Part shown: in pieces, positions 1-64,000 of the stretch
Position numbering within the stretch: the stretch's first letter is position 1
Layout of the letters: each line of letters begins with the position of its first letter
From: Aurantibacter crassamenti
GTDB taxonomy: Bacteria; Bacteroidota; Bacteroidia; Flavobacteriales; Flavobacteriaceae
Assembly (NCBI RefSeq): GCF_016811105.1
Contig: NZ_JAFBGM010000001.1
Span: forward strand, 558,001 to 622,000
Length of the DNA stretch: 64,000 bases
Direction: 5' to 3'
Translations under genes and position numbers: made by a program
The notes under the pieces: model-generated
What the model was told of the DNA's origin: nothing
Database searches by the model: none
The model's input: only the letters and a program-made list of their open reading frames with translations

Positions 1-208
1 TACCTTTTTGAACCAATACAAAACCCACATCATGGCCTACCGCGTTATTTGAAATTTCAAAAACATAGGTTCCTGCAGCTACGGTTAGTTCCTTTTTAGT
101 AAACTCACCAGGAGTTTGCTCTAAAGAAATCACCTTTTCATTACTCTGCGCATTTGAAGAAAATATTGCTCCAACTATTAATGCGAATACTACTATTACT
201 TTTTTCAT
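1..208 (-). CDS. Cupredoxin-like secreted protein, 3' part cut by window edge
   Basis: The reading frame starts at an ATG at 208 and runs off the left edge, so only the first 69 codons are visible. The protein begins with a typical signal peptide (MKKVIVVFALIVGAIFSSNA, then QSN). It continues with a stretch rich in beta-prone residues, ELTVAAGTYVFEISNNAVGHD, in which the 'GTYVFEISN..VGHD' pattern resembles blue-copper (cupredoxin-like) domains where the His is a metal ligand. A periplasmic electron carrier or copper-binding protein is an inference from this N-terminal half only. It lies 63 bp downstream of the AhpD-like gene on the same strand and may be cotranscribed with it. The second His/Cys/Met ligand group is outside the window. 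Confidence 0.65.
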   Translation of the reverse strand, partial: MKKVIVVFALIVGAIFSSNAQSNEKVISLEQTPGEFTKKELTVAAGTYVFEISNNAVGHDVGFVLVQKG

Positions 209-271
209 AATTATTTATCTTTTAGAATATATTCTACCCATGCTTAAGCAGAATTATTATTATTATTTTAA

Positions 272-820
272 TTAAGCTTGCACTACTTCTAATGGTTGTG
301 CTTCAGGAAAATCAACCGGTACATTTGTTGTCTTATGTAGGTAATTTGAAATTGTTTTATCGCCTACTAAAACAATTGTATCTATTAAGTTTTCCTTCGT
401 CCATCCTGCATTAAAGAATTCAGCAATTGTTGTTTCATCCGTAGCACCACGATTCTCGGTAATATTTTTAGCTAGTTTTGCTAAGGCATCTAATTTGGCG
501 TCAAATGAAGCTCGCCCTGCTCTAAGTTCAAGAATTTCGATTTCAGAAAACCCGTTCATTTTACCTATTGCCGTATGTGCAGCCAAACAGTACGAACAAT
601 CATTAACTTGACTAACCGCTAGATTTACAACTTCTTTCTGTTTTGCTGATAACGAAGTTTTTGCATTACTCAGCGCAAGATAGTTTGCTAATGCATTTTC
701 AGAATGGGCATATGTTGCATATAAATTTGGCACAAACCCTACTGCCTTTTCTAAATTATCAAAAATCGCCTGATTATTTAAACTTACTTCTTCTCTTTGA
801 GGTACATTAAATTTGCTCAT
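272..820 (-). CDS. AhpD-like carboxymuconolactone decarboxylase family protein
   Basis: A 182-residue alpha-helical protein of the carboxymuconolactone decarboxylase/AhpD superfamily. The diagnostic redox motif CxxCxxxH is visible as CSYCLAAH (Cys75, Cys78, His82 counted from the chosen start). In AhpD-type proteins these residues form the peroxidase-active disulfide, so an alkylhydroperoxidase-like or general thiol peroxidase role is likely. An upstream in-frame start at 847 would add a Lys/Ser-rich leader of nine residues. I prefer the ATG at 820 because the family-like sequence begins there. An AraC regulator is encoded upstream on the same strand with a 318-bp gap, and a cupredoxin-like gene follows, suggesting a small stress or redox operon. 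The physiological substrate cannot be inferred. Confidence 0.85.
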   Translation of the reverse strand: MSKFNVPQREEVSLNNQAIFDNLEKAVGFVPNLYATYAHSENALANYLALSNAKTSLSAKQKEVVNLAVSQVNDCSYCLAAHTAIGKMNGFSEIEILELRAGRASFDAKLDALAKLAKNITENRGATDETTIAEFFNAGWTKENLIDTIVLVGDKTISNYLHKTTNVPVDFPEAQPLEVVQA

Positions 821-884
821 AATTTTACTTTTTTTAGATTTTCTCAATGATGAGAATTATTTGTTATTATTAAATACTTAGTCT

Positions 885-1040
885 TTAATTTGAAGTAATG
901 GGATTCTTTGCATCACAATAAAAATCATGATGATATTTCTGCTCACAATGTGATGTTGTATTGATAGTCTTCAATGGTTTTCTTTTACCGTTTCTGAAGA
1001 TTTCAATTAAATTGAAAATGGATTTTATTTGTGTCGTCAT
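885..1040 (-). CDS. Possible small hypothetical protein (51 aa)
   Basis: A short ATG-initiated frame in the 318-bp gap between the AraC gene and the AhpD-like gene, on the same strand as both. The product is basic and soluble, with a His/Cys-rich C-terminal half (SHCEQKYHHDFYCDAKN contains two Cys and three His). No family is recognised. The spaced Cys and His residues could hint at metal binding, but a 51-codon frame in AT-rich DNA can arise by chance and there is no clear promoter or ribosome-binding site. The gap holds nothing else I can identify. Confidence 0.25.
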   Translation of the reverse strand: MTTQIKSIFNLIEIFRNGKRKPLKTINTTSHCEQKYHHDFYCDAKNPITSN

Positions 1041-1138
1041 GTTACTTTGTTTTCTAATTACAAGGTAAAGATGCGACTGAAGCTTACTTTTTTGTTAGGA
1101 GGTATTGCCCGACGGCTTGTAGAAATTTCCCTTTTGAC

Positions 1139-1981
1139 CTAAATCATTCCGATACTACGGAACTGGGAAGGTGAATGGCCTGTCATTTTTTTAAAAAAAC
1201 GGCTAAAATGTGCTGGATCATTAAAACCAAGTTCATATGCAATTTCTTGGTTTTGTTTATCAGAAAATGTCATAAGTCGTTTTGCTTCTAAAGCGAGACG
1301 TTCTAAAATTATCTGTTGTGGTGATTTCTGGTTGTAGATTGCGAAAAGGTTAGAAAGTGTCTTCGGACTTTTGAAAAGCAATTCTGCATAATCACTCACC
1401 TTTCTTTTTGATTTATAATGTGTATCAACCAAAACATTAAATTTTCGAACAACATCTATCTGTTCATTATCTAAAGCTTTAACCATAAGTTGTTCTTTGG
1501 CTAATCTGGTACACATAATTATAAGCCGTTTTAACAACATCTGAAGCATATCACCTTGAATTCTATCAGGGGTAGAAAATTCATCTAGAAAAACCTCATA
1601 TAAAGTATTGAACTTACGTTCTTGTTCTTTAGGTATCGTTATAATAGGTAGGTCTTGTGTGCCAAAGAATAATATTCCGTTGCATGAAACTTCACTATCA
1701 TGATCATTTATACAGTAAAATTCTCTATTAAAGAGAAATGTAGTCAAGGGCAACTGGGTAGACTTGTATGATACATGCTGCAAATAAGTAGTAGTTACTA
1801 TATGGTTGGGCAATAATTCAATTGATAATCCATCAATTTCTATGATAATTGCTGCTTCATTTCTATTCCAAAGAATATTAATATTGCTTGACGAACTTGA
1901 GAAGTGATTTTCATTATTTTTAATATCATCTGTAAACCCGAAGATCGAGCCAATTTTGGAATCGTGAAACTCAAATTTCAT
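1139..1981 (-). CDS. AraC family transcriptional regulator
   Basis: A 280-residue DNA-binding regulator. The last 100 residues form the double helix-turn-helix of the AraC/XylS family: a first helix pair around KVSDYAELLFKSPKTLSNLF and the conserved second one with GFNDPAHFSRFFKKMTGHSP, followed by the usual 'SQFR' end. The N-terminal 170 residues resemble an AraC-type ligand-binding or dimerisation region but have no motif I can assign. The start ATG at 1981 is the only sensible one. It lies upstream of the AhpD-like gene in the same orientation, so local regulation of the redox genes is plausible but unproven. The gene upstream (pyk operon) ends in a terminator at 2067-2095, so this gene needs its own promoter. 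Confidence 0.88.
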   Translation of the reverse strand: MKFEFHDSKIGSIFGFTDDIKNNENHFSSSSSNINILWNRNEAAIIIEIDGLSIELLPNHIVTTTYLQHVSYKSTQLPLTTFLFNREFYCINDHDSEVSCNGILFFGTQDLPIITIPKEQERKFNTLYEVFLDEFSTPDRIQGDMLQMLLKRLIIMCTRLAKEQLMVKALDNEQIDVVRKFNVLVDTHYKSKRKVSDYAELLFKSPKTLSNLFAIYNQKSPQQIILERLALEAKRLMTFSDKQNQEIAYELGFNDPAHFSRFFKKMTGHSPSQFRSIGMI

Positions 1982-2066
1982 AAGGTTGTTGGCTTTAAAA
2001 TGAGGTAAAATAGAACCATTTAGTCAGCCAAAAGCTCTAATACTTACAATTAGATAAAGCACAAAA

Positions 2067-2095
2067 AAAATCCTGATTATGAAAATCAGGATTTT
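2067..2095 (-). terminator. Intrinsic terminator of the acpP-pyk operon
   Basis: Inverted repeat with arms TCCTGAT (2071-2077) and ATCAGGA (2085-2091), extended by flanking A/T pairs. On the minus strand it is followed by a run of eight T residues, the form expected for a Rho-independent terminator just after the pyk stop codon. Confidence 0.85.
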
Positions 2096-2116
2096 AATTT
2101 AGTTCTTAATACTAGT

Positions 2117-3568
2117 TTAAGCCTTTTTAAAATTACAGGTCTCAATTTCAGTAACACGAAGCGTATTTACCATTCCTTTATCTTTGATAGGCATTGCTGC
2201 AAGGCTAATCAACATATCGCCTACATCTAAAAACCCTTTTTCACACGCCATTGCATTTACATCTTCAATGGTTTCATCAGTAGAAACATAACGATCGTAA
2301 TAAAAAGCTTTTACACCCCAAAGTAAATTCAACTGTGTTAAGATTCTTCTATTTGATGTAAAAACAAGAATGTGCGCGCTTGGTCTCCATGCTGAAATTT
2401 GAAATGCTGTATAACCACTATTTGTTAAAGTAGATATGGCTTTTGCCTTAATTTCATTGGCCATTGAAGCAGCATGATAACATACTGATTTAGTGATATA
2501 CCTTTTTGTTCTAATATGTGGCGGATCATGTGGCACATGAATTAAATCAGAAGCCTCTACACTTTGTAAAATGCTTGCCATGCGTTCTATTACTTGAACA
2601 GGATAATTACCCACTGATGTTTCACCTGAAAGCATAACTGCATCAGCACCATCCATCACAGAATTAGCTACATCATTTACTTCAGCACGTGTTGGAGTTA
2701 AACTCGTAATCATGGTTTCCATCATCTGAGTAGCAATAATCACAGGAATTCTTGCTCTTTTGGCACGCAATACCAATTGCTTTTGTATCAACGGTACTTC
2801 TTGTGCAGGCACCTCAACACCTAAATCACCTCTAGCAACCATCAAACCATCACAGTGCGCTACTATCTTGTCAATATTCTCTACTGCTTCAGGTTTTTCA
2901 ATTTTAGCAATAATCGGAATTTTATGATCCGAATGCTCTTCTATAATTTTTCTTAAATCAATACAATCTTGTTCAAAACGTACAAAAGACAAAGCAATCC
3001 AATCTACTTGTTGCTCAATTGCAAAAATGGCATCTTTGACATCCTTTTCGGTAAGCGCAGGCAATGAAATATTCGTATTGGGTAAATTCACCCCTTTCTT
3101 TGATTTCAATGGCCCACCTTGAATAACTCTTGTTTTGACAGTATCCTCACCATTGGTTGAGATTACCTCAAACATTAGTTTACCATCATCAAGTAAAACA
3201 CGTTCTCCGGCCTTAACATCTTTAGGAAAAGCACCATAATTCATATAAACGCGCTCAGCAGTACCTTCAAATGGTTCACCAGTTACAAAATCAATTTCAT
3301 CTCCAGGTGCGACAACAACTTCGCTTCCCATTACACCTACTCGCAATTTTGGCCCTTGTAAATCTCCTAGTATAGATACATTAGTACTCAATTCTTCATT
3401 GAGTTCACGAATCATTTTTATACGTGCTTTAACTCCATCATAATCGGCATGTGAGAAATTTATACGAAAGACATCAGTACCCGCCAATATCATTTCTTTT
3501 AAAACTTCTTTCTTCGATGTTGCAGGCCCTAAGGTTGCAACTATTTTGGTTTTTTTATTCGTAGGCAT
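2117..3568 (-). CDS. pyk: Pyruvate kinase
   Basis: Glycolytic enzyme converting phosphoenolpyruvate and ADP to pyruvate and ATP in the cytosol. The 483-residue length fits the family. The N-terminal 'KTKIVATLGPATS' opening is typical, the active-site signature IPIIAKIEKPEAVENID contains the catalytic Lys, and DGLMVARGDLGVEVP carries the Mg2+/substrate-binding region. 'ATQMMETMI' and 'MDGADAVMLSGETSVGNYP' follow in family order, and the C-terminal allosteric domain occupies roughly residues 350-480. Start ATG at 3568 gives the expected N terminus. It is the last gene of a minus-strand operon, 2 bp after the IPExxxVDY gene, and is followed by a clear terminator at 2067-2095. Confidence 0.98.
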   Translation of the reverse strand: MPTNKKTKIVATLGPATSKKEVLKEMILAGTDVFRINFSHADYDGVKARIKMIRELNEELSTNVSILGDLQGPKLRVGVMGSEVVVAPGDEIDFVTGEPFEGTAERVYMNYGAFPKDVKAGERVLLDDGKLMFEVISTNGEDTVKTRVIQGGPLKSKKGVNLPNTNISLPALTEKDVKDAIFAIEQQVDWIALSFVRFEQDCIDLRKIIEEHSDHKIPIIAKIEKPEAVENIDKIVAHCDGLMVARGDLGVEVPAQEVPLIQKQLVLRAKRARIPVIIATQMMETMITSLTPTRAEVNDVANSVMDGADAVMLSGETSVGNYPVQVIERMASILQSVEASDLIHVPHDPPHIRTKRYITKSVCYHAASMANEIKAKAISTLTNSGYTAFQISAWRPSAHILVFTSNRRILTQLNLLWGVKAFYYDRYVSTDETIEDVNAMACEKGFLDVGDMLISLAAMPIKDKGMVNTLRVTEIETCNFKKA

Positions 3569-3570
3569 TC

Positions 3571-4026
3571 TTAAAATATTAGATTGTTTTTTGAATTCAG
3601 TTTATCGCAATCAACCATATATGCGGTCATTACGGATGGTATTTCTTGTATACTTTTTACCAAAGTATCAGCAACTTCTTGATCAATTTTAATAAAATAA
3701 TCTACCTTACTATGCTCAGGCACTAGATGCTGTTTAGCAGTTGAGGGCATATCTTTAAAAAGACCAGTCATGTTGATGTCACCTTGACCAAAGGTACTAT
3801 TCGGAAAAAGCGACCAATTACTATCGGTTTTCTCATCAAACCATTCAAACATGGCTATAGAGAGATTTTCGTTTATTTCAATATCGTTCTTAGTTCTCTT
3901 AAATTGCGTTTTCAACATTGAATTAAGAGCATAAGCTAAAGCGTAGTCTTCTTGATTGCTTTGTATAGCAATAAGCATGAACCAATCATCATAAAAATCT
4001 TCTAAGATCTTATGCTTTGTTCCCAT
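3571..4026 (-). CDS. IPExxxVDY family protein
   Basis: A 151-residue protein of the family named after an IPExxxVDY motif; here the motif appears as VPEHSKVDYFIKI near the middle to C-terminal part. The family is common in Bacteroidota immediately next to pyruvate kinase and has no established function. A longer frame to 4077 starts with an unrelated hydrophobic stretch; the ATG at 4026 gives the compact start MGTKHKILEDFYDDW. It sits between rnc (104 bp upstream) and pyk (2 bp downstream) and is probably translated from the same mRNA as pyk. There is no signal peptide or membrane segment, so it is likely cytosolic. Confidence 0.85.
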   Translation of the reverse strand: MGTKHKILEDFYDDWFMLIAIQSNQEDYALAYALNSMLKTQFKRTKNDIEINENLSIAMFEWFDEKTDSNWSLFPNSTFGQGDINMTGLFKDMPSTAKQHLVPEHSKVDYFIKIDQEVADTLVKSIQEIPSVMTAYMVDCDKLNSKNNLIF

Positions 4027-4130
4027 AATGATGTAAAAGCGAAATGTAAATATATGACTATTAGCCAAAACCACCATACATTTTTAGCAGGCTTGCTTAT
4101 AATGTAGAAACAATAACGTTATAGTAATAT

Positions 4131-4868
4131 TCAAGATTTGTTCATCTTGCCTTGAAGCGCAAAATAAGCTCTTTTTGAAGCCCTTTCTTCAGCCTTCTTT
4201 TTCGATGTTGCTCTAGCTTTAGCAATAACATTATCTTCAATTGAAAGTTTTACAGCAAAATGCTTCAAAGGGTCATTACCACTATCTTCATAAACATTAT
4301 AATGAAATGTTTTCTTCTGCTTTTGACACCATTCAATTACCAAACTTTTATAACTTATTACTCTACCTTCAAGTTGCTCTATGTCAACATATGGCTCAAT
4401 AACACTCTCATGAATAAATTTCTCACAGTAATTATACCCACGATCCAAATAGATTGCACCAACAAGTGCCTCAAAAACATTACCATGAATATTGTCACCA
4501 AAATGAGATTTTGGTATGCGACTATTTACAAATTCAATTAAATTAAGATCTTTACCAAGCTCATTTAAATGCTTTCTACTAACAATTTTTGAACGCATTT
4601 TAGTCAAGTAACCTTCATCACCTTCAGGTACTGCATCATACAAATGTTTTGATATAATAGTGCCCAACATAGAATCGCCTAAAAATTCAAGACGTTCATA
4701 ATTCATAGGGTTTCCTTCATCATCCTTTTTATTGGCTGAACGATGAAGAAACGCTTTCTTAAATAAATCAAGCGATTTCGGCTTAAAGCCAAGAATTTTT
4801 GTGATACCCAAAAAAAAATCCCCATCCTCTTTTGAATGGGAACTAAATAAATGGGAGGCAAAATTCAT
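4131..4868 (-). CDS. rnc: Ribonuclease III
   Basis: Double-strand-specific endoribonuclease that processes rRNA precursors and structured mRNAs. The 245-residue protein shows the RNase III signature YERLEFLGDSMLG (residues about 57-69) with the acidic catalytic residues, and a second acidic motif in 'GNVFEALVGAIYLDRGY'. A C-terminal double-stranded RNA binding domain ends in 'ATSKKKAEERASKRAYFAL'. The N terminus is about 20 residues longer than in E. coli, which is usual in Bacteroidota. It follows fabF with a 9-bp gap in the common acpP-fabF-rnc order. Confidence 0.97.
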   Translation of the reverse strand: MNFASHLFSSHSKEDGDFFLGITKILGFKPKSLDLFKKAFLHRSANKKDDEGNPMNYERLEFLGDSMLGTIISKHLYDAVPEGDEGYLTKMRSKIVSRKHLNELGKDLNLIEFVNSRIPKSHFGDNIHGNVFEALVGAIYLDRGYNYCEKFIHESVIEPYVDIEQLEGRVISYKSLVIEWCQKQKKTFHYNVYEDSGNDPLKHFAVKLSIEDNVIAKARATSKKKAEERASKRAYFALQGKMNKS

Positions 4869-4877
4869 TATGTTGAC

Positions 4878-6128
4878 TTAACTTAATTTTTTGAAAACTA
4901 CACAGGCATTATGCCCTCCGAAACCAAATGTATTACTCATAGCTACCTTAACTTCTCTTTTTTGAGCTTTATTTAAAGTCAAATTGAGACTAGGGTCAAT
5001 ATTTTCATCAATCGTAGTATGATTTATTGTAGGCGGCACTAAACTATGTTCCATTGCTAAGATAGAAGCTATTGCTTCAATAGCACCAGCCGCACCTAAC
5101 AAATGACCTGTCATCGATTTAGTTGAATTGATATTAATTTTTGACGCATGCTCACCAAATACTTGTGAAATTGCTTTCAATTCAGCAACATCACCTAGTG
5201 GTGTAGAGGTACCATGGGTGTTAATAGCATCAACTTCATCAAGACCAATACCTGCATCTCTCAAACAGTTTTCCATTACTTTAACCACACCAATACCATC
5301 AGGATGTGGCGCAGTCATATGATAAGCATCACTTGAAAGACCGCCACCAGCAACTTCAGCATAAATTTTTGCCCCTCTTGCTTTAGCATGCTCGTATTCT
5401 TCTAATATAAGAGCACCTGCTCCTTCCCCTAAAACAAAACCATCTCTAGTTGCATCAAAAGGTCTTGAAGCCGTTTCAGGACTTTCGTTTCTTTTTGACA
5501 AGGCGTGCATTGCGCTAAAACCGCCCATACCTGCTATAGTTACAGCAGCTTCACTACCACCAGTAACAACAACATCACAATGTCCTAAACGAATATAGTT
5601 TAGTGCATCAATCATTGCATTAGCCGCAGAAGCACAAGCAGATACTGTAGTATAATTTGGCCCCATAAAGCCATATTTTATTGAAATGTTACCAGGAGCA
5701 ATATCCGCTATCATTTTTGGAATGAAAAAAGGATTGAAACGCGGTGTACCATCACCTTCAGCGAAGTTCATCACCTCATCTTGAAAGGTTTGAATACCAC
5801 CGATTCCGGCTCCCCAAATTACGCCTACTCGAAATTTATCAATTGCTTCGAGATCAAGTTTAGAATCTTCAATCGCCTCACTAGACGATATCATGGCAAA
5901 TTGAGCAAATCGATCAAGCTTACGTGCTTCTTTTCTATCAAAATAATCCTCTGGATTATAATTTTTGATTTCGCAAGCAAATTTTGTCTTGAATTTTTCG
6001 GTTTCAAAATGAGTCACAATAGCGGAACCACTTTTTCCGTTTTTCAGACCTTCCCAATATTCTTCAACATTATTTCCAATGGGCGTTAAAGCACCCAGAC
6101 CTGTAACAACAACTCGTTTTAATTGCAT
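4878..6128 (-). CDS. fabF: Beta-ketoacyl-ACP synthase II
   Basis: Condensing enzyme of type II fatty acid synthesis, elongating acyl-ACP with malonyl-ACP. The 416-residue protein starts MQLKRVVVTGLGALTPIGN at the ATG at 6128. The frame is open to 6215, but the extra residues are unlike the family. The catalytic triad is visible: Cys in TVSACASAANAM, His in NTHGTSTPLGD and His in KSMTGHLLGAAGA. The glycine-rich end 'NTFGFGGHNACVVFKK' is typical. It lies 99 bp downstream of acpP and 9 bp upstream of rnc. Confidence 0.98.
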   Translation of the reverse strand: MQLKRVVVTGLGALTPIGNNVEEYWEGLKNGKSGSAIVTHFETEKFKTKFACEIKNYNPEDYFDRKEARKLDRFAQFAMISSSEAIEDSKLDLEAIDKFRVGVIWGAGIGGIQTFQDEVMNFAEGDGTPRFNPFFIPKMIADIAPGNISIKYGFMGPNYTTVSACASAANAMIDALNYIRLGHCDVVVTGGSEAAVTIAGMGGFSAMHALSKRNESPETASRPFDATRDGFVLGEGAGALILEEYEHAKARGAKIYAEVAGGGLSSDAYHMTAPHPDGIGVVKVMENCLRDAGIGLDEVDAINTHGTSTPLGDVAELKAISQVFGEHASKININSTKSMTGHLLGAAGAIEAIASILAMEHSLVPPTINHTTIDENIDPSLNLTLNKAQKREVKVAMSNTFGFGGHNACVVFKKLS

Positions 6129-6227
6129 GTAACCCTTTTTTATTGAGCAAAGTGAAATTAAAAAAAAATATCCATGCAGCATTATACCACATGGATAATT
6201 TTTAAATCTTATCAAGTAAGCATAAAA

Positions 6228-6461
6228 TTACTTCGCTTCTTCTATATAACTGATGGCTTGACCTACAGTAGCGATATTTTCTGCTTGATCATCTGGAATT
6301 TGAATATCAAATTCTTTTTCGAATTCCATAATCAACTCAACAGTGTCCAATGAATCGGCTCCAAGGTCGTTAGTAAAGCTAGCTTCTGATACTACTTCGT
6401 TTTCATCAACTCCCAATTTATCAATGATTATAGCTTTTACTCTTGATGCAATGTCTGACAT
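6228..6461 (-). CDS. acpP: Acyl carrier protein
   Basis: A 77-residue acidic carrier protein that holds growing fatty acyl chains on a 4'-phosphopantetheine arm. The attachment site is Ser37 in the invariant [10 protein letters not shown] motif. The ATG at 6461 gives the standard N terminus [11 protein letters not shown]; the longer open frame to 6494 is not expected to be translated. It is the first gene of the acpP-fabF-rnc-IPExxxVDY-pyk block and has a -7 type promoter box about 30 bp upstream. Confidence 0.98.
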
Positions 6462-6491
6462 AATATTTGGTTTTAAAATTTTAACTGATGG

Positions 6492-6499
6492 CAAAAATA
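6492..6499 (-). promoter_or_regulatory. -7 box of acpP operon promoter
   Basis: On the minus strand the octamer reads TATTTTTG, an exact match to the Bacteroidetes -7 consensus TAnnTTTG. At the 19-nt spacing a GTG is present where TTG is expected (6519-6521). The inferred transcription start is roughly 25 nt before the acpP ATG. Confidence 0.6.
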
Positions 6500-6616
6500 A
6501 AAAACTTTAGATGAATAACACTATTTACAGTTAAAATGTAATGCAATTAAAAAAAATTAGTGCAAGTGTGTTACTTTCGTCTTGTATTTATTTTATAGAT
6601 AATCACTGTCTTGCCC

Positions 6617-7189
6617 ATGAAAAATATAGTACTATTTGCCTCTGGTTCTGGATCTAATGTTGAAAACATCGTACGATACTTTCAAGACAAGAACAATTCG
6701 GTTATCATTTCCGTTGTACTTACTAACAAAAGCGATGCCAAAGTTCTGGATAGGTGTAATAATTTGAATATCAATGGGTTGTATTTCAATAGAAATGCTT
6801 TTTACGCAACTGATTGTGTGCGTGATATTTTGAAAAACATAAATCCTGACCTGATCATCCTCGCCGGATTTCTATGGAAAATGCCAGAAAAAATTATTAA
6901 AGATTTTCCTTCAAAGATTATCAATATTCACCCCGCTCTATTGCCAAAATATGGTGGCAAAGGAATGTATGGAAATAATGTTCATAAAGCCATAAAAGCT
7001 AATAATGAGCAAGAAACTGGCATTACAATACATTATGTGAACGAAAATTATGACGAAGGCGCCATTATTTTTCAAGCCAAAACGCAAATAAATTCATCTG
7101 ATTCAGTAGAAGATATTGCAAATAAGGTACATGAATTAGAATTTGAGCATTTTCCAAAAACGATAGAAAAATTGTTATTCGAGGTCTAA
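6617..7189 (+). CDS. purN: Phosphoribosylglycinamide formyltransferase
   Basis: Third step of de novo purine synthesis, transferring a formyl group from 10-formyltetrahydrofolate to GAR. The 190-residue protein begins MKNIVLFASGSGSNVENI, the GAR-binding N-terminal motif. It contains the catalytic region 'INIHPALLPKYGGKGMYG' with His, and the later 'ETGITIHYVNENYDEGAII' with the conserved Asp. The ATG at 6617 is preferred over a TTG six bases upstream. Its TAA stop overlaps the ATG of the RNase H gene by one base (TAATG), implying translational coupling. Divergent from acpP. Confidence 0.96.
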   Translation: MKNIVLFASGSGSNVENIVRYFQDKNNSVIISVVLTNKSDAKVLDRCNNLNINGLYFNRNAFYATDCVRDILKNINPDLIILAGFLWKMPEKIIKDFPSKIINIHPALLPKYGGKGMYGNNVHKAIKANNEQETGITIHYVNENYDEGAIIFQAKTQINSSDSVEDIANKVHELEFEHFPKTIEKLLFEV

Positions 7190-7824
7190 TGGGCAAGAAA
7201 AGTAAATTTTATGTTGTCTGGAAAGGTAAGAAAGTAGGTATTTTTGAAACTTGGAAAGACTGTAAAGCACAGATATCAGGCTATAAAGGTGCTCAATACA
7301 AGTCATTTTCAACATTTGCAGAAGCCAAAAAAGCTTTTAATGGCAATTACGCTGATTTTAGTAAAACATCATCAAAGGTTACAAAACTCTCTCAAGAAGA
7401 ACTCTTAAAATACGGCACCCCTAATTATCATTCAATTTCGGTAGATGCAGCTTCAAGCGGAAACCCAGGCATAATGGAATATCAAGGAGTTGATACAAAA
7501 ACCAAAAAAGTGCTTTTTAAACAAGGACCTTTCAAACAAGGCACCAACAATATAGGCGAGTTTTTAGCCCTAGTTCATGGTTTAGCATATTTAAAAGAGC
7601 GCAAAAGCGACCGTATCTTATATACCGATTCAAGAATAGCCATGGGTTGGATTCGTAAAAAAACCTGTAACACCAAACTGAAAGAGACTGCAAAAAATAA
7701 AGATGTATTTAATTTAATCAAACGAGCTATAACTTGGCTCAAAGAGAATGATTATAATACGCCTGTTGTTAAATGGGAAACGAAAGCTTGGGGGGAAATT
7801 CCTGCAGATTTTGGAAGGAAATAG
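7189..7824 (+). CDS. Viroplasmin-type ribonuclease H
   Basis: A 211-residue RNase H1-type enzyme that cleaves the RNA strand of RNA:DNA hybrids. Residues 5-50 (FYVVWKGKKVGIFETW...YKSFSTFAEAKKAF) form a caulimovirus-viroplasmin/hybrid-binding domain. The catalytic domain follows with acidic residues Asp86 (SVDAASSGNPG), Glu124 (NNIGEFLALV) and Asp147 (ILYTDSRIA). This two-domain architecture is common in Bacteroidota. Its start codon overlaps the purN stop, so it is expressed with purN although the functions are unrelated. Confidence 0.93.
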   Translation: MGKKSKFYVVWKGKKVGIFETWKDCKAQISGYKGAQYKSFSTFAEAKKAFNGNYADFSKTSSKVTKLSQEELLKYGTPNYHSISVDAASSGNPGIMEYQGVDTKTKKVLFKQGPFKQGTNNIGEFLALVHGLAYLKERKSDRILYTDSRIAMGWIRKKTCNTKLKETAKNKDVFNLIKRAITWLKENDYNTPVVKWETKAWGEIPADFGRK

Positions 7825-7923
7825 TGAGGAATTATTAAAAAATCTAATAAATCTGTAGATGAACATTAACTATTCACCTTAAACAAATAGGATAAACAGA
7901 GTTGTATTGCAATCTATTTGTAG

Positions 7924-8958
7924 TTAATGTATATTATTTTTTCCTTCCCTACTAAAAACATGGTGCTGGGTAGCAGTAAAATAATCTCTAAATATTTGAT
8001 TTAGCGGATGTTCTTTTCTACAGGCCTTAATTCCTAGGTTTGGGTAAACCTCAATTAATGCACGTGAAAAATCGCTGACAGAATCTACAGCGCAACTATG
8101 TACTTTTTGCATATATTCTTTCGTAAAACATTTTTGTTCCTGAATTGTATTTTCAATTTCCTCTGAAAAGTGAAAAATTTTCTGATTTGCATAGGAAATA
8201 GCTGTTTTTAATGATTGCAACTTTTTATCTGACAAAAAAGGCTGTGATTCTTCCAAAAAATGCTCAACCATTCCTAAATAGTTCACCCAAAGTGTTATAT
8301 CAACAAAAAGGGAAAACGGGATTTTAAAAATAGGTTGCGAAAGGTAAACCTCATTATATTGAAAACTGTATTTTCTATCTATTTTTACATCATTTACTTC
8401 AAATGAATGAGTAACGGTAGCAACTAGCCCCATAGCATCCCAATCAGGCACAACCTTTACTTTTTCCTTTGGAAGAACAAAAGAACGAACCATGGGTGAT
8501 CCATCTTTTTCCTTTACCTCTTTTCCGTTTTTCAATATTTTTGCATTCAAAGTAAAATGAGATAGATATAAACTACCAGTAGCATATTGCCAATTACCAG
8601 AAATTCTATAATAACCTTCATATTCTTCAGCCACACCAAAAACGCCACCACTTCCGCCAAGAATCGGAGGTCGCTCATTTAAAAATAGGAGCTGTGCAAT
8701 ATCTTTGTCTAAATTTCCAACAAAATAATTAGCCCCGCTGCATAACGTAATAGTCCAACCCAAGCTTCCATCAATATAGGCTAGCGTTTTAAGTTTTTGT
8801 AAACCTTCACTAAGAGACAACTCTAAACCACCATAACTTTTCGGCACCCATAGATTCCATAGGTTGTGATTTCCAATCCATTCTAATACTTCAGAAACAA
8901 AAACAGTTACGCCTAAATTTTGTTCTCTAAGTTGCCGAATTTCGTTCCTTTTCATCAT
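7924..8958 (-). CDS. Acyl-CoA dehydrogenase-fold flavoprotein in TPP-riboswitch operon
   Basis: A 344-residue protein of the acyl-CoA dehydrogenase superfamily. Visible features are 'LWVPKSYGGLELSLSEGL' in the N-terminal helical domain, 'GDW'-like 'SGNWQYATGS' in the middle beta domain, and a C-terminal RDYFTATQHHVFSRE. The last resembles the 'RD..TA.QH' ending of the type-2 C-terminal domain found in reduced-flavin-dependent monooxygenases such as DszC and HsaA rather than true acyl-CoA dehydrogenases. Its start (8958, or 8955) lies inside the end of the PnuC/PnuT-like gene with a 32-bp overlap, so it is translated from the TPP-riboswitch mRNA. I infer a role in thiamine or thiamine-precursor salvage. 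The exact substrate is unknown, and a plain acyl-CoA dehydrogenase cannot be ruled out. Confidence 0.75.
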   Translation of the reverse strand: MMKRNEIRQLREQNLGVTVFVSEVLEWIGNHNLWNLWVPKSYGGLELSLSEGLQKLKTLAYIDGSLGWTITLCSGANYFVGNLDKDIAQLLFLNERPPILGGSGGVFGVAEEYEGYYRISGNWQYATGSLYLSHFTLNAKILKNGKEVKEKDGSPMVRSFVLPKEKVKVVPDWDAMGLVATVTHSFEVNDVKIDRKYSFQYNEVYLSQPIFKIPFSLFVDITLWVNYLGMVEHFLEESQPFLSDKKLQSLKTAISYANQKIFHFSEEIENTIQEQKCFTKEYMQKVHSCAVDSVSDFSRALIEVYPNLGIKACRKEHPLNQIFRDYFTATQHHVFSREGKNNIH

Positions 8959-9532
8959 TATTAAAGATTTTTCGCCATTCTATGTAACCTGACACCCCTA
9001 CTACAAACAAGAATATTGTAAGGCCAGCATAAACATATAGTTCTTTGTACAACAGTAATGGAACTGCAATAACATTACTAATATTAAGATAGATCCAATT
9101 CTCCATTTTTCTTTTAGCCATCAACCACATACCTGCCCAGGCAAAAGCACTTACAGTAGCATCCCAGTACGGAACATCTGAATCGGTATAGAAACGTAGC
9201 CAAAGCACCATCAGCATAAAACATCCTAGTACTATACCAATTGCAGCTAAATGTTCTCGCTTACTAGAATAAGTAATAAGCGTCTCATTTTTTTTCTTTC
9301 CATATTTCCAATACGACCATCCATATATACTCATAGCCAAATAGTACAGGTCTAACAAAATATCGCCATACAACTGAGAACGATAGCGCACCCATATACT
9401 AATTAGAATTGCGATAATGCCAAAAAGATAATTATTGATATTATTTTTTCTTGCCAAAAGCACCTGCACAATCCCAAAGGAAGTACCTAAAACTTGAAAG
9501 ACAGTAAGATTAAAAAAGAAGTCAGCTATCAT
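8927..9532 (-). CDS. pnuT: PnuC/PnuT-like transporter, probably for thiamine
   Basis: A 201-residue inner-membrane protein with about seven hydrophobic helices. It carries PnuC-family landmarks: 'MSIYGWSYWKYGKK' after the third helix and 'RKMENWIYLNISNVIAVPL' with the aromatic/Asn substrate-binding pattern. PnuC proteins facilitate diffusion of nicotinamide riboside; members placed behind TPP riboswitches in Bacteroidota are called PnuT and are assigned to thiamine. The TPP riboswitch at 9722-9812 on the same strand makes thiamine the best guess here. A 33-codon frame just upstream ends in TAATG, overlapping this ATG. The downstream flavoprotein gene overlaps the 3' end by 32 bp. Confidence 0.88.
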   Translation of the reverse strand: MIADFFFNLTVFQVLGTSFGIVQVLLARKNNINNYLFGIIAILISIWVRYRSQLYGDILLDLYYLAMSIYGWSYWKYGKKKNETLITYSSKREHLAAIGIVLGCFMLMVLWLRFYTDSDVPYWDATVSAFAWAGMWLMAKRKMENWIYLNISNVIAVPLLLYKELYVYAGLTIFLFVVGVSGYIEWRKIFNNDEKERNSAT

Positions 9533-9633
9533 TATACCAATTGCTTGTTTATGTTTAAACTACCTGGTATTAATGAAATGATTAAACTGGAATAACGATA
9601 AGGTTCATCTAAATCTTGAAAATTAGTATACAT
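9532..9633 (-). CDS. Possible 33-codon leader ORF coupled to pnuT
   Basis: Between the TPP aptamer and pnuT, an ATG at 9633 opens a 33-codon frame (MYTNFQDLDEPYRYSSL at its start) whose TAA shares its last A with the pnuT ATG. The 1-nt stop-start overlap is the geometry of translational coupling. A short inverted repeat at 9635-9651 lies immediately before its ATG. No homology is recognised and the frame could be fortuitous. Confidence 0.3.
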   Translation of the reverse strand: MYTNFQDLDEPYRYSSLIISLIPGSLNINKQLV

Positions 9634-9634
9634 C

Positions 9635-9651
9635 CGTAAATAGTATTTACG
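9635..9651. promoter_or_regulatory. Short hairpin in the TPP leader
   Basis: Perfect 7-bp inverted repeat CGTAAAT/ATTTACG with a 3-nt loop in the leader between the TPP aptamer and pnuT. There is no T-run after it on the minus strand, so it is not a normal terminator; it might be part of the riboswitch expression platform or mask the leader ORF start. Confidence 0.3.
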
Positions 9652-9721
9652 AATAAAAGGGATATTTATTCTAAAATTAAAAATGACAGTTTACCCTACT
9701 AAAGATAATTAAGCTCCAAAT

Positions 9722-9812
9722 ATAATCTGCAGCCATCCCTTGGCAACATTACCCGCCCAGGTTCATTGGGTATAATCTCAGCCTATTTACACAAGCACCC
9801 CTTTGAGACAAA
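9722..9812 (-). ncRNA. TPP (THI-box) riboswitch
   Basis: Read on the minus strand the conserved TPP aptamer blocks occur in order: GGGGTGC (9795-9801), GGCTGAGA (9776-9783), ACCC followed by TGAACCTGGG (about 9758-9770), GGGTAATG (9747-9754) and AAGGGATGG. Outer P1 pairing is weak (GTCT with AGAT). A TATCTTTG promoter box lies directly upstream at 9814-9821. Thiamine pyrophosphate binding is expected to lower expression of pnuT and the flavoprotein gene. No strong terminator is seen in the 190-nt leader, so translational control is more likely. Confidence 0.93.
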
Positions 9813-9813
9813 G

Positions 9814-9821
9814 CAAAGATA
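9814..9821 (-). promoter_or_regulatory. -7 box of the TPP riboswitch transcript
   Basis: On the minus strand this octamer reads TATCTTTG, matching TAnnTTTG exactly. It places the transcription start a few bases before the first paired bases of the TPP aptamer. No TTG is found at the ideal 19-nt spacing. Confidence 0.6.
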
Positions 9822-9920
9822 AAGCCTTAATATTTATTTTATAGTACGATTGAAATTATTGCAGTTTATATTTTTTATTATTTGATATAAACACATCTAA
9901 TATTTCCCTGCACAAAACCG

Positions 9921-9928
9921 TATATTTG
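9921..9928 (+). promoter_or_regulatory. -7 box upstream of PfkB kinase gene
   Basis: TATATTTG, an exact TAnnTTTG match, ends 20 bp before the ATG at 9949, giving a leader of about 10-15 nt. The -33 element is not obvious. Confidence 0.55.
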
Positions 9929-9948
9929 CAGCTTAATTTTTGAAGAAT

Positions 9949-10875
9949 ATGGGTAAGCTTCTCATTGTAGGTACAGTAGCTTTTGACGAAATTGAAACTC
10001 CGTTTGGCAAGACCGATAAAATTTTAGGCGGAGCCGCAACTTTTATTGGGCTCTCTGCTTCGCAATTTGATGTAGCCTCAGCTATTGTTTCTGTTGTTGG
10101 CGATGATTTACCACAAGAATATCTTGATTTACTTGAAAACAAAAACATAGATATATCAGGAATTGAAGTTGTTAAAGGAGGAAAAACTTTTTATTGGAAA
10201 GGTAAATACCATAACGATTTAAATTCGCGTGACACGCTAGCAACTGAATTAAATACACTTGCTGATTTCAATCCTATAGTTCCTGAAAATTTCAAAAATG
10301 CAGAAATAGTAATGCTGGGCAACCTTCACCCAAGTATTCAGATGGGCGTTATCAATCAAATGTCTGAAAGACCAAAACTTATCATTTTGGATACCATGAA
10401 TTTTTGGATGGACAATGCACTTGATGAATTATTAGAAGTCATCAAAAAAATTGATGTCCTTACTATAAATGATGAAGAAGCACGACAGTTAACTAATGAA
10501 TACTCTTTAGTTAAGGCTGCGAAAGAGATTCAGAAAATGGGTCCAAAATATGTAGTTATCAAAAAAGGAGAACATGGTGCGTTACTTTTTCACAAAGAGA
10601 ATGTATTTTTTGCTCCAGCCTTACCTTTAGAAGAAGTTTTTGACCCAACTGGTGCAGGTGATACCTTTGCCGGTGGATTTTCTGGCTATTTAGCTACAAC
10701 AAACAATATTAGTTTTGAAAATTTAAAGAAAGCTGTTATTCACGGTTCTAACTTGGCTTCATTTTGTGTAGAACGTTTTGGCACAGAACGAATGCAAGAC
10801 TTAAAACGTGAAGACGTAAGCAAAAGGCTGCATCAATTTAAGATGCTGACTCAATTTGACATTGAATTAAAATAA
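9949..10875 (+). CDS. PfkB family sugar/nucleoside kinase
   Basis: A 308-residue kinase of the ribokinase/PfkB superfamily. The N-terminal glycine-rich substrate region 'ILGGAATFIGLSASQ' and the C-terminal signature DPTGAGDTFAGGFSGYL (about residues 231-247, catalytic Asp in GAGD) are both present. The substrate is not determinable from sequence; its position 45 bp before purF could fit a nucleoside or ribose-linked substrate, but a terminator separates the two genes. The ATG at 9949 was chosen over a TTG nine bases upstream. Confidence 0.9.
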   Translation: MGKLLIVGTVAFDEIETPFGKTDKILGGAATFIGLSASQFDVASAIVSVVGDDLPQEYLDLLENKNIDISGIEVVKGGKTFYWKGKYHNDLNSRDTLATELNTLADFNPIVPENFKNAEIVMLGNLHPSIQMGVINQMSERPKLIILDTMNFWMDNALDELLEVIKKIDVLTINDEEARQLTNEYSLVKAAKEIQKMGPKYVVIKKGEHGALLFHKENVFFAPALPLEEVFDPTGAGDTFAGGFSGYLATTNNISFENLKKAVIHGSNLASFCVERFGTERMQDLKREDVSKRLHQFKMLTQFDIELK

Positions 10876-10881
10876 ATATAT

Positions 10882-10905
10882 GCCCTGAAAATTCGGGGCT
10901 TTTTT
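10882..10905 (+). terminator. Intrinsic terminator after the PfkB gene
   Basis: Arms GCCCTGA and TCGGGGC (7 bp, one G-U pair) around an AAAT loop, followed by six T residues. It lies in the 45-bp gap before purF, so purF presumably depends on read-through or on a promoter within this short gap. Confidence 0.8.
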
Positions 10906-10920
10906 AATACCTATTTTATA

Positions 10921-12819
10921 ATGAGCGATGCGATAAAGCACGAATGTGGAATTTCACTTATACGCCTTTTAAAGCCATTGGAGTATTACAAAGAGAAGTA
11001 TGGTTCAGCTTTTTACGGTGTAAACAAGATGTACTTGATGATGGAAAAGCAACACAACCGTGGTCAAGACGGTGCGGGCTTTGCTAGCATTAAGTTAGAT
11101 GTACCGGTAGGTGCTCGGTTTATGAGCCGAGTTCGATCAATTGAACAACAACCGATACAAGATATTTTTGATAAAATTAATCATAGAATTAATTCAGAGT
11201 TACTAGAGCATCCTGAATATAATGATGATGTAGCATTACAAAAAGCTAACATTCCTTATATAGGTGAATTACTTTTAGGTCATGTGCGATATGGTACTTT
11301 TGGCAGAAATAGTATGGAAAGTGTGCACCCGTTTTTGCGTCAGAATAACTGGATGCATAGAAACCTTATTGTTGCTGGTAACTTTAACATGACCAATGTT
11401 CATGAGCTTTTTGACAATTTAGTTCAATTAGGGCAACACCCTAAAGACATGGTTGACACCGTAACGGTAATGGAAAAAATAGGTCATTTTTTAGATGATG
11501 CTGTTGCCAAGCTTTACAAACAAATAAAAAAAGAGGGTTACACTAAACGAGAGGCTTCTACATTAATCGCCGATCGTCTTAAGGTTTCGAAAATTCTAAA
11601 AAGAGCTGCAAAAAACTTTGATGGTGGTTATACTATGGCCGGACTTTTAGGGCACGGAGATGCTTTTGTACTTAGAGATCCAGGCGGAATTCGACCAGCA
11701 TATTTCTACCAAGATGATGAAGTGGTTGTAGTTGCCTCAGAAAGACCAGCAATACAAACCGTATTTAATGTAAAATATGATGATGTAAAAGAGCTTGATC
11801 CAGGCCATGCACTTATTATTAAAAAAAGCGGACGGGTTGCTATCGATCAAATTCTTGAACCCAAAGAAAGATTGGCCTGTTCTTTTGAACGAATTTATTT
11901 TTCAAGAGGTAGTGACAAAGAAATCTATCAAGAGCGTAAAGAGCTGGGTAAATTACTTTTTCCACAGATTTTGAAATCAATTAATAGCGATATTAAGCAC
12001 ACCGTATTTTCATATATACCGAATACCGCTGAAACATCATTCTACGGTATGGTGAAAGAAGCGCAAAATTATTTAAACAAAAACAAGGAAGAAGAAATTC
12101 TTTCAATTGGACCATCTATTTCAAGAGAGAAACTTCATGAAATATTAAAAGTACGTCCACGCATAGAAAAGGTTGCAATTAAAGATGCAAAACTGCGAAC
12201 TTTTATAACACAAGACAGTAGCAGAGATGATTTGGTAGCACACGTCTATGATATAACCTATGGTTCTGTCAAGAAAGATGATAACCTAGTTATTATTGAT
12301 GACAGTATTGTTCGAGGCACTACATTAAAGAAAAGTATTATTCGAATTCTTGACCGTTTATCACCTAAAAAAATAATTGTAGTTTCTTCTGCCCCGCAAA
12401 TTAGATATCCTGATTGTTATGGTATTGATATGGCTAAACTAGAAGACTTCGTTGCCTTCAAGGCTGCTCTTGCACTACATCAAGAAAGAAATACAATGCA
12501 CATTGTTGATGAGATTTATCAAAAATCGCTAAAGCAAATAAATCAACCTGATAAAAATGTGGTCAATTATGTAAAAGAATTTTACGAACCTTTTACACCG
12601 CAAGAAATATCTGTTAAAATAGGTGAGTTATTGACATCAGAGAATATTAAAGCTGAAGTTCAGATAATTTATCAAACTATTGAAAACCTGCATATTGCCT
12701 GCCCAAAGAACCTTGGCGATTGGTATTTCACAGGTAATTATCCTACAGATGGAGGTAACAGGGTTGTAAACAAAGCGTTCATCAATTTTTACGAAGGCAA
12801 CAACCAAAGAGCTTATTAA
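10921..12819 (+). CDS. purF: Amidophosphoribosyltransferase
   Basis: First committed enzyme of purine synthesis, making phosphoribosylamine from PRPP and glutamine. The 632-residue protein has an Ntn-type glutaminase whose nucleophile is Cys9 in HECGISL, exposed after removal of a short propeptide. 'KQHNRGQDGAGFA' and 'LLGHVRYGTFG' follow as expected. The C-terminal phosphoribosyltransferase domain has the PRPP-binding motif VIIDDSIVRGTT (about residues 457-468). It is longer than the roughly 500-residue enterobacterial enzyme, with an insert and a C-terminal extension; such long forms occur in Bacteroidota. A purine context is supported by purN 4 kb upstream. A perfect inverted repeat lies just after its stop. 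Confidence 0.93.
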   Translation: MSDAIKHECGISLIRLLKPLEYYKEKYGSAFYGVNKMYLMMEKQHNRGQDGAGFASIKLDVPVGARFMSRVRSIEQQPIQDIFDKINHRINSELLEHPEYNDDVALQKANIPYIGELLLGHVRYGTFGRNSMESVHPFLRQNNWMHRNLIVAGNFNMTNVHELFDNLVQLGQHPKDMVDTVTVMEKIGHFLDDAVAKLYKQIKKEGYTKREASTLIADRLKVSKILKRAAKNFDGGYTMAGLLGHGDAFVLRDPGGIRPAYFYQDDEVVVVASERPAIQTVFNVKYDDVKELDPGHALIIKKSGRVAIDQILEPKERLACSFERIYFSRGSDKEIYQERKELGKLLFPQILKSINSDIKHTVFSYIPNTAETSFYGMVKEAQNYLNKNKEEEILSIGPSISREKLHEILKVRPRIEKVAIKDAKLRTFITQDSSRDDLVAHVYDITYGSVKKDDNLVIIDDSIVRGTTLKKSIIRILDRLSPKKIIVVSSAPQIRYPDCYGIDMAKLEDFVAFKAALALHQERNTMHIVDEIYQKSLKQINQPDKNVVNYVKEFYEPFTPQEISVKIGELLTSENIKAEVQIIYQTIENLHIACPKNLGDWYFTGNYPTDGGNRVVNKAFINFYEGNNQRAY

Positions 12820-12838
12820 ATAGCTTTATTAATAGTCC

Positions 12839-12880
12839 ATTATCGATGAAATACACCAGATTATGTATTTCATCGATAAT
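12839..12880. repeat. Perfect 17-bp inverted repeat after purF
   Basis: Two perfect 17-nt arms, ATTATCGATGAAATACA (12839-12855) and its reverse complement (12864-12880), flank an 8-nt loop, 19 bp after the purF stop. There is no T-run on either strand, so it is not a standard intrinsic terminator. It may stabilise the purF mRNA 3' end or bind a dimeric protein. Confidence 0.75.
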
Positions 12881-12940
12881 ATAGGTCATTAATCGTGATT
12901 ATAACTATTTTGACGTATAGCCAAGCTATTTTTAAACTTG

Positions 12941-13009
12941 CCATAGCATAAGTAGGTTAAGTTCATGGTAAGATTTGGGGCAAAAAGGTGGAGTTCTCTC
13001 CACCTTTTT
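12941..13009 (+). ncRNA. Putative small RNA, copy A
   Basis: First unit of the array. Head 12941-12980, then an intrinsic terminator with arms GGTGGAG and CTCCACC around a TTCT loop and a T5 tail ending at 13009. A -7-like box TATTTTTA at 12927-12934 lies 6 bp before the head, one mismatch from TAnnTTTG. The direction of transcription is inferred from this box and the T tail. Confidence 0.65.
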
Positions 13010-13192
13010 ATTTGGCCAAAATCCAGATAAAATTAATGTGCTATTTGCATTAAAATCTTACATTATTTCTTTTCGCACTATTACAGTAATTATCATTTTT
13101 ATTAATCACCACAATAAAGCATCGTCAAAATACACTTTAACTGAATATTGGGGAGTTTAACAAAGATGTTTTTCAGCATCGAACACTCGCTT

Positions 13193-13200
13193 TATATTTG
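13193..13200 (+). promoter_or_regulatory. -7 box of sRNA copy B
   Basis: TATATTTG, exact TAnnTTTG match, ending 5 bp before the conserved head of copy B. The same spacing recurs in copies C and D. Confidence 0.65.
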
Positions 13201-13205
13201 GAGAA

Positions 13206-13274
13206 CCATAGCATAAGTAGGTTAAGTTCATGGTAAGATTTGGGGAAAAAGGCGGAACACAGTTCCGCCTTTTT
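13206..13274 (+). ncRNA. Putative small RNA, copy B
   Basis: Second unit. Head 13206-13245, terminator arms GGCGGAAC and GTTCCGCC (8 bp, ACA loop, 13251-13269) and a T5 tail to 13274. Predicted transcript about 69 nt. The head can close on itself through CCAT at its start and ATGG about 24 nt later. Confidence 0.7.
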
Positions 13275-13528
13275 ATTTGCTTTTTTTCTACAATGTTTCC
13301 TCTCAAAAAATACTTCAATTATAAAGTCATTACCATTCAAAATAATACATAATTATTATTTCAATTAATTACTAAACTGTTCCATTAAATCACTTTGCTA
13401 ATATTAATTTGGCACTACATTTTGTCTTCCTTTTCTTATCTTATTTTAAGGCATAAACCACGTTTCAGTAACACAGCCAAAGATTCTACCGTTCATCTAA
13501 AACCTTTTTTTAAAGTGCTTATTCGCTC

Positions 13529-13536
13529 TATTTTTG
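13529..13536 (+). promoter_or_regulatory. -7 box of sRNA copy C
   Basis: TATTTTTG, exact TAnnTTTG match, ending 5 bp before the head of copy C. The following GAGAA is shared with copy B, so the duplicated unit includes the promoter. Confidence 0.65.
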
Positions 13537-13541
13537 GAGAA

Positions 13542-13610
13542 CCATAGCATAAGTAGGTTAAGTTCATGGTAAGATTTGGGGAAAAAGGCGGAACACAGTT
13601 CCGCCTTTTT
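13542..13610 (+). ncRNA. Putative small RNA, copy C
   Basis: Third unit, identical to copy B through head and terminator (arms at 13587-13605, T5 tail to 13610). B and C are therefore the most recent duplicates, although the DNA between units is unrelated. Confidence 0.7.
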
Positions 13611-13746
13611 ATTTACTACAAGCCCAACAGTTAACAAGGTTAAGCTCAAATTCATTAAAATATCCACTTAATTTTCGGTTAATCAAAACCTTAAAAATTC
13701 CTAAAATTCCTTTTTTATTTCCTGTAATACCAGTAATTTAGTCTTG

Positions 13747-13817
13747 CCATAGCATAAGTAGGTTAAGTTTATGGTAAGATTTGGGACGAAAAGGGTAGAG
13801 TTTTCTCTACCCTTTTC
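13747..13817 (+). ncRNA. Putative small RNA, copy D
   Basis: Fourth unit. The head differs by a C-to-T change that turns the internal CATGG into TATGG, which pairs better with the initial CCATA (5 bp). The terminator is different in sequence but still perfect: AAAAGGGTAGAG and CTCTACCCTTTT around TTTT (789-816 within the 13 kb block). The -7-like box is TAATTTAG at 13734-13741 with the same 5-bp spacing. It lies only 16 bp before the sodA terminator. Confidence 0.65.
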
Positions 13818-13832
13818 TATTTACAATTCAAA

Positions 13833-13870
13833 AAAAAAGCTTCCAAGAAACTAATCTTGGAAGCTTTTTT
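13833..13870 (-). terminator. Bidirectional terminator at sodA 3' end
   Basis: Perfect 16-bp inverted repeat (core GCTTCCAAGA and TCTTGGAAGC) flanked by A and T runs on both sides, so it can end sodA on the minus strand and any read-through from the sRNA array on the plus strand. Confidence 0.88.
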
Positions 13871-13887
13871 CAAAAAATGTGGTATTT

Positions 13888-14496
13888 CTACTTATTTGCA
13901 GCAAATAACTCAGCTACTTTATTCCAATTAATTACATTAAAAAATGCATTAACATAATCAGGTCTTCTATTCTGATAATTTAAGTAGTATGCATGTTCCC
14001 ATACATCTAAGCCTAAGATTGGGTGTCCGCCACAACCTGTATTTGGCATCAAAGAGTTATCTTGATTTGGTGTAGAACAAATTTCTACTTTTCCACCAGG
14101 CTGTACACAAAGCCATGCCCAACCTGATCCAAATCTTGTACCAGCAGCTGTGCTAAACTTTTCTTTGAAAGACTCAAACGAACCAAAAGCTGCATTGATA
14201 GCATCAGCTAATTCACCTGAAGGACTTCCACCACCATCTGGTGATAACACACTCCAAAACAAAGAGTGATTGTAAAAACCACCTCCATTATTTCGAACAG
14301 CCCCGTTAGACATGTCCAAATTCTTTAAAATATCTTCAATTGATTGTCCTTCAAGGGCAGTCCCTTCAATAGCACCATTCAATTTTGTTGTATAACCATT
14401 GTGATGTTTTGTATGGTGAATTTCCATAGTACGCGCATCAATATGTGGTTCTAATGCATCATATGCATAAGGCAATTTAGGTAGTTCAAAAGCCAT
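13888..14496 (-). CDS. sodA: Fe/Mn superoxide dismutase
   Basis: Cytosolic enzyme that dismutates superoxide to oxygen and hydrogen peroxide. The 202-residue protein has the four metal ligands at His27 (HHTKHHNGY), His77 (FYNHSLFW), Asp164 and His168 ([14 protein letters not shown]). The 'GSGWAWL' and 'DVWEHAYY' motifs are standard. Whether it uses Fe or Mn cannot be decided reliably; the sodA name is conventional. No signal peptide. A -7 box lies about 35 bp upstream and a strong terminator follows the stop. Confidence 0.97.
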
Positions 14497-14530
14497 TTTA
14501 TATAGTTTTTAAATTAATATTCATTGTTTC

Positions 14531-14538
14531 CAAATTTA
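14531..14538 (-). promoter_or_regulatory. -7 box of sodA
   Basis: Minus-strand octamer TAAATTTG, exact TAnnTTTG match, 34 bp before the sodA ATG. No TTG at the standard spacing was found. Confidence 0.5.
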
Positions 14539-14602
14539 CATTTTTTAACAAACATAATGCACTAATAATTTGTTAAGAACTCTTTTAGAATTAGTAATTT
14601 GC

Positions 14603-17600
14603 ATGAAAAACCACTTGCAACCAACAACTTTCAAAATATATAATGCTTCTGCCGGATCTGGCAAGACCCATACTTTGGTCAAAGAGTACCTTAAAATTGC
14701 ATTGAGCCAAACAAATAGTTTTAAAAACATACTTGCTATAACATTTACGAATAAGGCCGTAAATGAAATGAAAGAACGTGTTTTAACCAGTCTATTTGAT
14801 TTTAGCCTCCTTGATTTACCAGAAAAAAGCAAAAGCCTATTCAATGATTTACGATTAGATCTAAATATTTCAACCGAGCAATTACAAAAAAAAAGTGGTG
14901 CAACCTTAAAATTAATTTTACACAACTACGCTTACTTTGATGTTTCTACAATAGACAAGTTTACACATCGTGTAATTCGAACATTTGCTAAAGACCTTAA
15001 ATTACCACAAAATTTTGAGCCTATAATTGAGACTGATTTAATTCTTGATGAAGCTATTTCTAGAGTGGTTCAGAAAGCTGGTACTGATGCGCAACTTACC
15101 AAAATACTTATTGAATTCGCATTAGAAAAAATAGATGACAATCGTAGTTGGGATATCACTTTTGACCTTGATAAAATAGGTCAACTTATTTTTAAAGAAA
15201 ATCATGCTGACCATCTTGAAAAATTAGCATTAAAGAAGATGTCTGATTTTTTACAATTAAAAAAGGATGTAATTAAAAAAATAGCTGCTCTAGAAAAGTT
15301 AATGATTGCAGATGCTACAAAAGCAATTGAAGCAATTGAGAGTAGCGGATTAAATTTAGAAGACTTTCCAAGGCAAACCTTACCAAATCATTTCAAAAAA
15401 TTTATAGAAAAAACTTTCGACCCTTCTATATTATATAAGAATAAGTTACAAGAGAATATAGAAAACGGGGCGATTTTAAAAAAAGGCATTGAGCTACCGT
15501 CAAATGAATTTCTTGAAACCATACTTCACTATTATATAAAACTAAAAACAGCAATTTACAATCGGGCATATTTAAAGAACATTTATAAAAACTTGGTTCC
15601 CTTAACAGTCTTAAGTGTTATTCAACAAGAAGTAAAGGCTATTGAAAAAGAACGAGATCAAATTCCGATTTTTAAATTCAATCAAATCATTTCAAAAGAG
15701 ATAAAAAACCAACCCGCTCCATTTATTTATGAACGTTTGGGTGAGAAATATCGCCATTATTTTATTGATGAATTTCAAGATACTTCGGCGGCACAATGGG
15801 GTAATCTCATTCCTCTTATTGATAATGCTTTGGCCGGTGAAGGCGGGTCACTCTTTTTAGTTGGTGATGCTAAACAAGCCATTTATCGTTGGCGGGGTGG
15901 TAGAGCTGAACAGTTTATTGATTTAGCAGGTGATTTTGAAAATCCGTTTGTAATTAAACCTGAGACTAAAAACCTTCCTGTAAATTATAGAAGTTTTGAT
16001 GAAGTTGTAAAATTCAATAATGATTTTTTTACCTGGTCAAGTAATCAATTAAACAAACAAGCCTACAAAGATTTATTTATAGAAGGAAACCAGCAAGAAA
16101 CAAATTCTAAAAAAGGTGGTTTAGTTCGGCTTGACTTTATTACAAAAGAAACCGAAAGCGACACCAGTGAACTTTATTGCAATCAGGTATTATCAACCAT
16201 TAATGAAGTAATTGAGAAGAACTATCTTTTTAAAGATATCACCATTCTAGTAAGAAGCAATACTAAAGGTGCTTTACTTGCTGATTATCTTTCAGAGCAT
16301 GATATACCAATTATATCATCAGAAAGTCTTTTGCTTAATAGTAGTTCAAAAGTCCGTTTTTTAGTAGACCTTTTACACTATGCCAGTGGTTTTAAAGAAA
16401 AAGCACTCGCTTTTGAAATATTGGCCTTTTTAGCCCCTATTGGCGATAAAAAACATCCGTTTATTTATAATAACCTTGAAAGTCTTGATAATTTTTTAAT
16501 TGATGAATATGATTTTTCATTTGCCCGTATAGAGCGACTATCAACCTATGATAGTTTAGAGTACGCAATTCGGCAATTTAATCTAGCACCAACATCAGAC
16601 GCATATATAGTTTTCTTAATGGATGTTATTTTAGAAGTTGAAAAACGAGATGGTGGCAGTATCCAATCTTTTTTAACCTATTGGGAAAAGAAAAAGGAAA
16701 AATTGGCAATCGCAAGTCCTGAGAACCTTGATGCTATTCGAATTATGACCATTCATAAATCAAAAGGATTAGAGTTTCCGGTGGTAATTTTTCCTTTTGC
16801 AGATGCAAATATTTATAATCGCACAAATAAAATGATGTGGGCACCAGCTGACCCTAATACATTTAATGGTTTTGACGAAGTATTATTATCTGAAAAAAGG
16901 GAATTAGCCCAATACCCAAACGAAGCAGCTTTACTATTTGATAGTGAAGAACAAATGATGGAACTTGATGCTATGAATGTTTTATATGTAGCACAAACTA
17001 GGGCTGAAAAAGCACTCTACATTATTTCTGAAAGAAAATCAACAACTTCCAAAAATGAAAAAATTGGTAGTTATCCTGATTTGTTCATCAATTATCTAAT
17101 TAGCAAAAATCTATGGCAAGATGAACAATCTATGTATGAATTTGGACAATTAGATGAACCTTTTGATCAAAAATTAAGTAAAACAAATTCAGCAACACTT
17201 TCGTATCAATACTCTTATCGTGATAGACCCAACTTTAATATAATCACAACTGGAGGAATGCTATGGAGCAATGAGCGCGAAGAAGCAATTTCTCATGGAA
17301 ACTTTATACATTATATATTAAGTCTAATTGAAACCGAAGCAGATCTAGAAAACGCATTGGCGTCAATACTTAAAAATGGCGACGTAGTACAAAGCGATAT
17401 CTTACCTCTAAAGTCTACTATCCTAAAAATAATACAGCATGAAAAACTTAAGGAATTTTTCACTGAAAAATACACCATATTAAATGAGCGCGACATTTTA
17501 ACAGCAAAAGGTAAATTACTTCGCCCTGATCGAATCTCTATTTATTCTAATGAAGCTACTATACTTGATTATAAAACCGGAATGAAAAATCCGAAGTATA

Positions 17601-17707
17601 AAGTACAACTGTATCTGTATGCAGATGCATTAGAAGAAATGGGTTACGTTGTAAAAAACAAAATTATAGTCTATATAAATGATACTATAGAACTAGACCT
17701 TATATAA
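14603..17707 (+). CDS. AddA/RecB-like UvrD-family helicase-nuclease
   Basis: A 1,034-residue double-strand-break repair helicase. Walker A is in YNASAGSGKTHTLVKEY near the N terminus, motif Ib region 'ILAITFTNKAVNEMKERV', Walker B in YFIDEFQDTSAAQW, motif III 'LFLVGDAKQAIYRWRGG', motif IV 'LPVNYRS', and motif V/VI 'IRIMTIHKSKGLEFPVVIF' and 'VLYVAQTRAEKALYI'. The C-terminal 'ATILDYKTGMKNPKYKVQLYLYADAL' is a PD-(D/E)XK nuclease motif, as in AddA and RecB. The partner is likely the nuclease protein at 19411, so together they form an AddAB-type complex. The ATG at 14603 is preferred over an upstream in-frame start at 14570. Confidence 0.9.
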   Translation: MKNHLQPTTFKIYNASAGSGKTHTLVKEYLKIALSQTNSFKNILAITFTNKAVNEMKERVLTSLFDFSLLDLPEKSKSLFNDLRLDLNISTEQLQKKSGATLKLILHNYAYFDVSTIDKFTHRVIRTFAKDLKLPQNFEPIIETDLILDEAISRVVQKAGTDAQLTKILIEFALEKIDDNRSWDITFDLDKIGQLIFKENHADHLEKLALKKMSDFLQLKKDVIKKIAALEKLMIADATKAIEAIESSGLNLEDFPRQTLPNHFKKFIEKTFDPSILYKNKLQENIENGAILKKGIELPSNEFLETILHYYIKLKTAIYNRAYLKNIYKNLVPLTVLSVIQQEVKAIEKERDQIPIFKFNQIISKEIKNQPAPFIYERLGEKYRHYFIDEFQDTSAAQWGNLIPLIDNALAGEGGSLFLVGDAKQAIYRWRGGRAEQFIDLAGDFENPFVIKPETKNLPVNYRSFDEVVKFNNDFFTWSSNQLNKQAYKDLFIEGNQQETNSKKGGLVRLDFITKETESDTSELYCNQVLSTINEVIEKNYLFKDITILVRSNTKGALLADYLSEHDIPIISSESLLLNSSSKVRFLVDLLHYASGFKEKALAFEILAFLAPIGDKKHPFIYNNLESLDNFLIDEYDFSFARIERLSTYDSLEYAIRQFNLAPTSDAYIVFLMDVILEVEKRDGGSIQSFLTYWEKKKEKLAIASPENLDAIRIMTIHKSKGLEFPVVIFPFADANIYNRTNKMMWAPADPNTFNGFDEVLLSEKRELAQYPNEAALLFDSEEQMMELDAMNVLYVAQTRAEKALYIISERKSTTSKNEKIGSYPDLFINYLISKNLWQDEQSMYEFGQLDEPFDQKLSKTNSATLSYQYSYRDRPNFNIITTGGMLWSNEREEAISHGNFIHYILSLIETEADLENALASILKNGDVVQSDILPLKSTILKIIQHEKLKEFFTEKYTILNERDILTAKGKLLRPDRISIYSNEATILDYKTGMKNPKYKVQLYLYADALEEMGYVVKNKIIVYINDTIELDLI

Positions 17708-17768
17708 GGTGTATAATTTACCTTTACTGTAAGTTTTCTTAGCAATAAGGTTTTTCTTTCTTGATACT

Positions 17769-17927
17769 ATGAAAGAACAGGCAAAAATTAGAGTAGAACT
17801 CCTTGCACCAGACCACTCAAAGCCTGCATATCAAGTTTTCGACGCAACAATATCGGTTAGAAAGGCATTAAATATCGTTGAAATGCCATTTTATGCCAGA
17901 AAATGCGATAAAAAAATGAGAAATTGA
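17769..17927 (+). CDS. Small hypothetical protein (52 aa)
   Basis: ATG-initiated frame in the 280-bp gap between the AddA-like gene and the OmpA gene. The product begins MKEQAKIRVELLAPDHSKPA and ends in a basic Cys-containing tail. It has no signal peptide or membrane segment and matches no family I recognise. Codon use looks like that of the neighbours, which favours a real gene. It ends just before the strong ompA promoter at 17930-17959. Confidence 0.5.
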   Translation: MKEQAKIRVELLAPDHSKPAYQVFDATISVRKALNIVEMPFYARKCDKKMRN

Positions 17928-17929
17928 TT

Positions 17930-17959
17930 TTGTTAATAATATTTAACAACTTACATTTG
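17930..17959 (+). promoter_or_regulatory. Consensus Bacteroidetes promoter of the OmpA gene
   Basis: TTG (17930-17932, within TTTTG) is separated by exactly 19 nt from TACATTTG (17952-17959). This matches both the elements and spacing of the primary sigma factor consensus TTTG-N19-TAnnTTTG in Bacteroidetes. The start of transcription should fall about 17965, giving a leader of some 28 nt. Confidence 0.88.
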
Positions 17960-17993
17960 CGGTTAATAAACACTTAAACTTAAAATTTTGAAC

Positions 17994-19334
17994 ATGAAAC
18001 ATCTTAGCAAATTATTGGTTGTTGCCCTACTTGTAGTAGGTTTTAACAACATACAAGCGCAAGACGAGAACAACCCATGGGCTGTTAGCTTCGGAGTAAA
18101 CGCAATAGACGTATACCCAACAGGCGACGTAAGTTCTTTTGGAAATGAGTTCTTTAATGCGACAGACCACTGGAATATTCTGCCTTCAATATCTACTATT
18201 GCAGTATCAAAATCTATAGGTGATGGATTTTCTATTGGAGCTAGAGGTTCTTTAAATAAAATAAGCAAATGGGGTGATGAAACCCGATCTGACCTTTCTT
18301 ACTACGGTGTAGATGGTACTATTAAGTACAATTTCTTAAAAGAAACTGTTATCGATCCTTTTGTTGAAGTAGGTGGTGGTTATACTTGGATTGACGAAGT
18401 AGGCGCTGGTACAGTTAACGGAAGTGTTGGTTTAAACTTTTGGTTCTCTGACAATATTGGTCTTACAGTTCAAACAGTTTATAAGCATGCATTTGAAGAT
18501 TACTTAGCTGCTCATTTTCAGCATTTAGCTGGTATCAAAGTTAAATTTGGTGGTACTGATACTGATGGTGATGGTATATATGACAAAGATGATGCTTGTC
18601 CTGAGGTTGCAGGTTTAGAAGCATTCAACGGTTGTCCTGATGCTGATGGCGATGGAATCGAAGATAGCAAAGATAGCTGTCCAAATGAAGCTGGTTCTAA
18701 AGAAATGAACGGTTGTCCTGATGCTGACGGTGATGGTGTTGCTGATAAAGACGATGCTTGTCCTAACGAAGCTGGTTTAGCTAACTTAGGTGGTTGCCCA
18801 GATGCTGATGGCGATGGTGTAGCTGACAAAGATGATGAGTGTCCTAATGAAGCAGGTCCTGCTGAAAACAAAGGATGTCCTTGGGCTGATAAAGATGGTG
18901 ATAGCGTTTTAGATAAAGATGATGCTTGTCCTGATGTTGCTGGAACTGTAGCTAACAAAGGTTGTCCTGAAGTTACTGAAGAAGTTCAAAAGCAATTGAA
19001 TGACTATGCTAGAACAATCTTATTTTCTACAGGTAAATCAAGCTTAAGTCCAGAATCTACTTCTGTATTTGTTGATATCATCAGAATATTAGGTGAGTAT
19101 CCAACTGCTAAATTTACAGTAGAAGGTCACACTGATAGTGTTGGTGGTGAAAAAACTAACCAAGCTTTATCTGAAAAACGTGCTAATTCAGTAAGAGATT
19201 TCTTAATCGCTGAAGGTATTGCTTCAGATAGATTAACTGCTATCGGTTACGGTGAGGCTAAGCCTATTGCTTCTAACAACACAAGAAGTGGTAGAAAAGA
19301 AAACAGAAGAACAGAAATCAACTTAGTAAAATAA
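17994..19334 (+). CDS. OmpA-family outer membrane protein with thrombospondin type 3 repeats
   Basis: A 446-residue envelope protein linking outer membrane and peptidoglycan. It has a signal peptide ([20 protein letters not shown], cut after QAQ), then a beta-barrel-like N-terminal domain to about residue 180. Five calcium-binding thrombospondin type 3-like repeats follow, of the form DADGDGVxDKDDxCPNEAG (18550-18970). The C-terminal OmpA domain carries '[27 protein letters not shown]' and '[11 protein letters not shown]...RRTEI', which bind diaminopimelate in peptidoglycan. The start is the ATG at 17994 rather than a TTG six bases upstream. Consensus promoter and strong terminator imply a highly expressed single-gene unit, inserted between the AddA- and AddB-like genes. 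Confidence 0.95.
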
Positions 19335-19369
19335 GATACTAGATTTCAGTTTAGTAAAATATTTCTTTG

Positions 19370-19400
19370 AAAGCCCTGACATTATTGTCAGGGCTTTTTT
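19370..19400 (+). terminator. Intrinsic terminator after OmpA gene
   Basis: Arms AAGCCCTGACA and TGTCAGGGCTT around a TTAT loop, followed by T residues, 36 bp after the stop codon. Confidence 0.92.
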
Positions 19401-19410
19401 ATTTTAGCAC

Positions 19411-22164
19411 ATGCAAAGTTTTTTAGAAGAGGTCGTACAACAAATATGTCAAGAATACGACAAGCTAGAAAATATCATATTTATACTTCCTAGTAAGCGT
19501 AGTGGTACATTTTTAAGAAAAGCACTCGCACAAACTGCAAATAAAACACTCTTTGCCCCTCAAATACTAAGCATAGAAGGTTTCGTAGAATCTATTTCAG
19601 GTTTAACTACTGCAACCCATACACAACAATTATTTGAACTTTATAAGGTCTATAGAACTATTGCTACAGATGAGCAATCAGATTTCTACTCATTTTCAAA
19701 ATGGGCCAGTACATTACTGCAAGACTTCAATGAAATTGATCGCTATTTAGTAGAGGCCACTGAACTTTTTTCGAACCTAACGGATATACAAGAAATAACG
19801 CATTGGTCGCCAGAAAGTGAAAAAACCAAAATGATGGAAGACTATCTTCAATTTTGGAATCAATTAGAACCCCTGTACCATGCCTTTAATGAAAGTTTAA
19901 TAAACCAAAATCTTGGTCATCAAGGCCTAATCTATAGACGAGCTTTTGAAAATTTAGAAGCATACCTTAATAATACAAATGATAAAATTCACGTATTCAT
20001 AGGTTTCAATGCCTTGAATAAATCTGAAACCTTAATCATCCAAAAAATAATAGCTGATAATAAAAACAAGATTTTTTGGGATATTGATCAGTACTTCTTA
20101 AATGATCAAACACATGATGCCAGTTTCTTCTTAAGAGACTATTTGAAAAATTGGGAATATTTTGAAAATTCAAAAATGATTGGAGTTAGCAATCATTATT
20201 TATCCCCTAAGAATATTGAAATTATAGGGTTACCTAAAAATGTTTCACAGTCTAAATATGTGGGTAGCCTGCTAAATAAAATTGAAAATAATGAGAGCGA
20301 TTCTTTAAAAAATACTGCTGTTATCTTAGGCGATGAAACCATACTAAATCCTATTTTAAATTCAATTCCAAAACAAATTGACCACATCAACATAACAATG
20401 GGCTATCAATTGGGCAACACCCCATTGGCCAGTCTGTTTGAACAATTGATCAATTTATATATTAATAAAGAAACGAGAGGTTGGTACCATCGTACAATAC
20501 TTGATTTACTATCACATCCCTATTTACAAATATTACTCAGCGACGAAAACAACAACTTCGCTCAAAATATATCAAAAACCATTGCATCTCAAAATTGGTC
20601 ATTTATTCAAAGTAATCGATTGATTAAAATATGTACGGAACAAGAGCAAAATTTAAGTTTATTATTTACAGATGAAATTCCCACTACTGAGATATTCATT
20701 TCTAATTGTTTGAAGGTAATTGACATTATTCGCTTAAAACTTGAAAAAAGCACAAACAATCTAGAACTAGAATACCTATACAGGTTTTACAAACTATTCA
20801 ACCAAATAAGTGAACTAGTACAGCAATACCCTTTTGTAAATGACTTAAAATCGCTTCATAGCCTTTATAAAGAATTGCTTTCTAGCGAAACATTAGATTT
20901 TCAAGGTGAGCCCTTAGAAGGATTACAAATTATGGGGATGCTTGAAAGCAGAAACCTAGACTTTGAAACAGTAATTCTTACCTCTGTAAATGAAGGCATT
21001 TTACCTTCAGGGAAATCAAACAATTCATTTATTCCGATAGACTTAAAACACAGTTTTGGTTTACCAACCTATAAAGAAAAAGATGCAGTATACACCTATC
21101 ACTTTTATCGTATACTGCAACGCGCCAAAAACGTATACCTACTATACAATACAGATTCAGATTTGCTAGAAGGAGGTGAAAAAAGTAGATTACTAATGCA
21201 GCTTTTGACCGACAATAATAAAATTGGAGACATTAAAGAAACGGTAATATCACCATCAATTTCGCCGATAAAAAAAGAGCTAGTAACAATACCAAAAGAT
21301 TCCAGTTTAATTGAATTAATTAAGGAACATGCAACTAGTGGGTTTTCACCAACATCATTAAGTAATTACATTCGTAACCCAATAGATTTCTACAAACGAA
21401 ACTTACTTAAGATTGATGATCTAACAGAAGTTGAAGAAACTGTTGCTGCAAATACATTTGGAACTATTGTTCATGATACTCTAGAAGTTATTTATACTCC
21501 GTTTATTGGTAAAGAACTAGAAGTGGCGCAATTAGAGCGTTTGAAAACTAAAATACCAAATTTAGTCAAAATACAATTTGAGAAAACCTACGCCGGAGGT
21601 GATTTTAGTACTGGTAAAAACCTCATCGCATTTAACGTCATTGTAAAATACATTGAAAATTTTATTGATATTGAGATTAGCGAAGTAGAGCAACATCGAA
21701 TTAAAATAGTGGGTCTAGAGAAACAATTTCGTATTACTTTGAATTTTCCAGAACTTGACTATCCTGTATTCTTAAAAGGAAAATTAGACCGTATCGATGA
21801 AATTGACGGCCAAATACGAATTATAGATTTTAAGACAGGAAAAGTCGAACCTAAAAATGTTGAAATTGTAGATTGGCTTGAGGTAATTTCTGAATATGAA
21901 TATAGCAAGGCTTTTCAATTGCTCTGCTACGCACTAATGTATAATGAACAACAACATATTGAAAGTATTGAATCAGGCATTATATCCTTTAAAAACCTAC
22001 CTGCAGGCGTTTTAAAATTTGCTTTTAAAGACAAAAGAGCAAGAGGTGCAAAAAAATTAACACATATCACTCAAGAAACCTTAGTTGACTTTAAAGAACA
22101 ATTAAAAAAGTTGATATTGGAAATCTGTAATGCTTCAATTCCTTTAACGGAAAAAGAGATTTAA
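19411..22164 (+). CDS. AddB-like PD-(D/E)XK nuclease family protein
   Basis: A 917-residue protein resembling the AddB subunit of bacterial helicase-nucleases. The N terminus has a degenerate helicase-like region: 'IFILPSKRSGTFLRKAL' is the expected place of a Walker A but lacks GKT, so it is inactive as an ATPase. The C-terminal nuclease has 'TSLSNYIRNPIDFYKRNLL', GTIVHDTLE, and the catalytic 'LKGKLDRIDEIDGQIRIIDFKTGK' (Asp and Lys of PD-(D/E)XK). The partner is the UvrD-type protein encoded 3 kb upstream. The ATG lies only 10 bp after the OmpA terminator. Confidence 0.85.
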   Translation: MQSFLEEVVQQICQEYDKLENIIFILPSKRSGTFLRKALAQTANKTLFAPQILSIEGFVESISGLTTATHTQQLFELYKVYRTIATDEQSDFYSFSKWASTLLQDFNEIDRYLVEATELFSNLTDIQEITHWSPESEKTKMMEDYLQFWNQLEPLYHAFNESLINQNLGHQGLIYRRAFENLEAYLNNTNDKIHVFIGFNALNKSETLIIQKIIADNKNKIFWDIDQYFLNDQTHDASFFLRDYLKNWEYFENSKMIGVSNHYLSPKNIEIIGLPKNVSQSKYVGSLLNKIENNESDSLKNTAVILGDETILNPILNSIPKQIDHINITMGYQLGNTPLASLFEQLINLYINKETRGWYHRTILDLLSHPYLQILLSDENNNFAQNISKTIASQNWSFIQSNRLIKICTEQEQNLSLLFTDEIPTTEIFISNCLKVIDIIRLKLEKSTNNLELEYLYRFYKLFNQISELVQQYPFVNDLKSLHSLYKELLSSETLDFQGEPLEGLQIMGMLESRNLDFETVILTSVNEGILPSGKSNNSFIPIDLKHSFGLPTYKEKDAVYTYHFYRILQRAKNVYLLYNTDSDLLEGGEKSRLLMQLLTDNNKIGDIKETVISPSISPIKKELVTIPKDSSLIELIKEHATSGFSPTSLSNYIRNPIDFYKRNLLKIDDLTEVEETVAANTFGTIVHDTLEVIYTPFIGKELEVAQLERLKTKIPNLVKIQFEKTYAGGDFSTGKNLIAFNVIVKYIENFIDIEISEVEQHRIKIVGLEKQFRITLNFPELDYPVFLKGKLDRIDEIDGQIRIIDFKTGKVEPKNVEIVDWLEVISEYEYSKAFQLLCYALMYNEQQHIESIESGIISFKNLPAGVLKFAFKDKRARGAKKLTHITQETLVDFKEQLKKLILEICNASIPLTEKEI

Positions 22165-22191
22165 ATACCAACTTTTCTAAATAGTTTATAT

Positions 22192-22905
22192 TTATTTTTT
22201 ATCTGGTCTACTCGGGCGTACTTCAATTTTACTTGGCAAAGTTCTCGGATGCATTTTTAAAAGATCTAGAACCAAATCACCAATATCTTCAGGTTGAATT
22301 TTCCATGCATCTTTTTCATCAGGCTCGTTATTATTAAAATGAGTTGCAACAGAACCTGGCATTATCGTCGAAACTTTAATATCATATTTTCGAAGATCTA
22401 ACATTACGGCTTGCGTAAAACCAACTACACCAAACTTTGTTGCGTTATAGCCCGCACCTGCAGCAAAAAAATTAGTGCCTGCTAAACTAGCAAGCGTCAT
22501 ATAATATCCTTTTGACTTTTTAAGTGCCTCAACAGAGGCTTTTAAGGTGTAAAACACACCTGTTAAATTTGTATCAATCATCTGATTCCAAAACTCTGGC
22601 GTCATCTCATCAACAGGCATAAAATGACCCACACCAGCATTCGCTAGAACTACATCAACCTGTCCCCATTTTTCTAGTATAGCCTCAATAGCCTTTTTTT
22701 CATCATCAAACTGACTAACATCAGAAGCTAACGCCAATACATTGTTTTCATCACCTAAATATTCCGCTGCTTGCTGAACCGTTTTTAAAGTACGTCCACT
22801 AATGGCAACCTTCATTCCAGCATCAACCAATTTTTTTGCTACTCCAAATCCTATTCCTTTCGAACCTCCCGTAATGTAGGCTACTTTATTTTTTAAGTCT
22901 TGCAT
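22192..22905 (-). CDS. SDR family oxidoreductase
   Basis: A 237-residue classical short-chain dehydrogenase. NAD(P) binding is shown by TGGSKGIGFGVAKKL near the N terminus and NAG in 'VVLANAGVGHF'. The catalytic triad is Ser in 'YYMTLASLAG', and YxxxK in 'GYNATKFGVVGF'. The ATG at 22905 gives the usual start; the upstream codons at 22929 do not. Substrate unknown. It lies tail to tail with the AddB-like gene and divergent from the GNAT gene, so it is not part of the fucose operon. Confidence 0.9.
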   Translation of the reverse strand: MQDLKNKVAYITGGSKGIGFGVAKKLVDAGMKVAISGRTLKTVQQAAEYLGDENNVLALASDVSQFDDEKKAIEAILEKWGQVDVVLANAGVGHFMPVDEMTPEFWNQMIDTNLTGVFYTLKASVEALKKSKGYYMTLASLAGTNFFAAGAGYNATKFGVVGFTQAVMLDLRKYDIKVSTIMPGSVATHFNNNEPDEKDAWKIQPEDIGDLVLDLLKMHPRTLPSKIEVRPSRPDKK

Positions 22906-23050
22906 TATCTTTTTTTTACAAATTACCAATCTGTTTGCATTGAAAGCAATAGCTAAAGTTATTATTTTCTTAAAAGCTTAAAATATATCTATATAGCAAT
23001 TTCTGTGCATACTTTTATAATCGACAATAAATAGTATTTTCGAACACATA

Positions 23051-23929
23051 ATGCCAAAACCAACAATAAATATTGAAATAAGAGTAATGCTTCTATCTGA
23101 TATGGAAGCCATTATGCAGCTTAAGAATGCTGAAAATTGGAACCAAACTGAACAAGATTGGGAGTTTCTAATTGAACAAAATCCCAATTATTGTTTTGTA
23201 GCTTGTATTGATGGATTAATAGTTGGCACTGTAACGGCAATGGAATTTGAAAACAAATTGGCGTGGATCGGCATGATGTTAGTTTCAAAAAATTATCGCG
23301 GTTTAGGAATAAGTAAAATGCTGTTAAATACCGTCATTAATAAATTGAAGTTTTGTGAATCTATAAAACTTGATGCCACACCAGCAGGCATCCCTGTGTA
23401 TAAAAAATTAGGTTTTTCTGATGAATATGAGATTTGTAGAATGACAATCTCTAATTTATTATTAGACTCTAAATCGCAATTTGAAAAATCGAATAATTCT
23501 GTTGAACCGATAAACGAAATAATTCTTAGTGAGGTAGCGAAATATGATCAAGAAGTTTATGGTGTAAATCGAAAACCCTTGATGCAATTTATGCTACGAC
23601 ATAAAAACAATTGCCATTGGTGTTTAAAGGAAGGTGATTTATTAATCGGTTATATTTCAGGGCGAAACGGCAATAACTATTTTCAAATCGGACCACTATT
23701 AGCAGCATCAACATCTGAAGCTAAAATACTTTTAACAGCTGCATTTCAAAACTTGTTAGGTAAACCTATTTTGGTAGATGTACTAAAACAACAACCTGAA
23801 CTAATTGAATGGTTAACTACTATTGGCTTTGAAGTACAACGAGATTTTACAAGAATGTATTTAAAAAATAACTCATGTGACAATCAAATAGAAAATCACT
23901 TTGTAATTGCTGGTCCTGAATTAGGGTAA
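23051..23929 (+). CDS. GNAT family N-acetyltransferase with two domains
   Basis: A 292-residue protein whose N-terminal half is a GNAT acetyltransferase. Acetyl-CoA binding is shown by 'MMLVSKNYRGLGISKMLLN' (the R/QxxGxG/A type loop), followed by 'IKLDATPAGIPVYKKLGFSDEYE'. The C-terminal half resembles a second, degenerate GNAT-like domain such as the one found in YitH/HsmF-type proteins. Acceptor unknown. A TATTTTCG box just upstream of the ATG is close to the -7 consensus. Confidence 0.85.
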   Translation: MPKPTINIEIRVMLLSDMEAIMQLKNAENWNQTEQDWEFLIEQNPNYCFVACIDGLIVGTVTAMEFENKLAWIGMMLVSKNYRGLGISKMLLNTVINKLKFCESIKLDATPAGIPVYKKLGFSDEYEICRMTISNLLLDSKSQFEKSNNSVEPINEIILSEVAKYDQEVYGVNRKPLMQFMLRHKNNCHWCLKEGDLLIGYISGRNGNNYFQIGPLLAASTSEAKILLTAAFQNLLGKPILVDVLKQQPELIEWLTTIGFEVQRDFTRMYLKNNSCDNQIENHFVIAGPELG

Positions 23930-23953
23930 TATTTAAATATTTATTGAATTCAA

Positions 23954-26900
23954 TTATTTCAGCACTATAATAAGGTCTTCTGAATTCACTAAAGTACCAC
24001 CTTCTAAAACTACTTTGTCAACAATTCCATCTGTAATAGCCACAACTGTACTTTCCATTTTCATAGCCTCAATTACAAACAGCGGTTGATTCTTTTTAAT
24101 TTCCTGACCTTTTTTAACCAATACATTAGACAACAAACCTTGTAACGGAGATCCAAAATGTTTTACATTAGAAGAATCAGCTTTTTGGTTTTCAATTTTA
24201 TTAACCTTTACATTGGTATCTTTAATAAGTACATTTCTTATTTGACCATTAATTTTAAAGAAGATACTCACATTGCCATCAAGATCTGGCTCTCCTCTTT
24301 GCATTAAAGAAATTAAAACATTTTTTCCCCGATCCAACTCCACCATAATTTCTTCGCCTACTTCCATTCCATAGAAGAAATTTTTAGTGGGAATATTCAT
24401 TACGTTACCAAACTTCACATGATTGTTGTAAGCATCAGTAAAAACTTTTGGATATAATGAATAGGATAAAAAATCGGTCATTTCAAGATCACGACCCATA
24501 CCCTTTTTAAACTTTCTTTTAAAAGCTTTAAATTCTTTATCAAAATCAATGGGTTCCATATGAGCATTTGGCCTATTGGTATAGGGTTTTTCGCCTTTTA
24601 AAACCAGTTTCTGTATTTTTTTTGGAAAGCCACCTACTGGTTGCCCCAATTCACCTCTAAAAAAACTTTTTACCGATTCAGGAAAAGAAATATCTTCTCC
24701 ACGTTCTAAAACATCTTCTACCGTAAGACCATTACTAATCATGTACTGGGCCATATCACCAACAACTTTTGAACTCGGTGTTACCTTTACTATATCACCG
24801 AACATTTGGTTGACTTCACCATACATTTTTGTTATTTCTGGGAATTTATCTTCAAGACCCAATGCAATTGCTTGACCTTTTAAATTTGAATATTGCCCAC
24901 CTGGTATCTCATGATTATACACATCACCGGTACCGGATTTTAAACCTGATTCAAAAGTGTAATAGTAATTACGAACCGTTTCCCAGTAGTTAGAATATTC
25001 AGAAAGTTTTTCTGTATTCATCACATTTTCACGTTTATGGTAACGTAACATTTCTACCACCGAATTAAAGTTAGGCTGTGAAGTAAGTCCAGATAAACCA
25101 CCCAACGCAACATCAACAACATCTACTCCAGCCTCAATTGCTTTCAAATACGTTGCCGATTGCACCGATGAAGTATCATGCGTATGTAAATGAATAGGAA
25201 TATCAATTTCAGATTTCAATTCTTTAATTAAAATATAGGCAGCATTCGGCTTAAGTAAACCAGCCATATCTTTTACCCCAAGAATATGAGCACCCGCATT
25301 TTCGATATCCTTTGCGAGTTGTACATAGTATTTTAGGTCATATTTTGTTTTAGCCGGATTCAAAATATCCCCTGTATAACATATTGAACCTTCTGCCAAA
25401 CCACCTGTTCTCTTTCGCACATGTTCAATACAAGGCGCTATGGATTTCATCCAATTTAACGAATCAAAAATTCGAAAAACATCAACCCCCGTATTCCATG
25501 ATTCTTCAACAAATTTTTCAATTAAATTATCAGGATACGCGGTATACCCAACGCCATTTGATCCTCTAATTAGCATTTGCAATAAAACATTTGGCATTGC
25601 TTTACGTAATAAGGCCAATCGCTCCCAAGGATTTTCCTGTAAAAATCGCAAACACACATCAAAGGTAGCACCACCCCAAACCTCCATAGAAAATATCTCA
25701 GGATGGTTTTTTCTGTAACCCTCCGCTACTTTGAGCATATCGCTAGTACGCATACGTGTAGCTAAAAGACTCTGATGGGCATCACGCATTGTGGTATCGG
25801 TAAAGTGAATTTTCTTTTCCTTTTTCAACCATTGCGAAAACTTTTCTGGGCCCAATTCAGTCAATAAGTCTTTAGTGCCTTTTGGATGGCTATCCATATT
25901 TGGCACCGACGGAATAATTGGTTTAGAAAAAACGTGAGTTGGATCAAACTTTTTTACATCGGAATTTCCGTTTACTATGGTTTCACCTAAAAATTGTATT
26001 AATTTATTCGCACGGTTTCTTGGCTCAACAAACTCAAAAAGTTTAGGCTCGTTCTTTATGAAATTTACCGTTACCTTGCCTTCTCTAAAGGTCGGATGCT
26101 TTAGAATATTATCTAAAAAGGCCATATTGGTATTTACGCCACGTATCCGAAATTCAGCCAATGCCCTACGCATTTTTCTACAACAGCCATCTAAAGTTCT
26201 ACTTCTTGCAGAGACCTTAACTAACATTGAATCAAAAAATGGAGAAATAGAAACGCCCTGATAAATACTTCCGGCATCTAATCGAATACCAAAGCCAGAA
26301 GCACTTCTATATGTTGTGACTACTCCGTAATCTGGTTTAAAATCATTAGAAGGATCTTCAGTAGTAATTCTACATTGTAATGCTAAACCAGTAATTTGTA
26401 TTGATTCTTGATTTGGTATTTTTATTTGCTGATCTGATAATTTATATCCGCCAGCAATAAAAAGCTGAGCTTTAATCAAATCAATATTTGTAATCATTTC
26501 AGTAACTGTATGCTCTACTTGAACACGCGGATTTACTTCAATAAAGTAAATACTACCGTCATCATCAACTAAAAATTCAACAGTGCCAATATTATTGTAG
26601 TCTACTGCTTTACAAATATTAATTGCATATTCATATAACTTATCTTTCGTTTCTTGAGGTAAACCGATAGAAGGAGCAAATTCTATTACTTTTTGATAAC
26701 GACGTTGAACAGAACAATCTCTTTCATACAAATGCACAATATTGCCATGTGTATCTGCCATTATTTGAATCTCAATGTGCTTCGGATTTTCTACAAATTT
26801 TTCTAGAAAAACTGTGTCGTCACCAAAAGCATTAAGCGATTCTCTTTTTGCCTCAGGAAAACCTTTTCTTAATTCTTCTTCTGTACGAATAACCCGCATA

Positions 26901-27406
26901 CCACGGCCACCACCACCAGAGGCAGCTTTCAACATTATTGGATAACCGATTTTTTTTGCTTCAGATACAGCAATTCCAACATCTGTTAAATCTTTATCAC
27001 TACTTAAGATAACAGGAACATTATTGGCTACTGCAACTTCTTTAGCCATAATCTTATCACCTAAAGCTTTAAGAACAGACACTTTAGGGCCAATAAAAAT
27101 TATACCATTAACCTCACATTTTTCAGCAAAAGTTGCATTTTCAGACAGAAAACCATAGCCAGGGTGAATGGCATCAACGTTATTTTCTTTTGCTACTTTG
27201 ATTATAGCATCAATATCTAAATATGGTTTGAGCGGTTCGGTATCAGCACCAATTTGATAACACTCATCAGCTTTATATCGGTGTAGTGAATAACGGTCTT
27301 CATAGGTATAAACACCAACAGTTCTTACCCCTATTTCAACACATGCTCTAAAAATACGTATGGCAATTTCACCTCTATTTGCTACTAGAACTTTTTTAAT
27401 TTCCAT
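23954..27406 (-). CDS. pyc: Pyruvate carboxylase
   Basis: Biotin enzyme converting pyruvate, bicarbonate and ATP to oxaloacetate. The 1,150-residue single chain has biotin carboxylase (residues 1-460; 'KAASGGGGRGMRVI' ATP loop, 'EVNPRVQVEHTVTE'), carboxyltransferase (about 535-810, 'TDTTMRDAHQSLLATRMR') and the biotinyl domain with the target Lys in EAMKMES near residue 1113. Length and order fit the family. It is the last gene of the fucose catabolic block, 25 bp after the lactate dehydrogenase gene, so it probably carboxylates pyruvate made from fucose. Confidence 0.98.
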   Translation of the reverse strand: MEIKKVLVANRGEIAIRIFRACVEIGVRTVGVYTYEDRYSLHRYKADECYQIGADTEPLKPYLDIDAIIKVAKENNVDAIHPGYGFLSENATFAEKCEVNGIIFIGPKVSVLKALGDKIMAKEVAVANNVPVILSSDKDLTDVGIAVSEAKKIGYPIMLKAASGGGGRGMRVIRTEEELRKGFPEAKRESLNAFGDDTVFLEKFVENPKHIEIQIMADTHGNIVHLYERDCSVQRRYQKVIEFAPSIGLPQETKDKLYEYAINICKAVDYNNIGTVEFLVDDDGSIYFIEVNPRVQVEHTVTEMITNIDLIKAQLFIAGGYKLSDQQIKIPNQESIQITGLALQCRITTEDPSNDFKPDYGVVTTYRSASGFGIRLDAGSIYQGVSISPFFDSMLVKVSARSRTLDGCCRKMRRALAEFRIRGVNTNMAFLDNILKHPTFREGKVTVNFIKNEPKLFEFVEPRNRANKLIQFLGETIVNGNSDVKKFDPTHVFSKPIIPSVPNMDSHPKGTKDLLTELGPEKFSQWLKKEKKIHFTDTTMRDAHQSLLATRMRTSDMLKVAEGYRKNHPEIFSMEVWGGATFDVCLRFLQENPWERLALLRKAMPNVLLQMLIRGSNGVGYTAYPDNLIEKFVEESWNTGVDVFRIFDSLNWMKSIAPCIEHVRKRTGGLAEGSICYTGDILNPAKTKYDLKYYVQLAKDIENAGAHILGVKDMAGLLKPNAAYILIKELKSEIDIPIHLHTHDTSSVQSATYLKAIEAGVDVVDVALGGLSGLTSQPNFNSVVEMLRYHKRENVMNTEKLSEYSNYWETVRNYYYTFESGLKSGTGDVYNHEIPGGQYSNLKGQAIALGLEDKFPEITKMYGEVNQMFGDIVKVTPSSKVVGDMAQYMISNGLTVEDVLERGEDISFPESVKSFFRGELGQPVGGFPKKIQKLVLKGEKPYTNRPNAHMEPIDFDKEFKAFKRKFKKGMGRDLEMTDFLSYSLYPKVFTDAYNNHVKFGNVMNIPTKNFFYGMEVGEEIMVELDRGKNVLISLMQRGEPDLDGNVSIFFKINGQIRNVLIKDTNVKVNKIENQKADSSNVKHFGSPLQGLLSNVLVKKGQEIKKNQPLFVIEAMKMESTVVAITDGIVDKVVLEGGTLVNSEDLIIVLK

Positions 27407-27431
27407 ACTACAATATGTTTAGGTACTGTTA

Positions 27432-28586
27432 TTATTTAATCAAATGATGTGGAAAGTCTTTTACCTCCTCACAACATATTTGTTCCATTACTTGTTGAAG
27501 TTCGGTTTTAAGTAAAGATATGGTATGATCACCACCTTCGTTTCCTAAAGCAGCAACACCATACATAAATGATCTGCCCATGAATGTAAATTTAGCTCCA
27601 CTAGCTAAAGTTCTTGCAATATCTGGCCCTGAACGCAGACCACTATCCATCATTACTGTCATTTTATCTCCGTACTTCTGTGCTATTCTTGTTAAAGGTT
27701 TTATGGTTGATTCTCCAGCATCTAATTGTCTACCACCATGATTAGAAACAATGACGCCATCAATGCCAAGGCGTAAAGCTTTTTCAGCATCTGCTTCATT
27801 TGCAACACCTTTTAATACCAACTTACCCTTCCACATATCGCGAATGGGTTTTATCTTTTCCTCATTTAATCTTCCTGAGAAAGTAGCATCCATAAATTTA
27901 CCCAATTGTTTTAAATCTAGATTTTTAGGCATGTAAGGCTTCAGCGTTTCAAAGTTTGGTTGTCCATGAATTAAAGTTTTCAGAGCCCACTCTGGCCGTC
28001 CCAAAATCTGCAAAATATTTTTCACAGACATCTTTGGGGGCATTGCTAATCCATTTCTAATATCTCTTGGTCGAAATCCGAAAGTAGGAACATCACATAA
28101 TATAACTAAAACTGGACATTCAGCCGCAGCTGCACGCTTTATAATATCGTCTCGTAAACGGTTTTTTGTAGGATGATATAATTGAAACCATGCTTGGCCT
28201 TCTGTTAACTCTGAAATACGTTCTATACTGCTTGTTGACACCGTACTAAGCACAAAAGGCACGTTATGTTTAAAAGCAGCTTTTGCTAATATTTCTGGGG
28301 CATTGGGCCACATTAGACCTTGTAAACCAACTGGTGCAATACCGAACGGTGCATCATACGTATGACCGAACAATTCTGTTTTCATTTCAGAACCCGTGTG
28401 CTTACTTAGATAATAGGGTAATAATTCTACATCTCTAATTTCAGCAGTATTCTTATGTAAGTTTACATCTTCATTACAACCACCATCTAGGTATTCAAAA
28501 GCAAAGTTTGGGATTTTACTTTTTGCTTTATTGCGCAAATCAGTAACTGATGGGTAGTTATTATTTATTTTAACTCCTTCTAGCAT
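27432..28586 (-). CDS. lldD: FMN-dependent L-lactate dehydrogenase (alpha-hydroxy-acid oxidase family)
   Basis: A 384-residue flavoenzyme of the alpha-hydroxy-acid oxidase family. The active-site motif SNHGGRQLD (His near residue 283) and 'GVANEADAEKALRLGIDGV' are present, as is the N-terminal 'FAFEYLDGGCNEDV'. Oxidation of L-lactate to pyruvate is the best fit because the neighbouring pathway ends in pyruvate plus L-lactate. Other 2-hydroxy acids are possible in this family. It lies 63 bp downstream of the FucP-like gene and 25 bp upstream of pyc. Confidence 0.88.
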   Translation of the reverse strand: MLEGVKINNNYPSVTDLRNKAKSKIPNFAFEYLDGGCNEDVNLHKNTAEIRDVELLPYYLSKHTGSEMKTELFGHTYDAPFGIAPVGLQGLMWPNAPEILAKAAFKHNVPFVLSTVSTSSIERISELTEGQAWFQLYHPTKNRLRDDIIKRAAAAECPVLVILCDVPTFGFRPRDIRNGLAMPPKMSVKNILQILGRPEWALKTLIHGQPNFETLKPYMPKNLDLKQLGKFMDATFSGRLNEEKIKPIRDMWKGKLVLKGVANEADAEKALRLGIDGVIVSNHGGRQLDAGESTIKPLTRIAQKYGDKMTVMMDSGLRSGPDIARTLASGAKFTFMGRSFMYGVAALGNEGGDHTISLLKTELQQVMEQICCEEVKDFPHHLIK

Positions 28587-28649
28587 GATACTATAATTAA
28601 AAACTAAAAATTACTTGTACTTGATTTAATTAAAAAAGAGCTAACAAGC

Positions 28650-29981
28650 TTACTCTATTTGGTATACTTTAAACGCTCTATAGCCATATGCTGCAACAAC
28701 TAAAAAGCAAACCAGAGGTAAAATAAAAGAGAAATTTACTTCAGGCACACCCATAATTCTAACATCATCATATGCGCTTCCTCCAATATCCATAATTAGG
28801 CCTTGAAGAACGGGCATAAATGCACCACCTACAATTGCCATAACCAAAAAAGCTGATGCTGGTTTTGCATCATCACCTAAACCTGTTAAAGCTATTCCGT
28901 AAATGGTCGGGAACATTAATGACATACAAAAGGAAACCATTACTAGTGAATATAGTCCACCCATACCCTGAATAAATATTGTACCCAAACAGAAGATTAC
29001 CGCCAATACAGCTAAGAGCATTAATAACTTACCAGACTGAATAAATTTCATTAAATACGTGAACAGAAATCTACTGATTAGAAAAATCACTAAGGCTGCA
29101 TATGCATAATTCACAGCTTCTTGATTATTGATTCCTAGATTTTCTGCATATTGGTAAATATATGTCCAACACATTATTTGTGCACCTACATAAAATAATT
29201 GTGCAATTACTCCCCCTACAAATCGTTCTTTTTTAAAAATTCTACGAATTGAATCCCACATACTAGAATTCGAATCATCTTCGTCTGCTTTCTGAACTTC
29301 TGGCATTTTTACAAATGCTATAACTACGAACATAAGAATTACAAAAAGACCCAAACCCACATACGGGTTTCTGATTACCAATAAATCAGATGTTTTAACT
29401 GCTGCTTTTGCGGTCTCAGAAAGTGTATCATAAACACTATTACCACCAGCATCTAAATCATCGGACTGCAATGCGCCCAATATAAATACCTGTGCTACAA
29501 ACAAACCAGACAAAGCACCTAAAGGATTAAATGCTTGTGCTAAATTTAGTCTTTGGGTAGCAGTTTCTTTAGCTCCCATTGAAAGGATAAATGGATTAGC
29601 CGTAGTTTCTAAAAACGCCAAGCCAAAAGTCAAAATATATAAGGCCAACAAAAAGAAAAGATAATTTTCCATGGCAGCAGCAGGGTAAAAAAGTAAAGCC
29701 CCAACAGCATACAAAACAAGGCCTACTAATATTCCAACTTTATACGAATACTTTTTTACAACAAAGGCAGCAGGTAACGCCATTGTAAAATACCCTCCAT
29801 AAAAAGCCGCTTGCACCCAAGAAGCCTGGGTATTATTCAACTCCAATATTTTTTTGAACGCGGAAACCATTGGGTTGGTAATATCATTCGCAAAACCCCA
29901 AAGTGCAAATAGCGAAGTGATTAAAATAAAAGGCACCAACAATTTCTTGGAAACAATTGGAATTTTTTCAGCGTTCTTCAT
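28650..29981 (-). CDS. fucP: FucP-like L-fucose:H+ symporter (MFS)
   Basis: A 443-residue protein with 12 predicted membrane helices of the major facilitator superfamily, sugar:H+ symporter group. 'LFALWGFANDITNPMVSAFKKILELNNTQASW' at the N terminus matches the FucP/glucose-galactose transporter pattern in which an Asp-containing first helix binds protons. 'FLETTANPFILSMG' is also typical. Position among fucose genes makes L-fucose the likely substrate. The start is 8 bp after the upstream SDR stop. Confidence 0.9.
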   Translation of the reverse strand: MKNAEKIPIVSKKLLVPFILITSLFALWGFANDITNPMVSAFKKILELNNTQASWVQAAFYGGYFTMALPAAFVVKKYSYKVGILVGLVLYAVGALLFYPAAAMENYLFFLLALYILTFGLAFLETTANPFILSMGAKETATQRLNLAQAFNPLGALSGLFVAQVFILGALQSDDLDAGGNSVYDTLSETAKAAVKTSDLLVIRNPYVGLGLFVILMFVVIAFVKMPEVQKADEDDSNSSMWDSIRRIFKKERFVGGVIAQLFYVGAQIMCWTYIYQYAENLGINNQEAVNYAYAALVIFLISRFLFTYLMKFIQSGKLLMLLAVLAVIFCLGTIFIQGMGGLYSLVMVSFCMSLMFPTIYGIALTGLGDDAKPASAFLVMAIVGGAFMPVLQGLIMDIGGSAYDDVRIMGVPEVNFSFILPLVCFLVVAAYGYRAFKVYQIE

Positions 29982-29989
29982 TTTCTAGT

Positions 29990-30769
29990 TTATAAAGCTC
30001 TATCAAGGTGTGTATAACCACCATCAACATATACCAATTGCCCTGTTGTATGGCTTGAAGCATCAGACAATAAAAAAGCTACGGTATTGGCTATTTCAGT
30101 AGCAGTTGTCATCCTATTTTCTAATGGAATTCTCTCGGTAATTCCTTTTAATTTCTTCTCAGGCTCATCAAAGGTTTTTATCCATCTTTCATATAAAGGT
30201 GTAAAACATTCTGCAACCATTACAGCATTAACTCGAATACCATAAGGCAACAATTCTACAGCCCATTCTCTTGTAAGGGCATTTCGCCCACCGTTAGCTG
30301 CAGCATACCCTGACGTACCTCCTTGACCAGTTACTGAAGTTTTAGAACCAATATTTACAATTGCACCTTTACTTTTCTTTAATTCTGGTAATGCATGATG
30401 TGCCATTAAATAGTAATGAACTAGATTTTTCTGTAGCGAAGCCATAAAATCTTCATAACCTCCATTTTCTAGGCTCACTCCATCATTTACCCCCGCGTTA
30501 TTAACAAGTCCATCTATTTTACCAAAACGTTCAATAACACTATCAATAGCATTTTTACATTGATCAGGATTGGTAAGTTCGGCAAAAGCATAAGCCACTG
30601 TTGCACCCGATTCTTCTAGTTCTTTAGCAGCTTTAATAATGGTTGGTTGATTTCTACCTATTATAAATAGAATAGCTCCTTCATCAGCGAGCACTTTACA
30701 AATACCAAGTCCTATGCCTTTAGAGCCTCCGGTAACAACAATGACCTTATCCTTTAAATTTAAATTCAT
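29990..30769 (-). CDS. SDR oxidoreductase, probable L-fucose dehydrogenase
   Basis: A 259-residue short-chain dehydrogenase with 'VTGGSKGIGLGICKVLADEG' cofactor loop, 'VNNAGVNDG' and catalytic Ser/Tyr/Lys in 'IVNIGSKTSVTG...GYAAANGGRN'. Note that the position usually filled by YxxxK is Y-A-A-A-N here, so the catalytic Lys is replaced by Asn. The pathway of L-fucose oxidation begins with an NAD(P)-dependent dehydrogenase forming L-fucono-lactone, and this gene lies in the right operon for that step; the assignment is by context. Gaps to the neighbours are 8 bp on each side. Confidence 0.8.
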   Translation of the reverse strand: MNLNLKDKVIVVTGGSKGIGLGICKVLADEGAILFIIGRNQPTIIKAAKELEESGATVAYAFAELTNPDQCKNAIDSVIERFGKIDGLVNNAGVNDGVSLENGGYEDFMASLQKNLVHYYLMAHHALPELKKSKGAIVNIGSKTSVTGQGGTSGYAAANGGRNALTREWAVELLPYGIRVNAVMVAECFTPLYERWIKTFDEPEKKLKGITERIPLENRMTTATEIANTVAFLLSDASSHTTGQLVYVDGGYTHLDRAL

Positions 30770-30777
30770 TCTTAAGT

Positions 30778-31632
30778 TTATTGATACGCTTTAATCAGCT
30801 GTTTAGAAGTACCTAAACCTTCAATACCCAATTCAACAACATCACCTGCCTTTAAGTATTTGTTTGGACTAAAACCAAAACCAACCCCAGAAGGCGTACC
30901 TGTTGAAATAATATCACCAGGTAATAATGTCATATACTGACTAATATAACTGACTACTTGTTCGATATTAAAAATAAAATCAGATGTGTTACTGTCTTGT
31001 AGCTTTTCTCCATTTAATTTTAACCATAAGTCTAAATTATTTGGATTTTGAATCTCGTCAGTTGTAGCAATAAATGGCCCTAATGGAGCAAATGTATCAC
31101 AACCTTTTCCTTTACACCATTGACCTTCTTTTTCAATTTGAAAAGCGCGCTCACTGTAATCGTTATGCAAAACATAACCTGCAATATGGTCATAAGCATC
31201 GGCCTCTGAAACATAAGTTGCTTTTTTACCAATAACAACAGCCAACTCAACTTCCCAGTCTGTTTTTTCACTATTTTTTGGAATAACTACATCATCGTTA
31301 GGACCGACAATTGCAGAAGTAGCTTTAAAGAAAAGTACAGGTTCTTTCGGAATAGTCATACCACTTTCTGCAGCATGCTTAGCATAATTCAAACCTACAC
31401 AAACTATTTTTGAAGGTCTAACCAATGGTGAACCCAAACGCTCACTATCAGAAATTTCAGGACAACTATTTTGATTGCTTTCCAACCATTTTTCTAATTG
31501 CTGTATACCATCATTTCCAAAGAAATTTTCATCAAAATCTTGTCCGAATGCAGAAACATCAATTCGTGTTCCGTTTTCTAATTGCACTCCAGGTTTCTCA
31601 CTACCTACTTTACCAAATCTTATTAATTTCAT
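30778..31632 (-). CDS. Fumarylacetoacetate hydrolase family enzyme, probable 2,4-diketo-3-deoxy-L-fuconate hydrolase
   Basis: A 284-residue metal-dependent C-C hydrolase of the FAH family. 'KIVCVGLNYAKHAAESGM' and the metal-binding 'DWEVELAVVIGKKA' (Glu and Asp ligands) are clear, as are 'GYVLHNDYSERAFQ' and 'TGTPSGVGFG'. In the non-phosphorylated fucose route this type of enzyme splits 2,4-diketo-3-deoxy-L-fuconate into pyruvate and L-lactate, which fits its operon position between two SDR genes. The exact specificity is inferred from context. Confidence 0.87.
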   Translation of the reverse strand: MKLIRFGKVGSEKPGVQLENGTRIDVSAFGQDFDENFFGNDGIQQLEKWLESNQNSCPEISDSERLGSPLVRPSKIVCVGLNYAKHAAESGMTIPKEPVLFFKATSAIVGPNDDVVIPKNSEKTDWEVELAVVIGKKATYVSEADAYDHIAGYVLHNDYSERAFQIEKEGQWCKGKGCDTFAPLGPFIATTDEIQNPNNLDLWLKLNGEKLQDSNTSDFIFNIEQVVSYISQYMTLLPGDIISTGTPSGVGFGFSPNKYLKAGDVVELGIEGLGTSKQLIKAYQ

Positions 31633-31676
31633 TTAATTTTTCTTAATACATTAAAATTTATTTGAATGTCTTCTAT

Positions 31677-32453
31677 TTATGAACCATTGAGAGTTGTAAA
31701 TCCACCATCAATAGAAAAATTAGTGCCGGTTACAAATGAGGCCTCATCTGAACATAAATAAATAGCCATATTCGCAATCTCCTCAGGTTTACCCATACGT
31801 CCGATAGGTTGGGTTTTAGATAATTTTTCAAACATTTCTTTTTCCTTACCAGGATAATTCTTTTTGATAAACCCGTCTACAAAAGGAGTATGTACTCGAC
31901 CAGGTGAAATACAGTTGCACCGAATTCCATAATCAAGATAATCTTTTGCAGCCGAATAAGTCATGGTTAAAACTGCACCTTTGGTCATGGAGTATGCGAA
32001 GCGATCATTAATACCAACTGATGCTGCAATTGACGCCATATTTAATATTACACCTCCGTTTTCTTTCAAACTGGCAATACTAGCATGCATGCAATTGTAA
32101 ACACCCTTAATATTTACTTCATATAAACGATCTAAATCTTCCTCTTTCGTATTCTCTAAATTACCAATATGCGCAATACCTGCATTGTTGATTAAAATAT
32201 CAATAGAACCACTTTTTAAAATTAACTCAAAAGCACTTTTAACTTCACTACCATTTGCAACATTACATCCGTACACGGAAACCTTGCCTCCATTATCTCT
32301 TATAATTTTAGCCGTTTCTTCAGCATTTATAGCTTGTAATTCTAGAATATGTACATTAGCCCCATGTTCTGCAAGAGCTATACAAATTGCTCTTCCAATA
32401 CCACTTCCACCACCAGTGACAACAGCATTTTTATTTTCTAAACTAAATTTCAT
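31677..32453 (-). CDS. SDR oxidoreductase, probable 2-keto-3-deoxy-L-fuconate dehydrogenase
   Basis: A 258-residue short-chain dehydrogenase with 'VTGGGSGIGRAICIAL', 'INNAGIAHIG', catalytic Ser in 'NMASIAAS' and YSMTK as YxxxK. It follows L-fuconate dehydratase by 16 bp, where the next chemical step is NAD-dependent oxidation of 2-keto-3-deoxy-L-fuconate to the diketo acid. The ATG at 32453 was chosen over a TTG six bases upstream. Substrate is inferred from gene order. Confidence 0.85.
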   Translation of the reverse strand: MKFSLENKNAVVTGGGSGIGRAICIALAEHGANVHILELQAINAEETAKIIRDNGGKVSVYGCNVANGSEVKSAFELILKSGSIDILINNAGIAHIGNLENTKEEDLDRLYEVNIKGVYNCMHASIASLKENGGVILNMASIAASVGINDRFAYSMTKGAVLTMTYSAAKDYLDYGIRCNCISPGRVHTPFVDGFIKKNYPGKEKEMFEKLSKTQPIGRMGKPEEIANMAIYLCSDEASFVTGTNFSIDGGFTTLNGS

Positions 32454-32469
32454 TTGCAAGTTTATTCTT

Positions 32470-33786
32470 TTATTTTAATTCTTCTTTCCAATAACTTCCA
32501 TCAGGAAACCTAAATTCTTCAATAGATTCTGGTTTCATTGTAATACTATAACCAGCCATACTTGGTGGCATATATGCACCGTTATTTATAACCACAGGAT
32601 CATAGAAATGTTCATGTAAATGATCAACAAATTCAATTATTCTATCTTCAAGTGTGCCACTTATTGCAATATAGTCAATCATTGAGAGATGTTGCACATA
32701 TTCGCACAGTCCGACTCCACCAGCATGTGGGCAAACTGGAATTTTAAACTTGGCTGCCATTAATAAAATGGCCAAAATTTCATTTACTCCGCCTACTCTA
32801 CAACTATCAATTTGACAAATACCAATAGCTTCTGCTTGTAATAACTGTTTAAACATCACCCTATTCTGGCAATGTTCACCAGTAGCCACTTTTATTGGAG
32901 CAACTGCCTTTGCTATTTTTGCATGACCTAAAATATCATCAGGACTTGTAGGTTCTTCTATCCAATATGGATTAAACTTTTTGAGAGCTGCCATGTTTTC
33001 GATAGCTTCATCAACATCCCATTTCTGGTTAGCATCCATCATTAGTCTTAAATCAGGACCAATCTCTTCACGAATTATTGCTGCTCTACGCATATCATCC
33101 TTTAGATCGGAGCCAACCTTTATTTTCATATGATCAAAACCCGCAGCTTTAGCTTCTTGACAAAGTCTTCTCATTTTATCATCTGAATACCCTAACCAAC
33201 CTGCAGAGGTTGTATACGCCGGATAACCATTTGCTAACAAATGATTGATACGTTCTTGTTTTGAGCTATCTTTTGCTTTAAGTATTTCTAATGCCTCAGA
33301 TGGTGTTATAGCATCAGTGATGTATGTAAAATCAATACATTTAACCAATACTTCAGGGCTCATTTCTGCGATTAGGCGCCACAATGGTTTACCTTCTGCT
33401 TTTGCATACAAGTCCCAAACGGCATTTACCACAGCTCCTGTTGCTAAATGAATCACACCCTTTTCTGGGCCCAACCATCTCAATTGGCTATCACCAGTTA
33501 TCATCTTCCAAAATTCACCCATATTGTCCGTAAAACTTTCTAAGGTTTTACCGATAACCAAAGGTGCCAAAGAATTTATTGCCGCAGCACACAGTTCATT
33601 ACCTCTACCAATAGTAAATGTAAGTCCGTGACCTTCTAAACCATTTTCTGAATCGGTTTTTAGAATTACATAAGCAGCAGAATAATCAGGATCAGGGTTC
33701 ATCGCATCGGAGCCATCCAATGATTTACTTGTAGGAAAACGCACATCCTCTATTACGACATCCGTTATGGTTATTGGTTTTGACAT
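32470..33786 (-). CDS. L-fuconate dehydratase
   Basis: A 438-residue enolase-superfamily acid-sugar dehydratase, the same length as characterised L-fuconate dehydratases of about 440 residues. The catalytic base pair is in 'DHMKIKVGSD' (KxK near residue 220). Metal ligands lie in 'LMMDANQKWD', 'YWIEEPTSPDD' and 'KVATGEHCQNR', and the His/Glu end is 'CPHAGGVGLCEYVQH'. It removes water from L-fuconate to give 2-keto-3-deoxy-L-fuconate. First catabolic gene downstream of the FG-GAP lipoprotein gene. Confidence 0.92.
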   Translation of the reverse strand: MSKPITITDVVIEDVRFPTSKSLDGSDAMNPDPDYSAAYVILKTDSENGLEGHGLTFTIGRGNELCAAAINSLAPLVIGKTLESFTDNMGEFWKMITGDSQLRWLGPEKGVIHLATGAVVNAVWDLYAKAEGKPLWRLIAEMSPEVLVKCIDFTYITDAITPSEALEILKAKDSSKQERINHLLANGYPAYTTSAGWLGYSDDKMRRLCQEAKAAGFDHMKIKVGSDLKDDMRRAAIIREEIGPDLRLMMDANQKWDVDEAIENMAALKKFNPYWIEEPTSPDDILGHAKIAKAVAPIKVATGEHCQNRVMFKQLLQAEAIGICQIDSCRVGGVNEILAILLMAAKFKIPVCPHAGGVGLCEYVQHLSMIDYIAISGTLEDRIIEFVDHLHEHFYDPVVINNGAYMPPSMAGYSITMKPESIEEFRFPDGSYWKEELK

Positions 33787-33903
33787 GACTTTTAATTTAT
33801 AACAAATCTATAATTTCAATATTCAGAGTGCTACCTATATAGTTGCATCACTTAATACTTTTTTTGCATTAAAATCTGAAAACAATTCAAAAATTGAACT
33901 ATT

Positions 33904-36900
33904 TTAATAAGAAAGTACTTTTATTCTATCATTATTTGCACCAAATAAAAATGACTGAGCATTTGTCTGAGCAATTTTTATTGGCACAATACCCTTCACC
34001 TCTCTATCAATTAAAAGTTGACTTTCATTCATTGATACAGAAATAAATTCTTTTTTACCATTATTTAATAAAACTAGCCCAATACCTGCATCAGATCTAG
34101 GTGTTTCGACTTCTGAATCATATAAGTTACCAGCTACCAATAAATCAGGGAAATCATCGTGATTATAATCAAAAAATACAATGTTATTAATTGATGAAAA
34201 TTGAGCTTCTATAGGTAATTCATGAGCTTCAAAATTTCCATCACCAATGTTTTCAAACCATTGGTGACTAAATGTATTAATGGTCTTATGCATAGAATTT
34301 TCTAGCATTTTTTCCCCGTAAATATCATCAAGTTCAGCAGAAGCAAAAGATGCATAAGTTTCAAAATTCTTTTTAATCATTGGTATTTGCTGTGAAGAAC
34401 ATTCTCTACCACGTAAGGGTAGTTTAACACCTTTTTTTGTTACACTAAGCACAATATCTTGTCGATTATTTTCATCAAAATCATTTACATAAATCTCAAA
34501 AGGAGAATCTTTAGAACTTTTATACTTATAATTTAAACCAAGATTACCTACAACAAAATCTAAGTCACCATCTTTATCGAGGTCAGCTACTTCAATAGTA
34601 TTCCACCACCCCACTGTATTTTCAAATTTCTGTTTTTCAGTTACATTTCTCAACTGTTTTCCGTCATTTTCGAAAATAGTAACTGGCATCCATTCTCCAG
34701 TTACAACTAAATCTCTTATATTATCATTATTATAATCAAACCACACGGCATCAGTTACCATGCCAATATTTTGTAGTTCTGGAGCAATTTTTTCAGTAAC
34801 ATCAGTGAATCTAAGGGCAGCATTTTTTCCTCCTTTATTCTCTAATAGATAACTTCTAGGTGCCTGTAAATAATACCCTGGCTGAATTCTTCCGCCAATG
34901 AAAATATCAAGATCTCCATCATCATCAAAATCCAAAGGCAATACTTTTAAACCACTTGTGCTAATTGCAGGCAAAACATTTTCAGATTTGACAAAACCTT
35001 CAATGGTATTTAAATACAAGCGATCTTGATAATGACTTTTGTCAATAGCCACATCATTACCACCACTAACAACATAAAGATCTTGATCACCATCACCATC
35101 AAAATCAGCAAAAACAGCACCTACATCTTCAAAATTTTGATCATCTATCCAAGGTCCATTTAGTATTGAGAAAACTCCTTTTTTATCTTGGGTATACAGA
35201 GCAGCCTGTTGATTTTTAGCATTTCCTATAAAAAAATCTTCTAACCCATCATTATTTACATCACCAACAGCTAATGCCGGACCCAACTGCGAATTCTGAT
35301 GTGGCAAGAGTGGTTCAACTAAAAAATCATCGTATAAATCTTCTGTATGTTTAAATTTAATTTCCAGAGATTCAGTGATATCATTAAATCCATTAGATTT
35401 ATTGGTAACTGTTGGCTCATTATGTTGAGCATCATTATATTGAAGCATCACTGTCTGATTTGCAGAAACATTATTTATATGCTGTTCTTTACCATCAGGC
35501 CAAATAATTTTAATTGCCTCAACAGAATCCTGTTGTCCTAACCCAAAATGTAATATTGGCTCAACACTTGATTGAAAACCTCTTGTCAGACTTTGTTCTA
35601 ACCATTGAGTTGTATTACCTGATACTATTTTCACTTTAGCACCTAAACCCAATGAATTGTCTTTTGAACCTTTTAAATGAAATCTTAGATAATTTGAGCC
35701 TTCACTATTATTTTTTAGCAAGCTAGCATGATTATCTATATTATTCAATACCATATCTAAATCACCATCATTATCAAGATCACCATAGGCAACGCCATTT
35801 GAAAAGCCTTTTACGTTACCATTCCATTCTTCAGAAACGTCTTCAAATTTGTAATTACCTTTATTACGATACATAAAATTTTCAATTGGAGTTGATGGCG
35901 CCTTTTGCATATCTATCTTATTGGAAGTTAAAGAAGTGGCCTTTTCTTTATTTAACAAATCATTGTTATTAACATCTAATCGCATACCATTTGTAATAAC
36001 AATATCTTTTAAACCATCATTATCAAAATCAGCAAATAGTGGAGCCCAACTCCAATCTGTTGTTGCTACTCCTGAAAGTCTAGCTATATTACTAAGAATA
36101 GGTGTTCCGTTTTTATCAAACCCATTATTGACTTGAAGACTATTTTGCATGTACTGATAGTGAAAACCTAAATTCACCATTGAATAAAATGAGGTAGGAT
36201 TCATGCTAGCCATATTGGTTTTAGAACGAAAATGATCGTTCGGTGTCATATCTACCTGAACTAAATCAATCAAACCATCATTATTAAAATCTGCTGCATC
36301 AACACCCATTCCGAACATTGAAGTTTGTCGTGTAGTTTCTTTTAGTTTTTCAGAAAAAGTACCATCTCCATTATTTATATAAAAATAATCAGGTACATTA
36401 AAATCATTTGAGACATATAAATCTTGCCATCCATCATTATTAAAATCTGAAGCCACAACGCCTAAAGAAAGTCCAAAATTTAGCAGTTTAGATTCTTCTG
36501 TAACGTCTACAAATTTTCCTTCACCATTATTTTTATACAAATGACCAGACTCATTTGCTTTTCGCAATTGCATCTTATCATAATAATAATCATTGGGCAT
36601 GGTTAATGGAATAATAGGATAATTAGCTACATATAAATCTAAATCACCATCATTATCATAATCAAAAAAAGTTGCTTGAATAGAATTACCATTATCTGCA
36701 ATACCGAACTCTTCAGCCTTTTCACTAAAAGACATATCGCCATTATTTATGAAAAGTTGATTTTGCGTAAGCTCTCCTAAGCCTGATACACTTACATAAA
36801 TATCTAACCAACCATCGGCATTAATATCTACCATTGTTACACCAGTGTACCATCGTGAATCACCCGCAATTATATTGTTTAAAGCAACGTCTTCAAACTT

Positions 36901-37209
36901 CATATCTCCCTTATTCAGATATAATTTGTTAGGAGTCATATTACCGGTGAAGTAAACATCTGAAAGACCATCATTATTTAAATCACCTATTCCTACACCT
37001 CCACCCATATAGATATAAGGAAAAGTATTGTAGTTAAAAGTGTCAGATACTTTTATTGTATTGCTAAAATCAATTCCTGATTCGCTAGTATTAATAATTT
37101 CAAATCCGCTTTTTACAGACTCTTGATCTTCATTGCTATTTATACAACTCATGACCAAACTCAAGATTAAAACCAGTAGAATTTTTATTGACTTATAAAT
37201 ATACCTCAT
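33904..37209 (-). CDS. Giant FG-GAP/VCBS-repeat lipoprotein with ASPIC/UnbV domain
   Basis: A 1,101-residue surface or periplasmic lipoprotein: the signal peptide ends in LVMSC with Cys22 as the lipidated residue. The chain contains at least twelve FG-GAP/VCBS repeats, seen as recurrent 'DFNNDGxxDLYV' and 'DFDxDGDxDL' calcium-binding loops predicted to form beta-propellers. In the middle it has an ASPIC/UnbV domain ('SLGLGAKVKIV... GFQSSVEPILHFGLG'). Such CRTAC1-like proteins often follow SusC/SusD in marine Bacteroidota, but their role is not established; glycan binding or a catalytic role are both possible. The ATG at 37209 is preferred to a frame start at 37269 because the lipoprotein signal begins there. 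Confidence 0.9.
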   Translation of the reverse strand: MRYIYKSIKILLVLILSLVMSCINSNEDQESVKSGFEIINTSESGIDFSNTIKVSDTFNYNTFPYIYMGGGVGIGDLNNDGLSDVYFTGNMTPNKLYLNKGDMKFEDVALNNIIAGDSRWYTGVTMVDINADGWLDIYVSVSGLGELTQNQLFINNGDMSFSEKAEEFGIADNGNSIQATFFDYDNDGDLDLYVANYPIIPLTMPNDYYYDKMQLRKANESGHLYKNNGEGKFVDVTEESKLLNFGLSLGVVASDFNNDGWQDLYVSNDFNVPDYFYINNGDGTFSEKLKETTRQTSMFGMGVDAADFNNDGLIDLVQVDMTPNDHFRSKTNMASMNPTSFYSMVNLGFHYQYMQNSLQVNNGFDKNGTPILSNIARLSGVATTDWSWAPLFADFDNDGLKDIVITNGMRLDVNNNDLLNKEKATSLTSNKIDMQKAPSTPIENFMYRNKGNYKFEDVSEEWNGNVKGFSNGVAYGDLDNDGDLDMVLNNIDNHASLLKNNSEGSNYLRFHLKGSKDNSLGLGAKVKIVSGNTTQWLEQSLTRGFQSSVEPILHFGLGQQDSVEAIKIIWPDGKEQHINNVSANQTVMLQYNDAQHNEPTVTNKSNGFNDITESLEIKFKHTEDLYDDFLVEPLLPHQNSQLGPALAVGDVNNDGLEDFFIGNAKNQQAALYTQDKKGVFSILNGPWIDDQNFEDVGAVFADFDGDGDQDLYVVSGGNDVAIDKSHYQDRLYLNTIEGFVKSENVLPAISTSGLKVLPLDFDDDGDLDIFIGGRIQPGYYLQAPRSYLLENKGGKNAALRFTDVTEKIAPELQNIGMVTDAVWFDYNNDNIRDLVVTGEWMPVTIFENDGKQLRNVTEKQKFENTVGWWNTIEVADLDKDGDLDFVVGNLGLNYKYKSSKDSPFEIYVNDFDENNRQDIVLSVTKKGVKLPLRGRECSSQQIPMIKKNFETYASFASAELDDIYGEKMLENSMHKTINTFSHQWFENIGDGNFEAHELPIEAQFSSINNIVFFDYNHDDFPDLLVAGNLYDSEVETPRSDAGIGLVLLNNGKKEFISVSMNESQLLIDREVKGIVPIKIAQTNAQSFLFGANNDRIKVLSY

Positions 37210-37364
37210 AACATTTGCAACGTAATTTTCAATTTCACACTTTAAATTGATAATATGCATGAAAATCATTAGTCCGATTTTAACTATACAATATAATGCC
37301 TTTACTAGTACTTTATATATAAAACATCATGCAATGAACTAATAATTTTATAAAGTTTAGCAGT

Positions 37365-37398
37365 TAAAAAAGGATAATCCCCAGCGTAAACTGAGGAT
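37365..37398 (-). terminator. Possible attenuator after susD
   Basis: Minus-strand hairpin ATCCTCAG/CTGGGGAT (8 bp, one G-U pair, TTTACG loop) between susD and the FG-GAP gene, followed four bases later by TCCTTTTTT. It could partly terminate transcription, giving more SusC/SusD than downstream products. Confidence 0.5.
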
Positions 37399-37437
37399 CA
37401 TCTTCAACTCAAAAAACATTTTAAAAACTCAATATTC

Positions 37438-38970
37438 TTACCAACCTGGGTTTTGATTCAGGTTAGGATTTGATTCAACATCTTGCGCAGGAATTGGCAA
37501 GTATTCATGTCTACCTCTAATGAAAGTACCCAAACTATTTGATCTGAATTCCGGGTTTTGTTCGAACCTATCAGCGGCAATGCCCCATCTATTTAAATCA
37601 AACATTCTATTACCTTCAATAGCAAGTTCTTTTACTCTTTCATCACGAATTGCTTGTCTTAACCCTTCTTGATTCAAACCTTCAATTGCTGGCATATTAA
37701 CTCTAGCTCTTACTTCATTCAATGCATCAAATGCAGCTTGAGACCCACCATTAACTTCGTTTTCAGCTTCAGCATACATTAATAGAACATCAGCATACCT
37801 GAATATTTTCCAGTTATTAGTTGCCCCTTGCCAAGAACCTGGAGTTAAAGCATTTTCTTTTCTGAAATTCAAATATTTTCGAGCCCAAACTCTATTTAAA
37901 TCATCACCCAACATTTTTTCAGCAAACACATCTTGATAAATCATAGCACCAGGATAGTTCCACAAAATAGTTGCTTTTGCTCTTGGATCTTCTTGAGCAT
38001 CAACTGTTTGTTCATTAAGAAACAAATCTAAAACCCATTGGTTTACGCTAAAACTTTGCTGACTACTATAGTTACGTGGTGCAACATCTGCCTCCCAAGC
38101 TTGTGCTCTGTAAACATTACCACCAGCACCACCCCATGTACCCGTTTCATTACCGTCATACTGAATTTCAAATAAAGACTCTTTTGTGTTTTTTATTTCT
38201 TCAGTAAAATTATCATTGTAATTTTCGTTTAATTCATAGAACTCCGAATCCATTACCTTTTTAAATTCTATTGCAGCTTTAGCATCATCATGAATTGACA
38301 AATAAGATCTACCTAAAAAAGCAGTAGCAGCACCCCATGTAGCTCTACCTACTTCTCCTTTAGGTGGCTGACCATCTTGTGGTAAATTAGCTTGGGCAAC
38401 AATAAAATCACTAATCACAGCATTATAAGTAGCTTCTACCGTAGAATTAGGCAAGAAAAGGTCATCTAAACCAGTTGGCTCTTCTAAACTTAATGGAGAT
38501 GTACCCCATAAATTAACGATATAGAAATAAGCTAAACCTCTTAAAAAGTGAGCTTCACCTAAAATTTCACTTTTCCTTGCCTCATCCATTTCAATTTCGG
38601 GCACCCTATTTATAACTTGATTAGCTCTCGCTACCATATTATAAAACTCAGTATATATTTCACGGTTTCTTGGGTTTTCAGGTCGAATAGATAAAGCTCC
38701 CGCATCGTTCACATTTGACTGTGGAAAAGGATTAGCAATATCAGACCTATGAATAAGATGAATACCTGTTAATATTCTACCAAATAATGGAATGGTTGGT
38801 AGTGGCGCATAAACTGCAGTTAAACCACCTTCAGCATGCTCTTCATTTTGCCAAAAACTTTCAGGTGTAGGGCTATTCGGATTTGTAAGATCCAACTCAT
38901 TTGTGCAACTGTTATTGACGAATAAGCCAACAATTGCAAATGCAAGATATATTCTTATATTATTTTTCAT
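37438..38970 (-). CDS. SusD/RagB-family outer membrane glycan-binding lipoprotein
   Basis: A 510-residue lipoprotein that forms the lid of a SusCD glycan importer on the cell surface. Its lipobox Cys22 is in VNNSCTNELDLTNP; 'ESFWQNEEHAEGGLTAVYAPL' is the SusD-like N-terminal opening. TPR-type helices follow ('EILGEAHFLRGLAYFYIVNLWG'), and it ends with the RagB motif 'AIRDERVKELAIEGNRMFDLNRWG' and 'PIPAQDVESNPNLNQNPGW'. Located 23 bp downstream of susC. The glycan is inferred to be fucose-rich and sulfated from the surrounding enzymes. Confidence 0.96.
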   Translation of the reverse strand: MKNNIRIYLAFAIVGLFVNNSCTNELDLTNPNSPTPESFWQNEEHAEGGLTAVYAPLPTIPLFGRILTGIHLIHRSDIANPFPQSNVNDAGALSIRPENPRNREIYTEFYNMVARANQVINRVPEIEMDEARKSEILGEAHFLRGLAYFYIVNLWGTSPLSLEEPTGLDDLFLPNSTVEATYNAVISDFIVAQANLPQDGQPPKGEVGRATWGAATAFLGRSYLSIHDDAKAAIEFKKVMDSEFYELNENYNDNFTEEIKNTKESLFEIQYDGNETGTWGGAGGNVYRAQAWEADVAPRNYSSQQSFSVNQWVLDLFLNEQTVDAQEDPRAKATILWNYPGAMIYQDVFAEKMLGDDLNRVWARKYLNFRKENALTPGSWQGATNNWKIFRYADVLLMYAEAENEVNGGSQAAFDALNEVRARVNMPAIEGLNQEGLRQAIRDERVKELAIEGNRMFDLNRWGIAADRFEQNPEFRSNSLGTFIRGRHEYLPIPAQDVESNPNLNQNPGW

Positions 38971-38993
38971 TTCTTGTTTTTTTAAAGTTTATT

Positions 38994-41900
38994 CTAAAAA
39001 CCAATCTGAACTCCGAAAAGTAAATTTTTGTTATTTGGATAGGCTCTACGATCAACTCCACCATCAAATAATCCACCATCGCCATCTAAAGGTCTACCTA
39101 ATTCTGGATCATACCCTTTATAATCAGTAAACGTAAGTAGGTTTTGACCTGTAACATAGAATCTTAAATTAGTGATATAAAATTGCTCAGTAAAATCAGT
39201 TGATAATGTATAACCCAATTGAAAAGTTTTCAATCGCAAATAAGAACCATCTTCTACTAAATAATCTGATGGTCTCTTATTTAAAGCTAAATCTCTTATG
39301 GTCGCTCTTGGAACCGTTGTATTTGTATTAGTAGGTGTCCATGCGTTTAAGGCCTCTGTAGATTTAATCCCTCTAGTACCATCTAAAACGTAGTGATATC
39401 GCTTACCATTCCACAATTCATTGCCTTCAACACCTTGAATAAATAAGGATAAATCAAAATTTTTGTAATCCATATTAAAGGCTATACTATATTCAAAATC
39501 AGGAATTGGACTACCCAAATACGTTTGATCATCATCATCAATAACCCCATCTGGGGTTAAATCAACAAAATTCATATCACCTAAAACGGCATTAGCTCTT
39601 CCATCTACAGTAATTTGTTCTTGTGTTTGATAAACGCCTTCAGTTATTAAACCATAAAAACTTCCAACAGGCTGTCCCACATCAGTTCTAGTTGCCTGAT
39701 ATCCTCCTTGTGTATATGCACCACCAGTAATTGCATTTACACCATCACCCAATGCTATTACTTCATTTTTTAAGGTGTTGAAGTTTAAAGTTACATCAAA
39801 GTTAACGCCTTCATCATCTAAAGAAAAGTGACGATAAGTACCTCCAAATTCAAATCCACTATTATCTATTGTTGCGGCATTACTTGGTAATGAAGAACCC
39901 GTACCTCCACTTAGTGGAATTGGAACATTTACAAGAATATCTTCTGATCTCTTTTTAAAGTACTCTGCTGAAAAACTTACTTTTCCATCTAAAAATTCAG
40001 CATCGAAACCGTAATTTTGAATAGTTGTGGTTTCCCACTTTAAATCAGGATTGGCTAGTTGCGTTACAATAGACCCACCATAAACAGTACCTCCTAGGTT
40101 ATAAAAGTTGCTTGTATTCAAGGCGCTTGAGGTTATGTAGTTTGGATTGTTTCCTGAAACATTTTGTGACCCTAACAAACCATAACTTCCTCTTAATTTT
40201 AAGTTACTTACAAAACCATCTTGCGGAAAGAAATTCTCTTTACTTATTCTCCATCCGAGTGAACCAGAAGGAAATACTCCCCATCTGTTTTCTTCTTTAA
40301 ATCTTGAAGATCCATCACGTCTTATAGTTGCGCTTAAAATATACTTTCCATCATAATCATAATCTAAACGGCCTAGATATGAAGTAAGTGCGTTTTCTTG
40401 TAGATTACCAGTTGTGTTGTCAGTATTATCATCAGCGGCATCAAGTACTCTAAATTCATTAAAAATAAAGTTAGTTCCAATTCCACCTGCAGATCTAGCT
40501 TTAATTGACTGAGTAGTAAAACCAGCTAAAAGCGTTAACCCATGTTTACCAAATGTGTTATTATACTCCACAGTATTCTCCATTAATGAACTAACTGATC
40601 GTAAATAATTTTCAGATAAGCGTGCTATTGTCTCTGACGCCTCTTGCGAAGTACTTTGAAAGAAGGTTGGTTGAAACGCATAATTGTGAGTCAGTGAATA
40701 ATCTATACCCAAATTCATTTTATAAACAAAGTTCTTAGTTAATTGTAGTTTTGGCTGAACTGATCCTACCAAACGATCTGTTGTAACTAAATTATCATGT
40801 ATAATAGCTCTACCATACCAGTTTATACCTCTAGCTAACCCGTGTAAATTTGGGTCTAAACCAGCAAAACCACCTTCATTATTTTCATCATAAACGCCAA
40901 TAGTTGGTGGTACTGCACCTTCCCTATTAAAGAAGTTATTATCATTTCTTTGTTCTCTAGACAATAAAAGACTTTGTGATAATGAGAAAATACCCTTCTT
41001 AAAACTTGTATTGGCCGTAACGTTATATCTTTTAAAATCAGAATCAACTACAACTCCTTCTTGATCTAAAACCTGACCAGAAACATAAAAACGTGCATTT
41101 TCAGAACCACCTGAAACATTCAAATTATACTCTTTATACATAGCTGAGTTCAATGACAAATCTTGCCAGTCAGTATCTATATTTGGGTCAAAACCTGTAT
41201 CATTTGGAATAGCTCTGGCGTCACCATCATTATCTCTAGCCATATTATGCCAATCTGCATACTCACGTGCATTTAATAAATCTAAATACTTTGTTGGTGC
41301 TTGATATCCAATTTTAGTCTCGAAGTTAATTATTACATCACCTACGCTTCCTTTTTTAGTAGTAATTAAAACCACACCATTAGAAGCCCTACTACCATAG
41401 ATAGCTGCCGAAGAAGCATCCTTTAAAACACTTATTGACTCGATATCATTAGGATTCAAAAATGACATTGATTCTACAATATTTCCGTCCACTACATACA
41501 ACGGTTGGTCATTACCGAAAGAACCTGTACCCCTAATTACAACATTTACACCTGCACCGGGTGCACCTCCATTAGCTTCAACTTTTACACCAGGCACACG
41601 ACCTTGCAAAACACCTGCACTATTAGCATAAGATACTTTTTTTACTTCCTCACTCTTAATAATACCTACAGAACCTGTTAACAATGCTTCTTTTTGTGTA
41701 CCATAACCAATTACAACAACCTCTTCTAAGTTAGATGCATCAACCACCATATCTACATTAATTGTAGATGCATTGGCGACCGTAATAGACTGGGTTTTCA
41801 TACCTATATATGAAAACACTAAAACATCACCACTATCAGCATTAATAGAATAGTTTCCATCAAAATCAGTCTGGGTGCCTTTCACAGTTCCTTCAATCAA

Positions 41901-42122
41901 TACATTTACACCAGGAAGCGGAACACCACCATCGTCTAAAACAGTACCAGAAATCTGCTGCTGTACCGATTCAAAAACTATTAAATCAGAATTTAGTTCA
42001 GAAAATGCCCAAACATTCATTTGCGTAGATAAAGTAGCCACAATTAATAGTGCAAACCACTTTTTTCGCTTTGGCCAATGGAATGCATAAACTGCATTAC
42101 TTGCCGCATTTCGTTTTTTCAT
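38994..42122 (-). CDS. SusC/RagA-family TonB-dependent outer membrane transporter
   Basis: A 1,042-residue outer membrane channel importing oligosaccharides with SusD. After a signal sequence it has a carboxypeptidase-regulatory-like domain ('ISGTVLDDGGVPLPGVNVLI' onward), a plug domain starting at 'VVVIGYGTQKEALLTGSV', and a C-terminal 22-strand barrel with the usual 'YLRLKTFQLGYTL' and 'FYVTGQNLLTFTDYKGYDPE'. The ATG at 42122 (MKKRNAASN) is used; the frame extends to a TTG three codons upstream. First gene of the SusCD unit, 302 bp downstream of the first sulfatase stop. Confidence 0.97.
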   Translation of the reverse strand: MKKRNAASNAVYAFHWPKRKKWFALLIVATLSTQMNVWAFSELNSDLIVFESVQQQISGTVLDDGGVPLPGVNVLIEGTVKGTQTDFDGNYSINADSGDVLVFSYIGMKTQSITVANASTINVDMVVDASNLEEVVVIGYGTQKEALLTGSVGIIKSEEVKKVSYANSAGVLQGRVPGVKVEANGGAPGAGVNVVIRGTGSFGNDQPLYVVDGNIVESMSFLNPNDIESISVLKDASSAAIYGSRASNGVVLITTKKGSVGDVIINFETKIGYQAPTKYLDLLNAREYADWHNMARDNDGDARAIPNDTGFDPNIDTDWQDLSLNSAMYKEYNLNVSGGSENARFYVSGQVLDQEGVVVDSDFKRYNVTANTSFKKGIFSLSQSLLLSREQRNDNNFFNREGAVPPTIGVYDENNEGGFAGLDPNLHGLARGINWYGRAIIHDNLVTTDRLVGSVQPKLQLTKNFVYKMNLGIDYSLTHNYAFQPTFFQSTSQEASETIARLSENYLRSVSSLMENTVEYNNTFGKHGLTLLAGFTTQSIKARSAGGIGTNFIFNEFRVLDAADDNTDNTTGNLQENALTSYLGRLDYDYDGKYILSATIRRDGSSRFKEENRWGVFPSGSLGWRISKENFFPQDGFVSNLKLRGSYGLLGSQNVSGNNPNYITSSALNTSNFYNLGGTVYGGSIVTQLANPDLKWETTTIQNYGFDAEFLDGKVSFSAEYFKKRSEDILVNVPIPLSGGTGSSLPSNAATIDNSGFEFGGTYRHFSLDDEGVNFDVTLNFNTLKNEVIALGDGVNAITGGAYTQGGYQATRTDVGQPVGSFYGLITEGVYQTQEQITVDGRANAVLGDMNFVDLTPDGVIDDDDQTYLGSPIPDFEYSIAFNMDYKNFDLSLFIQGVEGNELWNGKRYHYVLDGTRGIKSTEALNAWTPTNTNTTVPRATIRDLALNKRPSDYLVEDGSYLRLKTFQLGYTLSTDFTEQFYITNLRFYVTGQNLLTFTDYKGYDPELGRPLDGDGGLFDGGVDRRAYPNNKNLLFGVQIGF

Positions 42123-42424
42123 TTTTGTCAATTTAAGTTAAGTTGGAGTAGTTGAAAATTTAGTTTTTGAGAAATCGAATGAAAATCAATAAAAAATCAA
42201 TCACATCATTAATATACTAGACGAAATTATACGAATTGAACAAACTCAGCCACCAAAAAATAAACCAATAATGATACTTTTTTTGCGCCAAGTAGGCTAA
42301 ATGATCATTTTATTAGATAATATTTAATTAAATAGTACTTGTTCTCATAATTATAATCGTACAAACCGAACAACAGATAAAAGCAAATACGAACTCATTT
42401 ATAATTAATTTACTTTTAATTATA
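42123..42424. other. 302-bp intergenic region upstream of susC
   Basis: AT-rich, no protein frame or RNA gene seen. On the minus strand a TAATTTCG octamer (42222-42229) is one mismatch from the -7 consensus and could start the susC mRNA with a long leader. Two adjacent similar decamers, ACGAAATTAT and ACGAATTGAA (42221-42240), might be regulator half-sites. Both are weak observations. Confidence 0.3.
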
Positions 42425-44266
42425 CTATAACTTTTCAATATATACATAATAGGCTGCATGAGTTCTATTATCAATGTCAATTAATTGCGCTTCCATATCA
42501 TATTTGCCAGCAGATATTTGAGCCGTAAACGAAACTTCTTTTTGGCTTTTTTCAATTTTAGAAGTTTTTTCAAAATCTGCGATATAGAGGTATGCCTTAT
42601 CAAAGTCAGATTTTGTGCTAGCAGGCATTGTAGCATCTAATTCAATTCTTTTCTTTTCCGCTGAAAATGTTTCATTTATTGCTAAACCACTTTCAAGAGG
42701 AAACCGACATAAACTAATTTTATAGTCTCCATCTTCTACAATTTCAATTTTCCATCTACCCGTAGCTGGTAATGCTTTTGCAGCAGCGTGTTGATGCCAC
42801 GTGCCATTGAATTTTCCAGTCATTAAATCATGTGTAGAAATTCTAACTGGGTTTTCTTTAGGTGAGCCAGCTTTAATATAGGCGTGACGTTCAATAACAC
42901 CTTCATCAATAATAGATTGCCACCATTTTTCATATCCGAGAGCAAGTTTTTCAACCACTTCAGGGTGCTGATTGAATACATTTTTTTTCTGCCCTCGATC
43001 AAGATTCATATTATATAATTCAGAACCATTAACCAGTCGCCAATCATCATCCATCACAGAATATTTTCTGTATTTAACCAAATTCTGCAGGCGCTGCGTA
43101 TCCATATACAAAATTCTGTTAGGCCATTGTTCAGCATTTTGATAAAGTAATGGCTTCAAGCTTTTTCCATCTAGTGGTTTTATTGGATTAAAATCTAAGT
43201 CTAAAAGTTCAACAAAAGTTGGCAACAAATCATAATGAGCTACTAATTTATCTATGTCTTTACCTCCTGTTAGTTTACCATCAGGCCAACGAATGAATAA
43301 TGGTACACGATGGCCACCTTCATACTCGCTTCCTTTTGCTCCTTTAAGGCCTGCATCAAATATTTTGTTTCCACCAGCAGTTCCATTATCCGTAGTAAAA
43401 ATTAGAATAGTGTTATCTGCAATATTTAAAGCATTCAATTTATCTTGAAGAAGCTTAAAATTGTCATCGATATTCGTAATCATTCCGTAAAAACGTTGAA
43501 AATTTTCTTCTAATCCGTCTATCCCTCTATACAAATCCATATATTCTTTAGGTACATTCAATGGGCCATGTGGCGCATTTGTAGCTATATAACAGAAAAA
43601 AGGCCTGTCTTTATTATCTTCAATAAAATTCAACGCTTCTGAAAAGAAAACATCAGTACAGTACCCATCATATTTTTGAGTTTGACCATTGTGCCAATAG
43701 GTATCATCGAAATAATCATTACCCCAATAATCTGGGCCTTGACCAATTCCACCTCCACCATGTCTAACAACCTCATGAAAACCACGATCTTTTGGTCTAT
43801 ATGGGTAATTGTCACCTAAATGCCATTTACCAAACATGCCATTGGTATATCCATTTTGTGCAAATATTTGAGGCAGTGTTACCTCATCTTCAAAAAGTAT
43901 TGAACGCCCAGAAATAGTATGAAAAACGTTTAATCTATTTGTATGCCGGCCTGTCATAATTGCACCTCTACTAGGGGCACAAGTTGTAGATACATGATAA
44001 TTAGTAAACCGTATTGCGTCTGTGTAGAACTTATCTATATTTGGAGTTTTTATGTAAGGGTTACCATAACAACTTAAATCACCCATGCCTTGATCATCTG
44101 TAATTACAACAATTACATTTGGCTTTTTTTTAGAAATTGTTTGCCCCTGAATACTACCCGATAAAATACCTATAGTAAAAATCAATAATGAAATCTTATT
44201 TTTTACTAGGCTTCTAAAAGAATTGTGTATTAACTTTTTGCAAATGTTATTTTCATTTAATTTCAT
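42425..44266 (-). CDS. Type I sulfatase with C-terminal extension
   Basis: A 613-residue exported sulfatase that removes sulfate esters from carbohydrate. The formylglycine site is C-x-P-S-R as TTCAPSRGAIMTGRH, with Cys96. Metal-binding 'VIVVITDDQGMGDLSCYG' at the N-terminal side and 'IFTTDNGTAGG' are typical. A membrane-targeting segment 'KISLLIFTIGILSGSIQGQ' precedes. After the catalytic region, about 120 residues form a beta-rich C-terminal domain ('ATGRWKIEIVEDGDYKISLCRF'). The ATG at 44266 was chosen over a frame start at 44338. The SulfAtlas subfamily cannot be assigned by eye. Needs an anaerobic-type or FGE maturase encoded elsewhere. Confidence 0.92.
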   Translation of the reverse strand: MKLNENNICKKLIHNSFRSLVKNKISLLIFTIGILSGSIQGQTISKKKPNVIVVITDDQGMGDLSCYGNPYIKTPNIDKFYTDAIRFTNYHVSTTCAPSRGAIMTGRHTNRLNVFHTISGRSILFEDEVTLPQIFAQNGYTNGMFGKWHLGDNYPYRPKDRGFHEVVRHGGGGIGQGPDYWGNDYFDDTYWHNGQTQKYDGYCTDVFFSEALNFIEDNKDRPFFCYIATNAPHGPLNVPKEYMDLYRGIDGLEENFQRFYGMITNIDDNFKLLQDKLNALNIADNTILIFTTDNGTAGGNKIFDAGLKGAKGSEYEGGHRVPLFIRWPDGKLTGGKDIDKLVAHYDLLPTFVELLDLDFNPIKPLDGKSLKPLLYQNAEQWPNRILYMDTQRLQNLVKYRKYSVMDDDWRLVNGSELYNMNLDRGQKKNVFNQHPEVVEKLALGYEKWWQSIIDEGVIERHAYIKAGSPKENPVRISTHDLMTGKFNGTWHQHAAAKALPATGRWKIEIVEDGDYKISLCRFPLESGLAINETFSAEKKRIELDATMPASTKSDFDKAYLYIADFEKTSKIEKSQKEVSFTAQISAGKYDMEAQLIDIDNRTHAAYYVYIEKL

Positions 44267-44373
44267 AAGAACTTTTTTATAGTATTTTAATCTACGTACT
44301 TTATATTCTACTGAGCAAATAAGCGAATAAAAAGTCATTGTTAACTTCTAATTTCAGTCAGAGAAACAAACAA

Positions 44374-45234
44374 TTACTGATAGTTTTTTAAATAGGATGA
44401 AGGTGACACACCATGGACACTTTTAAATTGTCTATTAAAATTTGAAATATTATTAAAACCAGACATATAAGCTATAGAAGTAATACTTTCTTTGTTCTCT
44501 ATCAAAAGCTTACAAGCATAGCCAATTCTAATTTCATTAAGATAAAGGGTAAAAGACTTTCTATGCGTTTTTTTGAAAAATCGACTAAATGCAGATTTAT
44601 TCATACCTGCAATTTTAGCGACATCACACGAACTAATAGGATTATTGAAATTTTCAAAAACAAACTCATAAATTTTATCTAAACGTCTATTTTCAGTTTT
44701 ATGAAAAGAACTTACAAAACTACTACTTGACAAAAACTCATACTCTTGATTTTTAGACAGACAAATTAAAAGTTCAATTATTTTATAGATTCGCTTGGTA
44801 GAATCGAATTTCACCAAATCAACAATAGCATTAATTAAATTAGCTTCAACATTCTGAAACTTAATTCCACGTCTTGCAAGATTTAGCAGATTAGAGATGA
44901 CCTTCATTTCTGGAATATTAAAGAAATCTTTACCTAAAAAGTCCTCTTTAAAATGAATGGCAATTGCTTCAGCTTGTGATTCATTTTCTTCTTCAAAATA
45001 CACCTCATCATTTAACCACATATGGGGTACATTTTTACCGATAAGTACCACTTCACCTTCTTTAAATTTAGTAATACTATCACCAACAAAACGGGTGCCA
45101 GAACTCTGTTGTATCAAAACTAACTCAAATTCAGGATGATAATGCCATACCCTTAAAAAATTGGGATAACAATTGTGAGAAACCCGAAGTGATTGATTCA
45201 CTTCACTAGATCTATTTAATAAATGAAGTTTCAT
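44374..45234 (-). CDS. AraC family regulator with cupin-type sensor domain
   Basis: A 286-residue regulator. The N terminus (residues 15-110) has the cupin-like pattern 'YHPEFELVLIQQSSGTRFVGDSI' and 'FKEGEVVLIGKNVPHMW' that binds small sugars in AraC-type proteins. The C-terminal HTH pair includes 'AGMNKSAFSRFFKKTHRKSFTLYLNE' and 'SGFNNISNFNRQFKSVHGVSPSSYL'. It sits between two sulfatase genes in the PUL and probably responds to fucose or a product of the catabolic operon; this is inference from location. It is a second regulator next to the HTCS. Confidence 0.9.
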   Translation of the reverse strand: MKLHLLNRSSEVNQSLRVSHNCYPNFLRVWHYHPEFELVLIQQSSGTRFVGDSITKFKEGEVVLIGKNVPHMWLNDEVYFEEENESQAEAIAIHFKEDFLGKDFFNIPEMKVISNLLNLARRGIKFQNVEANLINAIVDLVKFDSTKRIYKIIELLICLSKNQEYEFLSSSSFVSSFHKTENRRLDKIYEFVFENFNNPISSCDVAKIAGMNKSAFSRFFKKTHRKSFTLYLNEIRIGYACKLLIENKESITSIAYMSGFNNISNFNRQFKSVHGVSPSSYLKNYQ

Positions 45235-45279
45235 ATTTACTTCTTATATAATTACATCAAACTTTTAATCCATTTGCAC

Positions 45280-46746
45280 CTATTGATCCCATAGGCGATA
45301 AGGGTCATCATTTAGTTCCATTTGTGCCAAAAGCAAAGCTTCCATTTCAGTCAACTTTTCAGTATATTTTGGATTTTCTGCTAAATTAGTTTGCATTGCT
45401 CCTTCTTTAACATGTTCTTTTAAATATTCATTTGGATTTTCAGCAATGTTGAAAAGTTGCGTTTCTCGAACGGCCCCATCCATCATATCATACTTAATTA
45501 ATTTCCAATCACCCTTGATAACTGAACGCATACCAGGTTTAGACCCACCTGCATAGACTCCATACATAACATCACGAACCTTTTCTTCTTCACCCTTTAT
45601 TACCGGTTTAAAACTTTTACCCTCAACCGTTTCCGGAATTTCTATTCCAGCCAAATCACAAAGGGTTGGTAATACATCTAGCAAATAAATATTACCACTT
45701 ACTCTTTTACCTGCCTCTATACCAGGGCCTTTAATAATAAAAGGCACCCTCCACGTATGTTCATATAAATTTTGCTTACCCATTAGACCGTGCCTACCTA
45801 TAGACATACCATGATCTGAAGTATAAACTATATAAGTATTATCGAGCTCGCCCATAGCTTCTAATTTACCGAGTACCTTACCTAACTGCAAATCAATATT
45901 TTCAGAACAAGCATACTCTCTGCCTAATTCATTACGTACAGTTTGTTCATCTCTTTTTTTCCAAACACCACTTACACGTTCTTCATCCCGCAGTTTTGGA
46001 TGTCCGTGAAAAAATGGATGCTTATTTAGATAATTGTCTTGCAAAGGTGGCTGATTAACATTAGCAGGCGGTAGATTAACTGAATCAGTGTGGTTGACTG
46101 CACCATATTTTGCTAAAAGTTCAGGGGTACCATCTCTTGTATCATGAGGATGCGAAAAGCCAAAATAAATTAAAAACGGATTTTCATCAGCCTTACTTTC
46201 GCGATCATTTAAATAATTCATTACCTGTTTGGCGTGCCAAGCGCTACCTGTTTCTTCAGTACCCCCTCTTTTTGTAGCATCATGAACAACCGTAAATTGC
46301 TCATTGGCCGCAGGATACGAATTTCCAATTTTACAAGTACGCATTGTATTATAACCTGCACGATTAAATACAGCACCCATGGATTGTTTTTCTAATTCTT
46401 TTGGTTCATCTGAATTTATAAAATCGCCTCTTGAAGGCAGATGCCAAACAGTTCGACCACTCATAATCATATGGCGAGAAGGCGCACATACGGCACCTGA
46501 CCAAGACCCCATATGCCTTGCATTTTCTACAACCATACCTTCACTGGCTAGTTTCGAAATAGTTGGCGTTTCTAATATTGAATTGGCATCATAAACTTGC
46601 AAATCAAAAGGTGACTGATCATCAACCAGAACAAACAAAAAGTTAGGCCGCTTTTTTTCGTCAACTTTTTCAGTTTGGTTTTTACATGATGATACGATTA
46701 TTAAAACTAATACTAAGATCAGATAAGGTCTAAAAATGCTTTTCAT
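45280..46746 (-). CDS. Type I sulfatase lipoprotein
   Basis: A 488-residue sulfatase attached to the outer membrane or inner leaflet by lipid: lipobox LIIVSSC with Cys21. The formylglycine Cys87 is in SGAVCAPSRHMIMSGR. 'NFLFVLVDDQSPFDLQVYD' and 'YIVYTSDHGMSIGRHGLMGK' hold metal and sulfate ligands. The pattern 'DDQSPFDLQ' and 'SWSGAVCAPSR' differs from the other two sulfatases here, so it probably removes a different sulfate position. Exo- versus endo-action is not visible. Located 45 bp upstream of the AraC gene in transcription order. Confidence 0.92.
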   Translation of the reverse strand: MKSIFRPYLILVLVLIIVSSCKNQTEKVDEKKRPNFLFVLVDDQSPFDLQVYDANSILETPTISKLASEGMVVENARHMGSWSGAVCAPSRHMIMSGRTVWHLPSRGDFINSDEPKELEKQSMGAVFNRAGYNTMRTCKIGNSYPAANEQFTVVHDATKRGGTEETGSAWHAKQVMNYLNDRESKADENPFLIYFGFSHPHDTRDGTPELLAKYGAVNHTDSVNLPPANVNQPPLQDNYLNKHPFFHGHPKLRDEERVSGVWKKRDEQTVRNELGREYACSENIDLQLGKVLGKLEAMGELDNTYIVYTSDHGMSIGRHGLMGKQNLYEHTWRVPFIIKGPGIEAGKRVSGNIYLLDVLPTLCDLAGIEIPETVEGKSFKPVIKGEEEKVRDVMYGVYAGGSKPGMRSVIKGDWKLIKYDMMDGAVRETQLFNIAENPNEYLKEHVKEGAMQTNLAENPKYTEKLTEMEALLLAQMELNDDPYRLWDQ

Positions 46747-46804
46747 ATTTTTTATTCTTTAAAAAGGATAACTGAAAATTCTAATTGTCACATAGTTCAA
46801 TAAC

Positions 46805-48211
46805 TTAATATAAAGATTTCCTCATTTTCGAAAAGCTTGTTGCTAGGGGTTTTTTAGGTAGTGACTTTTCAAATATTTTGAATTTATTCTTTAATTCTTG
46901 AACTTTTTCAACATTTTTGGCCGACACATCATTCTGCTCTGACCAATCTGAACTAATATCATAAAGTTCAACTCTTTCAAGTTGTTCATTCATTAGTAGT
47001 TTCCAATTATCCACTTGTATGGCAGCACTCGGCCAGAAATCAGGGCGATTATTTGAATAACGCCAATCCCAATAAATTGGTTTTTCCCTTTTAAAGGTTT
47101 TTCCTAAAATAGCAGGAATTATACTTTCCCCATCTGGTTGATATCCTTCAGTATACTTTGTATTTGCCAACTGCACAAATGTTGGTAATAAATCAACGGT
47201 GGCCAACGCAGTAGTTTTATCAACAATTCCGGCTGGCGTTTTGTTCGGCCATCGCACAATAAATGGTATACGAACTCCCCCTGCAAACAAAGAGCGTTTC
47301 TCCCCTTTTAATCCTCCAGTTTCTCCAACAGAAAAATAGGTTCCCATACCAGGCCCCGTAGAATTATCTTCTATTACTTTACTCTCACCTGTAATTTCTG
47401 GGCCATTGTCAGAAGAAAAAATAACTATGGTATTTTCATCAATAGATAATGCTTTTAACGTTTGGAATAATGTACCAATTTGCGCATCATATTCTGCAAC
47501 AACTGCCGCATAAACTTGTTCTTGTTCGTTTAAATGTGCAAATTGTTGTAAATACTCTTCTTTTGGATAATGAGGCGTATGTGTTGCATGTATCCATGCA
47601 TTAATAAAGAATGGTTTGTCTTTATTTTGTTTAACAAATTCAATGGTTTTAAATAGTGTTGAATCTGCTTGCATTTGATGTAAATTACTTGGCAGGTTAA
47701 ATGCACCATAGGCATCATAACCATAATCTAAAGGTGAGGGAGCGTCTTCAACATGTGTATTAGAAAGGTGCCATTTACCAAAATGAGCTGTTGTATAACC
47801 AGCTTTTCTCAGCATTCTTGGCAGCATTGGTGCCTGCGAACTCAACCAATCAGGCATGTTTCTTTTCATATGAGATTCAACCGAAGCAAAATGCCCATGC
47901 ACACTATGACGTGCAGGAAATTGTCCAGTCATTACAGCAACTCTACTAGGTGAACAAACTGGATTTACAACCGAAAAATTTTGAAAATCAATTCCTTCAG
48001 AAGCCATTTTATCTAGGTTTGGAGTTTCACAAAAAGTACTACCATGAACCCCTAAATCTGCATAACCCCAATCATCAGCAAAAATGAATATGATATTTGG
48101 TTGAGATTGCTCAACAGTAGTCGCTTCTTTATTTTCTTGTGACTTACTTTCTTTTTCACCACAAGCAATAAAAACCAATACAAAAACTAAGATAAAATAC
48201 TTATAACTCAT
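46805..48211 (-). CDS. Type I sulfatase lipoprotein
   Basis: A 468-residue sulfatase with a lipobox VFIAC (Cys17). The maturation motif is NPVCSPSRVAVMTGQFPARHSVHG with Cys86 as the formylglycine precursor. 'IIFIFADDWGYADLGVHG' and 'IVIFSSDNGPEITGES' supply metal ligands. The ATG at 48211 was chosen; codons upstream to 48220 start with TTG. It lies 47 bp after the GH29 gene, consistent with coexpression. Probably desulfates fucose residues so that GH29 can cleave them. Confidence 0.92.
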   Translation of the reverse strand: MSYKYFILVFVLVFIACGEKESKSQENKEATTVEQSQPNIIFIFADDWGYADLGVHGSTFCETPNLDKMASEGIDFQNFSVVNPVCSPSRVAVMTGQFPARHSVHGHFASVESHMKRNMPDWLSSQAPMLPRMLRKAGYTTAHFGKWHLSNTHVEDAPSPLDYGYDAYGAFNLPSNLHQMQADSTLFKTIEFVKQNKDKPFFINAWIHATHTPHYPKEEYLQQFAHLNEQEQVYAAVVAEYDAQIGTLFQTLKALSIDENTIVIFSSDNGPEITGESKVIEDNSTGPGMGTYFSVGETGGLKGEKRSLFAGGVRIPFIVRWPNKTPAGIVDKTTALATVDLLPTFVQLANTKYTEGYQPDGESIIPAILGKTFKREKPIYWDWRYSNNRPDFWPSAAIQVDNWKLLMNEQLERVELYDISSDWSEQNDVSAKNVEKVQELKNKFKIFEKSLPKKPLATSFSKMRKSLY

Positions 48212-48258
48212 TGTTTTCAAACATTTTTTAATGAATGACCTCTTCTAATATTTTATTT

Positions 48259-50043
48259 TTATTCCATACTTTTTTGAGGCGTAAGTCTCAATTCTTTAAG
48301 ACTCGCGCTCTTAGTATTTCCATCAACTAAGCTAATAGTAATCGAATGCTTACCAGGCTTATTAAATTTTAATAAACCCATTTCAAAATATTGATAAACA
48401 CCAGATGAATTTTGTTGGTTTTGCACAACTACATTTTCATCTGAAGTAATATTCCATACTAAACGGCCCTCTCCGGTATAATTCAGTTCAGTCTGATAAT
48501 AACCTGGTTCCATAACCACTACTTCCCAAGATACACTACTTTTTTCTGTCCAATCTTGAGCTTGTTCAATATGTTTCCATTCGCCAAATTTTTCCATCCA
48601 TTTTTTTTCAGCAATTGTACATTCTTGAGCGGCAGCAAAAGCTACGGGAAGCTCAGTGGCAAAAACAGGGTCTATTGTATTAGCAAAACTAACTTCTGGC
48701 TGCCCATCTATTTCAATTTCAATTATCGAAACCAATTTCTCTGGGCGTTGTGTTGGTAATATAAAGTTTACCCAATTGCCATTTTTATTAGTTTCTAATT
48801 TCAATTTTTTTCCATCAACCCAAAGATTAGCGGTTTTAATAGTATTTTTTAATCCTGGAAGCCATAATTCCCCATCCAATGGCCATTTATAAACACAAAG
48901 GTTCAATTTTCCGTCAGAAGCAATAGTTACATCACCCCATGACAAAGCATGCCCCCAAGGTGAAGCACCTGCATTATATAGTACATGAGGATATTTAGCA
49001 ATCCAATCACCAGAAATTTGAAGTGATTTCTTTGCCTCGAATGGAATAGTACCATCTGGAGAAGGACCTACATTCAACATGTACGTACCACCACGAGCCA
49101 CTGTAGATATTACACTCTTCAAAATACGTTTTGGACTTTTCCAGTTTTTATCATACCATGCATAGCCCCATGAGTCATTCGTTACATCTACAGTTTCCCA
49201 TAGACCTCCAATATTCTTTACCGGAATATTCATATCGCCCAAAGATTTATAATCTCCTAGACCATGACCAGCGCGACCAGATATCATTGCATTTGGTTGA
49301 TATTTACGTACCACCTTAACAAGTTCTTCAACATATTTTTTTTCCATTTCACCTGGCGTATCGAACCAAACCATTGCGATATCGCCATAATTTGTTACAA
49401 TTTCTTTAACCTGCGGTAGACATTTTTTCTTGAAGTAATAATCAAATCCAACTTCCTTTCCCTTTTCATTTACCGAAGGCCCACCGTTACCCCCCGGAAA
49501 TGTCCAATCTTGATTGTGCGAATAATAAAATCCAAAACCTAATCCAAAGTTTTTACATGCTTTTGCCAATTCTTTCATTGGATCTCTGGCAAATGGTGTA
49601 GCATTTACAATATTGAAATCATTACTTTTTGAATCATACATTGCAAAACCATCATGATGTTTACTGGTAATTACGATGTATTTCATACCTGCATCTTTTG
49701 CTAATTGCGCAATTGCCGTTGCGTCAAAATTTACAGGGTTAAAATTTTTTGTTTCGGCTTTGTATTCTTCAACTGGTATACCTGCCCGTCTAGGGTTCAT
49801 TATCCACTCACTAATTCCATAGTACGTAGAATCTTTCCATTGATTACCAATTGATGAATATAGACCCCAATGAATAAACATGGCATAATTACCTTCGTCA
49901 AATAATGCAGTTCTTGATGTTGGAGCATCATTGCCAAGGCTGTTTTGTTCTCCCCACATTTCCTCCATTCCTTTAGGCTTATCGTTTTGAGCATTTAAAA
50001 AGGTTACAAACAATACAAATACAACTAAGAATGGCTTTCTCAT
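48259..50043 (-). CDS. GH29 alpha-L-fucosidase
   Basis: A 594-residue exported glycosidase that releases terminal L-fucose. Signal peptide ends near NAQN (residues 17-20). 'FDEGNYAMFIHWGLYSSIGNQW' and 'YIVITSKHHDGFAMYDS' are GH29 landmarks. The nucleophile is Asp228 in AMVWFDTPGEM. After the barrel (to about residue 345) comes a beta-sandwich and a C-terminal domain ending 'SLKELRLTPQ'. It lies just downstream of the HTCS gene and upstream of two sulfatases. Confidence 0.95.
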   Translation of the reverse strand: MRKPFLVVFVLFVTFLNAQNDKPKGMEEMWGEQNSLGNDAPTSRTALFDEGNYAMFIHWGLYSSIGNQWKDSTYYGISEWIMNPRRAGIPVEEYKAETKNFNPVNFDATAIAQLAKDAGMKYIVITSKHHDGFAMYDSKSNDFNIVNATPFARDPMKELAKACKNFGLGFGFYYSHNQDWTFPGGNGGPSVNEKGKEVGFDYYFKKKCLPQVKEIVTNYGDIAMVWFDTPGEMEKKYVEELVKVVRKYQPNAMISGRAGHGLGDYKSLGDMNIPVKNIGGLWETVDVTNDSWGYAWYDKNWKSPKRILKSVISTVARGGTYMLNVGPSPDGTIPFEAKKSLQISGDWIAKYPHVLYNAGASPWGHALSWGDVTIASDGKLNLCVYKWPLDGELWLPGLKNTIKTANLWVDGKKLKLETNKNGNWVNFILPTQRPEKLVSIIEIEIDGQPEVSFANTIDPVFATELPVAFAAAQECTIAEKKWMEKFGEWKHIEQAQDWTEKSSVSWEVVVMEPGYYQTELNYTGEGRLVWNITSDENVVVQNQQNSSGVYQYFEMGLLKFNKPGKHSITISLVDGNTKSASLKELRLTPQKSME

Positions 50044-50317
50044 TTTTCGAAAAGTAATTTTAAAGTAATTGTTTATGCTTTAAGCAGTTTTTAACTACTA
50101 AGCACCTCTAAATAAAAAGACAAACGCAAAAGCAGAGGTCCGTCCATTTAATATGAGGTTCTAAGAATGTCAAAACTAATTCTGAAGTACTGAATTGACT
50201 TTCTCTAATCAATCATTCATTTGCTCATTTCAACCACAAGTGCTGATTTTATTGACTACCGTTGTTTCAAAAGAGCAATTATTAGCACATAAAATGGAAA
50301 TAGAAAATAATGGCATA

Positions 50318-53300
50318 TTACCTTTTCTTCATAAATTCTGAAGGTGTTACACCATGAAGTTTTTTAAATGAAGTAGAAAAATATGAATTTGATTCAATGC
50401 CAATTTGATACATTACATCAGCCACATTATTACCTTCATTATTATTTAAAAGCTCAGCTGCTCGCTGCAATCTAAAATTACGTAAATAGCTATTTGGAAC
50501 TTGCCCCGTTAGTTGTTTTAAGCGCCTGTAAAAATGAGATGTACTCAAACCCATTTCTCTTGCCAATTCTTCAACGCCAAAGTTAGAATCAGAAATATTT
50601 TCTTCTATTGCGATTATAGTATTCTTTAAAAAATCTTTATCTCTAGTTGATATTTCAAAATCATCTTTTGGTAATTCACTATTTTTTGAAAAGTACTCTC
50701 GTAATCTTGATTTATTTTGGATGAGTTTTTCAATTCTAATTTCTAAATGCCTTAAAGAAAAAGGCTTACTTATATATTCATCAGCACCAAACTCAAGACC
50801 CTTTATAGTATTTTCATTATCACCAAGTGCAGATAATAGAATTACAGAAATGTGACTTAATTGAGGATTTGATTTTATTTTTTCGCAAAGTTCAAAACCG
50901 TCCATTTCTGGCATCATAATATCACTGACAACCAAATCAGGTTCTTCTTTTTCAATTTTATCTAATCCTTCAACACCATTATTTGCAACAGAAATATTAT
51001 ATTTTTCAGATAATGTATTTATCAAAAAAGTTTGCACATCAACTTCATTTTCCACAATTAAAATAGAATAATCTTTTTGTAAACTACTTTGCTGTGCTGC
51101 TAATTGATTTTGAATTAAGTCTGGTGCTAAGGGAATCCAGTTTTTAATAAATGATTTTTCAGATGGTTCAAAGATACTGGTGTCATTTTCTGAGCGCAAT
51201 TGTGAAGGGATTTTCACCGAAAATCGCGTTTCAACACCAGGTAGACTTTGTACAGATATCTCACCTTCTAATAATGACACCAGCGATTTACAAAATGATA
51301 GTCCAATACCGCCACCACTTACTTTATCTGTTTTATTTCCCAGCTGATAAAAACGCTCGAAAATATTATCAATATCTTCTTTTGGAATGCCTTTGCCATT
51401 ATCAATAACATCAATTTGAATAAATTTTTGATTATCAACTATGGCAATTTTAGATTCAACACTTATACTTCCTTTTTCTGGGGTGTTTTTAAAAGAATTT
51501 GAAAGTAAATTAAATATTATACGCTCTGTTTTTTCAACATCAATAACTATTTCTTCTTCAGGTGAGCCTACTTTATAATAAAAGTTAATATCTTTTTCAA
51601 TAGCATAATTCTCAAAAACTTCAGTGGTAGGAAACATAAATCCTCCTAACGTATCTTTATTCAATTGTAAATTAAGATGTCCTTGTTCTGCCTGTCGAAA
51701 AGTAATTAATTGATCTACAAGGCTGAGAAGTCTTTTTGTGTTTTTTTGAATAATAGCCAAATATTTATTATTTCCAGAGTCTAAATTATGCGAAATAATA
51801 TATTCTAACGGACCCGAAATTAGGGTCAATGGCGTTCTAAATTCATGCGATAAATTCGTAAAATAACGAAACTTTCCTTGATTGATAATGTCTTGTCTTT
51901 CTTTATCTAATTTTTCAAACTTAAGACGTTGTTTTAATTTTTCATGTTGAGTAAAATATACTACAACACCTATTCCAATAGCACTAATAAGCAAAACAAA
52001 CAATAAATAACTCCACCATGTTTTATACCATGGAGGCAATATTTGTATGTACAATTCGGTTTCATTAAGGCTCCATAAGCCATCTCCATTGGCTGCTTTT
52101 ACTTTAAATATATAATTACCTGCAGCGAGATTAGTATACGTAACTGTTGCTTTACCTAAATTTTCTTCAACCCAATTATCATTAAAACCTTCAAGTTTAT
52201 ATGCTAACGTATTTTTAGATGGTGTAGTAGTGTGTTTTACGGCCAAATTAAATGCAATACTTTGTTCACTTTGGCTAATTGCAATACTATCTGTTTCAGA
52301 AATAGATTTTTCTAAAATCACCTCATTTTTCAACTTCTCGCCAATTTTTACAGGCTTATTATTAATAAATAAATTGGTAATTAAAATCTCAGGCAGTTGA
52401 GTATTAAGCTCAATATTTTCAGGCCTAAATATTGTTAATCCATTTAACCCTCCGAAATAAAAATATCCTGATTTACCTTTAAAAAAAGCACCCTGTCTAA
52501 AGTTATTTTGAGAAAGTCCATCACGTACATCAAATACATCAGTATGGTTTTCGGAGCGTTGAAATTTGACCAAACCCATATCTGTGCTCATCCACAAATA
52601 GTCATTTCCTGATGCTAATATTCCATATATAGCATCATCAGGTAATAAATCATTCTTTCTAAAATGTTGAATTTTTTCAGGAACACCATGCCCATCTAAA
52701 GTCATTTTATTAAGTCCACCTCCAAATGTACCCACCCATATAGCACCAGAATCATCTTTAAGTAAAGAGAACACATTGCGATACGACAACCCAATACTAT
52801 CGGAACTCTCTGTAGAGATTTTATGATTTATATTAAACTTTTCACCATCAAAATCAGCATGAAACAACCCTAAATCAGTACCAAACCAAAATGAACTTGT
52901 ATCCATTTTAAGAAGTGCCTGAACTTTCTCTGACTTTAAATCAAGAGTAGACTTTACCTTTAAATTCGGATTATGACTTTCATTGATAATATTCCATGGA
53001 TTAGAGACAACTGCAATTTTTGTTCCTGCCAGAAGCATATTTTCAGCATCAATTTGTTGAATTTTACGAATTTTTTCAATTGCTAAATTGCTCCCATTTT
53101 CATTAAGCGCCAGTATTTTATATAGTTTACTAACCGGATTATACACTATTACCTTATAGTCAGTTCCAATCCATATATAACCCTTTTTGTCTTCATAAAG
53201 ACTTCTTACTACATCATTTTGGGCTAAGTTCAAATTACTTTCAAGATTCTCAAATGTCAACTGACCGACAGTTGTGTCATTAACAGACTGCTTACTTCTA

Positions 53301-54469
53301 AATAATGGTTTGTTATAACCTGACATCCATAATTTACCATTACTATCTTCAAGTATGGCCATAATCAAATTATCAGAGAGTGAATTTTTTTGATACGGAT
53401 TATGGGAATAACTAATAAACTTCTTTTGAGATAAATCTAACTTGTTAATACCAGCTTGAGCCGTACCAATCCATAAAACATTAAAATCATCTTGATAAAT
53501 AGCATTAATATGTTTGCTACTTAATCCAGAATCATTTTTAGCGTCATAAGCAAAATGTGAGAATTTATTATTTTCATATTTATAGAGACCATCGTTTTTT
53601 GTTCCAACCCAAATGGCTCCAGTTTTATCTTCAAAAAGCGTGTTAATTACGATTTCAGAATCAAGAGATTCAGGATTTTTTAAATCACTAAATGTTTCTA
53701 TCACATGCACTTTGTCTCCTTCAAACGTTGACTTATAGAGCGCCTTTTGAGTTCTTATCCAAAAAATATTTTTACTTTGTAATACTTCAGCAACATGTTC
53801 ATTTTCAAAATCCTTAAAATTTAAAAGGGATTTTACCACAGGGAAAAGAGTAGAATCTATCGATTTTAACCCTACTAAATTCAGACCTTTAGAAGTCGCT
53901 AACACTAATGATATATCATCCTTAAAACTAAAATCATTTATTGCAGCTAATGCTATTTGTGACTCCATAAGATTTTCAGAAACATCGAAATCACCATTCA
54001 TTATGTTTTTTAAGTCACAAACATAAAGTTCATTTTTACCTGAGAACCAGATTTTTCCTTTTGGACCAGATGTTATATTGTTTATATTTAAATTACTAGG
54101 CAACGGTACAGTGTAAAATTTTTCTAAAGATGGCACATAAGCATTTAATCCGAGGTTAGTACCTATCCACAAAATTCCGTTAGCAGCATTATACAATTGT
54201 GTTATGTAATTACTGAGAATTCTACCATTGGTATTTGATTGTGTAGTGTAGGTCTTAAATTCATATCCATCATATCTAATCAGCCCATTTGGTGTGCCAT
54301 ACCATAAATAACCATATTGATCTTGCTCAATAGAATAAACGGTATTCTGATTAAACCCTTGTTCATTAGAAAATTTTTCAAACTTTTGAGAATAGATAAA
54401 ACTGATGGAAAAGAAAAAAAATAAAACTACAAAAAACCTTACATCATTAAATTTTTTACAGATTTTCAT
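50318..54469 (-). CDS. Hybrid two-component system sensor/regulator (HTCS)
   Basis: A 1,383-residue single-chain sensor and transcription factor that controls PULs. After a signal peptide, residues about 30-740 hold repeated beta-propeller blades ('GYLWYGTPNGLIRYD', 'GILWIGTNLGLNAY', 'GAIWVGTKNDGLYKY') and a Y_Y_Y domain. One membrane helix lies at about 818-840. The His kinase has H in 'LSHEFRTPLTLI' (about 873) and the ATP lid 'DNGKGIPKEDIDNIFERFY'; the receiver carries 'LVVSDIMMPEMDGFE' (Asp about 1183). It ends in an AraC HTH (about 1290-1380). The ATG at 54469 is preferred to a TTG seven codons upstream. It most likely senses a fucose-containing oligosaccharide and drives this PUL. Confidence 0.96.
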   Translation of the reverse strand: MKICKKFNDVRFFVVLFFFFSISFIYSQKFEKFSNEQGFNQNTVYSIEQDQYGYLWYGTPNGLIRYDGYEFKTYTTQSNTNGRILSNYITQLYNAANGILWIGTNLGLNAYVPSLEKFYTVPLPSNLNINNITSGPKGKIWFSGKNELYVCDLKNIMNGDFDVSENLMESQIALAAINDFSFKDDISLVLATSKGLNLVGLKSIDSTLFPVVKSLLNFKDFENEHVAEVLQSKNIFWIRTQKALYKSTFEGDKVHVIETFSDLKNPESLDSEIVINTLFEDKTGAIWVGTKNDGLYKYENNKFSHFAYDAKNDSGLSSKHINAIYQDDFNVLWIGTAQAGINKLDLSQKKFISYSHNPYQKNSLSDNLIMAILEDSNGKLWMSGYNKPLFRSKQSVNDTTVGQLTFENLESNLNLAQNDVVRSLYEDKKGYIWIGTDYKVIVYNPVSKLYKILALNENGSNLAIEKIRKIQQIDAENMLLAGTKIAVVSNPWNIINESHNPNLKVKSTLDLKSEKVQALLKMDTSSFWFGTDLGLFHADFDGEKFNINHKISTESSDSIGLSYRNVFSLLKDDSGAIWVGTFGGGLNKMTLDGHGVPEKIQHFRKNDLLPDDAIYGILASGNDYLWMSTDMGLVKFQRSENHTDVFDVRDGLSQNNFRQGAFFKGKSGYFYFGGLNGLTIFRPENIELNTQLPEILITNLFINNKPVKIGEKLKNEVILEKSISETDSIAISQSEQSIAFNLAVKHTTTPSKNTLAYKLEGFNDNWVEENLGKATVTYTNLAAGNYIFKVKAANGDGLWSLNETELYIQILPPWYKTWWSYLLFVLLISAIGIGVVVYFTQHEKLKQRLKFEKLDKERQDIINQGKFRYFTNLSHEFRTPLTLISGPLEYIISHNLDSGNNKYLAIIQKNTKRLLSLVDQLITFRQAEQGHLNLQLNKDTLGGFMFPTTEVFENYAIEKDINFYYKVGSPEEEIVIDVEKTERIIFNLLSNSFKNTPEKGSISVESKIAIVDNQKFIQIDVIDNGKGIPKEDIDNIFERFYQLGNKTDKVSGGGIGLSFCKSLVSLLEGEISVQSLPGVETRFSVKIPSQLRSENDTSIFEPSEKSFIKNWIPLAPDLIQNQLAAQQSSLQKDYSILIVENEVDVQTFLINTLSEKYNISVANNGVEGLDKIEKEEPDLVVSDIMMPEMDGFELCEKIKSNPQLSHISVILLSALGDNENTIKGLEFGADEYISKPFSLRHLEIRIEKLIQNKSRLREYFSKNSELPKDDFEISTRDKDFLKNTIIAIEENISDSNFGVEELAREMGLSTSHFYRRLKQLTGQVPNSYLRNFRLQRAAELLNNNEGNNVADVMYQIGIESNSYFSTSFKKLHGVTPSEFMKKR

Positions 54470-54751
54470 AAACAAGATTACTTTATTCAAATTTTATATT
54501 TACAAAAATTCGATGGTAATAAATTAGAGCAAATACGACATAGTCAGTAACAACATTTGCAAAGTACGAAGAAGTGCTATTTTTCTAGTTTAGACAGCAA
54601 GAAAAATAATATTCAATTAATTAATAAGTATATACAATGAAACGCATATATAGCTTTCTTATAGTTATTCTATTCACTATTTAAATAAAACCAAAGTATA
54701 ATCTTAAATTACAGCCTTCAATAGTTTATTTTTTCGCCATCAAATAATAAA

Positions 54752-55717
54752 ATGACACCTACGCTGCTTTCATCTCCTTTACAAGGCTTTACAGATTTTA
54801 GGTTTCGCAATGCATTCAATCATTACTTTGGTGGCATAGACACGTTCTATTCACCATATATAAGACTAAATGGAAAACTAAGAATTAAGCAATCGTATCA
54901 TAATGATTTAGCACTAGAAAACAACACTACTTTAGAAGTGATTCCGCAAATAATGACAAATGATGCTGATGAGTTTATTTATGTTGTTAAATATGTTCAA
55001 AGCTTAGGCTATAAAGAATTAAATTGGAATTTAGGTTGCCCTTATCCTATGGTTACTAAATCAGGTATGGGATCTGGCTTAATTTGCAATCCTAAAAAAA
55101 TTAATGAAATCTTACACAGAGCCCATAATGAAACGGACATTATAGTTTCTATGAAAATGAGAATGGGTTATGAAAATGCAGAAGAAATTTTGGATGCTTT
55201 TCCTATCTTAGATCAATATCCTCTTAAAAATATTGCTATTCACGCTCGTATTGGAAAACAACTTTATAAAGGTCCGGTTGATTTAGAAGCTTTTGAAAAG
55301 TGTATCAGCAGCACCAAACATAAGCTTTACTATAATGGAGATATCACTAGCATTTCCACTTTTAATGCCATTAAAGAACGTTTTCCTACTATTGATCACT
55401 TTATGATGGGTCGCGGTTTAATTGCCGATCCTTTTTTACCTAGTATGATAAAAAATAACACCACAATATATCCAGAAAATCGATGGTCTATTTTTTCTGA
55501 ATTTCATGACACCATTTATCAGCAATATGATGAATACCTATCTGGCCCAACGCCTATAAAAATGAAAATGTTAGGTTTTTGGGAATTCTTTTCACAATCA
55601 ACATCTAATCCACGAAAAACGTACAAAGCTATAAAGAAAGCGTCAAACCCAACAAAATACAGGCAAGCCGTTGCTCAAATATTAAATAATGAAATAAAAG
55701 TTAATAGCTCTTTATAA
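54752..55717 (+). CDS. dus: tRNA-dihydrouridine synthase
   Basis: A 321-residue flavoprotein that reduces uridine in the tRNA D-loop. 'SSPLQGFTDFRFRNAF' is the N-terminal FMN-binding motif. The catalytic Cys96 is in NWNLGCPYPMVTKSGMGSGL. 'SMKMRMGYENAEE', 'NIAIHAR' and 'YNGDI' follow in family order. The usual 'GRGLIADPFL' ends the barrel. Divergent from the HTCS gene and not part of the PUL. Confidence 0.94.
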   Translation: MTPTLLSSPLQGFTDFRFRNAFNHYFGGIDTFYSPYIRLNGKLRIKQSYHNDLALENNTTLEVIPQIMTNDADEFIYVVKYVQSLGYKELNWNLGCPYPMVTKSGMGSGLICNPKKINEILHRAHNETDIIVSMKMRMGYENAEEILDAFPILDQYPLKNIAIHARIGKQLYKGPVDLEAFEKCISSTKHKLYYNGDITSISTFNAIKERFPTIDHFMMGRGLIADPFLPSMIKNNTTIYPENRWSIFSEFHDTIYQQYDEYLSGPTPIKMKMLGFWEFFSQSTSNPRKTYKAIKKASNPTKYRQAVAQILNNEIKVNSSL

Positions 55718-55876
55718 GCGAACAACTAAAACTACATAACAACTTATAATTCAGACCAATTTATATTTTTTATCTTGCAGTCTCCCCTTCAATTTTAGCG
55801 TTAATGTTAAAATACTAAATAATAGAATATTAGTTATTAAACTGATTAATTTCACTCGTAGGCAGAACTTAAATAA

Positions 55877-57067
55877 ATGAGTAATCAACCCACACGGCAA
55901 GATTTGGAAAGTCAGATTTCTGAACTCAAAAGGCAAAATGAAATTCTCAGTTCGCGTGCCTCATTTCAAAATTTAGAAAGTGAAAAATACGCACACACCA
56001 TCTTCAATAACATGGGCGATGCGGTATTTGTAAAAAATCATAAAAGTGAGTTAGTTTTAGTTAATGATGCTTTTTGCGAAATGCTCAAACTACCACGGGC
56101 TGAAATAATAGGTAAAACGCTTGCAGAAAACGTTCCGCCTCATGAGAGGGAAACTTTTTTAAGAATTGACAATGAGGTACTTCTAAATGGAATCGAAAAT
56201 ATAAATGAAGAGTCGCTTACAATAGAAAACAATACTCGCTTAATTTCAACTCGCAAATCTCGGTTTATAGATTCAAATGGCGAAAAATTTCTTGTTGGCG
56301 TAATACGTGATATTTCAGAAAGAAAGAAAGCAGAAAAAGCATTAAAAGAAAGTGAAACACAATTAAGAGAATTAAACACTACTAAAGACAAAATGTTTTC
56401 AATTATAGCTCATGATTTAAGAAGTCCGTTTAGCAACATAACAGGCCTTTCAGAGCTAATCATAGACAACCTAAATAACAATGAGAATGCAGTATCTAAA
56501 GATTATATTGAATTAATAAATTCAATATCTAAAAATGCTCTCGCTCTTCTTGACAACTTATTAAACTGGGCAAGATCGCAAACCGGAGAACTTAATATAA
56601 TACCAGAAAAAGTTAGTTTATCAAAAGTTATTTATGAAATTATAGAACTTGAAAACTCATTTGCGAAAGCCAAAACAATTACCATAAGTTATTCTCCAGC
56701 AAATGATGATGAATTATTTATTGATAAAAATGTTTTAAGAATTATTATTCGAAATCTAATTTCGAATGCAATAAAATTTACAAACACAGAAGGTGAAATA
56801 ACTGTTTTAACTAGCGTAAAAAACCACCAGCTAGAAATTTCTGTTTCTGATAATGGAGTTGGTTTAAATGAAGAAACAATTAACAAACTTTTCGATATTT
56901 CAACCAATATTACATCGTTAGGTACTGCCAATGAAAAAGGTTCTGGCCTTGGCTTAGTACTTTGCAATGAATTCGTAAAAAAACTTAACGGCCATATAGT
57001 GGTTGATAGTGAAGTAGGTAAAGGGAGTAATTTTAATGTTACTTTACCCTTAAGTGATTCAAAATAA
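55877..57067 (+). CDS. PAS-domain sensor histidine kinase, cytosolic
   Basis: A 396-residue kinase with no membrane segment. A short coiled coil occupies residues 5-35, a PAS/PAC domain residues 38-150 ('MGDAVFVKNHKSELVLVNDAF', 'VIRDISERKKAEKAL'), then dimerisation/HisKA with H179 in MFSIIAHDLRSPFSN. The ATPase domain has 'NLISNAIKFTN' and 'DNGVGLNEETINKLF' and a G box 'GSGLGLVLCNEFV'. The PAS ligand and the response regulator are not encoded nearby. Confidence 0.93.
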   Translation: MSNQPTRQDLESQISELKRQNEILSSRASFQNLESEKYAHTIFNNMGDAVFVKNHKSELVLVNDAFCEMLKLPRAEIIGKTLAENVPPHERETFLRIDNEVLLNGIENINEESLTIENNTRLISTRKSRFIDSNGEKFLVGVIRDISERKKAEKALKESETQLRELNTTKDKMFSIIAHDLRSPFSNITGLSELIIDNLNNNENAVSKDYIELINSISKNALALLDNLLNWARSQTGELNIIPEKVSLSKVIYEIIELENSFAKAKTITISYSPANDDELFIDKNVLRIIIRNLISNAIKFTNTEGEITVLTSVKNHQLEISVSDNGVGLNEETINKLFDISTNITSLGTANEKGSGLGLVLCNEFVKKLNGHIVVDSEVGKGSNFNVTLPLSDSK

Positions 57068-57178
57068 AAACTGCATATAGCAGTAAAATTAGGTTATTGT
57101 TCTAATAATTGAAATGATATTGTTAGAATAAGCCAGACTTATCTCAACTCTAGTATATTGCAACACTAAACTAATATT

Positions 57179-57403
57179 ATGAAATTAAACTTATTGTCTT
57201 GTGATGCACAGAGGCCCGATAAAAGAGCAATTTCTAATTGTATTGTAGCTGTTTCATCCAATATGAACGAAGCATTATCAAATGAACTTACTGATATTCT
57301 ATTAGAAGGAGATGCCGTAGATATTACGGTAGACGATAAAAATTCTGGTTCAGCATTAAGAGCTTTACGAAAACTAAGTATTGACTACGAAATTATTGAA
57401 TAA
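57179..57403 (+). CDS. Small hypothetical protein (74 aa)
   Basis: A soluble acidic 74-residue protein beginning MKLNLLSCDAQRPDKRAIS, with no recognised domain. Its sequence looks like a folded alpha/beta domain ('VDITVDDKNSGSALRALRKLS' in the second half), which favours a true gene. It lies 111 bp downstream of the histidine kinase in the same orientation; a functional link is possible but not shown. Confidence 0.7.
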   Translation: MKLNLLSCDAQRPDKRAISNCIVAVSSNMNEALSNELTDILLEGDAVDITVDDKNSGSALRALRKLSIDYEIIE

Positions 57404-57471
57404 GCCAGAGATGTAGCAATATCTTTTACTACTTTAATGTAGAGATGACTTCATAAAAAAGTAACTATTCA

Positions 57472-58710
57472 TTAACGAAAATCTGCTATCATTTGCCCGT
57501 CTGCTTTTGATAAATAAACTTCTTTTTCCTGGCCGTTAACAGTAAGTTTATACTTTCCGAAGTAAGCCGGAATTGTCGCCATACCCTTTTCATCAGCAAC
57601 ACTCGTAGTTGTTGTCCACCATTCTTTAAAAATAAGTTTCTGGTATTCTTCAACAGCAGGTGTTGGACTCCAATCTTTTCGGTACATGGCAGAAGCAGGT
57701 ATCCAAGTTGCACCTTCCCAAAAACCCCATTGTAAAATTCCGGTAACATTTGGGTTAGCAAAACAAATGGTATAATAGTCAACTAAATTAGCTGCTTTTT
57801 GCAATTCTTGTTCAGGTGTTAATTTATCTATTTTGTTATCGACGTACATTGAACGTTGACCAGGCATATTAAATTCAGTAATTCGAACTGGTAAATTAAA
57901 TTTAGAAAGGGAATCTAAACTGCTTTTCAGCACCAAAGGGTCAAAGGTTTCTGAATGTAAATGACCTTGTACACCAATACCAGCAATTGGAACGCCTTGT
58001 TCAAGAAACGTACGAATTTGAGCCATATATTCAGCCAACTTATTTCCTGTAAGTATGTCATAATCATTTAACCATAGTTTAGCCTCTGGATCTGCTTCAT
58101 GTACCCATTTAGTCATTTTTAGTGTAATATCTTGGCCTAACCGCTCTTCGTAATAATTGCCATGAATCATTTCATTGTTAAGATCATATTCAACAAACCT
58201 TCCCTTATAGCGAGCGGCTAAAGTAAGTGCTCTATTTTTTAGTGTTTCCTCTAAAGTAGTATCATCAAGAGCTTTCAACCAAGGCTGCACGAACTTATGG
58301 ATACCCCAAAATATATTATGCGCTCTTAATGGTATATTATTTTGGTCCGTCCATTCTAAAATACCGTCAACCGTTTCATAGTTTACTTTTCCTTGCTCAC
58401 GTTCCATGTTTGACCATTTAACGGCGTTCTCTGTAACTGCACTATTAAAATTCTCTAGAAATTTTTCTTTATAAGCCGCCTTATCCTTTTTAGACCAAGA
58501 TTTATTAGCCAAGCTATTACTTATGGCTGCGCCAAACCAAAATTCGTGGCTTAACTGTTCTATTTCTATTTTATCTCCGGGTTTTGCATTTATGATAATA
58601 GTTCCTTTTCTATATTCATCAATATCTTTTTGTATATCGGTATACTGGGCTATACATAATAAAGGCAAGAAACTAAAGATGAGAAAAACTGCTGCGGCTT
58701 TTGAAAACAT
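57472..58710 (-). CDS. GH10 family glycoside hydrolase (endo-1,4-beta-xylanase-like)
   Basis: A 412-residue secreted enzyme with a signal peptide (FLIFSFLPLLCIAQ). The TIM barrel contains 'NNIPLRAHNIFWG', the acid/base Glu180 in DLNNEMIHG and the nucleophile Glu279 in VRITEFNMPGQ, both characteristic of GH10. The C-terminal end after residue 370 is a short beta domain ('TIPAYFGKYKLTVNGQE'). Typical substrates are xylans. It is divergently oriented to the dual esterase gene and could work with it on an acetylated or feruloylated xylan; a relation to the fucose PUL is unproven. Confidence 0.88.
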   Translation of the reverse strand: MFSKAAAVFLIFSFLPLLCIAQYTDIQKDIDEYRKGTIIINAKPGDKIEIEQLSHEFWFGAAISNSLANKSWSKKDKAAYKEKFLENFNSAVTENAVKWSNMEREQGKVNYETVDGILEWTDQNNIPLRAHNIFWGIHKFVQPWLKALDDTTLEETLKNRALTLAARYKGRFVEYDLNNEMIHGNYYEERLGQDITLKMTKWVHEADPEAKLWLNDYDILTGNKLAEYMAQIRTFLEQGVPIAGIGVQGHLHSETFDPLVLKSSLDSLSKFNLPVRITEFNMPGQRSMYVDNKIDKLTPEQELQKAANLVDYYTICFANPNVTGILQWGFWEGATWIPASAMYRKDWSPTPAVEEYQKLIFKEWWTTTTSVADEKGMATIPAYFGKYKLTVNGQEKEVYLSKADGQMIADFR

Positions 58711-58982
58711 AATGTTTTGTGTATGTTTAATACTTAATTTGTAATTATCTGTAATTGTCTTTTGATACGATAAACGCTACTAATAAGTTATAAAAAGTAA
58801 GATTGGCTAATCGTAATTGTACCAGTTCTAAAATAGTTATTTTTTTACGTTAAAAAAAAGAGCTCAACTATTAGTAACATAACAAAGAGTAGTATTTAGA
58901 TTTCAATGAGAATTACAAAGACAAGTGATTTTTTGAATAGTACTAATAAATATAACCTTGACTCTAAAAATTAAGTTTTTAA

Positions 58983-60569
58983 ATGATTAAAATGAAATCA
59001 GTAATTATATCAATTTGCATCCTTCTTATTATAAGTTCTTGTGCAGAATCAAACCCCAAATGGGATACTACCGACGATGAAAATTGGCCAAATGCTTGTA
59101 AAGAAGTGCTAATTACATCTTCATTAGACAATGAAAAACAGCCTTCTATGTTCTATACGTCAAAGGGTGAAAATCGCCCATTGATTGTAAGCTTGCATAC
59201 CTGGAGTGGTAATTACAAGCAGAAAGACGAACTGGTGAACACTGCCATTCAGAAAGATTACAATTACATTCATCCTAATTTTAGAGGTCCCAACAACTCA
59301 TTTAAAGCTTGCGGCAGTTCATATGTAGTTCAAGACATTGAAGATGCTATAGGGTACGCACTAGAGAAGGGTAATGTAGATATAAATAACATTCATATAA
59401 TAGGTGCAAGTGGAGGTGGTCATGCCACTTTATTAACTTACATGAAAACCAAATATCCCATAAAGACTTTTTCTGCTTGGGTCCCAATATCAGATTTAAA
59501 AAAATGGTACTACGAATCTGAAGGTAGAGATACCAAATACGCCTTAGATATTGCCCAAGCAACTTCAAAAAATGTAGGCTTTAACAAAGAAAACTATTCA
59601 TTAAACGAAGAAGAGGCTATAAAACGCTCACCCTTTTATATGCAAACACCTGTTGACAATCGAAAAAACAGTAAACTTTATATTTATGCAGGTATACACG
59701 ATGGGTACACAGGGTCAGTGCCCATTACGCAATCATTAAATTTTTATAATAAAGTAATTGCCGATTTTGATAAAGATGAGAAAAACGCAATCATTCCTCA
59801 AGAGGATATTATTGAAATGGTGGCTTCTAGAAATTTCATAAAACGTACAGAAGATACCATTGCTAATAGACAAATTCACTATCAAAAAACATACAAAGAT
59901 TTAGTAAAAATTACCATTTTTGAAGGCACACATGAGTGTCTAACAAGTGTAGCATTAAATCAAGTAGAAGCAGAAAACATTTTAACTATTGGAGATTCTA
60001 ATGGAGCGAAAGAATATGGCTGGGTGAACCAATTAAAAGCAGCACATTTTGAGAATTTTATCTACAACACTAGTATATCTGGAAACACTATAGGATTCAA
60101 CAACAATGGTCAAGAAAAACTTAATACCTTATTTAATATTTATAGATATTTGAATGAGGCTGACAAAAACTTAGGTGCTTTAGATAAGATTCTGATTATG
60201 CTGGGCACTAATGACTGCAAAGCAGTGTTTGAGAAACGAAAGAAGGAAATCCCGCGCAATATGGCTAAACTATTGAAGGGAATAAAAACACACGCAGTGT
60301 ATCTTAAATACAAACCCCAAATTTTTGTTATTTCACCACCACCGTGTGGAGAAGATGACATTATGCTTGAGAAATATTATGGATCATCAGAAAGGGTAAA
60401 ATGGCTCACTACTAAACTTGAGAAAGTGACAAGGTCAAAAGGTCTTACTTATATTGATATTTACACGCCATTAGCTCCCCAATGGTCTAAATTAGCAATC
60501 GATGGTATTCACCCCGAAGAAGAAGGACAATTAATGATGTCGAAGATTATTGATGAGCATTTGAAATGA
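58983..60569 (+). CDS. Lipoprotein with two esterase domains (alpha/beta hydrolase plus SGNH)
   Basis: A 528-residue lipoprotein (lipobox LIISSC, Cys20) combining two serine hydrolase folds. Residues about 60-325 form a prolyl-oligopeptidase-like alpha/beta hydrolase with nucleophile Ser143 (IIGASGGGHA), Asp240 (AGIHDG) and His317 (FEGTHE). Residues about 330-528 form an SGNH/GDSL hydrolase with Ser339 in IGDSN, GTND at 408-411 and the Asp507/His510 pair in DGIHP. The two triads are complete, so both domains are probably active. Likely deacetylates or removes other esters from plant or algal glycan. Upstream divergent neighbour is GH10. Confidence 0.9.
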   Translation: MIKMKSVIISICILLIISSCAESNPKWDTTDDENWPNACKEVLITSSLDNEKQPSMFYTSKGENRPLIVSLHTWSGNYKQKDELVNTAIQKDYNYIHPNFRGPNNSFKACGSSYVVQDIEDAIGYALEKGNVDINNIHIIGASGGGHATLLTYMKTKYPIKTFSAWVPISDLKKWYYESEGRDTKYALDIAQATSKNVGFNKENYSLNEEEAIKRSPFYMQTPVDNRKNSKLYIYAGIHDGYTGSVPITQSLNFYNKVIADFDKDEKNAIIPQEDIIEMVASRNFIKRTEDTIANRQIHYQKTYKDLVKITIFEGTHECLTSVALNQVEAENILTIGDSNGAKEYGWVNQLKAAHFENFIYNTSISGNTIGFNNNGQEKLNTLFNIYRYLNEADKNLGALDKILIMLGTNDCKAVFEKRKKEIPRNMAKLLKGIKTHAVYLKYKPQIFVISPPPCGEDDIMLEKYYGSSERVKWLTTKLEKVTRSKGLTYIDIYTPLAPQWSKLAIDGIHPEEEGQLMMSKIIDEHLK

Positions 60570-60693
60570 AGAACCTGCCAAAAACTATAAGCTACCGGTA
60601 AAGTCTATGGTAGCATAGCGGTTAAAATGGTGATTTCAAGTATAATTACCGTAAATGGGCTTACATTAAGTTTTTTCTTAATTACTTTACAGC

Positions 60694-62052
60694 ATGAATA
60701 ATTTCGAAGATTTCAAAATCAAGAAGCAATTAAAAAATGCTATTGTTGATTTAGGGTTTGAAAAGCCTACACCCATTCAGCAAGTATCTTATTCCACTAT
60801 TCTTGGTGGGGCTGATTTTGTGGGTATTGCACAAACGGGTACCGGAAAAACAATTGCGTACTTGCTACCTATCATTCAAGATTTAAAATTTTCAGACCAA
60901 AAGCATCCACGCGTCTTAATACTAGCACCAACCAGAGAGTTAGTAATTCAAATTGTAGAACAAATAGAACTATTAACACCCTATTTAAGTGTACGGGTTC
61001 TCGGCGTTTATGGTGGATCCAATAACATAGACCGTCAAAAAAGAGCTGTTGCAGAAGGGCAAGATATAATTGTAGGTACCCCTCGCAGGTTATACGACTT
61101 GGTGCTTGCGAATGTATTGCGACTAAAGTCAATTAAAAAGTTAGTGATTGATGAAGTAGACGTTATGCTTGATTTTGGTTATAAAACTCAGTTAAGAAAC
61201 ATCTTCGAATACATTCCGGTTAAACGTCAAAACATCCTTTTTTCTGCTACAATGACCACCTATGTAGACGAATTAATGGATGATTTTTTGGTTAATCCTG
61301 TTAAGAAAACTATCTCTATTAGCGGAACACCTTTAGAAAGTATTAGTCAAGAAGTTTATGCTGTACCCAATTTTTATACTAAAACTAATTTATTAAACCA
61401 TTTATTAGAAGATAAAGAAACCCATAACAAAGTATTAATTTTTGTAGCCAGTAAAATACATGCCGATAGGTTATTTGAATTATTGAATTTCGAATCAGAA
61501 ATTTCTGTTATACACTCAAGTAAAGAACAAAATCACCGGACTAAATCGATAGATAAGTTTGAAAACGGTAAGAGTAGAATTCTAATTGCAACGGATGTAA
61601 TTGCCCGTGGAATTGATATTGAAAAAATTAGTACTGTAATAAGTTTTGATACTCCGTTTTATCCTGAAAACTACATTCATCGGATTGGCAGAACCGGTAG
61701 AGCTGGACACCAAGGAAGTTCGATACTCTTTTATACAGAAAAAGAGATCCCTTTGAAGGATGCGATTGAAGGCTTAATGAAATATACCATTCCGCAGAAA
61801 GAACTTCCTGAAGTAGTGGAAATTAGTACTGAACTCACTCCCGAAGAGGTAGTTAAAACTATTAACCCTGATGAAGAAGATGATAAAAATTCAGCTGATG
61901 CTCGAGGGGATTCATTTCACAAAAAATCTGCTAAGAATAGTAAAGTAAGAACAGAAGTAAAAAGCTATGAGCGAAAAATAAAAAGGAAATATAAGAAACC
62001 ACAAAAACGAGGCGACAAAATTCAAAATAAAAAAAGAAAGAATAAAAGGTAG
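60694..62052 (+). CDS. DEAD-box ATP-dependent RNA helicase with DEVD motif II
   Basis: A 452-residue RNA helicase. Q motif and Walker A AQTGTGKT (residues 47-54), motif Ia PTREL, Ib 'GTPRRL', motif II as DEVD (152-155) instead of DEAD, motif III 'FSATMT', motif V 'VIARGIDIE' and motif VI HRIGRTGRAG. After the core a roughly 70-residue Lys/Arg-rich tail probably binds RNA. It may act in ribosome assembly or cold response, as many DEAD-box proteins of this size do; the target RNA is unknown. Confidence 0.94.
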   Translation: MNNFEDFKIKKQLKNAIVDLGFEKPTPIQQVSYSTILGGADFVGIAQTGTGKTIAYLLPIIQDLKFSDQKHPRVLILAPTRELVIQIVEQIELLTPYLSVRVLGVYGGSNNIDRQKRAVAEGQDIIVGTPRRLYDLVLANVLRLKSIKKLVIDEVDVMLDFGYKTQLRNIFEYIPVKRQNILFSATMTTYVDELMDDFLVNPVKKTISISGTPLESISQEVYAVPNFYTKTNLLNHLLEDKETHNKVLIFVASKIHADRLFELLNFESEISVIHSSKEQNHRTKSIDKFENGKSRILIATDVIARGIDIEKISTVISFDTPFYPENYIHRIGRTGRAGHQGSSILFYTEKEIPLKDAIEGLMKYTIPQKELPEVVEISTELTPEEVVKTINPDEEDDKNSADARGDSFHKKSAKNSKVRTEVKSYERKIKRKYKKPQKRGDKIQNKKRKNKR

Positions 62053-62112
62053 TGCTATTCAAACCCTAACAATAAGTCTTTGTGTTTTTTACTAATTCTA
62101 ATATGCCAATCT

Positions 62113-62742
62113 CTAGTAAAAAAATTCTGAATTTATAGTTAGAAATTCCTTCTTTCCAAGAGGGGTTAGATAAGGAAACAACATACTTAAGAGTAGATTT
62201 ACCTGAATATTTAAATCTTTTCTGTTTATTTTTTTCGTGTATAATCCAGTAGCATACAACCACGTATTACCATAATTTACCATGCGTTCAGCAAGAAACT
62301 TATGATCCCATTCGTAATCTGGTTTGTGCATTAAGCCTTTTTCTATCATTTTTTTAAACAGCAACAAACAGCCTTCTTTTCGATTTTTATAAACACCTTG
62401 AAAATGTTCATTTACCTTTTCACTCACGTTTAAAAGATTATATAAATCAGTCCAAAAAAACGTATAAGCTACCATTCGTTTCATACTACTCTCAATATCA
62501 TTTCTAATTTGAGAAATTGATACCTCTACAGCTGGCAGGTCTCTAACTCTAGCATCAAATTCAGAAACCATTTCAAAATACAAAGCCTCAAAAATATCCT
62601 CCCGTTTTTTGTAATGGTAATTTAAGTTTCCGGAACTCATATTTAGTTTTAAGGCTATCATTCTGATGGTTACATTATGATACCCTTTGTCATTAAATAA
62701 GGTCTTGGCAGCATTTAAAATCACTTTCTTTTTATCATTCAT
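62113..62742 (-). CDS. TetR family transcriptional regulator
   Basis: A 209-residue regulator with N-terminal HTH 'KKVILNAAKTLFNDKGYHNVTIRMIALKLNMSSGNLNYHYKKREDIF' (residues 4-50), followed by an alpha-helical ligand domain of TetR type. It is divergent from the alpha/beta hydrolase gene at 62797, with two putative operator copies in between, so it likely represses both that gene and itself. Ligand unknown. Confidence 0.92.
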   Translation of the reverse strand: MNDKKKVILNAAKTLFNDKGYHNVTIRMIALKLNMSSGNLNYHYKKREDIFEALYFEMVSEFDARVRDLPAVEVSISQIRNDIESSMKRMVAYTFFWTDLYNLLNVSEKVNEHFQGVYKNRKEGCLLLFKKMIEKGLMHKPDYEWDHKFLAERMVNYGNTWLYATGLYTKKINRKDLNIQVNLLLSMLFPYLTPLGKKEFLTINSEFFY

Positions 62743-62790
62743 TAGTAAACTTGTCCTAATTAAATATTATTAGTAAATTTGTCCTAAATA
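62743..62790. promoter_or_regulatory. Duplicated putative TetR operator
   Basis: Two similar 20-bp sites, TAGTAAACTTGTCCTAATTA (62743-62762) and TAGTAAATTTGTCCTAAATA (62771-62790), spaced 28 bp apart. Each has imperfect dyad symmetry (TTAG...CTAA ends). The first begins immediately upstream of the TetR start codon, and the second contains the -7 box of the divergent hydrolase gene. Confidence 0.65.
62774..62781 (+). promoter_or_regulatory. -7 box of the alpha/beta hydrolase gene
   Basis: TAAATTTG, exact match to TAnnTTTG, inside the second operator copy. It lies 15 bp before the GTG start, so the leader would be only about 10 nt. Confidence 0.6.
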
Positions 62791-62796
62791 TACAAA

Positions 62797-63654
62797 GTGA
62801 AATCATTATACAAGTCAGAAATCGGGAAAAAGGAAATTCTAAATCTTTATGATCAAAAATTAAAAGATTTACAAATAGACTTTAGGTATAGAATAGTTGA
62901 AACCAAATTCGGAAAAACCAATATTATAGTCATAGGTGAAGCCACAAAACCACCACTACTTTTAATTCATGGATCTAATGGCTGTGCCCCTATTTCATTA
63001 GTAACATATCCAAACCTATATAAAGACTTTCAAATATTTGCTGTTGATGTTCTTGCACAACCTAATAAAAGTGCAGAAAACAGGTTGAGCATGACTGACA
63101 ATAGTTATGGCGAATGGATCAATAACCTTATAACAAAATTAGACCTGCAAAATGTGACATTGGCCGGTTTCTCATTTGGAGGATTAATTATACTTAAAAC
63201 ACTGATTCAAAATGAAGCTAACATTAAAGAAGTCTTTTTAGCCGCTCCTGCTTTTATTATAAATGGGAATCCGCTTGTATTACTATTGAAAGTTTTCATA
63301 CCAATGAAATTATTTATGAAAACAAGAAAAGCGAAGTATATTGAAAAATTCTTAAAAACGCTTTTCACTGAACCAGATGAATTTGCACTACAATACTTGT
63401 CTAAAGTAATTCAGTATTTTGAAATGGATTTTACGCCGGTTCCTATAATTAAAAAAGAAGATGCACAATTAATTACAACCCCTATCACCTTATTTGCTGC
63501 AAAAAATGATATTATGTTTCCTGGCATGAAAATGATTAAACGTGCACATAAAATTTTTCCTTCCCTGAAAAAAGTATTTTTATTAGAAAACTCTAAACAC
63601 GTTCAAAACAAGACTGACAATATTCAAATTGAAAAGGTAATTCTGAATTCATAA
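62797..63654 (+). CDS. Alpha/beta hydrolase
   Basis: A 285-residue soluble hydrolase. Nucleophile Ser126 in TLAGFSFGGL (GxSxG), oxyanion region 'LLLIHGSNGCAP', a probable acid Asp in 'FAAKNDIMFPG' and His in 'LENSKHVQNK'. The start is GTG; no nearby ATG gives a full N terminus. Divergent from and probably controlled by the TetR gene. The substrate is unknown; the pairing suggests a detoxifying or fatty-ester role. Confidence 0.85.
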   Translation: MKSLYKSEIGKKEILNLYDQKLKDLQIDFRYRIVETKFGKTNIIVIGEATKPPLLLIHGSNGCAPISLVTYPNLYKDFQIFAVDVLAQPNKSAENRLSMTDNSYGEWINNLITKLDLQNVTLAGFSFGGLIILKTLIQNEANIKEVFLAAPAFIINGNPLVLLLKVFIPMKLFMKTRKAKYIEKFLKTLFTEPDEFALQYLSKVIQYFEMDFTPVPIIKKEDAQLITTPITLFAAKNDIMFPGMKMIKRAHKIFPSLKKVFLLENSKHVQNKTDNIQIEKVILNS

Positions 63655-63844
63655 TCCGCTGATTAACAACGAATAAAATACTTTTATTAATAGTATTTTT
63701 AATTTATTTACATACATTTATATAGTCTCTTATCGTAATCATTATAGAGTTGGAATTTTATAAAACAAATTGTATTTGATGGAAATTAATCATCAGTAAA
63801 CTTCCAAATTTCCTTGGAAAACTTGGAGAAGCAAATAAATTATC

Positions 63845-64000
63845 ATGAAATATATTCGTAAAGAAATCTGGGTAATAATCTTTATAATGTTTTCATATGT
63901 TTCTATTGGTCAAACTACAAAAACATATGAGCTTTTAGAATTTCCAAATTTATCTTATTTAGAACAATCAGAAATCGCAAACGACAGTTTGCAAAAACTT
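63845..64000 (+). CDS. N-terminal part of secreted protein, cut by window edge
   Basis: An ATG opens a frame that continues to the right edge (52 codons visible). It begins with a probable signal peptide (MKYIRKEIWVIIFIMFSYVS) followed by 'IGQTTKTYELLEFPNLSYLE'. The visible part is too short for family assignment. Confidence 0.6.
   Translation, partial: MKYIRKEIWVIIFIMFSYVSIGQTTKTYELLEFPNLSYLEQSEIANDSLQKL

Follow-up and report, generated by a model that had tools for sequence, protein, structure and literature searches.

A multicopy family of putative small RNA genes located between purF and sodA in the Flavobacteriaceae

Sibling small RNAs (sRNAs) such as Qrr, OmrA/B, and LhrC are multicopy paralogs that have their own promoters and a conserved common part, an arrangement that allows for dosage effects and for several inputs. 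The well-known cases of this kind act with Hfq and belong to other phyla. Few sRNAs of the Bacteroidota are understood. In Bacteroides, the FopS RNAs pair at the start codon of susC-type mRNAs and thereby repress them, an action opposed by the RRM protein RbpB (PMC11697453). The Flavobacteriaceae harbor the RNA motif Flavo-1 (RF01705), whose function is not known, and the Rfp RNAs of Flavobacterium psychrophilum, e.g., Rfp18, which are independently transcribed small RNAs (PMC9723704).

The locus described here lies within a 64,000-nt stretch of the Aurantibacter crassamenti genome (contig NZ_JAFBGM010000001.1, positions 558,001 to 622,000), hereafter called the window. Four plus-strand units of roughly 75 nt, with heads starting at 12941, 13206, 13542, and 13747, occupy the interval between a purF-like gene (10921 to 12819, plus strand), which is the constant upstream neighbor, and a sodA-like gene (13888 to 14496, minus strand), which is the constant convergent downstream neighbor. 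A sequence-only reading of this DNA had proposed four independent short noncoding RNAs that share a near-identical head, and the four heads, each of 39 nt, indeed differ only by C or T at head position 24. Its claim that every unit ends in an intrinsic terminator also holds, given that a perfect 12- to 13-bp hairpin followed by a T-run was found in all four copies, with the arms located within 12982 to 13009, 13246 to 13274, 13582 to 13610, and 13788 to 13817. In a genome-wide search that allowed up to three mismatches to the head, the four array copies were the sole matches, all on one strand, and the reversed head used as a control gave 0 matches, so that chance is excluded. Two further statements of that reading were true in part. 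The terminators vary between classes of copies but not from every copy to the next, those of copies 2 and 3 being identical. The spacers, approximately 134 to 265 bp long, are not entirely unrelated, since copies 2 and 3 have similar promoter segments immediately 5′ of their heads (TCGCTYTATWTTTGGAGAA), and the spacers of different genera share a −7 box and an element near −50.

Two inverted repeats were also seen in the interval. The one just 3′ of purF (12839 to 12880) has a perfect 17-bp stem (ATTATCGATGAAATACA) and an 8-nt loop, without a T-run. The other (13833 to 13870) has a perfect 16-bp stem with A and T runs on both flanks; it is probably the sodA terminator and is possibly bidirectional.

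The transcriptional signals of the units were examined in 364 distinct copies collected from across the Flavobacteriaceae. The motif TAnnTT stands at one fixed distance from the head in 302 of these copies, and TAnnTTT[GA] occurs 181 times at the fixed offset versus at most 27 times at any other. This offset equals the position of −12 to −5 reported for the sigma-A promoter box of F. psychrophilum (PMC9723704), which places the +1 at the base before CCAU. The base predicted in this way is always a purine (A in 261 copies, G in 103, and a pyrimidine in 0). Moreover, the information content is about 2 bits from the base after +1 onward and, with the exception of the box, near zero just upstream. 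At the other end of the unit, a perfectly paired hairpin with a T-run is present in 345 of 363 copies and is built from 113 different stems, i.e., the predicted terminators vary in sequence with their pairing retained. The fixed box, the purine at +1, the invariance that begins at +1/+2, and terminators with varying stems indicate that selection acts on an RNA whose 5′ module is fixed. The units have the attributes of independently transcribed sRNA genes, namely, their own promoter, their own intrinsic terminator, and no conserved reading frame. These observations, together with the conserved synteny described below, support the interpretation of the units as putative small RNA genes selected at the RNA level, as the sequence-only reading had proposed.

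In this genome the predicted +1 positions are 12940, 13205, 13541, and 13746, one base 5′ of the starts noted earlier, and the copies, which are classed by promoter and junction, follow the order A, B, B, D. Class A copies have a G at +1. Copy 1 (12940 to 13014, plus strand) belongs to this class, with G at 12940, the head at 12941 to 12979, and terminator arms at 12982 to 12993 and 12998 to 13009; its −7 box-like sequence (TATTTTTA, 12927 to 12934, plus strand), assigned from sequence and consensus, is shifted upstream by one base relative to the other copies. Class B is marked by a GGGGAAAA junction and by an element near −50 with the consensus GTT.a.C.AAAAccTTTTt. Its members here, both on the plus strand, are copy 2 (13205 to 13278; A at 13205, head at 13206 to 13244, terminator at 13246 to 13274) and copy 3 (13541 to 13614; A at 13541, head at 13542 to 13580, terminator at 13582 to 13610). 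On the same strand, copy 2 is preceded by the conserved upstream element GTTTAACAAAGATGTTTTT (13155 to 13173) and the −7 box TATATTTG (13193 to 13200), and copy 3 is preceded by the conserved upstream element GTTCATCTAAAACCTTTTTTTA (13491 to 13512) and the −7 box TATTTTTG (13529 to 13536). Class D is characterized by T at head position 24, GGGACGAAAAGGG, and a conserved promoter of approximately 50 bp with CACAATACCAGTAATTTAG. Copy 4 (13746 to 13822, plus strand; G at 13746, head at 13747 to 13785, terminator at 13788 to 13817) has this T and is preceded by a promoter block that is strongly conserved across genera (…TTTATTTC.…AATACCAGTAATTTAG; 13688 to 13741, plus strand), inside which the −7 box TAATTTAG is found (13734 to 13741, plus strand). 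The remaining copies form class C. Arrays with several classes usually open with A or C, continue with B, and close with D. No other promoter scoring like those of class B or D was found in the 1.26 Mb sampled (about 28% of the genome), and the B and D control elements therefore look private to the array. In class D, both here and in units elsewhere, conservation over about 50 bp extends through the spacer, far beyond that of a normal promoter, which suggests a dedicated regulator.

The family is widespread. A 38-nt pattern matched 101 of 299 Flavobacteriaceae genomes, and a covariance model (R1) trained on 25 units also recovered diverged copies (CCATAACATTAGTAGGTTAAGTTTATGGTAGATTTGGGG-type) in records named Flavobacterium. 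Named records with copies include Zobellia, Maribacter, Cellulophaga, Aquimarina, Winogradskyella, Lacinutrix, Salegentibacter, and Flavobacterium. Strong matches in order- and class-level searches were confined to the Flavobacteriaceae, with no convincing copy beyond; the few R1 matches at E values of about 1e-5 outside the family are terminators with unlike heads that arise by chance. Viral contigs, phages, and plasmids gave no match to the unit. Both flanks are present in 86 named loci, and in each of these purF and sodA converge on the intervening units, every one of which has the orientation of purF. These loci hold one (24 loci), two (25), three (16), four (15), five (5), or six (1) copies, with a median start-to-start spacing of 206 bp. 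Rare copies away from purF and sodA (L019, L067, L115, and L125) have no common neighbor, which fits an autonomous gene. Together, this makes a solid sequence-based case for a previously unlisted, family-wide, multicopy family of putative sRNAs that have their own promoters and terminators and are fixed between purF and sodA.

Some arrays carry decayed or diverged copies at their edges (L043, L128, L091, and L094), which suggests birth and death of copies, and recent tandem duplicates with near-identical promoters were observed in others (L028 and L037).

An Rfam scan of the window gave no family at gathering score, and nothing real appeared at E values up to 10, in agreement with the earlier statement that the units do not belong to a named RNA family. 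Flavo-1, which had been offered as a candidate, is excluded: no unit gave a match to it (gathering score of 42 bits), whereas the positive control in Flavobacterium swingsii scored 83.4 bits. In that genome, Flavo-1 (L112:5116-5193, plus strand) adjoins sodA on the side away from the array. A literature search with the head sequence matched no paper. The family thus appears to be new with respect to Rfam and the papers searched, with an overlap with an Rfp RNA being possible.

The predicted RNA fold begins with a 5′ hairpin (RCCAUA/YAUGGU) and a loop containing GUAGG, after which a linker, AGAUUUGGGG, is left unpaired ahead of the terminator. Taken by itself, the head does not exceed its shuffles in stability (z of −0.15), and its six hairpin pairs, three of which never vary, show no covariation beyond shuffles; the hairpin is therefore a prediction only. 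The linker tolerates one-base changes in length. In Flavobacterium-type heads (e.g., L048), the linker TAGATTTG places the −7 box consensus TAnnTTTG within the transcript itself. This may be due to chance, as an additional base in the Zobellia-type head disrupts the spacing.

Targets were sought in 1.26 Mb of the genome and in 30 susC loci, with the first ATG taken as the start and with limited power. The gene family with the lowest scores for pairing to the head was susC, with a mean z, relative to shuffled heads, of −1.6 for the 28 leaders of this genome versus −0.4 for other genes (p about 3e-7). These leaders were nevertheless not supported as specific targets, since leaders from Bacteroides, where the RNA is absent, pair equally well. 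In a genome of the same class that carries FopS and no known copy of the array RNA (G601), the head scored −1.15 on the leaders. FopS itself, used as a control, scored −2.46 on the same leaders and about −1.1 on flavobacterial ones, which indicates that the method detects a real regulator and that the array RNA lacks such a signal. The exposed linker showed no excess of complementarity at translation starts, and a search for long antisense matches to the head (26 nt of its reverse complement, with 3 mismatches allowed) returned only the sRNA genes themselves. Complementarity to rRNA was dismissed (best energy of −29.3 versus −28.8 for shuffles, with a standard deviation of 2.2), and none to tRNA was found. 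The best single leader belongs to a lipoprotein gene (ACTTAACC before the ATG, energy of −26.4); it was discarded because the gene occurs in few relatives and the pairing site is not kept. Overall, no conserved target emerged from the 1.26 Mb and the 30 susC loci. As a separate observation, the susC leaders of the Flavobacteriaceae (e.g., L207 to L234 and L362 to L401) are G-poor and rich in TAACTAA/AACTAA, and AACTAA occurs in 40 to 54% of susC leaders versus 6.5% of other genes. This is possibly a leader motif of susC genes in its own right.

We favor, at about even chances, a trans-acting regulator that works through its invariant 5′ module, most likely by base-pairing near the translation starts of several mRNAs. 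By sequence comparison, each unit combines a sigma-A-type promoter and a predicted start at the purine before CCAU with an invariant module some 40 nt long, followed by an intrinsic terminator, and the units differ mainly in promoter and terminator. The 5′ end would form the hairpin from +1 and leave the GUAGG loop and the linker exposed. The candidate pairing segments are UUYAUGGUA, a strand complementary to UACCAUGAA that may pair near translation starts, and AUUUGGGG. Promoter classes A, B, and D would couple different signals to a common output, with the dose set by the number of copies. The earlier proposal of a conserved binding surface, dosed through the number of copies, is plausible and fits the one to six copies per locus. 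The pairing mechanism is favored by UUCAUGGUA..AGAUUU, which the head has in common with FopS, a start-codon-pairing sRNA (PMC11697453). However, an invariance of about 40 nt exceeds the needs of a seed, the susC excess is matched on Bacteroides leaders, the linker has no excess at starts, the hairpin lacks covariation support, and no conserved target was found. The same invariance of nearly every base in all paralogs and genera, the high copy number, and the absence of a target signal that stands out would agree with an RNA that mainly binds protein rather than mRNA through its loop and linker, as a titrating decoy or scaffold of the CsrB type whose amount is raised by several copies. This is possible, if somewhat unlikely, given that the linker tolerates one-base changes in length and that no candidate protein is at hand, Hfq and RRM_1 both being absent from the genome.

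The degree of conservation and the fixed location could also indicate a 6S-like housekeeping decoy acting on RNA polymerase or the ribosome, for which the −7 box consensus within Flavobacterium heads would speak. We consider this quite improbable because F. psychrophilum is reported to have a distinct 6S RNA (PMC9723704), the Zobellia-type head does not keep the spacing of the box, and complementarity to rRNA or tRNA is lacking. Even less probable is that the array makes no regulatory RNA and instead insulates purF from sodA, either as a series of terminators or as a DNA repeat. Its terminators do always lie between these convergent genes, but it is the head that is invariant and not the terminator, promoters stand at fixed spacing, units are also found alone elsewhere, and the phage, plasmid, and viral sets gave no hint of a mobile repeat. 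Finally, the ATG within the head (ATGGTA) raises the question of a small peptide, which is barely credible. The bases of the head are fixed irrespective of codon position, genera differ in frame owing to the loss of one base behind ATGGTA, and translation in this frame would continue into a terminator that varies in length and sequence.

Since some 40 letters are nearly unchanged across the family beside a near-constant gene pair, the putative sRNA probably has an important regulatory job. So little change in a 40-nt element over many genera, at one locus where the promoter classes follow an order, implies a core function that annotation and Rfam have missed. In its strongest form, which we regard as rather unlikely, the reading is of an ultraconserved sRNA that has occupied the interval from purF to sodA from an early stage of the family and acts as a core regulator in the Flavobacteriaceae. 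It would bind a conserved cellular component with no need for Hfq or an RRM protein, and its promoter-specific paralogs would integrate several signals. Candidates for such a component are an RNA-binding protein and the machinery of transcription or translation. The array is small, can be removed as one piece, and is present in Flavobacterium, for which genetic tools exist, so that its role is directly testable.

Among described RNAs, FopS of Bacteroides (RF04319) is the nearest in architecture. Both RNAs are about 65 to 75 nt long and have many paralogs with their own promoters, which are of the sigma-ABfr type in FopS (PMC11697453), and in both a conserved 5′ part is followed by an intrinsic terminator. 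With cmscan, UUCAUGGUA--AGAUUU of the head was aligned to UUCAUgGUAUUAGAUUU of FopS, a local score that 0.9% of shuffled heads reach; copy 1 scored 17.7 bits against a gathering score of 56. The FopS model found no match in this genome at an E value of 0.001, and R1 found none in the FopS loci. In contrast with the single syntenic array, FopS genes are scattered; the array RNA also has an extra 5′ stretch of about 20 nt, and its 5′ part is predicted to form a hairpin where that of FopS is single stranded. Neither the RbpB-type RRM partner (PF00076) nor Hfq (PF17209) had a match in the array genome. The array RNA is, by these sequence comparisons, not a FopS member, and it may work like FopS by analogy. 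Flavo-1 is a separate element from the array where both occur, as in F. swingsii. Rfp18, from the same bacterial family as the array, differs by its description, with at least three stem-loops and conservation within the genus (PMC9723704). Like Qrr, OmrA/B, and LhrC, the array consists of paralogous copies with their own promoters and a conserved common part, and it differs from them in being conserved over a whole family of genera at one locus.
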